From positions 1 through 25,504 of IMG/VR virus record IMGVR_UViG_3300042691_019948: DNA of 25,504 nucleotides, one strand, 5' to 3'. The DNA comes from a virus. The position numbers and the translations under genes were made by a program. The notes under the pieces were generated by a model. That model ran no database searches, was not told the DNA's origin, and worked only from the letters and a program-made list of their open reading frames with translations. The stretch's first letter is position 1, and every line of letters starts with the position of its first letter. Shown here in pieces: positions 1 through 25,504 of the stretch.

Positions 1-109
1 AACGTGCTGATAACTAACACGTTGGTGCTTTAGTGCAAACAGGTTGATTATCAATGGGTTAGTCTACTTTCTCCACCGTGCGGAGACAAGATTACCCGCG
101 CATTGGATA

Positions 110-134
110 GGGTGCAGGGTATTGGGTGCAGGGT
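110..134. repeat. Tandem 11-bp direct repeat
   Basis: GGGTGCAGGGT occurs at 110-120 and 124-134, separated by ATT. Seen directly; function unknown. Confidence 0.6.
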
Positions 135-150
135 GTATGGAGTGAGCAGG

Positions 151-241
151 ATGACAGGGCGAGCAGGTTGCACGATAGGACAACAGGCAGTCAGGCTGTG
201 CTATGGTATGACAGGGTGAGCAGGTTGTGCTATAGTACAAC
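151..241. repeat. Two imperfect 34-bp direct repeats
   Basis: The units at 151-184 and 208-241 begin ATGACAGGG and end ACAAC. They agree at 29 of 34 positions by eye and are offset by 57 bp. The core GAGCAGGTTG is identical in both, and a further GAGCAGG lies just upstream at about 144-150. Function unknown; an iteron-like role is possible. Confidence 0.6.
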
Positions 242-255
242 GCTACACACCGCAT

Positions 256-320
256 TGTTCCACGAGTGTTCCACGGCCTGTGTCCCGCATTGTTCCACGG
301 TCTACACTATATGTTCCACG
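256..320. repeat. Four copies of TGTTCCACG
   Basis: Exact 9-mers at 256-264, 267-275, 291-299 and 312-320, all in the same orientation. The first and third are preceded by the same bases, GCAT. The 9-mer equals one half of the GC-rich form of the bacterial parS palindrome (TGTTCCACGTGGAACA), but no copy is followed by the second half. The array could bind a phage protein. The parS likeness may be coincidence. Confidence 0.55.
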
Positions 321-441
321 ATATCTATATGCCTGACAGCCAATGCATTATCTATCTATGCCGCGTCAACGTAACTGACTGATAATCAACCCCACCCCAT
401 CGCCAAAATCGACTTCGGGAAGGGGTCGGCCACGTATGCTG

Positions 442-460
442 GGTGGGGGTGACCCCCACC
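442..460. repeat. G/C-rich perfect palindrome
   Basis: GGTGGGGGT (442-450), a single G, then ACCCCCACC (452-460). As RNA it would form a strong hairpin about 15 nt before a T-rich run at 475-481. It lies just upstream of the promoter for the basic-protein operon. It may be a weak terminator insulating that promoter or a protein-binding site. Confidence 0.45.
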
Positions 461-478
461 ATAGTAAGTTTATAATTT

Positions 479-510
479 TTTGTGTACGTTACATAATCCG
501 TTTATATTTG
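479..510 (+). promoter_or_regulatory. Bacteroidota-type promoter of the basic-protein operon
   Basis: TTTG (479-482), a 20-bp spacer, then TATATTTG (503-510). This fits the known Bacteroidota vegetative promoter (TTTG near -33, TAnnTTTG near -7). It predicts an mRNA start about 5 nt further on, just ahead of the ATG at 525. It rules out the longer reading of the first gene, which would start at 480 inside the promoter. Confidence 0.7.
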
Positions 511-524
511 TAAAAAATAATGTC

Positions 525-989
525 ATGAACAAGAAACTTGCATCTAGTCAATATGCGGCAAATAACTTCGGGATGAGTAGTGATGGCCCTAAGCGCCCTA
601 AGAAAGGAAGGGGTGGTGAGAAGGGACAGGACATGAGCTGCAGCAAGGATGGATGCGCTACGTATAACACCGGCGGTGGCAAGTCGAACGTTGGTCGTGA
701 GACTAACCGTCAGAACAAAGGAGGTGCGAAGGGATTGTCTACCAGGGCGCAGTACTCAAAGAAGGTGTTGAAGACGGGGAGTCGTGCTGAGAAGCGGTGG
801 GAGAAAAAGATAGCTAAGGTAAAGGCTAACGCTCCGGCCCGTCCGATGACTCGCAAGGAGAAGGAGATGGCTAGTGAGATGCGTCCATCGCGTCAGGATT
901 ACAATGACAACAACGTGCCTAAGTCTGCGCCTAAGATGGCGAAGAAGGGACTTTTCAAAAGAAGACAAGTACAAAAAATAACAATCTAA
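525..989 (+). CDS. Basic protein of unknown function, first gene of operon
   Basis: A 154-aa protein dense in Lys, Arg, Gly and Asn. I do not recognise a family. It has a Gly/Lys-rich stretch after about residue 25, two Cys near residues 40-45 (SCSKDGC), a Lys/Glu-rich probably helical middle (AEKRWEKKIAKVKANAP) and a very basic C-terminus (KKGLFKRRQ). No signal peptide or membrane segment is visible. The ATG at 525 was chosen because an upstream TTG in the same frame falls inside the promoter. A minimal ATG-TCA-TGA lies immediately before and overlaps this start. The gene is followed after 4 nt by the next basic protein. The charge suggests nucleic-acid binding, perhaps DNA condensation in the capsid or host takeover, but nothing proves it. 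Confidence 0.7.
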   Translation: MNKKLASSQYAANNFGMSSDGPKRPKKGRGGEKGQDMSCSKDGCATYNTGGGKSNVGRETNRQNKGGAKGLSTRAQYSKKVLKTGSRAEKRWEKKIAKVKANAPARPMTRKEKEMASEMRPSRQDYNDNNVPKSAPKMAKKGLFKRRQVQKITI

Positions 990-993
990 GAAT

Positions 994-1374
994 ATGGCAG
1001 ACAAGGTTAAAACCAAGAATGGTGTAACGACTACTAAGTCATCGTACAAAACGTCAGACGGCGGTCGTGTAAAAGTAAAATCAGCAAGCAAGGATGGTGT
1101 GACGATCTCTAAGAGAACTGTTCGCTCTGGTGGTTTGTTGAGCAAGCGTAGTCGCAGTGTTGTAAAATCGCTTGACACTGGCGCACAGCGAAAGCTTGAG
1201 CAGAAGAAAAAAAATGTTGATGCGAAGGGTCGTTTACAAGCTCCAAAAACTAGCCGTTCATCTTCTTTAAACAGATCTACTGGGAAGATTGAGGTTGTAA
1301 AAAAGCAAATGATTGAAACTCCGGGTGCATTGAATCAATCCCGTACATATCGCGGATTAAAAAAACAACTTTAA
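994..1374 (+). CDS. Basic protein, paralogue of the next gene
   Basis: A 126-aa Lys/Arg/Ser/Thr-rich protein of unrecognised family. The N-terminal half alternates polar and beta-branched residues (NGVTTTKSSYKTSDGGRVKV), suggesting short beta-strands. The C-terminus reads NQSRTYRGLKKQL. The next gene ends in SQARTFRREIKKTK, and both share the theme of TK/DGG/VKVK-type strands, so the two are probably paralogues from a duplication. There is no hydrophobic segment. The start is 4 nt after the preceding stop. A DNA- or RNA-binding role is inferred from charge alone. Confidence 0.72.
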   Translation: MADKVKTKNGVTTTKSSYKTSDGGRVKVKSASKDGVTISKRTVRSGGLLSKRSRSVVKSLDTGAQRKLEQKKKNVDAKGRLQAPKTSRSSSLNRSTGKIEVVKKQMIETPGALNQSRTYRGLKKQL

Positions 1375-1387
1375 AAAACAAATAGTC

Positions 1388-1840
1388 ATGCCAGAAAAAG
1401 TAAAAAAGAACCTGCTTGGCCGTACTGTTACTAAGACGAGTGGGTCTAATAATATGCGTCAGTCTTGGAAGACTAGTAAGAACCGAGACTTCGACAAAAC
1501 GAAAAGGGTTACTAGAAACGACGATGGCAGCACGTCTATCGTTAAGACAAAGGAGGTTGATCGTGGATTTGGCGACAACAAGCCCGGCTCAATGAGAAAG
1601 AAGCGAGTTGTAACCAAGTCAATAGATGCCTCTGGCAAAAAGACTCGTGACGTTAGAAAGTTCAAAAAAGTTAGCGGTCCGGCTGGTGATGTTACTACAA
1701 GAACTTTAAAGGGAAATTCCGGTAAAAGTCGAAGCGTTACGTCAAGTACTCAAAACGGAAATTATACATCAACTACAACAGGGATTGGTCCTGTATCACA
1801 GGCCCGTACATTCCGTCGTGAAATCAAGAAAACAAAATAA
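1388..1840 (+). CDS. Basic protein, paralogue of the preceding gene
   Basis: A 150-aa protein rich in Lys, Arg, Ser and Thr, with no recognised domain. It contains repeated short strand-like segments around DGSTSIVKTK, KRVVTKSID and TTRTLKGNSG, and ends in QARTFRREIKKTK, matching the tail of the gene before it (QSRTYRGLKKQL). The conserved RT[Y/F]R...KK tail may be a targeting or binding signal. It sits 13 nt after the previous stop, with an A-rich leader and no clear Shine-Dalgarno sequence, as is usual in Bacteroidota. Function unknown. Confidence 0.72.
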   Translation: MPEKVKKNLLGRTVTKTSGSNNMRQSWKTSKNRDFDKTKRVTRNDDGSTSIVKTKEVDRGFGDNKPGSMRKKRVVTKSIDASGKKTRDVRKFKKVSGPAGDVTTRTLKGNSGKSRSVTSSTQNGNYTSTTTGIGPVSQARTFRREIKKTK

Positions 1841-1843
1841 AAA

Positions 1844-2146
1844 ATGAAAACACCACCAAAAAAGCGTGCTGCACGTGTTGCGAGCCGCGCGGTAAAAACA
1901 ATGGAGAAGGCCAAAAACACATGGTCAAGAGCTGAGGCTATTCGCACTGCTGAAAGCAAGTTAAGCAAGAACATGACCATGGGAGAGTTCGACAACTCAG
2001 TGGCAAAGGCTAATCAGTTGTATCGCAAGGCAGAGCGTCAGGAGAATCGTGCAAAGGCTCAGATGCAAAGGTCAAAAAACTTGAAAGCCAAAGGCGTTAA
2101 GCCATTCTCTGGTGTAGCAAGTCGCAATCCTAAAAGGGGTAAGTAA
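1844..2146 (+). CDS. Small basic helical protein
   Basis: A 100-aa protein, strongly basic, with long runs typical of alpha helix (ESKLSKNMTMGEFDNSVAKA, then LYRKAERQENRAKAQMQ). The C-terminus is Lys/Gly/Pro-rich (KAKGVKPFSG). No family recognised. It starts 3 nt after the preceding stop. Its TAA shares its last A with the next ATG (TAATG), implying translational coupling. Possible nucleic-acid-binding protein, from composition only. Confidence 0.68.
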   Translation: MKTPPKKRAARVASRAVKTMEKAKNTWSRAEAIRTAESKLSKNMTMGEFDNSVAKANQLYRKAERQENRAKAQMQRSKNLKAKGVKPFSGVASRNPKRGK

Positions 2147-2265
2147 TGGCCAAGTCATTAGGCAACGGGACTAAAACCGTATTCGGCAAGCGCAAGGAGG
2201 GGAAACCCTTCAAGCGCAAGTCGCCAAAGGATAAGAATGTTAAACCATCAAGAGGACAAGGATAA
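2146..2265 (+). CDS. 39-aa Lys-rich microprotein
   Basis: A very short gene (MAKSLGNGTKTVFGKRKEGK and onward) made almost wholly of Lys, Arg, Gly, Pro and polar residues, with no hydrophobic core. It is probably disordered. Its ATG overlaps the previous TAA by one base and its own TAA overlaps the next ATG by one base. It therefore sits exactly in a coupled chain, which is the main argument that it is real. Family not recognised. Confidence 0.6.
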   Translation: MAKSLGNGTKTVFGKRKEGKPFKRKSPKDKNVKPSRGQG

Positions 2266-2417
2266 TGGCTAAAGCAGGACTATACGCAAACATCAACGCC
2301 AAGCGCAAGAGAATTGCTGCTGGATCAGGCGAGAAGATGAGGAAGCCAGGATCACCGGGCGCTCCTAAGTTGAAGGACTTTGTGAAGTCTAAGTTGACCG
2401 CTAAAAAGAAAAAATAA
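2265..2417 (+). CDS. 50-aa basic protein of a phage-widespread small family
   Basis: The protein opens MAKAGLYANINAKRKRIAAG, followed by SGEKMRKPGSPGAP and a Lys-rich tail. I recognise this GLYANI.AKR.RI..GSGE.MR.PG..GAP pattern as a short conserved protein found in many aquatic phages and some large viruses. I believe Pfam lists it as DUF5872, which I could not check. Function unknown. Both ends share one base with the neighbouring genes (TAATG). Confidence 0.75.
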   Translation: MAKAGLYANINAKRKRIAAGSGEKMRKPGSPGAPKLKDFVKSKLTAKKKK

Positions 2418-2674
2418 TGGCAAAGTCACCAGCATGGCAACGTAAGGAGGGTAAGAACCCCGAAGGGGGCTTGAACGCCAAGGGCCGCGCATCTGCAAAA
2501 AAGCAAGGCCACAACCTCAAGCCACCGGTGTCAGCCAAGCAAGCTAAAAAGTCTCCCAAAGCAGCGGCCCGCCGTAAGTCCTTCTGTGCAAGGATGAGCG
2601 GGATGCCAGGTCCTATGGAGAAGAACGGCAAGCCTACACGTAAGGCTCTGTCGCTTCGTAAGTGGGATTGTTAA
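2417..2674 (+). CDS. DUF6321-like small basic protein
   Basis: An 85-aa protein with the hallmark start KSPAWQRKEGKNPEGGLNAK and the later signature CARMSGMPGPMEKNGKPTR. This matches a conserved family of small phage and marine bacterial proteins that I recall as DUF6321 (name from memory). The length is typical and the protein looks complete. Function is unknown; the fold has no obvious catalytic residues. It is the last gene of the operon. The start overlaps the preceding stop by one base, and an intrinsic terminator follows about 45 nt after the stop. Confidence 0.8.
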   Translation: MAKSPAWQRKEGKNPEGGLNAKGRASAKKQGHNLKPPVSAKQAKKSPKAAARRKSFCARMSGMPGPMEKNGKPTRKALSLRKWDC

Positions 2675-2718
2675 AGATACACGGTCTCGTGCAGGGACCG
2701 TTGTAGTTACGACTAAAG

Positions 2719-2741
2719 CCGGGGTAATTCCCGGTTTTTTT
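2719..2741 (+). terminator. Intrinsic terminator of the basic-protein operon
   Basis: CCGGG (2719-2723), loop, CCCGG (2730-2734), then seven T (2735-2741). A weaker hairpin, ACGGTC/GACCGT, lies upstream at about 2679-2699. It ends the rightward operon, facing the leftward membrane ORFs whose last stop lies in the T run. Confidence 0.8.
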
Positions 2742-2832
2742 ATTTATCAGACCGCTCTACGATCTTGACAATGCCATATGCGACTATATAGAGGGCGCAC
2801 ATGGCCATAAGTCCGGTTATGTAATGCTCCAT
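2740..2832 (-). CDS. 30-aa single-pass membrane microprotein
   Basis: A short N-terminus (MEHY), one hydrophobic segment of about 20 residues (ITGLMAMCALYIVAYGIVKI), then a charged tail (VERSDK). It is the third of three consecutive overlapping leftward ORFs that each encode one membrane helix. The start lies 16 nt inside the end of the preceding ORF. The stop falls in the T run of the opposing terminator. Candidate holin-like, spanin-like or membrane-modulating peptide. The lysis idea rests on architecture only. Confidence 0.5.
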   Translation of the reverse strand: MEHYITGLMAMCALYIVAYGIVKIVERSDK

Positions 2833-2951
2833 ACGAGTAAGAAATATAGGGCTGTTAGGATAAGATAGTAAATGATCATTGTGATCCAGTGAGGCTTGTT
2901 AAACTCCCACCAGACCATTCTCATCATTCTCCTTACATGAGACTTGCACAT
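2817..2951 (-). CDS. 44-aa single-pass membrane protein
   Basis: The N-terminus is basic and amphipathic (MCKSHVRRMMRMVWWEFNK), followed by one long hydrophobic helix (WITMIIYYLILTALYFLLVW) and a short end. This charge pattern predicts the N-terminus in the cytoplasm. It overlaps the preceding ORF by 19 nt and the following one by 16 nt in a different frame, as expected for a translationally coupled set. No family recognised. Small size plus one helix is compatible with a holin, a toxin-like peptide or an assembly factor. Confidence 0.55.
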   Translation of the reverse strand: MCKSHVRRMMRMVWWEFNKPHWITMIIYYLILTALYFLLVWSIT

Positions 2952-3055
2952 AGTTGTAAAATGTAAAATGTTGCGACCCCCAACGCTGCTAGAACCAGGT
3001 ATGGGATCAGGGTTTCAAATTCCCGGCTGTTAAAAAAATTGTACTTCTTGTTCAT
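2933..3055 (-). CDS. 40-aa single-pass membrane protein
   Basis: A polar N-terminus with Lys and Arg (MNKKYNFFNSREFE), then one hydrophobic segment (TLIPYLVLAALGVATFYILQ) and a short tail. It is the first of three overlapping tiny membrane ORFs on this strand. It lies 13 nt downstream of a 29-bp inverted repeat (3068-3096) that could be an operator. No family recognised. Confidence 0.52.
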   Translation of the reverse strand: MNKKYNFFNSREFETLIPYLVLAALGVATFYILQLCASLM

Positions 3056-3067
3056 TTCGTTTGTTTT

Positions 3068-3096
3068 TGTAACAAATCTGGTGAAAATTTGTTACA
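3068..3096. promoter_or_regulatory. Inverted repeat, possible operator
   Basis: TGTAACAAAT (3068-3077), a 9-bp spacer, then the exact complement ATTTGTTACA (3087-3096). It sits between the tRNA-like genes and the tiny membrane genes. On the minus strand the arm facing those genes contains AGATTTG, one base from the TAnnTTTG promoter element. A protein binding here could block that site. A related GTAACA...TGTTAC pair occurs at 5055-5082 with nearly the same spacing. There is no T run, so it is not a terminator. Confidence 0.5.
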
Positions 3097-3102
3097 GTTC
3101 GC

Positions 3103-3182
3103 GGTTGGGTGAGGACTCGAACCTCTCAAGGCAACCCTGTTACGGGATTCGGCAACCAATGCCTCATTACGCACACCCAACC
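3103..3182 (-). tRNA. Irregular tRNA-like gene, identity uncertain
   Basis: The ends pair fully (GGTTGGGTG with CACCCAACC) and the T arm has the hallmark GGTTCGAGTCC. A possible anticodon arm is AATCC-CGTAACA-GGGTT. It would give anticodon TAA, but with G instead of T at position 33. A possible D arm is GGC-ATTGGTT-GCC. With that arrangement about 10 extra nt separate the acceptor and D stems, so the 80-nt gene is longer than a class I tRNA. It could be a decayed tRNA, a divergent one or a tRNA mimic. CCA is not encoded. Confidence 0.5.
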
Positions 3183-3186
3183 TTTG

Positions 3187-3308
3187 TAGCCAGGGCAGGA
3201 TTCGAACCTGTAATGGTTTATCAGTTCTTTATTTTTGACGGGCGTCACAGATTCCACTCTGTGTCTCCACTACTACTGATATAGCGTCTACCATTCCGCC
3301 ACCTGACT
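3187..3308 (-). tRNA. tRNA-Leu-like gene with oversized variable region
   Basis: The acceptor stem AGTCAGG/CCTGGCT forms 7 pairs with one G-T. The D arm, GGTGGCGGAATGGTAGACGC, is a textbook tRNA-Leu signature, and the T arm GGTTCGAATCC is canonical. The best anticodon arm is GCTAT-ATCAGTA-GTAGT, giving CAG (Leu, CTG codons), though it relies on two wobble pairs. Between it and the T arm lie about 57 nt instead of the usual 14 or so, including a 6-bp hairpin, CACAGA/TCTGTG. Total length is 122 nt against about 85. TATCAGT also has a perfect distant complement, ACTGATA, so an alternative fold with a roughly 50-nt insertion in the anticodon loop exists. The extra sequence could be an insertion, an intron-like element or decay. 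Confidence 0.6.
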
Positions 3309-3317
3309 AACCAAAAC

Positions 3318-3384
3318 TACCACAAAGTGTGCGTCTAACTCCTAGTCGATACTATCTCAAGGCAAGTTGAGAGGCATTGTGGTA
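3318..3384. ncRNA. tRNA-sized three-stem structured element
   Basis: TACCACAA (3318-3325) pairs exactly with TTGTGGTA (3377-3384). Inside lie two hairpins: CGTCTA/TAGTCG (3332-3337 with 3343-3348, one A-A or T-T mismatch) and a perfect 6-bp TCTCAA/TTGAGA (3355-3360 with 3367-3372). This gives a 67-nt three-way junction beside two tRNA-like genes. It lacks a TTCGA T loop, so it is not a normal tRNA. The strand cannot be fixed from sequence; the neighbours suggest minus. Confidence 0.4.
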
Positions 3385-3413
3385 ACTTGTCACAATTCTT
3401 CAAATTTTTGTCC

Positions 3414-3641
3414 CTACATCTTCATAATCTTCTTCAGATACAATGCCAGATCAAGCGCCTCCTCGTATGCGTGTTGGATCCACTCCCTCGGCTCAAGGTC
3501 CGTCCGGTCCATCGTCTTCTTGTACTCGGAATACCCCTTCTTCTCACGCATGATGAGATCTACGATAACCTCGTTAAGAAGTTCTGATGCGTGTTTTATC
3601 GGCTTATCGTTGCTTGTATGTCCCATTTGTATTTGTGCCAA
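3414..3641 (-). CDS. Short MazG-like, all-alpha NTP pyrophosphohydrolase-type protein
   Basis: A 75-aa helical protein with ELLNEVIVDLIMREKKGYSE, a conserved DRTDLEPREWIQHAYEEALD segment and a closing helix ALYLKK. The W-x-x-H-A-x-E-E-x-x-D pattern is shared by many short phage proteins related to all-alpha nucleotide pyrophosphohydrolases, whose acidic residues bind metal. Only one EExxD-like motif is visible, so catalysis is not certain. It could modulate nucleotide pools during infection. It overlaps the preceding gene by 46 nt; an alternative ATG at 3626 reduces that to 31. It is the last gene of the leftward operon before the tRNA-like cluster. Confidence 0.65.
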   Translation of the reverse strand: MAQIQMGHTSNDKPIKHASELLNEVIVDLIMREKKGYSEYKKTMDRTDLEPREWIQHAYEEALDLALYLKKIMKM

Positions 3642-3784
3642 TTTCGTTCAGTTCCCATCATTTTATCTAGCTTCCAGCAGTCATTGAGAGCCTTGGATTT
3701 GGCTAATTCAGGACTTTTGGCTCTTGCTTTGGCGTTGTGAACCAGCCTATCGCCGTCCCAAACCGTAATTACGTAGTCATTCAT
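3596..3784 (-). CDS. Small hypothetical protein
   Basis: A 62-aa protein starting MNDYVITVWDGDRLVHNAKA, followed by a helix (KSPELAKSKALNDCWKLDKM). The pattern, two strands then a helix that begins S-x-x-x-A, resembles small alpha/beta phage proteins, but I do not recognise it. The start at 3784 was preferred over 3847 because it gives a tight 8-nt ATGAATGA overlap with the preceding stop. The end overlaps the next gene. Confidence 0.6.
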   Translation of the reverse strand: MNDYVITVWDGDRLVHNAKARAKSPELAKSKALNDCWKLDKMMGTERNWHKYKWDIQATISR

Positions 3785-3968
3785 GTATTTCGTATGTTGA
3801 ATTTTTCCAAACTCTGACTTGATCGCTGGTAAAGTGCTTGATTTCACCTCCCTTTAAGAGAACAACGGTTATCTCGTCATTCTCCAGCATCCCCCCTGGA
3901 GTTATGTAGAGGATGTATCCGTCTCCAAGGGGAGTCGTAACTGGGATTGGTGAAGGGCAAAAGACCAT
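3777..3968 (-). CDS. Small beta-rich hypothetical protein
   Basis: A 63-aa protein with the pattern VTTPLGDGYILYI, ENDEITVVLLKGGEIKHFTS and a final NSTYEI. It reads as a small beta barrel of SH3-like type, a layout I have seen in short phage proteins without known function. The start lies 2 nt after the stop of the 3971-4450 gene and inside another frame (3877-4134), so about 92 nt would be read in two frames. The first seven residues may not belong if a later start is used. Confidence 0.62.
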   Translation of the reverse strand: MVFCPSPIPVTTPLGDGYILYITPGGMLENDEITVVLLKGGEIKHFTSDQVRVWKNSTYEIHE

Positions 3969-4134
3969 CTTTACACTTCGTTAGTAGGTTCTCCACCTCG
4001 TCCATCTTCATTGACTTCAGCCTGTTCAGGTTGACGTTCACCGCCGTCCTGATCAAATCCTGATCCATCTCCGGTCTCCATTCCGTTAACTTCTGAATCA
4101 GATAATCCTTCAGAGCTTGCTTGGTTCTTTTCAT
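3877..4134 (-). CDS. Overlapping helical ORF
   Basis: An 85-aa frame. Residues 1-60 look like a genuine helical protein (KQALKDYLIQKLTEW, then NLNRLKSMKMDEVENLL), with regular hydrophobic spacing. The last 25 residues look like out-of-frame sequence. The frame lies almost wholly inside its neighbours: 3971-4134 is shared with the acidic tail of the upstream gene and 3877-3968 with the start of the downstream gene. It is either a true overlapping gene or a well-formed shadow. The quality of the helical part makes me lean to real. Confidence 0.45.
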   Translation of the reverse strand: MKRTKQALKDYLIQKLTEWRPEMDQDLIRTAVNVNLNRLKSMKMDEVENLLTKCKDGLLPFTNPSYDSPWRRIHPLHNSRGDAGE

Positions 4135-4450
4135 CTATTTGTCGTTTTATGTCCATTACACCTTGATTAACTAACGCCCAATACTCAACAGGCAGGGTTG
4201 CCAGGTTTTGGAGCGTGATCTCCATCAGTTCTACCGCGTTTAGGTACGCCTCTCCACCCTGTACGTTACCAAGAACGCCAAACATTGGCATTAACTCTCT
4301 TTCGAGCTTGGCAACCAGGTTTTTTGAGTGCATTTTAAGGTCCTGACGGAAGAATTTTAGCTCAACACACTCGTCGTGGCATTGTGCATAGATTTGCTGC
4401 GCGGCTAAAGCTGTAACAATTAGTCGTCTTTTCTTTTCTTGTTCTGTCAT
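3971..4450 (-). CDS. Hypothetical protein with acidic C-terminal tail
   Basis: A 159-aa protein. Residues 1-105 are alpha-helical (RRLIVTALAAQQIYAQCHDE, later LNAVELMEITLQNLATLPVE). Residues 106-159 are a low-complexity Asp/Glu/Gly tail (GDGSGFDQDGG, NEDGRGGEPTNEV). I do not recognise the family. The DNA for the tail also carries a plausible helical protein in another frame. If that ORF is real, the tail composition may be a by-product of dual coding. It is the first gene after a promoter-like site at 4469-4500, giving a leader of about 13 nt. Confidence 0.68.
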   Translation of the reverse strand: MTEQEKKRRLIVTALAAQQIYAQCHDECVELKFFRQDLKMHSKNLVAKLERELMPMFGVLGNVQGGEAYLNAVELMEITLQNLATLPVEYWALVNQGVMDIKRQIDEKNQASSEGLSDSEVNGMETGDGSGFDQDGGERQPEQAEVNEDGRGGEPTNEV

Positions 4451-4468
4451 ATCGTTTGTAATTGGTTG

Positions 4469-4500
4469 CGAAAATACAACACGGGGAAAGTTAATGCAAG
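4469..4500 (-). promoter_or_regulatory. Promoter-like site for the 4450-3414 operon
   Basis: On the minus strand CTTG (4497-4500) is followed after 20 bp by TATTTTCG (4469-4476), one mismatch from TAnnTTTG. The same CTTG-N19/20 layout occurs at three other promoters in the window, which supports it. Confidence 0.5.
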
Positions 4501-4510
4501 ACTTTTAACA

Positions 4511-4765
4511 TTAGTTTGCACTAAACATGAAGCTGACATCGCTCGTGATCATTTCGTCCACTTGTTCCATAGAGAGTCCAACGATGAAGTCGTCCCCTCC
4601 AGAACTTACCATGCAGAGGTTCTTGAAGTTTTGATATGGCCTGACATTGTCTATTCGGTAGAAGATCGCGGGTTCGCATTCAAATTTTTCGGGTGTTAAC
4701 CCTACCAAATCTGCCACCTTCTTTTCGTCAGTGTCTATAACTATGGGAAGTATGACTCTAAACAT
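4511..4765 (-). CDS. Small hypothetical protein
   Basis: An 84-aa protein beginning MFRVILPIVIDTDEKKVADL, then a segment with strands (AIFYRIDNVRPYQNF, LCMVSSGGDDFIVGLSMEQV) and a helical end. It looks like a compact alpha/beta protein; family not recognised. Its ATG is one base after the stop of the metalloprotein gene upstream, so the two are probably translated as a pair. Confidence 0.65.
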   Translation of the reverse strand: MFRVILPIVIDTDEKKVADLVGLTPEKFECEPAIFYRIDNVRPYQNFKNLCMVSSGGDDFIVGLSMEQVDEMITSDVSFMFSAN

Positions 4766-4766
4766 A

Positions 4767-5009
4767 TCAATCCAAATTTACTCGTCTATAACCAAGCTCC
4801 CAAAGGAATTCGGATATTTTTACACCATATTGTTCAACATAGTGTTCATCCCAATGCTTGAACTCATGGTGAAGATATTCATGGATAGCAACCTCTAAAT
4901 GCTGCTTTGCCGGAAGCCTTGGATCAATTTCAATCAAGCCGTCTTCATGGTAAAGACCCCTAGCCTTTTCCCTACCCAACTTTCTGTATTTAATCCTTGG
5001 ATTCTCCAT
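4767..5009 (-). CDS. Small HExxH zinc-metalloprotease-like protein
   Basis: An 80-aa protein starting MENPRIKYRKLGREKARGLY. It has a helix containing AIHEYLHHEFKHWDE, which carries the HExxH motif of zincin metallopeptidases (two His zinc ligands and the catalytic Glu), with further His and Glu residues just after. It resembles short SprT- or ImmA-like phage proteins but is much shorter than those families, so the third ligand and activity are uncertain. The start at 5009 is preferred over one 45 nt upstream, whose extra residues (MRCAFFSVFCIIRRA) look unnatural and occupy the promoter region. It is followed directly by the 4765 gene. Confidence 0.68.
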   Translation of the reverse strand: MENPRIKYRKLGREKARGLYHEDGLIEIDPRLPAKQHLEVAIHEYLHHEFKHWDEHYVEQYGVKISEFLWELGYRRVNLD

Positions 5010-5054
5010 TGCACGTCTGATTATGCAAAATACAGAAAAAAATGCACACCTCAT

Positions 5055-5082
5055 GTAACAAAAACGCGCACAAAAATGTTAC
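5055..5082. promoter_or_regulatory. Inverted repeat between operons
   Basis: GTAACA (5055-5060) and TGTTAC (5077-5082) flank a centre containing GCGC between A runs. It lies upstream of the metalloprotein gene and just after the phosphoesterase stop. The half-sites match those of the stronger repeat at 3068-3096 (28-bp span here, 27 bp there for the same hexamers), so both may bind the same regulator. Confidence 0.4.
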
Positions 5083-5088
5083 GAGAGA

Positions 5089-6111
5089 CTATTTAATCTT
5101 CCCGTCCACAATTCGGTAGTTTGTTACCTCAAAGTCCTCATTATCAAACACTTTGACGTGAGCGAAGCCGTGTGTAAATTTGTTAATAGGCATATAGTCA
5201 GGGTGAAGTTCACACAGGCAAGCCACCGACCAGCAGGTGGTCACCCTTCCGTTGATGTTAGGCTCGGTATGCTCTGAGGTTTGGTGGTGATGTCCGCAGA
5301 TTGCGTTGTCTTTGGCTCTGAGATAAAGTCCACGGGCGATGTTTACCGGGCTGAACATACTTGATCCAAACTCGTGGCCGTGAAGGGCTACCAGCTTACC
5401 CATTTTAACAAGCTGCTTGTCTGGGATGAACGTGATGTTCAATTTCTCCAAGTGAAGGATGGATTGCAGGGAAAATTCCTCGATGCCTACAAGGTCCGAT
5501 GCGTTGTTGATCAAATAGTGGTCCCAGCGGATGTCGTGGTTTCCTGCTTTGAAGTATATTGCTTGTGTAGGGAACAGTCGTCGCAAGGTGTAGAGGAAAT
5601 CTCTTGCCATGTAGATTTCTGTTGCGAGGTCTCGCTTGCGCGGGTCCTTTTGGAATCGGCTGATCGCATAGAAGTCGATGAGGTCCCCGTTGATGTAGAT
5701 CGTGTTGACTTCGTTTTCAAGACCATACTTGAGCGCAGCCGTGAGGGCTGGAATGTTGTGATATGGTACGTGAATGTCGGTGAGAAATAGGATATCATTA
5801 TGGTTAGTTGGAAATTTATACGGACTGTACTTGTTTTCCCTTGAGTCTGGTAGACCCAGCGGATTACTTTCGGGTATCAGCTCATTAATGATTTCCTCGA
5901 ACGCATTTACGATTGCCTGTGGCTTGATCCGGGCTTTCTTTACCGGCTCCTTATGAAAATTTTTCTTTTTCCAAGCCAAGAATGCTCGTTTGAAAGAATC
6001 AAGAGTGGCGCCAGTTTCAATGTTCTCCCACTCCTCTTCAATCTTCTTGTTTTGGCTTAGGTCTCGCGTATCGTTTAAGATATTGCGATAGTTTTGTACG
6101 CTATTTTTCAT
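5089..6111 (-). CDS. Calcineurin-like metallophosphoesterase
   Basis: A 340-aa protein. The first 100 residues or so are a helical, Lys-rich domain (AFLAWKKKNFHKEPVKKARI) without catalytic motifs. The phosphoesterase core follows, with all family motifs: DIHVPYH near residue 112 (D-x-H), GDLIDF near 142 (GDxxD), AGNHDIRWD near 190 (GNHD), HGHEFG near 244 and CGHHHQTS near 273 (GHxH). These bind two metal ions and hydrolyse phosphomono- or diesters; the substrate here is unknown, and phage relatives are often assumed to act on nucleic acids or nucleotides. The ATG at 6111 was chosen because the longer version starts at a TTG that forms the end of the -7 promoter element. It is bounded upstream by a terminator. 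Confidence 0.85.
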   Translation of the reverse strand: MKNSVQNYRNILNDTRDLSQNKKIEEEWENIETGATLDSFKRAFLAWKKKNFHKEPVKKARIKPQAIVNAFEEIINELIPESNPLGLPDSRENKYSPYKFPTNHNDILFLTDIHVPYHNIPALTAALKYGLENEVNTIYINGDLIDFYAISRFQKDPRKRDLATEIYMARDFLYTLRRLFPTQAIYFKAGNHDIRWDHYLINNASDLVGIEEFSLQSILHLEKLNITFIPDKQLVKMGKLVALHGHEFGSSMFSPVNIARGLYLRAKDNAICGHHHQTSEHTEPNINGRVTTCWSVACLCELHPDYMPINKFTHGFAHVKVFDNEDFEVTNYRIVDGKIK

Positions 6112-6126
6112 TTGGTTGATATGTTG

Positions 6127-6134
6127 CAAATATA
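6127..6134 (-). promoter_or_regulatory. -7 promoter element for the phosphoesterase gene
   Basis: Minus-strand TATATTTG lies 15 nt before the ATG at 6111, predicting a leader of about 11 nt. No good CTTG or TTTG is found 19-20 bp upstream, where the T run of the preceding terminator sits, so only half of the promoter is supported. Confidence 0.5.
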
Positions 6135-6149
6135 ATCACTATCACCAAC

Positions 6150-6176
6150 AAAAAAACCGCCCCTAATCAGGAGCGG
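6150..6176 (-). terminator. Intrinsic terminator upstream of the phosphoesterase
   Basis: Minus strand: CCGCTCCT, loop GATT, AGGGGCGG, then seven T. The stem has eight pairs including one G-T. It ends transcription coming from the 6265-6501 gene and the operon behind it. Confidence 0.82.
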
Positions 6177-6264
6177 TTCACACAAACGAAATGATTAAAA
6201 CAAACTGAACTTGCGCCACAACAACGCAACTCAGCAAATGTATTAATAATCCGTTTTAGAGGGT

Positions 6265-6501
6265 TCATTTTCTTTTGATTACGATGACTTTCTGCTTCTT
6301 ATTTTCTATTGGAAGTTTCTTCCATACCATGTACTTAATTGGAAGGATTGTACCAACAGTTAAGAAGCATCCTAATGCGCTTGCATAATTTCCCTGAATG
6401 AGAGATATTACAAACGCGATGACAAACGCAATCAAGAATGACGTTAGTGTTATGTTGGGAAGTTCCAACATATATCGGATAAATGATTTCTTTAGTTCCA
6501 A
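6265..6501 (-). CDS. Small two-helix membrane protein
   Basis: A 78-aa protein with a basic start (MELKKSFIRYMLELP), two hydrophobic segments at about residues 17-35 (ITLTSFLIAFVIAFVISLI) and 41-60 (SALGCFLTVGTILPIKYMV) and a highly basic C-terminus (KKLPIENKKQKVIVIKRK). This is the shape of small holins and of other phage inner-membrane proteins; no family is recognised. The longest frame starts at TTG (6501); the first ATG is residue 11 (6471). A 14-codon ORF upstream ends over the TTG, so translation may be coupled. A terminator follows 90 nt later. Confidence 0.6.
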   Translation of the reverse strand: MELKKSFIRYMLELPNITLTSFLIAFVIAFVISLIQGNYASALGCFLTVGTILPIKYMVWKKLPIENKKQKVIVIKRK

Positions 6502-6536
6502 AATATGAATTGTGTTTTTTCGTTAATTTCACCCAT
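6492..6536 (-). CDS. Possible 14-aa leader peptide
   Basis: ATG at 6536 opens MGEINEKTQFIFWN and stops at 6492-6494, overlapping the TTG start of the membrane protein. It follows a TATATTTG element at 6559-6566. It could be a leader peptide that delivers ribosomes to the TTG start. Such short ORFs also occur by chance. Confidence 0.3.
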   Translation of the reverse strand: MGEINEKTQFIFWN

Positions 6537-6558
6537 GATGACCAATGTAGCCGGCACA

Positions 6559-6566
6559 CAAATATA
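6559..6566 (-). promoter_or_regulatory. -7 promoter element
   Basis: Minus-strand TATATTTG fits TAnnTTTG exactly and lies 58 bp before the start of the small membrane protein. No clear -33 partner is seen at 17-23 bp. Confidence 0.42.
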
Positions 6567-6634
6567 CATTACTTTTTTGTCGCCGTTTTCGACCCAACAA
6601 TATCTCTCGTATATTATTGATTCGATAACAGACA

Positions 6635-6913
6635 TCAGTCTATGGTTTCTATTTTTAATTTGTCGTACTCGTCAAGGTCAACTATTTTGCCCTCAAACTT
6701 TCCTCGGTACGTACAGTCAATAACGTCGCAACCTCCTTCGCTATTCCATGCCATAGCCATTGCTCGGATGTGTTTCTTAACGCTATCGATTGTATTGAGT
6801 ACTTCAGACGTCTGAAGAGTCTCGTTGTTCTCACCAATAGTTTTTACGCGAAAGGCGTTTACCTTTTTACCGTCAATTGTACGACGCGCATCTTTAATCT
6901 CTATTCTGCCCAT
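6635..6913 (-). CDS. YegP/DUF1508-like small protein
   Basis: A 92-aa protein. Its middle part (VKTIGENNETLQTSEVLNTI, then DSVKKHIRAMAMAW) resembles the YegP/DUF1508 unit, in which a strand carries the 'x-G-E-x-x-x-x-S-E-x-x' pattern and a helix begins after a Ser. A strand-rich end (CTYRGKFEGKIVDLDEY) follows. The role of this family in phages is unknown. It overlaps the upstream gene by 20 nt and ends the replication-side leftward operon before a promoter region. Confidence 0.6.
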   Translation of the reverse strand: MGRIEIKDARRTIDGKKVNAFRVKTIGENNETLQTSEVLNTIDSVKKHIRAMAMAWNSEGGCDVIDCTYRGKFEGKIVDLDEYDKLKIETID

Positions 6914-7166
6914 CTTCTATTTTTTTTAGTTCATTAAAATGTCCACTGATCCAAAGGTACATATCATTTCCAGTCAGTTCGTATAATCTTACATTGATTA
7001 ACTTCATTAGAGACTGATCACGGGCATATTTTTTCTTTGGCTTATGAACACCCATTTTAGGGTATTCCATGTCGTCAGTGAGGAGCTTATGCCTCAGATT
7101 CCGAAGGTGTTGTAACTCGGTCAATGTCGACGGTGTAGGCGGCAAGTATATCGGGGTTCCGTTCAT
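6894..7166 (-). CDS. Small hypothetical protein, start uncertain
   Basis: A 90-aa frame of unrecognised family, mainly helical and basic in the middle (GVHKPKKKYARDQSLMKLIN), ending in KKIEDGQNRD. The longest version starts at 7166 and overlaps the DnaA-like gene by 80 nt. Its N-terminal part (TLTELQHLRNLRHKLLTDD) still looks protein-like. A start at the internal ATG at 7070 (MEYPKMG) would remove the overlap and leave a 58-aa protein. I keep the long form with reservation. Confidence 0.55.
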   Translation of the reverse strand: MNGTPIYLPPTPSTLTELQHLRNLRHKLLTDDMEYPKMGVHKPKKKYARDQSLMKLINVRLYELTGNDMYLWISGHFNELKKIEDGQNRD

Positions 7167-7572
7167 CGAAAAAATCTAATAAAAGTTCTTGTTTGGTTTG
7201 ATCTAAGTCAGCAATGAAGTGACGTATTTTTTTGCGGCGCACTGCGTTGTATGCGTAGTCTCCTTTAACTGTTTTCAGCGCGTGACATACAGTTGAGTGG
7301 TCTTTGTTTACCGTTCTTGCAACTTCCGCAAGGCTCTTAGTTGAGCAAACCTTTACGGCGGTCATGTATACCTGGCGAGCTAAAACTACATCGGCGAAAC
7401 GCTTCTGGCTTTTAATATCGGAAGCACGAACCTCAAAGTGCTTGCTTACCTTTTTCATTATTTCGTTTTCTTGAGGATCTTCTATTTTATGAAGGTACTC
7501 ATAAACTTTTGTGAATTCAGCCCGACGAGGTGACGGGACCATGTTTACTAGGTCTTTGAATGTGTATCTCAT
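7087..7572 (-). CDS. DnaA domain IV-like DNA-binding protein without ATPase
   Basis: A 161-aa protein. Residues about 35-110 match the DNA-binding domain IV of bacterial DnaA: a segment VSKHFEVRASDIKSQKRFAD, the helix VVLARQVYMTAVKV and the signature SLAEVARTVNKDHSTVCHAL, whose DHSTV-x-x-A core contacts DnaA boxes. The AAA+ ATPase domain of DnaA is absent. The short N-terminal part (NMVPSPRRAEFTKVYEYLHK) and the C-terminal 50 residues are not recognised. It lies downstream of the SSB-like gene in the replication block. It may mark the phage origin, recruit host DnaA-type machinery or act as a regulator. Confidence 0.82.
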   Translation of the reverse strand: MRYTFKDLVNMVPSPRRAEFTKVYEYLHKIEDPQENEIMKKVSKHFEVRASDIKSQKRFADVVLARQVYMTAVKVCSTKSLAEVARTVNKDHSTVCHALKTVKGDYAYNAVRRKKIRHFIADLDQTKQELLLDFFDERNPDILAAYTVDIDRVTTPSESEA

Positions 7573-7591
7573 TTGTTCGTTTGTTTAAAGC

Positions 7592-7626
7592 CGTGGCGGG
7601 TTTGCTTGCATTTATCCCCCGCCACG
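7592..7626. promoter_or_regulatory. Strong hairpin between SSB-like and DnaA-like genes
   Basis: CGTGGCGGG (7592-7600) pairs perfectly with CCCGCCACG (7618-7626) around a 17-nt loop. No T run follows in either direction, so it is not a standard terminator. It may slow RNA decay, lower read-through between the SSB-like and DnaA-like genes or be a protein-binding site. Confidence 0.6.
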
Positions 7627-7640
7627 ACCTTTGGTTAAGA

Positions 7641-8276
7641 TTAGAATGGCAATCCGTCATCATCTGGATCTTCAACTACCTGTGGGGCGGCGTATGAATC
7701 CAACTTCTTTACGGAGCTAACTGCCTTTACTTGTGGAAGGAAGATATCGTTGAGATGCTTCTCAAAGAACTCTTGGCGCTCTGTGTCATCCCACACAACT
7801 TGACCCTTCACCTTGATTTGTTTCATTTCTGGCATATTGCCTGGGTTGTCCTTAGTCCAACCCCACTTGATGTCTTCTTGCCCCTGGCGCAAGTAAAGCA
7901 TTGTACGAGTCTTTCCGTCAATCTCCTTTGACCACGGAGTCAGAGTGATCTCCTTTCCGGCATCGATGTTTGGCATTGACAAAAAGAATCCAGACGAGTA
8001 ACGTGAACTCCACGGCATTTGGATTTGGTATTCGTTGCCGCCATCCTTCAGGACAACGCACAGCTGATCGCCATAACCCTGCTCGGACACGCGCTTGAAC
8101 ACGTCTACGATGTAGCCTGAAAGAGATGCGTAACGCTCCTCAAACCAAACTTTGGTTCCGTCTTTACTGTTACACTTAATTGAGCCAGCCGTTCCTTCCG
8201 GAACACGCTTAGCAATCTTACCGCCAGCAATGCTGAGATAAGTACGGTTTGATGAACCACCTTGATTTAATCCCAT
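7641..8276 (-). CDS. Single-stranded DNA-binding protein-like
   Basis: A 211-aa protein with a beta-rich body (VWFEERYASLSGYIVDVFKR, GNEYQIQMPW, ITLTPWSKEIDG, RTMLYLRQGQ) that could form an OB fold. It ends in an acidic tail, EDPDDDGLPF, the hallmark of SSB proteins, where the last residues dock replication partners. Sequence similarity to classical SSB is weak, so the call rests on the tail, the strand pattern and its place between primase-helicase and DnaA-like genes. The ATG at 8276 was chosen because the longer frame from 8339 starts upstream of the promoter element at 8309-8316. Confidence 0.7.
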   Translation of the reverse strand: MGLNQGGSSNRTYLSIAGGKIAKRVPEGTAGSIKCNSKDGTKVWFEERYASLSGYIVDVFKRVSEQGYGDQLCVVLKDGGNEYQIQMPWSSRYSSGFFLSMPNIDAGKEITLTPWSKEIDGKTRTMLYLRQGQEDIKWGWTKDNPGNMPEMKQIKVKGQVVWDDTERQEFFEKHLNDIFLPQVKAVSSVKKLDSYAAPQVVEDPDDDGLPF

Positions 8277-8308
8277 AGATTTTTGATTAATTAATTGGTT
8301 ATATTTCG

Positions 8309-8340
8309 CAAATGTAGCATATATGTTTCTTTTGTGCAAG
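8309..8340 (-). promoter_or_regulatory. Promoter of the SSB-like gene
   Basis: Minus-strand CTTG (8337-8340), a 20-bp spacer, then TACATTTG (8309-8316). This fits the Bacteroidota promoter and the CTTG-N19/20-TAnnTTTG form seen repeatedly here. It predicts an mRNA start near 8303 and a leader of about 27 nt to the ATG at 8276. Confidence 0.7.
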
Positions 8341-8380
8341 AAAAAAACTGTTAAATTTATACCCTAGATGTCATTTTTCG

Positions 8381-10321
8381 TCATTCCCAAGCCTCCGCGT
8401 ACCCGTTCGGGTGCTGAATGTCCTCATTCCATTCCTTGGCTTCGCGAGAATCCGTCCAATTTCTGTTTGGTCTGATGGCTGACGCCTTCGGTTCTTCAAT
8501 TTGAGCCTGTACGTACTTGCCGTCAATCGCCTGTTGGAGATAGTCAACACCATCAAACGTAAACCTTCGGGTGTTCCTTTGTAGTTGGAACTCAAAGAAG
8601 CCCTTTATACCCACGATCTTTTGTCGGCGGATCTTCTTACTGTGGAACTCGCAGATCGGACTTTCTGGGGCTGTCTGAGCGAACGGGCGGTGGTATATAA
8701 GGATGTTGTCGGCCTTGTTGTTCCACATCGCACCATCAGCAAGGTCAAATACCTCTGGGCAAGGATAGTTTCCATCGTCTCCCTTACGCATTTTGTGTGG
8801 ATGGACCACGATGTCGAAGTACACGTTGTTCTTTCGGGCAAACCGTGTACAATCAGAAAGGAACGTCTCAAGGTACTTGTCGCTGCGACCCCCACCCTTT
8901 GTGTAGTCGTTGGCCATCTGATTGAACGGGTCGATGACAACTCGTTCCACACCGTGCTTGACAATGAGGGTAAGGAACACCTCCTTGACGTATTCGGGGG
9001 TAGGACTTACACTCTTGGGGTACACCATGAAGATGTGATCGCCAATCATCTTGTACACCTTCATGTACATATCGTAGGATGGACGATTCGGGTTGTTGGG
9101 TGTGCAGTCCTTTCCAAAGTAAATCTCCACCATGTCGTGGTAAAATTGCTCTGCTGGCAATTCCTCAGGGGTAAATATGGCAACCTTCTCTCCGAACTTC
9201 ACGATGCGAAACACCATCTCCCACTTCATGAATGAGGACTTGCCATAGTTTCCTATACCAGAAACAATTGTTAAATCCCCCTTTACTCGCTTGAAGTGTT
9301 TGTCAAGCGCAGGTACTCCAAGTGGTTGAGCGGCCCTGTATCCGTGCAGGTATATGTCGGACGCCTGTTCAATAACTTCCTCTGCATAAATCACATCATT
9401 CGCCGCAATATTCGCCGCATCTTCTGCGGTGATTACGATGTCAACCTCCAGTCGGTTACTCTTACTAACCAACTGATCCTTGGTAAACTCGGCTGTATTC
9501 CATTGATTCATGCTGGCCCGGTACGCGCTACGGATAGCCTGACGACATTCCATCTGACTGAAACTCGCGTCAGGGACTACGTATGTCATCATCAAACTAT
9601 AGCAGGTCTCCTCAAGCATCCCAAACCGGCAGCAGCTTGCGGCCAACTTGAACACGAAGTGGTTCCTCTCACCCTCACGGAACGCGTCACCCTTGGACGT
9701 CATCCACGTCAAGAGGTTTTGGAATATCTTGTCGTCGTCGCTAATCGTTTCTGTAGCCGTCTGCTTTGGCAACCTTCTATCTTCCTTTTTCACAGGCAAC
9801 TTTGAGTAGACCTCTGCATTGGGGTTATAGTACAACTCCGGATCATATGACTCAAAGCACAAACGGGAAACATTACGTCCTGTCTTGTCGATGTCGGGCA
9901 TTTCCGCCATTAGTGCGTCAAAATGCTCTTTATGTTTGGTTTTCCACTCAATTTGCACCAAAGCCTTTACACCATTTCCCGAAGGTGATACCCAAACAGC
10001 CGTAATGTACCTTATAAGTGACAATTCGTTTCTCTTTTGGGTGATATTTGGGACATTATCGAAATCAAGCACAATATATCCTGAGTGTTCGACAAGTTCA
10101 GAATCCTTGCGTTTGTTAAAAAGCCCACTGAAGCAAACTGCTGGAAGTTTCTTTTTTAAATCATCCGCCTCTTTCTTGGTCTTGGCTTCCCTCGCCCTCT
10201 GTACAAGGTCCTTTGACTTTCCAGTCCGAATTCGTTCAAGTGCGCCCAGCACAGTAATTTGGTGTCCTTGCAGGTCGTTGAAGTCTTTGTAGATTGAAAT
10301 CTTACCATGTGTTGTTGTCAT
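8381..10321 (-). CDS. Primase-helicase with VirE/BT4734-like N-terminal domain
   Basis: A 646-aa two-part replication enzyme. Residues about 1-180 match the VirE N-terminal/BT4734 type, related to archaeo-eukaryotic primases. The acidic motif VLDFDNV (84-90) would bind metal, and SPSGNGVK is at 112-119. Residues about 200-270 are helical and resemble a primase C-terminal linker. Residues about 330-590 form a RecA-like DnaB-family helicase core. Walker A is GIGNYGKSS (355-363), with TPEELPAEQF just after, Walker B is VVIDPF (461-466), and a His motif VVHPHK is at 505-510. The C-terminal 60 residues are polar. It probably primes and unwinds phage DNA. The start overlaps the HTH replication gene by 20 nt, suggesting coupled translation. 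No polymerase gene is visible in the window. Confidence 0.88.
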   Translation of the reverse strand: MTTTHGKISIYKDFNDLQGHQITVLGALERIRTGKSKDLVQRAREAKTKKEADDLKKKLPAVCFSGLFNKRKDSELVEHSGYIVLDFDNVPNITQKRNELSLIRYITAVWVSPSGNGVKALVQIEWKTKHKEHFDALMAEMPDIDKTGRNVSRLCFESYDPELYYNPNAEVYSKLPVKKEDRRLPKQTATETISDDDKIFQNLLTWMTSKGDAFREGERNHFVFKLAASCCRFGMLEETCYSLMMTYVVPDASFSQMECRQAIRSAYRASMNQWNTAEFTKDQLVSKSNRLEVDIVITAEDAANIAANDVIYAEEVIEQASDIYLHGYRAAQPLGVPALDKHFKRVKGDLTIVSGIGNYGKSSFMKWEMVFRIVKFGEKVAIFTPEELPAEQFYHDMVEIYFGKDCTPNNPNRPSYDMYMKVYKMIGDHIFMVYPKSVSPTPEYVKEVFLTLIVKHGVERVVIDPFNQMANDYTKGGGRSDKYLETFLSDCTRFARKNNVYFDIVVHPHKMRKGDDGNYPCPEVFDLADGAMWNNKADNILIYHRPFAQTAPESPICEFHSKKIRRQKIVGIKGFFEFQLQRNTRRFTFDGVDYLQQAIDGKYVQAQIEEPKASAIRPNRNWTDSREAKEWNEDIQHPNGYAEAWE

Positions 10322-10943
10322 CTTGAATAGGTGTTTGTTTTATTGTTTTTGTTTGTGTTTCGTCTTCCCATCTTCTATCGCGAAGATATCTTACCGGGTC
10401 CTTCCAATACTTGGCTTCGCGACCCGATTTATGGTTACCCATGCCTTCAACTGCTAATATGCGATCCTCAGCAGAGAGTTTGTTCCATACAGTTAAGGTC
10501 TGCTTCTTGTCCACCTTCTTGTTGTATGCTTGCCAAAAATCCTCAAAAGAGTATTTATATGTTATTTCTTTTTTTGTATTATCTATATATGTAGTGGCGG
10601 GTTTTCGGATATCGGGTTTTCCGCTTTCCGTTAAACCGCTCTCGGTTGACTCGTAGTAGACGATGTAGTTAAACCCTCTTGACAAACCATCGTTACCAAT
10701 TATTCGCACCGAATGTATGTACCCTAAAAGTTCCAATTCATCCCATGCGCTAGAGATTGAATCCTTACCGTCCAACGAGTAGTCGGTTAATTTGCTTTTG
10801 TAAATAACCCAATCATGCGGGAGGGATAGTAGAAATGACAATAGCCCCTTTGCTTTTAGGCTTATTGACTTGTCCCTTAAAAATTCAGTAGGAACCATTG
10901 CAAAAGGCACGTTCCTCGTTTTAACAATTTGTCCTGTGTTCAT
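10302..10943 (-). CDS. Helix-turn-helix replication protein
   Basis: A 213-aa protein. Residues 10-95 are a winged-helix domain of the kind found in phage replication initiators: VPTEFLRDKSISLKAKGLLS, then LLSLPHDW, a tyrosine-rich turn, and DSISSAWDELELLGYI as recognition region. Residues 95-125 are a polar linker. The C-terminal part (FEDFWQAYNKKVDKKQTLTV, ending with KYWKDPVRYLRDRRW) matches the common 'FE.FW..Y..K..K..A...W' module of phage replication and helicase-loading proteins. It is likely to bind the origin and load the helicase encoded next to it. The ATG at 10943 comes 6 nt after the T run of a terminator hairpin, so its expression is probably controlled by that leader RNA. Confidence 0.8.
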   Translation of the reverse strand: MNTGQIVKTRNVPFAMVPTEFLRDKSISLKAKGLLSFLLSLPHDWVIYKSKLTDYSLDGKDSISSAWDELELLGYIHSVRIIGNDGLSRGFNYIVYYESTESGLTESGKPDIRKPATTYIDNTKKEITYKYSFEDFWQAYNKKVDKKQTLTVWNKLSAEDRILAVEGMGNHKSGREAKYWKDPVRYLRDRRWEDETQTKTIKQTPIQDDNNTW

Positions 10944-10948
10944 AAAAT

Positions 10949-10979
10949 AAAAAAAGCCCGCAAGAGCAACTTCGCGGGC
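10949..10979 (-). terminator. Intrinsic terminator immediately before the HTH replication gene
   Basis: Minus strand: GCCCGC, a 12-nt loop, GCGGGC, then seven T (plus-strand A at 10949-10955). It lies downstream of the promoter at 11065-11096 and before the ATG at 10943, which fits regulated termination rather than simple end-of-gene termination. Confidence 0.75.
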
Positions 10980-11060
10980 CTAATTTGGTAAACAAGTACT
11001 TTACCTAGGCATCCGAAGCCTAGTTTGCTGTTGCTCTATAACAAACTACGCTTGGAATAT
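10949..11060 (-). ncRNA. Structured leader RNA with pseudoknot potential ahead of the replication operon
   Basis: Transcribed leftward from the promoter at 11065-11096. Elements in transcript order: AGAGCAAC (11030-11037), then a hairpin CTAGGC-TTCGGAT-GCCTAG (11005-11023), directly abutting GGTAAA-GTACTTG-TTTACC (10987-11005), then the terminator hairpin GCCCGC...GCGGGC with seven T. The terminator loop contains GTTGCTCT (10963-10970), an exact 8-base complement of the first element. The RNA can therefore fold as a pseudoknot or as a closed multi-arm structure competing with the terminator. The next gene starts 6 nt after the T run. It may be an attenuator or riboswitch-like leader, or a small RNA. 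I recognise no known class. Confidence 0.62.
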
Positions 11061-11064
11061 TTGG

Positions 11065-11096
11065 CAAACATAAACTAACCACGCGAGGTTGTCAAG
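11065..11096 (-). promoter_or_regulatory. Promoter of the replication operon leader
   Basis: Minus-strand CTTG (11093-11096), 20-bp spacer, TATGTTTG (11065-11072). The expected mRNA start is near 11060, giving a leader of about 115 nt before the HTH replication gene. The -33 element lies in the last codons of the zinc-ribbon gene. Confidence 0.68.
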
Positions 11097-11283
11097 GATT
11101 TTCTTCATTATTTTTTATGTGCCACGTTTCGCACTCCCAGCACATATAGACTTTCTGATCATAGTCACAGTGTTCCTGCGCCTCTTTACGAGTCTTATAG
11201 GCTCGCTTGCCACAGCTGTAAATAGAGTTTTTCATCATGAACCCAAAGAAGAATATTGTAAGTGCGATAGAAACGATAAACAT
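11092..11283 (-). CDS. Small zinc-ribbon-like protein
   Basis: A 63-aa protein. The first 17 residues are hydrophobic (MFIVSIALTIFFFGFMM) and may be a membrane anchor or, if a start at residue 17 is used, not part of the protein. The rest carries SCGKRAYKTRKEAQEHCDYD and YMCWECETWHI. The layout of aromatic-C-x-x-C plus W-H-hydrophobic ending is common in short phage zinc-ribbon proteins of unknown role. The upstream promoter puts TAAATTTG only 4 nt before this ATG, supporting the long form as a leaderless message. It is divergent from the rightward structural operon. Confidence 0.65.
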   Translation of the reverse strand: MFIVSIALTIFFFGFMMKNSIYSCGKRAYKTRKEAQEHCDYDQKVYMCWECETWHIKNNEENP

Positions 11284-11287
11284 AGCG

Positions 11288-11318
11288 CAAATTTACACTG
11301 TTTAATCTTATTTCCAAG
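11288..11318 (-). promoter_or_regulatory. Leftward promoter of the divergent pair
   Basis: Minus-strand CTTG (11315-11318), 19-bp spacer, TAAATTTG (11288-11295), then CGCT and ATG. The predicted mRNA start falls at or next to the ATG, so the message should be nearly leaderless. Confidence 0.62.
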
Positions 11319-11324
11319 CAAGAA

Positions 11325-11355
11325 CTTGACACTGTGTTGTTTTTCTGTATATTTG
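11325..11355 (+). promoter_or_regulatory. Rightward promoter of the structural operon
   Basis: CTTG (11325-11328), 19-bp spacer, TATATTTG (11348-11355), then CAGC and ATG. The layout mirrors the leftward promoter 6 bp away. It would drive the GroES-like and packaging genes, starting with a nearly leaderless first gene. Confidence 0.7.
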
Positions 11356-11359
11356 CAGC

Positions 11360-11575
11360 ATGAGTAATTTATTTCCACCCGACCACCGGGTATTTATTGA
11401 AATAGAAAACAAGACCGACAAGCAGATTGACGCTGTTATAACTAAGGTTGGTAATTTTTGCCCATTCGAAGTGGGGCAGCGCATTTGTATTGTTGGAAAG
11501 GTTGATAAAGTTGAACTTCAAGATGTTACAGAGTATTCTGTGCATGAGAGATACATTGTGATGGTATATGAATAA
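11360..11575 (+). CDS. Short GroES-like (Cpn10-type) protein
   Basis: A 71-aa protein. The start LFPPDHRVFIEIEN resembles the 'P-x-x-D-R-V-x-V' first strand of co-chaperonin GroES. The middle EVGQRICIVG corresponds to the 'V-x-x-G-D-x-V' strand, and the end TEYSVHERYIVMVYE to the family's closing 'EY-x-I-x-x-E-x-D-I-x-A-V'. The mobile loop that contacts GroEL seems absent or very short, and the protein is shorter than the usual 95 residues or so. It might be a capsid-folding co-chaperone fragment, a partner of the larger GroES-like protein downstream, or an unrelated small barrel. The ATG lies 4 nt after the -7 element. The gene overlaps the next by 8 nt. Confidence 0.45.
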   Translation: MSNLFPPDHRVFIEIENKTDKQIDAVITKVGNFCPFEVGQRICIVGKVDKVELQDVTEYSVHERYIVMVYE

Positions 11576-11870
11576 TTTACAGAACTGGAATAGAGCTATT
11601 CTTATCCTCAACACAATGATTGAGGAAAAGATTGAGATATACGAAGTCATGAGGATATTTACCCCTATGGCAACCAAGTCTCGCCGGAAACTTTTGTATT
11701 GCGATCCAGCGATAACATCAGAGGATTTAGATCAGGTTGAAAAGGCGATAAGAAGATATAGGGAAACTCTTGATGAGATTTCAAAAACAAGGGTGGAGAC
11801 ACGTATTAAGCGGTCTTCATTCTTCAAAACACTGCAAGAGCATTATGATCAGAACAAAGACAAAAAATAA
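11568..11870 (+). CDS. Small helical hypothetical protein
   Basis: A 100-aa, largely alpha-helical, basic protein (NWNRAILILNTMIEEKIEIY, then SEDLDQVEKAIRRYRETLDE and a Lys-rich end). I recognise no family. It overlaps the preceding gene by 8 nt and the next by 26 nt, so it belongs to the rightward operon. The last third is basic and could bind nucleic acid. Another small helical protein follows it, and the two may work together, but no sequence kinship is evident. Confidence 0.62.
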   Translation: MNNLQNWNRAILILNTMIEEKIEIYEVMRIFTPMATKSRRKLLYCDPAITSEDLDQVEKAIRRYRETLDEISKTRVETRIKRSSFFKTLQEHYDQNKDKK

Positions 11871-12102
11871 CTACCTCAAAATCATAGAGGTATACGAATA
11901 CTACATCCGCCGGGAAAAAGTTGATCCGGTAAGGGTTGAGGGATTGATGTCTGACTGGGACGCGGTTATGGTATTTGGGAGCTATTCTTCATTGCGGAGA
12001 TGCGTGAATAAACTCAAGAAGAAGATTCCGATTGGAAAGAAGAACTTTGACAAACAGAAACAAGTGCTTGAAATTTACGAACAAAAATTAGCAAACAAAT
12101 GA
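11845..12102 (+). CDS. Small basic hypothetical protein
   Basis: An 85-aa protein from the ATG at 11845 (MIRTKTKNNYLKIIEVYEYY), with a middle region DWDAVMVFGSYSSLRRCVNK and a Lys-rich helical end. An upstream in-frame start at 11770 would add 25 unlikely residues and overlap the previous gene by 101 nt, so the shorter form is preferred. The last four bases, ATGA, are shared with the start of the tandem GroES-like gene. Family not recognised. Confidence 0.6.
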   Translation: MIRTKTKNNYLKIIEVYEYYIRREKVDPVRVEGLMSDWDAVMVFGSYSSLRRCVNKLKKKIPIGKKNFDKQKQVLEIYEQKLANK

Positions 12103-12902
12103 ATCTAGCGGGAATAGACTTAGACCAGATAAAACTCATCAATGGAGAGTGCATTATTGAGCTTCATTCGTTGACAGAAGATGAGATTGACTTCAATGGA
12201 GGTAAGTTGAAGATTGTCAATAAGGTTAAGAATTATATTTCTGAATTAGATGACAATGAAATGGTTGGTATTGTAAAGGCTTTGAAAAAATCCGGATACA
12301 AGGACAAGCAACTTATGAAGGAGTACGAGGTGATGGCGAAAGAATCAAGTAAAGAAGCGGACCCAAATAAAGAAAACATACAGGACAAGCAAGCTGTAAG
12401 GCGTGGTAAAATTGTTAGAATAGCCGTAAAAGATTTGGCTTACCAGGGCTGGGATTACGATTGCGAATTTGATGCGGTAGAGGGAGATGATGTTTGGTTC
12501 GACGCTACGTTTACACGTGAGATGATTACAGAAGGAGAGGGTGGATGCATAATTGACGGTAAGGTATATTTAACCATATCGAAAAAATCAATCTATGCCG
12601 CCAAGCGTGGTGATGAAATATTCAGTCTAAATGGATACATCATAGGGAAGTTGCTTGGCAATGAACGAAAGTTTGGATCTATTCACATTCCAGATAACGA
12701 CGTATGTAGAGTAGAAGTAGTAGTTCCAAATGCAAGAATACCTAGATATGCAAGTCCAGATGTTTGGACTAACACAGATGTTAAAAAGGGGGATGTGGTT
12801 TGTGTCAGAAATATTTTTGCCACAAAACTTGATCCCACGCTTGCAAAAACAACTGAGTATGTTCGCTTCCAGCCACGAGTAATAATGGCTTACGAAAGAT
12901 GA
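12099..12902 (+). CDS. Protein with two tandem GroES-like domains
   Basis: A 267-aa protein. Domain 1 spans about residues 14-170: a first strand NGECIIELHS, a long polar insertion with an acidic/Lys-rich stretch at 75-98, then RRGKIVRIA (101-109), VEGDDVWF (127-134) and GKVYLTISKKSIYA (154-167). Domain 2 spans 172-267: LNGYIIGKLL (177-186), GSIHIPDN (193-200), KKGDVVCVR (229-237) and EYVRFQPRVIMAYE (253-266). Both follow the strand order of Cpn10/GroES, and GSIHIPD matches the family's 'GGI-x-IP' after the mobile loop. Phage co-chaperonins such as T4 gp31 help GroEL fold capsid protein; a similar role here is inferred from its place ahead of the packaging and capsid genes. It overlaps both neighbours by ATGA. 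Confidence 0.55.
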   Translation: MNLAGIDLDQIKLINGECIIELHSLTEDEIDFNGGKLKIVNKVKNYISELDDNEMVGIVKALKKSGYKDKQLMKEYEVMAKESSKEADPNKENIQDKQAVRRGKIVRIAVKDLAYQGWDYDCEFDAVEGDDVWFDATFTREMITEGEGGCIIDGKVYLTISKKSIYAAKRGDEIFSLNGYIIGKLLGNERKFGSIHIPDNDVCRVEVVVPNARIPRYASPDVWTNTDVKKGDVVCVRNIFATKLDPTLAKTTEYVRFQPRVIMAYER

Positions 12903-13552
12903 TAAAACTAGACTTTAGTAAAATATCCTACAACATTGAAGGCATCCCGGATGACGAGGCGGTAGCATACCGTTTCTCGGACCTGGCCAGCCAAGCCCAT
13001 ATTCTCGATAGGTCTGACGATCTTCCTGAGGGGGTTAGCGCCGACAAAGTTGTACGATATCTCATATATATGTTCGCTCCAGGTACTCCCGTTAAGGATG
13101 CGTATCCGGACATCAACCAGCGCAAACGATATACCTTGAACAAACTGAACATCATGGTTGATGACACGGATCCAGACAACGGGTACGCCCAGCTCTGCAT
13201 GATGAATGTGGACTGGGCGGTGGAGCGTTACATCACGTTTACACGCCTACAATGCTCGGAGGATTACTCGATTATGAGTACCGCCGACATCCGAATAGCC
13301 GCCCTGCAACGTGCGTTGTTGACACAGCCAGTAGACAGGTCAAACGATGATAAGAACTTCCAGGCGGGGCTTGAGAGTTGGAGACAAACCCTAGTGGATG
13401 CCCGTAGCAGGATAATGAATGACGAGGTTAGCATCACACTACAGAAAGCAATTACCTTCTCTGTACGCGCTGAGAACCTTGGAATACAGCCAGAACACTA
13501 TTCGCGGGTGTGGCGTGAGAAGAAAGAAATATTCCCAGAGGTAATACCATGA
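12899..13552 (+). CDS. Hypothetical protein upstream of terminase
   Basis: A 217-aa, mostly helical protein with no family recognised. Visible features are an N-terminal segment LDFSKISYNIEGIPDDEAVA, a hydrophobic patch KVVRYLIYMFAPGTPVKDAY, a middle VDWAVERYITFTRLQCSEDY and a helical C-terminus. It ends in an ATGA overlap with the terminase large subunit. Position is typical of a terminase small subunit, but no helix-turn-helix is obvious, so this is only a candidate. The DNA here and in the terminase appears richer in G and C than in the preceding genes. Confidence 0.68.
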   Translation: MIKLDFSKISYNIEGIPDDEAVAYRFSDLASQAHILDRSDDLPEGVSADKVVRYLIYMFAPGTPVKDAYPDINQRKRYTLNKLNIMVDDTDPDNGYAQLCMMNVDWAVERYITFTRLQCSEDYSIMSTADIRIAALQRALLTQPVDRSNDDKNFQAGLESWRQTLVDARSRIMNDEVSITLQKAITFSVRAENLGIQPEHYSRVWREKKEIFPEVIP

Positions 13553-16011
13553 AGTACGAATACTTAGAAGAAGATGATTTCGTTTCCTTCCACGAGGATG
13601 ACGATGAGTTGGATACGATCCGTATTCCGCTTCCTCGACTTGAGAAGTGGTACTCCCATCATTTGAAAAGGGAGGTCACAAGGGAAGAGGCGCTTACATA
13701 CGTAGACGGATATGGGCTTTCACCAAAGGACCAAAAGTTCCAATACCAAGAGGTTCCGGAAAAAATAAAGTTGATTTACGAAGTTGTGTTCAATAAGAAA
13801 CACGCAACCAACAAGTCTAAGTATAAGGAAGTTGGAGACGTTCGACTTGAGGACATTTATGAGGAAATTGAGTCAAACCAGAAGTACTACGCGATGGAGA
13901 TTGAATGGGTTAAGCTCCAAATCAAGCGCAGATACGTGGGGTACTGGTGTTTCATTAAAGGAAAACCGGTATACTTAAATGGCGCTAACTACTTCTTCCT
14001 AAACTTCTGGACGGTAAAGAACTTTGGTAAGAACAACAACCGACCAGACTACCGTGATTACCAGCGAAAGATGTTCCACCTATTCATGTACGCGTACACT
14101 ACGGAGGATGCGTTCTACAAGCACAAGGTGTTGTACCGAGAAGAGGGTGTGGTAAAAACAAAGTACTCAAACCAAGACGTTAAGAACGTGGTTGAGGATA
14201 TGAATGAGATGGGAGTTGAGTACTTCATGGAGCCAAACGTAAATATAACCGTGGGCAAGGGAAAGAGAACTGTTCACGGAATAAACTTCGTGTCTGGACG
14301 CCGTATTGCCAAGACCGCCATTGCTTGTTGCTTCTGTACATGGGGAACGCTTAATATGCCCGACCAAACCTTTATCATCCAAGCGATGAACGAGGACCAG
14401 GCGGTCAACAAGATATTCATCAAACAAATTCAAACACCTGTAAGCAAACTCCCTTTCTTCTTCCGCCCCTATTACAGAGGTAGGATAGAAGCAAAGGAGG
14501 GTTTGCGTTTTCAGTATGAAGGAGCCATCGCATCAGCAGCAAGGGCGGGAATCGTCCCCGAACAAATGGAGTGCTTCATCACGCCGTTGCCTTCGACGGA
14601 GAAGGCGGCGGATGGGGAAGCGGAAATCGCATTTGTCTACCGTGACGAGCCAGCGAAGAAGACGGATGCGAAGGCGGCGGACCAAAACATCCCGACGTGG
14701 TGGTACAATACGATGAAGCCCGCCATCGAGCGTGGGGAGAACATCCGAGGATTCTGCATCATGCCCTCTACCGTAGGTGACATGGATACTGGGGGTGGAG
14801 CGCAGTTCTTTGACATTGCCAACGACTCACACTTCTCTGACCGCAACGAGAACGGAACCACTCCATCTGGACTCATCAACTTCTTCCTACCCGGTTACTA
14901 CGCGGTAGAGGGATACATCGACGAGTACGGCGCAAGCATCATTGACGACCCGAAGGAACCGGTTATGTCCAACGAGGGAAAATGGATTACCAAGGGAGCC
15001 AAATCATACTTGCTAAACCAAGCCGACTATTTCGAGCGCAAGCGCGAATGGCAGAAGCTGATCAAGTTACAGCAGAACTTCCCAATGAGTTGGAAACAAG
15101 CGTTTGCTGTAATACCAAAAGATATGGGTATGCCAATCGAGAAGATGCGTGACCGTATCTCGGAACTAAAGTTTTCTCGTACACCAATCAGTACTAAGGT
15201 AAACTTTAAGTGGGCGGGGGACAAGTTTGGAGGAGATGTTTATGTAGAAAACGATCCCAAAGGAAGTTGGACCATGACGTACCTCCCTCCACTAGAACAG
15301 AGAAACAGACGAACGGTTGTTACAGCCGAAGAGGGTTACATTCCTCCAAAGGAAAGGGGTCCAATTTACGCTCCTGATCCATCGGTCATGAATAAGTATT
15401 TCCTCTGTTGTGACCCGGTAAAGTTCCATAAGAGAAACACGGTTGGCAAAAAGAAGTCTAACGCGGCGGCTGCTGTTTTCTACAAACGAGACAGCCAAAT
15501 AGACCCAGACACCAAGCCAAGGAATGAGTGGGTGAGTAACGACTGGGTTTTGATTTACAACAGACAAACTGAAGATAAAGCCGAATATCATGAGGAATGG
15601 CTAAAGGCTGCTGTGTTCCTTGGAGCATACGTCTACCCAGAATGGCCCGATGGAGAAGCCCTGGTAGAATACTTTAGAGATAATGGATTCGATGGTTACC
15701 TTTTGAAGGACTTGGGGTCTGATGGAAAGCAGGATGCAAGACCAGGTGTATGGGCGGGTGAGGCTGAGAAAAACGAAATGGCTGGAGACATTATGACATT
15801 CTTCAATAACAATGTTAAGTACGTGAAAATGTGGGAGATAATTGAGGAGTGGAGTCAGATGAGGGGTCTTGATGACTTGACAAACCATGACTTGTGTGCG
15901 GCAACAGGTTGGTGTATGAGGGCTATAAAGAGCAGAATGCCAGACCTTTACAAGGAAGTTTACCAGCCAATTGAGGTAAAAGGCGGTTTTGCAATGTTTG
16001 ATGTAGAATGA
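13549..16011 (+). CDS. terL: Terminase large subunit (packaging ATPase and nuclease)
   Basis: An 820-aa motor that would pump DNA into the prohead and cut it. The ATPase domain has a P-loop-like SGRRIAKT (residues 249-256) with Ala where the second Gly of GxxxxGKT is expected, and Walker B FVYRDEPAK with D366 and E367. The nuclease domain begins near 600: FLCCDPVK (D622) is the first acidic motif, followed by KDLGSDGKQD near 715-725 and HDLCAATGW (D781), matching the final acid of the RNase H-like site. Length is well above the usual 450-600 residues, as in some crAss-like and other large terminases; the first 200 residues are an extra N-terminal region. It overlaps the upstream gene by four bases and precedes the portal gene. 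Confidence 0.88.
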   Translation: MKYEYLEEDDFVSFHEDDDELDTIRIPLPRLEKWYSHHLKREVTREEALTYVDGYGLSPKDQKFQYQEVPEKIKLIYEVVFNKKHATNKSKYKEVGDVRLEDIYEEIESNQKYYAMEIEWVKLQIKRRYVGYWCFIKGKPVYLNGANYFFLNFWTVKNFGKNNNRPDYRDYQRKMFHLFMYAYTTEDAFYKHKVLYREEGVVKTKYSNQDVKNVVEDMNEMGVEYFMEPNVNITVGKGKRTVHGINFVSGRRIAKTAIACCFCTWGTLNMPDQTFIIQAMNEDQAVNKIFIKQIQTPVSKLPFFFRPYYRGRIEAKEGLRFQYEGAIASAARAGIVPEQMECFITPLPSTEKAADGEAEIAFVYRDEPAKKTDAKAADQNIPTWWYNTMKPAIERGENIRGFCIMPSTVGDMDTGGGAQFFDIANDSHFSDRNENGTTPSGLINFFLPGYYAVEGYIDEYGASIIDDPKEPVMSNEGKWITKGAKSYLLNQADYFERKREWQKLIKLQQNFPMSWKQAFAVIPKDMGMPIEKMRDRISELKFSRTPISTKVNFKWAGDKFGGDVYVENDPKGSWTMTYLPPLEQRNRRTVVTAEEGYIPPKERGPIYAPDPSVMNKYFLCCDPVKFHKRNTVGKKKSNAAAAVFYKRDSQIDPDTKPRNEWVSNDWVLIYNRQTEDKAEYHEEWLKAAVFLGAYVYPEWPDGEALVEYFRDNGFDGYLLKDLGSDGKQDARPGVWAGEAEKNEMAGDIMTFFNNNVKYVKMWEIIEEWSQMRGLDDLTNHDLCAATGWCMRAIKSRMPDLYKEVYQPIEVKGGFAMFDVE

Positions 16012-16041
16012 TTGTTTTCAACTATTTAATAAAAAATGTAG

Positions 16042-16049
16042 TACATTTG
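16042..16049 (+). promoter_or_regulatory. Possible -7 promoter element before the portal gene
   Basis: TACATTTG matches TAnnTTTG in the 64-nt gap between terminase and portal genes. There is no clear CTTG or TTTG at the expected distance. It may give an extra start for the portal-scaffold-capsid genes. Confidence 0.38.
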
Positions 16050-16075
16050 TCATGGTTAACCAAATTTTGTAAGAT

Positions 16076-18472
16076 ATGATATTGCCACAGATACTTGGCA
16101 GTATGTTGTTTCCAAACGACAACATACCTGAGATCGATAAATTAAAGCCGGAGTTTGGATTACGTTGTGCAAGAGCTTTGTACACCCGTTTCTGTGCGGG
16201 TGGAACATATTTTACGTATACTCAACTTCCTGAGATGCAGGAGACTAGGAATTATGGTGCTGGAAATCAATCTCAGGAAAAATACAAAAATTGGTTTACA
16301 AACGGATCACCAATAGGAACCAAGGGTATTTCTCAAGGAGATGCCTCCACCACAACAAAGGGTATGAGCAAGGCTCAAAGAAAGGCAATGGCTAATGTTA
16401 GCTATGACATTTTCTCACCCATGCGAAAACTATCGAATGTTCTTCTATCAATTCTTGCTGATAACGATTACAAACTTGACTGTGTTTCTTTAGATAAAAA
16501 CGTAATAACAAACAAGAAAAGAGCTAAGTTTGAAACATACGTTAAGTCTAAGATTGTAAATCCATTAGTTAAACAATTTGGTCTTCCAGAATTTAATGTA
16601 CCATTTATTCCGGCAGACAAGCAAATGCTTGAAGTTGCTGATAGAATGGGGTTCTTTAAGGCTCGTTATGAAGTAGCCCTTGAAAAACTGGCTGAGTCTG
16701 GATTTAGATCCTCTAATTGGTCTAGCCAGCGAATGGAGTTTAACCGTGACGCTATTGACTTCCACTTCCGCGCAGCTAAGGTTTACAACGATCCAATTAC
16801 TGGTCAGGTAAAATTCCATTATGTGGATCCTGCTCGAATGGTTATGCTTTGGAATGAAGACAACCAAGATGAGCCGGCAGCTATTGGACACATTGAAGCC
16901 GAAACCGTTCAATCTATTTACGATAAGTTGATAGATGCAGGGTTTACAGAGGCGCAAATTCAGGCAATGGCTAAATCCTATGTTCCTTATCAAACAAGTA
17001 TATCTACAATCCCACAGTGGGCGTTTGAGCGTAAGGACGCAACTACAAACCGTTGGGTTTGGATGGACTTCAAGGTTTACGTACTGAAGTTTGAGTACTT
17101 ATCTACCGACTACAAGCAATATGTAGAGCGTACAAATAAGCAGGGGTATGGTAATTATATCCGAAACAATAAGCCGGTAGACGAAAAGAAAAAGAATCCT
17201 AACGATACCTATGATGAGGTGTCTTGTAACTATTGGTACGAGGGTTCTTACATTATTTCGGGTACGGGTCAAGACAAAATTTATGAATGGAGAAAGAAGC
17301 CAAACCAAATGCAGAAGGGCTTGTCTCCAATGAGTTCGTATGTTATTCATCGTATCAACGGTCAGTCTCCTACACGCAGCGTGAAGGGATTACTTGACGA
17401 CTTGATGTTTGCGGTATTGAAGTTACGCGCAGCTGTATGGGCGGCTGCTCCAAAAGGATATAGAATCGATGTTGGCGAGGCCGCTAACATTAAAATTGGA
17501 GGTGTAGAGTACGACCTGTTCGACCTCATGCACGTTCACCGTCAAAACGGTATTCAGATTGTCGCAACCAAGTTCAACGCGGCAACCGGCAAGTATGTAT
17601 CTCAGCCATTGGCAGAAATGGATAATGGTCTTGGTCCACAGGGGCAAGAATGGTTATCACAGATTGCCAATATTCAGATGATGATCAAGGATCTCATGGG
17701 TATTCCAGATGCAATGGCTGCTAGTCCAGACCAGTCGGCAGAGCGTTTGGTTGGAGTAATGGAGGCTGATTATGTTGCTGGAAACCACGCTAACTGGCCG
17801 CTTCGCGAGTCAGAGCGTCAATTCAAACAGAAGCTGGGAGAGCGTTTGATTCACCAGGCGCGTATAGATATTGAATTTGACCCTAAGATTAAAGAGTTTT
17901 ACGAAAGCATTATTGGTGAAAACATGATCAGCGCTTTGGATGAGATTGAAGGCTTGTCTTTGGATCAGCTTGCGATAACGTGCAAAGTTCTCCCTAATGA
18001 AAAGGAGAAGAGCATGATTCTTCAACGCGCCGTTCAAATGTCTCAGATCCCAACTAAAGATGGATATACGATTCTTCGCCCTTCAGGCGTAGAGCGCGTA
18101 GCTCAGTTGTTGAAAAACGGAGATGTTGACGAGGCTATTTGGTTTATGGCAATGGAAGAGAATGCTGCGAGGGTACGTGAAGAAGAGTTTAGCCAGATGA
18201 TGATGCAGCAGACCATTCAAGGTCAGCAGCAATCTGCCTTGGCGACTGAGGAAGCTAAACGCCAAACCGCAATGCAGCTTGCTCAAATAGAAATACAGAA
18301 AGAGCGCGAAAAGATGAACATGGAAATAATGAAGCAGCAGCAGCTTGAGAAGTTGAAGGCTGATTCTAATTACCAGATTCAATTGCTCAAGGGTAAACAA
18401 GCGATGGAACAAATAAATCTTGAAGCAACTCTTGAGGCACAATACGGAAACGAAATCACAGGTAGAGTATAA
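16076..18472 (+). CDS. Portal protein
   Basis: A 798-aa protein, the ring through which DNA enters the head. It follows the terminase and precedes scaffold and capsid genes. Visible features: an N-terminal region with FSPMRKLSNVLLSILADNDY, a central part with FRAAKVYNDPITGQ and YVDPARM, a wing-type segment with CNYWYEGSYIISG, the clause PMSSYVIHRINGQSP, and the helical LLDDLMFAVLKLRAAVWAAA, as expected for the portal stem or clip helices. MIKDLMGIPDAMA near 540-550 is another portal-like helix. Residues about 700-790 are a Gln/Glu/Met-rich coiled coil. The length agrees with the large portals of crAss-like phages. No motif is diagnostic by itself; the call rests on order, size and overall pattern. 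Confidence 0.82.
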   Translation: MILPQILGSMLFPNDNIPEIDKLKPEFGLRCARALYTRFCAGGTYFTYTQLPEMQETRNYGAGNQSQEKYKNWFTNGSPIGTKGISQGDASTTTKGMSKAQRKAMANVSYDIFSPMRKLSNVLLSILADNDYKLDCVSLDKNVITNKKRAKFETYVKSKIVNPLVKQFGLPEFNVPFIPADKQMLEVADRMGFFKARYEVALEKLAESGFRSSNWSSQRMEFNRDAIDFHFRAAKVYNDPITGQVKFHYVDPARMVMLWNEDNQDEPAAIGHIEAETVQSIYDKLIDAGFTEAQIQAMAKSYVPYQTSISTIPQWAFERKDATTNRWVWMDFKVYVLKFEYLSTDYKQYVERTNKQGYGNYIRNNKPVDEKKKNPNDTYDEVSCNYWYEGSYIISGTGQDKIYEWRKKPNQMQKGLSPMSSYVIHRINGQSPTRSVKGLLDDLMFAVLKLRAAVWAAAPKGYRIDVGEAANIKIGGVEYDLFDLMHVHRQNGIQIVATKFNAATGKYVSQPLAEMDNGLGPQGQEWLSQIANIQMMIKDLMGIPDAMAASPDQSAERLVGVMEADYVAGNHANWPLRESERQFKQKLGERLIHQARIDIEFDPKIKEFYESIIGENMISALDEIEGLSLDQLAITCKVLPNEKEKSMILQRAVQMSQIPTKDGYTILRPSGVERVAQLLKNGDVDEAIWFMAMEENAARVREEEFSQMMMQQTIQGQQQSALATEEAKRQTAMQLAQIEIQKEREKMNMEIMKQQQLEKLKADSNYQIQLLKGKQAMEQINLEATLEAQYGNEITGRV

Positions 18473-18477
18473 AACAT

Positions 18478-19539
18478 ATGGAAACGAACGAATTAGAAAA
18501 TCAAAACGAACAGGTGAACGAACAAGTAAACGATCAAGTAACCGAACAAGTAAACGAACAAGTTAACCAGGAGCCACCGGCGTGGTTTGCTAACTATGGG
18601 TACGAGAGCGAGGATTCATTTAAGAGTGAGTTTGAGCAATTGAAGTCATACAAGCAATTAGCAGCCGAGCTTGAGGAAAGAAAAAAGGATATTGAAGAGG
18701 GTATTGCCATTCTTCAAGAGGCTGACGATCCGTTTGGCGGAAATGAAGAGGCCCGCAATCTTGTTGCATTTAGCAAAAAGGGATTGAACGCTTCAATTGC
18801 AAATCAAATCATTTCTTCTAACGAGGAAAGTTTGATGCAAGATCCATTGAGAGCTTTGATTATTGCCGAGGCTGTTAAGAACCCACATAAGTTCAAGCAG
18901 TTGGGTTCTCAGACCATTGAAGAGGCAATTCGAGAAAAGTATAATTTGGGTGAGGGAGAATACTACCCTACAGCCTTGTTGAAATCAGATGCAATCGACG
19001 CGATTGAACTGATAAATAAAACAAAGAAAGAAGTTGAGGATGTTAAAAATCCTTTTACATTTGCAAAAGAGCTAAAGAGCCAAACTCAAAAGCAGATTGC
19101 GGAAAGACAGACTATAGCACTTGCCGAGGCAGAGACCTACGCCAAGCAGCTAAAGGAGGTCCCCTACAAATTCGGCGATTCGGAAGTTTCGTTACAAGTT
19201 TCAAACGAAGAGGTCGATTCGATTTTGAAGTCGCAGTATGCTGGTTATTTAGGTCAAGCCTTTGATACCACCACAAAGGAAGGTAAACAAGCGGTACGTG
19301 AGTGGTTAACGAACCAAATCCTCATTCATAAGGTTCAGTCTGGGGATTTAGGAGTTCAAATAGCCAAGTCACTTATGGCTCAAACCGAAAAAAAGGTAGT
19401 GCGCGAAGTCTACAATGGTCAGCCTAAAACGCCGAACCGTGTAGGCAAAACGTCTGTCGATCAAAAAGGTCTGACCGCTGCTCAAAGAGATCTCATGGAG
19501 CGCGGAATTCCTTTGCCATCACAGACGCTAAAATCATAA
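18478..19539 (+). CDS. Scaffold-like protein before the capsid gene
   Basis: A 353-aa acidic protein lying between portal and capsid genes, the usual place for a head scaffold. Residues 9-30 are short repeats (EQVN, DQV, TEQV), then a helical Glu/Lys-rich stretch (FEQLKSYKQLAAELEERKKD) with coiled-coil character, a middle segment (LIIAEAVKNPHKFKQLG), another Glu/Lys/Gln-rich helical region around 180-215 and a polar end (GQPKTPNRVGKTSVDQKG). It has no Cys and little hydrophobic core, which suits an assembly scaffold removed later. A prohead protease signature was not seen. It starts 5 nt after the portal stop. Confidence 0.68.
   Translation: METNELENQNEQVNEQVNDQVTEQVNEQVNQEPPAWFANYGYESEDSFKSEFEQLKSYKQLAAELEERKKDIEEGIAILQEADDPFGGNEEARNLVAFSKKGLNASIANQIISSNEESLMQDPLRALIIAEAVKNPHKFKQLGSQTIEEAIREKYNLGEGEYYPTALLKSDAIDAIELINKTKKEVEDVKNPFTFAKELKSQTQKQIAERQTIALAEAETYAKQLKEVPYKFGDSEVSLQVSNEEVDSILKSQYAGYLGQAFDTTTKEGKQAVREWLTNQILIHKVQSGDLGVQIAKSLMAQTEKKVVREVYNGQPKTPNRVGKTSVDQKGLTAAQRDLMERGIPLPSQTLKS
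18508..18568 (+). repeat. 12-bp tandem repeats coding for EQVN units
   Basis: About five imperfect copies of GAACAAGTAAAC in frame at the start of the scaffold-like gene, giving repeats of [N/D/T][E/D]QV. Copy number could vary by slippage without breaking the frame. Confidence 0.6.
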
Positions 19540-19564
19540 TTAACCATTAAAAAAATTTAATACA

Positions 19565-21025
19565 ATGGCATTTGTACAGAGTCCCACCATAAATCCGTTG
19601 TCGATATCGGCAGCAAATAACGGTGGCATGACATTCGGTGGCATCCAGAATAACTGGGATGCTATCATGGAAGACTTCGATGCGGTAGCATATCTTCCCT
19701 TTGGTGATGAGTATTTCGATGCGATGAACCAAATCATGAACGCAGTAGGTAACCGCGAAATCGCGAAGAATCCACGCGTTCGTTGGTTTGAGATGACTCG
19801 TATGGAGGCTCCAATTACCGTAACCGCAACAGGTGCGGGTCCTTACACGGTAACCTTGGATCCTGCTAACGTGGTACCTGTTGGCGGTGTTGACTATTCT
19901 TGGCCTAACGTCGGTGATATCTGGAAAGACGCAACAACTGGTGCGCTCTACCAAATCACCGCTAAGTCTGCGGCCAATACAGTTACTATGGCTGCATTGA
20001 TTACTACAGGCGCTGCTGCTCCTGCTGGATTGATGTACTACGTAGGTAACTCAGCTCCTGAAAATGGTGGTGCTTACGCTTCTAAGTTTACATTCGACAC
20101 GGTTCACACCTCTCCTTTGCAGACTTTCCGTAACGATACTACTTCTAGTTCAGAGGCGCTTTACAACCAACTTTGGTACTCTCAGTTGGAGAATGGTGTT
20201 CAGACTCCTTACTCTAACTCACGCGACATCATCTACTTGCAGCGTGAACACCAAGTTGCACTTGTAAACACCTTCTTTGCTGGTGTTCCTTCTAACGCTA
20301 CTGGTTACAATACAGGTATTACTGCCACTTCATTCCAAACCACTCAAGGTTTGTATGATGCTATTCAGAACAATGGTTCAGGTAATAACGGTGGTTCTAG
20401 TACTGTTGTTTCTACAGGTGGTTTGACTGGTCCAAATACTGCTGATTTCTATGAAATGGAAGCTGCTTTGTCTTCACAGGATGGTTCTGTAAAGAACTAC
20501 ATGGTTTGGGCAAGTGGTTATATGCAGTCTTTGCTTGAGCAGAATTTGTTCCAAGGTACTCCAATCGTTAACAACCCACTTCAATTGAACGTACAAGTTA
20601 ACAAGGTTCAAATGGAGAAGACGTTCTGGGGTGAGGGTGCTTACGCTGACTTGATGAGCAAGACCTTCTCATTCAACAATCTCGTGTTCAACAACAAGAA
20701 CTTCGGATTTGTTCGTATGGGTATCTTCGATAACCCAACCATGTTTGGTGTTGGATCAAATGGACCTGCTCAAACAGACAACACTTGGAAAAACCTTGCG
20801 TTCTTGATTCCATTGAGTACCAATGGAGGTGTTGACGATGGTATTGGCAACATGGGTAAGTATATCCGTCTGTGCCACAAGCCAGGTGCATTCATGAATA
20901 TGTGGCAAACAGGTGGTCGTGCGGCAGCTAACAAGACTGACGTATGGCAGCTCGGTGTTCACATCGTATCTGAAGTAGCTTACAAGTTTGTAAACGCTAA
21001 CAAATACGGTTTGTTCACAGCCTAA
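19565..21025 (+). CDS. Major capsid protein
   Basis: A 486-aa protein following the scaffold candidate. An N-terminal arm (PTINPLSISAANNGGMTFGG) leads to a helix (NWDAIMEDFDAVAYL), then DEYFDAMNQIMNAVGNREIA. Residues about 80-160 are Thr/Ala/Gly/Val-rich strands (TVTATGAGPYTVTLDP onwards) that look like an inserted beta domain. Then come SEALYNQLWYSQLENGVQTP and REHQVALVNTFFAGVP, the long-helix region of an HK97-type fold, and a C-terminal part ending VWQLGVHIVSEVAYKFVNAN, typical for the A domain. Size and context fit the coat protein of crAss-like and related phages. Synonymous codons here are strikingly uniform (many GGT, GTT, ACT, AAC), as expected of a very highly expressed gene. A terminator follows. 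Confidence 0.87.
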   Translation: MAFVQSPTINPLSISAANNGGMTFGGIQNNWDAIMEDFDAVAYLPFGDEYFDAMNQIMNAVGNREIAKNPRVRWFEMTRMEAPITVTATGAGPYTVTLDPANVVPVGGVDYSWPNVGDIWKDATTGALYQITAKSAANTVTMAALITTGAAAPAGLMYYVGNSAPENGGAYASKFTFDTVHTSPLQTFRNDTTSSSEALYNQLWYSQLENGVQTPYSNSRDIIYLQREHQVALVNTFFAGVPSNATGYNTGITATSFQTTQGLYDAIQNNGSGNNGGSSTVVSTGGLTGPNTADFYEMEAALSSQDGSVKNYMVWASGYMQSLLEQNLFQGTPIVNNPLQLNVQVNKVQMEKTFWGEGAYADLMSKTFSFNNLVFNNKNFGFVRMGIFDNPTMFGVGSNGPAQTDNTWKNLAFLIPLSTNGGVDDGIGNMGKYIRLCHKPGAFMNMWQTGGRAAANKTDVWQLGVHIVSEVAYKFVNANKYGLFTA

Positions 21026-21040
21026 TCTTAGTAAATTCAA

Positions 21041-21071
21041 AACCGGGAGGAGGAAACTTCTCCCGGTTTTT
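21041..21071 (+). terminator. Intrinsic terminator after the capsid gene
   Basis: AACCGGGAG (21041-21049) pairs with CTCCCGGTT (21060-21068), followed by a run of T to 21071. It is the only terminator seen in the rightward structural operon, so it probably sets a high capsid-to-tail ratio. Confidence 0.85.
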
Positions 21072-21094
21072 ACACAAACAAAAAATAAAACGAT

Positions 21095-22024
21095 ATGTTA
21101 TTTGATCTAAGCAACAACTCTCCTGTAGATGTTCCAGAATGGGCAGAACAGGAATTGAAAAATGAATTTCCGTATTTTTTTAACGAAAAAAGACCCGTTG
21201 TTTTAAGGGTTGCTGACCGTTACAAACTTAAAACATACAAGGTTCCAACAAATAATCCTGATTCAGAACCTGTCTTAATGATCCAGGCTCCTGGAGCATC
21301 TTCCATTAAGACAACTGCTAATTTCTACGATAAAGAATCGGAGTCTGAGTACACATTAATGTACACCACAGTTGCTCCGTCGGTAATTAATGGCAACTAC
21401 AACTACCAAGGCGCAAGACTTCGCATTGGTGATGGGTTTACTATTCAGCCACACCAAAAGGACCTCTTGTTCTACATCCATTATATGTGTCCAATAGTAG
21501 ATGGCAATCACTCGTTGCACAAGTCTCAAAATGTGAGATACGAATACGAGAAGAAGGATATTGAGGCTAAGAGCAAAATTAGCATGGCAAAAGCCGCTCG
21601 TGAGCTTGAGAACCTTATTTATTTCGATACTGATTACAAGACTATTTTGAAAACCATTGATGGTCTTGGCATGGCTCCTCTTCATACTGAAGACGAAACT
21701 CGCGTAATGCTGCATGATTCAATCAAGAGGGGAAGCGAAACATTCAAGAAGAACGCTTTTGAAATCCTCAACTCAGCAAAGCCGGTTCAAACCAAGTCAG
21801 CGGATGGCGAAACCATCCACGAGTTGGTAAACAGACTTTTGAGTGAAAATTTTATCAAAAATGAGGACGGAATGTGGTATATTCGCGACCGTAGAGGCGA
21901 TGGAACAAAGTGGTTGAAATCACCATTTTTTGAGTCAACGCAAACCGGTAGCGAAGCTGCATTTGCATTGATTGACCACCTCAAGGTAAATGAAGAATTA
22001 TTAGGTAAATTAAGAAAACTATAA
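21095..22024 (+). CDS. Hypothetical structural protein after the capsid
   Basis: A 309-aa protein with an N-terminal hydrophilic part (DVPEWAEQELKNEFPYFF), a strand-rich region at about 55-130 (SEPVLMIQAPGASSIKTTAN, then TVAPSVINGNYNYQGARL), a helical region around 155-190 (KISMAKAARELENLIYFD) and a C-terminal part with a zinc-free, charged WYIRDRRGDGTKW. No family recognised. It lies between capsid and fibre-like genes, so a head-decoration, capsid-associated or connector role is possible. It is separated from the capsid gene by the terminator and starts 4 nt before the next gene's leader. Confidence 0.7.
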   Translation: MLFDLSNNSPVDVPEWAEQELKNEFPYFFNEKRPVVLRVADRYKLKTYKVPTNNPDSEPVLMIQAPGASSIKTTANFYDKESESEYTLMYTTVAPSVINGNYNYQGARLRIGDGFTIQPHQKDLLFYIHYMCPIVDGNHSLHKSQNVRYEYEKKDIEAKSKISMAKAARELENLIYFDTDYKTILKTIDGLGMAPLHTEDETRVMLHDSIKRGSETFKKNAFEILNSAKPVQTKSADGETIHELVNRLLSENFIKNEDGMWYIRDRRGDGTKWLKSPFFESTQTGSEAAFALIDHLKVNEELLGKLRKL

Positions 22025-22028
22025 AAAG

Positions 22029-24440
22029 ATGATTAGCACCGTAACCCTTTCGTTTGATCTAACGGCTTCGCCGCCAACGGGTATAGTAACAGACACAACG
22101 GATTATGCTGCATTAGGCATAGACCTTGTCCTCGCTAAAGCTAAGGGGCTGGGTGTAATCTCTTTTAACGGAGATGTAATTGAGAATAAGAATACAATTC
22201 TAGATCCGATGATAGATTTTGAAAACTTGGGGAGCAATCCCCAGGTTTTTCTATTTCCATTGGAACTTGATTTGAATGGAAACGTAGCAAACGGTGTGTA
22301 CACCTTTGAGTACAGCCTTCGACTAAATACAGCATTAACTCCGCTTGACATTGTCACTATTCCAACAGCAAATACTATTATTGCTGATGGAAGCCCGCTT
22401 TGGCTTGTCGATTTTTTAGAACCCGGTAACGACATAAATCTTGTTTTGGGGGCGCCAGCTCAATTCGATGTTTTTATTGAGTCCATTGATTTTACGGATC
22501 CCAACATAAACATAGTAACATCTACTGTTATTTCGTCTCCTTTATTCACGCAATTCGCCTTTGACATAACAAATGTTCAGTTTAGCGGAGTGTTTACTTA
22601 CTCTGGGTGTACTCAAACCACAGCAAATGTGAGTTTCACTTACGATTGTGAGTTTGGGGATAGCGGATCTTGGGCAGCTTCTAACACAACCACACTTGCT
22701 TCAAATGAGGTCGTGTCTTCTTTGAGTTGCACTATTAATTACCCAGGATGGGCAACACTTAGCCCAACATTCCCTGGAAATGTTTTTACTACATCTCTTC
22801 CTTACCCAAACCTAGACTCTCAATTAAATCCGCTTGCAACAGGGACTTATACCGTTTCTCTGACGCAGCAAATAGAGCAAACTCAAACAGACGGGTTACT
22901 CCTTCTGTACACGACTTCTGTGAGCAAAGAATTTGCGGTAAGTTGTTCCGGTAGTCTTTGCGGCCTTACACCGTGCATAGAGAGCTTGCGTGTAGCTCAT
23001 GCAAACGAGCTGCAACGCAACCGAATTTCAAAATACCAAGTGTTTGTAGATAATGTGCTTCTTTACTATGCAGAAGCGCAGAACTACAGGTCTTGCGGCG
23101 AAACCGATAAATACAGAGCTACGCTTGATCTCATCAAGGCTAATCTCGACGCCTCCGGGTGCGAGTGTGCTTGCTGCGATGACAATGTTTACTACTGGGT
23201 GTCAAACAATTCGGCAACTTCTGTAATCGACAGTATAATTGAATCTTTTCAGTTTAGATTATTTACTCTTGAGCCAGCAGGTGATGGTCCACCACCTAAT
23301 AGCGCCGACAGTGCAGCCGGCGTTCAAGTGGGTGCGATATGGGAAAACACAACTACAGGCATTTTGTACTTGTGTACGGCAAACACCGCCGGAAATCCTA
23401 CTTGGGTTGAGTTCTATGATTACCAAGCAGTAGTCGCTGCGGCCGACGTTTCAGCTGTGCCTGGTGCTAATTTGACAGCTGACGACGTTCAAGGACAGCT
23501 TACTCAAGCTGATGCGTTGTTCACAGTAATAGATGGCGATATTACAGCTCTTCAAAATTCATTAGGCGCCCTTGATGGTGTAAATGGTTTGACTAAAGTC
23601 GGGGATGATTTCCGTCTCGGAGGCACTCTTGATGACGACACCACAATAGACGTCAATGGAAATGACTTCATCATTACAAGTGATGATGGGACATTGCAAG
23701 TAATTGCGACTGACGGAGTTCCTCTTTTGCTGGATGTAAATAGAGGTTCTTCAGGTGTAGGTATAAATGCTCTTTTAACAACAACAAACACTGCCGGCGC
23801 CGCTGCGGATGGAATTGGCAGTTCGATTTGGTTTGCCGCTGAAAATGTTGGTGGATCAGTTGGTGTTACCTCTAAAATTACAAGCACTTGGGTTAATGCA
23901 ACAACTGGAAGTTCAAACCTCCAAATTACCACTAAAAATGCTAACGTAGAAAGTCCGGCGTTGACATTGAACTTTAATGGTTCAGCAACTTTAAATGAGT
24001 ATGGTCAAGGCAACTTTATTGAAACTGACCCCACGTACTTCTTGTCGTTAAATTCTAGTGGTTCGGGCCAGGTTACTGAAACAGCCTTAGTTGTTCCAAA
24101 AGTTTATACCGCAATATTAACCCAATCTGGATCAGCCGACCCTACAGCCACAGTTGTATTAAATACAACAGGCGAAACAATTGTATGGAGAAGAGTTGCT
24201 GCTGGTTTATATCGATGTGAAGCTACTGGAAGTCCATTCAAGGTAAATAAAACGACTGTATTTGTAAATTACGGAGGGGGAGGCTCCACTAGTTATATCG
24301 CCTCGATACAGGGCGTGAGAACTGCCGATAATTATGTTATAGTCGGAACATTAGGGGCTGGTGCAACTGGAGCTGGGCCAATAAATTATGAAGACGGCTT
24401 ATTAGTATTGGCGTCAATAAAAATTGAAGTTTACCCATAA
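22029..24440 (+). CDS. Fibre- or appendage-like structural protein with Cys cluster
   Basis: An 803-aa protein. Residues 1-300 are long beta-rich repeats (SFDLTASPPTGIVTDTT, TANVSFTYDCEFGDSG, TGTYTVSLTQQIEQTQ). Residues about 305-383 form a Cys-rich segment with helices: CSGSLCGLTPC near 305-314, SCGETDKYRATLDLI near 355, and CECACC at 378-383. Residues 390-560 include a helical coil (ADALFTVIDGDITALQNSLG) of the kind linking fibre domains, followed by the fibre-type clause GLTKVGDDFRLGGTLDDDTT. The last 200 residues are Ser/Thr/Gly-rich beta structure. This layout suggests a trimeric head or tail fibre or a host-binding appendage. Residue motifs do not prove which. Confidence 0.72.
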   Translation: MISTVTLSFDLTASPPTGIVTDTTDYAALGIDLVLAKAKGLGVISFNGDVIENKNTILDPMIDFENLGSNPQVFLFPLELDLNGNVANGVYTFEYSLRLNTALTPLDIVTIPTANTIIADGSPLWLVDFLEPGNDINLVLGAPAQFDVFIESIDFTDPNINIVTSTVISSPLFTQFAFDITNVQFSGVFTYSGCTQTTANVSFTYDCEFGDSGSWAASNTTTLASNEVVSSLSCTINYPGWATLSPTFPGNVFTTSLPYPNLDSQLNPLATGTYTVSLTQQIEQTQTDGLLLLYTTSVSKEFAVSCSGSLCGLTPCIESLRVAHANELQRNRISKYQVFVDNVLLYYAEAQNYRSCGETDKYRATLDLIKANLDASGCECACCDDNVYYWVSNNSATSVIDSIIESFQFRLFTLEPAGDGPPPNSADSAAGVQVGAIWENTTTGILYLCTANTAGNPTWVEFYDYQAVVAAADVSAVPGANLTADDVQGQLTQADALFTVIDGDITALQNSLGALDGVNGLTKVGDDFRLGGTLDDDTTIDVNGNDFIITSDDGTLQVIATDGVPLLLDVNRGSSGVGINALLTTTNTAGAAADGIGSSIWFAAENVGGSVGVTSKITSTWVNATTGSSNLQITTKNANVESPALTLNFNGSATLNEYGQGNFIETDPTYFLSLNSSGSGQVTETALVVPKVYTAILTQSGSADPTATVVLNTTGETIVWRRVAAGLYRCEATGSPFKVNKTTVFVNYGGGGSTSYIASIQGVRTADNYVIVGTLGAGATGAGPINYEDGLLVLASIKIEVYP

Positions 24441-25198
24441 TGACTACTAACCTCGGACAGATATATGATGAGCTTCTCTTCAGAGCCGGAAAGGATCTGA
24501 GGGGCGGCTACATCACGCCCGATGATTTCAATCGGGGGATTAAGATTGTTAACCAGCGTTATCTCAATACCCTGGTAGACAACTTTGAACGCGACCGAGA
24601 GATTACTAGTGACCTTCAGACATTTATTAAAACATTGGGTTCTCCTCAGTATCCCGCAATGTCGTTCACACCTGTATTGCAGGGGCGACCAGAGCGCGGA
24701 GGATACGCTCAAATTCCTTCCGACATTTGGTATCAGGCAACCGCAAGTTTCCTTGAGCAGCTCAACAACAACTGCTCGTATGATACAAACTACCGAAGCA
24801 TTGAGTTTGTGAGCCAACACGAGTTCGACGCCAAGATGCGTAACTCAATCACAAGCCCGGTTGACAACCCGCAGGAGAACGACCCAATCTTAGTTACACG
24901 AAACGATCGATATTTTATTTATCCGTATATGCCACGGATAACTTTTACTTACATACGAGAGCCAATTCAACCTGTATTTGACTACGACATTAACGCTAAC
25001 GGAATCCCCGTGTATTTGCCACCCGGAACTTTTCACACGAACAATTCCGTTCAGCCAGCCGGCTCTCCAAGTTTGAGTGTTGAATTTGAGTACCCGGAAA
25101 GCTGCCTAGACCACTTGACCGATATGATCAAGACCTACGTCGGAATTGGTAATGAAAACCAGTGGAATATTCAGACTCAAATGCCAAGTAAAGTATGA
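24440..25198 (+). CDS. Connector-type structural protein
   Basis: A 252-aa protein starting TTNLGQIYDELLFRAGKDLR and continuing YITPDDFNRGIKIVNQRYLN, a helical N-terminus, then beta-rich parts (FIYPYMPRITFTYIREPIQP) and a C-terminal helix (LDHLTDMIKTYVGIG). I have seen this general pattern in uncharacterised structural genes of Bacteroidota phages, where such proteins lie downstream of the capsid gene and are thought to form head-tail rings. The start shares one base with the previous stop (TAATG), and the end overlaps the next gene by ATGA. Confidence 0.68.
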   Translation: MTTNLGQIYDELLFRAGKDLRGGYITPDDFNRGIKIVNQRYLNTLVDNFERDREITSDLQTFIKTLGSPQYPAMSFTPVLQGRPERGGYAQIPSDIWYQATASFLEQLNNNCSYDTNYRSIEFVSQHEFDAKMRNSITSPVDNPQENDPILVTRNDRYFIYPYMPRITFTYIREPIQPVFDYDINANGIPVYLPPGTFHTNNSVQPAGSPSLSVEFEYPESCLDHLTDMIKTYVGIGNENQWNIQTQMPSKV

Positions 25199-25504
25199 TA
25201 ACCAAGCGTCAAGCCATAGAATTAATACAGCACAGGTTGACTGGCGGGGACACCCCAGAGGACTTGCGCCGCTTGTATCCACGTTCAATTATCTCACGAG
25301 TATTGAACTTAGCCCTTGCCGACATCGTTTCACGCGATCCTTACGAGGCAAGCGACATGGCGGTTCCGTATACGTTTACTCCTGCTACTGACGCCAATGG
25401 TTACTATGTAACTCTGAGTCCACAGCCAATCGCGGGGACTATGGCAATCTTTAGTGTAGAGGACCAGTCTACGGGGGATAACGGTTATATCGTACAGACC
25501 AAGG
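25195..25504 (+). CDS. Structural protein, truncated by the window end
   Basis: The first 103 codons of a gene that runs past the window. It begins MITKRQAIELIQHRLTGGDT and continues PEDLRRLYPRSIISRVLNLA, then a beta-rich part (TFTPATDANGYYVTLSPQP). The helical start with Q-x-A-I-E-L-I-x-H-R-L-x-G-G-D is a pattern I associate with ring or connector proteins of Bacteroidota phages. It overlaps the preceding gene by ATGA, so the two are probably made together. Its full length and end cannot be seen. Confidence 0.66.
   Translation, partial: MITKRQAIELIQHRLTGGDTPEDLRRLYPRSIISRVLNLALADIVSRDPYEASDMAVPYTFTPATDANGYYVTLSPQPIAGTMAIFSVEDQSTGDNGYIVQTK

Follow-up and report, generated by a model that had tools for sequence, protein, structure and literature searches.

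In the P4 CI RNA/seqA-seqC system, an untranslated leader with internal complementary segments brings about premature termination before the replication genes through RNA-RNA pairing (PMC4825925). There, cleavage of the leader yields a separate RNA, which pairs with sites located up- and downstream (seqA and seqC); the c4 RNA of P1/P7 is grouped with P4 CI RNA as a near system. In the pT181 attenuator, a terminator is found between the promoter and the replication initiator gene (PMC4878617). A counter-transcript made from the opposite strand binds the leader in pT181 and pIP501, and an anti-terminator sequesters an arm of the terminator. Loop-loop pairing beside an intrinsic terminator is found in the purine, ZTP and guanidine-II riboswitches. 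The put RNA of HK022 and the EAR element are hairpin RNAs located just downstream of an operon promoter that affect termination, and they need conserved sequence for contact with RNA polymerase; to our knowledge, these elements do not include a terminator of their own immediately ahead of the first gene.

We analyzed a stretch of viral DNA of 25,504 nucleotides (IMG/VR record IMGVR_UViG_3300042691_019948, positions 1 to 25,504; hereafter the window), in which a leader with two complementary hairpin loops precedes the replication operon. Like the P4 leader, it heads a replication operon, contains internal complementary segments and has a terminator before the replication genes. Unlike in P4, both partners are hairpin loops, one of them the loop of the terminator, and only one complementary pair is seen; the Rfam family of c4 (RF01695) does not match the leader. 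With pT181 and pIP501 it shares a terminator ahead of the replication gene, loop-loop kissing and, putatively, specificity by loop alleles, but the complement of the first loop lies in the same RNA and the kissing element is in the loop of the terminator and not in its arm. In contrast to the riboswitches with kissing or pseudoknot pairing, leaders of this kind have no conserved ligand core, and their sequences are unrelated between families. The position of the hairpins right after the operon promoter is as in put and EAR. We class the leader with leader attenuation, as a variant that belongs to neither the P4 nor the pT181 system.

Layout of the leader and of the replication block

At positions 11095-10943 on the minus strand, a promoter-like site is followed by hairpins P1, P2 and P3, the last resembling an intrinsic terminator, and then by the ATG of the replication initiator gene. 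The features are as follows.

11065..11095, minus strand: promoter-like site TTGACA-17-TATGTTTG (consensus scan, 10/12 matches), with TTGACA at 11095-11090 and TATGTTTG at 11072-11065, the latter of the Bacteroidota TAnnTTTG -7 box type
11012..11057, minus strand: hairpin P1, arms 11057-11040 and 11029-11012, loop 11039-11030 (folding, alignment A1)
11030..11037, minus strand: 5' kissing element of the P1 loop, AGAGCAAC, exact complement of 10970-10963
10987..11005, minus strand: hairpin P2, GGTAAA/TTTACC, arms 11005-11000 and 10992-10987 (folding, covariation)
10956..10979, minus strand: terminator hairpin P3, GCCCGC-GAAGTTGCTCTT-GCGGGC, arms 10979-10974 and 10961-10956 (folding, alignment A1)
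10963..10970, minus strand: 3' kissing element GTTGCTCT in the P3 (terminator) loop, complement of AGAGCAAC
10949..10955, minus strand: T7 run of the terminator (sequence; T-rich in all family A relatives)
10302..10943, minus strand: replication initiator with HTH, the gene that follows the leader (phrog_270 replication initiation protein, 1.7e-18; HTH_36)
8381-10321, minus strand: primase/helicase of the replication block
about 7641-8300, minus strand: protein of unknown function with a phrog_19605 match, replication block
7087-7572, minus strand: protein with a DnaA C-terminal domain, replication block (the gene block after the initiator is 7087..10321)

Promoter and terminator of the window were assigned by consensus matching, and transcription probably starts at about 11060, a few bases ahead of P1. 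The minimum free energy fold of the leader contains P1, P2 and P3, and its energy of -41.2 kcal/mol compares with -27.3 kcal/mol for dinucleotide shuffles (z -4.0; lower than 200/200 shuffles). P3 is a GC-rich hairpin followed by a T-run, as in intrinsic terminators, a layout that is kept in relatives; five bases separate the T7 run from the initiator ATG at 10943. The exact complementarity of eight bases between the P1 loop and the P3 loop, which the preliminary description had reported, is indeed present in the sequence, and the terminator that it had placed directly ahead of the replication operon was recovered by folding and by conservation in relatives. That description took AGAGCAAC for a free 5' element and missed the long hairpin, P1, in whose loop the element sits. 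It had also drawn two abutting hairpins, one of which, GGTAAA/TTTACC, is real (P2), whereas CTAGGC/GCCTAG is not conserved. The latter (11023-11018/11010-11005) was rejected: it shares positions with the 3' arm of P1, and GCCTCG disrupts it in two close relatives, L006 and L013. The predicted fold is a kissing complex between two hairpin loops.

Portal and primase have their relatives in Flavobacterium, Cellulophaga, Tenacibaculum and Maribacter phages, and the host is therefore very likely a member of the Bacteroidota. A search of 38 related records, which may be partial although several reach 60-70 kb, gave no tyrosine integrase, so that the virus is not obviously lysogenic. Elsewhere in the window, the plus strand has a strong divergent promoter-like site at 11326-11353 (TTGACA-16-TATATTTG), a few bases ahead of the start codon of the first plus-strand gene (ATG at 11360); the early and structural blocks thus appear to diverge at this point. 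Four successive small proteins of unknown function, very rich in lysine and with similar repeats, are encoded on the plus strand at 480-2146. On the minus strand at 3062-3310, two elements (GGTTCGAATCC, GGTTCGAGTCC) resemble tRNAs in having good acceptor and T arms but are called by neither ARAGORN nor Rfam; a long insert seems to interrupt the anticodon arm of the first.

Covariation of the two loops and exchange of leader alleles

A search with the initiator brought in 79 loci, and the leaders of 43 of them are homologous with that of the window; together these constitute family A. In an alignment of 30 rows from this family (A1), 91.5% of the helix cells are paired, and pairing falls to 38-49% when partners are shifted by 1-3 columns. 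P1 (helix 1) is paired in 90.9% of cells and has 8 pairs with changes on both sides, the kissing helix in 97.1% with 3 such pairs, and P3 (helix 4) in 97.5%. P2 is variable and is missing from some families; in the matches of the pattern scans described below, it (helix 3) is paired in 81.9% of cells, with 4 pairs changed on both sides. The loops of relatives covary as alleles, among them GAGCAAC/GTTGCTC, GAACCAC/GTGGTTC and GAGTCAC/GTGACTC. Cell counts in A1 overstate the number of independent events, the kissing allele changing only twice on the family A leader tree. We also ran two pattern scans that made no use of the initiator; they returned 100 loci, with 57 model matches among them. In 57/57 of these matches, all seven core kissing positions are complementary; as the patterns fixed the 3' element, the result is that the 5' element follows the 3' element. 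For this set 4-7 allele changes are counted, the number varying with the columns from which the tree is built, and in the near-minimal pairs L249/L286 and L231/L306 the P1 loop and the P3 hairpin change jointly while most else is constant. The long-range pairing proposed from the window alone is therefore conserved and covarying in relatives, far beyond chance, which clearly favours the preliminary description on this point.

The stems of P1 and P3 contain 79 G-U cells and 1 A-C cell, so that selection acts on the minus-strand RNA, which is the functional molecule. The kissing helix is strictly Watson-Crick (233/240 cells, no G-U). One family A copy was found per record tested, excluding weak opposite-strand matches at the same place; opposite-strand model matches were rejected because they overlap P1 and are symmetric shadows of it. 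Leader-peptide attenuation was likewise discarded: no conserved small ORF was seen by eye in the leaders, and ATGCCTAGGTAA of the window is missing from most relatives.

The initiator of L002 is 98% identical to that of the window, but its leader is another allele, and conversely L015, L021 and L051 have the leader type of the window with another initiator subtype. Within family A, 11 allele changes are required on the initiator tree compared to 2 on the leader tree. Pairwise comparisons show low identity in the leader and conserved sequence on either side of it; for L024/L042, identity is 64-68% in the leader, 84-98% over the 450 nt upstream and mostly 82-100% downstream. Near-identical leaders precede initiators of the MNTGQI and MHNQYSI types, and a third type, MLMISCD, follows one of the family A leaders, so that family A is associated with at least three types; MHNQYSI and MLMISCD match replication-initiation PHROGs, the latter weakly. 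These swaps of leader alleles and the different initiator types behind family A leaders make the leader a module of its own, which moves independently and is tied to the starts of replication operons and not to one initiator sequence. Drift and recombination in the conserved flanks could account for the diversity of alleles. The cassette-like exchange suggests, and does not prove, that leaders are targeted in trans by released RNA of their own allele.

The same plan in leaders of unrelated sequence

The leaders of more distant initiators have unrelated sequences, yet they are built from the same elements: a box of the TAnnTTTG type, 95-131 nt ahead of the ATG, a hairpin on the 5' side, and a terminator with a loop complementary to that of the first hairpin. 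Their loop pairs include GTAGAGG/CCTCTAC, GTCGAGG/CCTCGAC, GTCGCAG/CTGCGAC, GTAGCAG/CTGCTAC, GTGGAGT/ACTCCAC, GTACGAG/CTCGTAC, GAGTCAG/CTGACTC and others. In family B, fixed anchors at 19 loci delimit three alleles (GGAAAC/G+TTTCC, TGGAAC/G+TTCCA and GGGAAC/G+TTCCC). Because a free search of any hairpin loop against the last 75 nt was too permissive for significance leader by leader, we used a promoter-anchored test on 24 leader clusters, in which each P1 loop was paired with its own terminator region or with a swapped one and the length of the longest match was recorded. A match of at least 6 nt was found in 15/24 own pairs versus 20/552 swapped pairs, and a match of at least 7 nt in 11/24 versus 3/552. 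A descriptor made of the box, a hairpin and a kissing match of 6 nt or longer within a T-run hairpin (score >=10) gave 31 matches in 478 kb of both-strand viral DNA, 31/31 being located ahead of an initiator gene or its operon; no match was obtained in shuffled sequence. Taken singly, a leader with an 8-nt match could be an ordinary terminator with chance complementarity in its loop, as GTTGCTCT is expected about 0.8 times in the window, in which no further copy of the 8-mer is present; such an origin is contradicted by the loops that change in concert and by the controls with swapped pairs and with the descriptor, and we consider its probability negligible.

The location of the descriptor matches also bears on the nature of the RNA. 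It could be an autonomous small RNA of about 110 nt acting in trans on another RNA or a host protein, with the terminator as its 3' end, the kissing helix stabilising its fold and the initiator expressed from leak-through. Its own promoter-like box and terminator, the single copy per record and the compact fold would agree with this. However, a small RNA could sit anywhere, whereas all descriptor matches precede the initiator gene or its operon, different initiator types included, and the complete difference of sequence between families leaves no common target or binding site; we regard this possibility as unlikely. The constant location at the replication block would also suit a part in phage DNA replication itself, as a primer or origin RNA in the manner of ColE1 RNAII, but the terminator ends the RNA at the T-run, which is unfavourable for a stable RNA-DNA hybrid and makes such a role very improbable.

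Rfam searches at permissive and gathering thresholds returned only sub-threshold terminator-like matches (the best, Arrc14, with 34 bits where 99 are needed), which agrees with the earlier statement that the leader belongs to no named class. No match of the leader was obtained by blastn against named phages, and literature searches retrieved no description of such a leader. A ligand-binding riboswitch or a protein-binding leader would account for the leader position, the terminator and the pseudoknot-like pairing, but is highly improbable given that no core is conserved across families, that P1, linker and loops vary, and that Rfam gives no match. Antitermination of the put or EAR type, in which the folded leader makes RNA polymerase ignore its own and later terminators, would be in keeping with hairpins near the 5' end right after the operon promoter. 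Only architecture and complementarity are kept here, and no Rfam family matches, EAR (epsC) included, so that we hold this mode to be very unlikely. Recognition between RNAs fits better than a ligand or protein site, because the families share complementarity only and no sequence.

The plan precedes the replication operons of many uncultured phages, and descriptor-positive leaders also occur in cultured ones, namely Flavobacterium phages elemoF, FL-1, FCL-2 and 11b, Tenacibaculum phage JQ, in which the loop-loop match reaches 10 nt, and Polaribacter phage P12002S. Leaders recognized by eye in the descriptor-negative Cellulophaga phages phi10:1 (GTACGAC/GTCGTAC) and Nekkels_1 (ATTGGAA/TTCCAAT) add to these. 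The next gene is the replication initiator in FCL-2 (phrog_428, 5e-32) and P12002S (1e-37); a small gene lies between leader and initiator in elemoF and JQ, phi10:1 and Nekkels_1 have a gene ahead of the primase with only a weak primosomal match, and the gene after the leader in FL-1 and 11b is of unknown function. The kissing leader of FL-1 (L215 2256-2358) is clear and the gene that follows matches no PHROG; FL-1 is either an exception to the initiator rule or carries an undetected replication gene.

At L090, L104 and L145 the RNA lies further upstream, with other sequence between it and the initiator. By eye, this interval contains a GIY-YIG-like (homing endonuclease) ORF in L090 (2576-3000) and L104 (441-860), as if inserted at the start of the operon. 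The leader is absent at some related initiators (L065, L067, L076, L043 and L088-L093). The initiators of L065, L067 and L076 are close to family B (L045); a different gene lies directly upstream of them, and the fetched flank contains no leader RNA. No such leader was found ahead of initiator genes in the gut Bacteroidales phages examined, and a genome scan returned only Anaerococcus HTH genes, without the leader.

A putative RNA-only attenuator

The reading that we favour, with somewhat better than even confidence, is that the leader is a cis-acting attenuator made of RNA only, which heads the replication operon and whose loop-loop kissing tunes the terminator. RNA polymerase would start a few bases ahead of P1, and the nascent RNA would form P1 and then P3, the loop of which would pair with that of P1, as the covariation supports. 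The T-run is where most transcripts are expected to end, giving an RNA about 110 nt long. A transcript that begins upstream has to pass the terminator before it gets to the initiator ATG, and since no promoter fits in the five bases between the T-run and the ATG, the initiator can be expressed only through read-through of the terminator.

The kissing helix may set the frequency of this read-through. The preliminary description had envisaged a simple switch between pairing and termination, which is not what the anatomy shows, because kissing is compatible with an intact terminator stem. As no arm of the terminator is sequestered by the kissing helix, the effect of kissing on termination is not obvious; no common anti-terminator was found in the prefix folds of 11 leaders. 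In prefix folds of several leaders, the kissing elements pair once the second has emerged and before the 3' arm of the terminator, so that an early capture delaying the terminator is possible. Our guess is that P1 captures the emerging P3 loop early, which would delay the terminator and favour read-through. The released RNA would carry both loops and might compete for the loops of new transcripts of the same allele, resulting in a self-limiting and allele-specific control. No antisense promoter is evident by eye; a plus-strand site matching the promoter consensus (10921-10948, 10/12) lies just outside the leader and points into it, and shuffles give nearly as many such sites; an antisense transcript is thus conceivable.

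A more tentative proposal, which we think doubtful though conceivable, extends this attenuator to an RNA-only incompatibility during superinfection. The short RNA made by each phage would recognise nascent replication leaders by their matching loop allele and shut them down, and loop alleles under frequency-dependent selection would be traded as cassettes between phages, even between different initiator genes.

The leader would represent a class of regulatory RNA that is undescribed and yet widespread among phages of the Bacteroidota, a phylum in which phage gene regulation is little known. Its definition by architecture and complementarity would explain why searches based on RNA family sequences miss it. 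It would offer an RNA-only control of the timing at which phage DNA replication starts, with allele-specific exclusion of competitors as a possible consequence. The cultured carriers (Flavobacterium elemo phages, phi10:1, Nekkels_1, JQ and P12002S) make the idea directly testable, and the natural loop alleles could double as orthogonal RNA attenuators. In many viruses of Flavobacterium-type bacteria, the exact complementarity of the two loops ahead of the replication genes points to a previously undescribed brake on replication that consists of RNA only.
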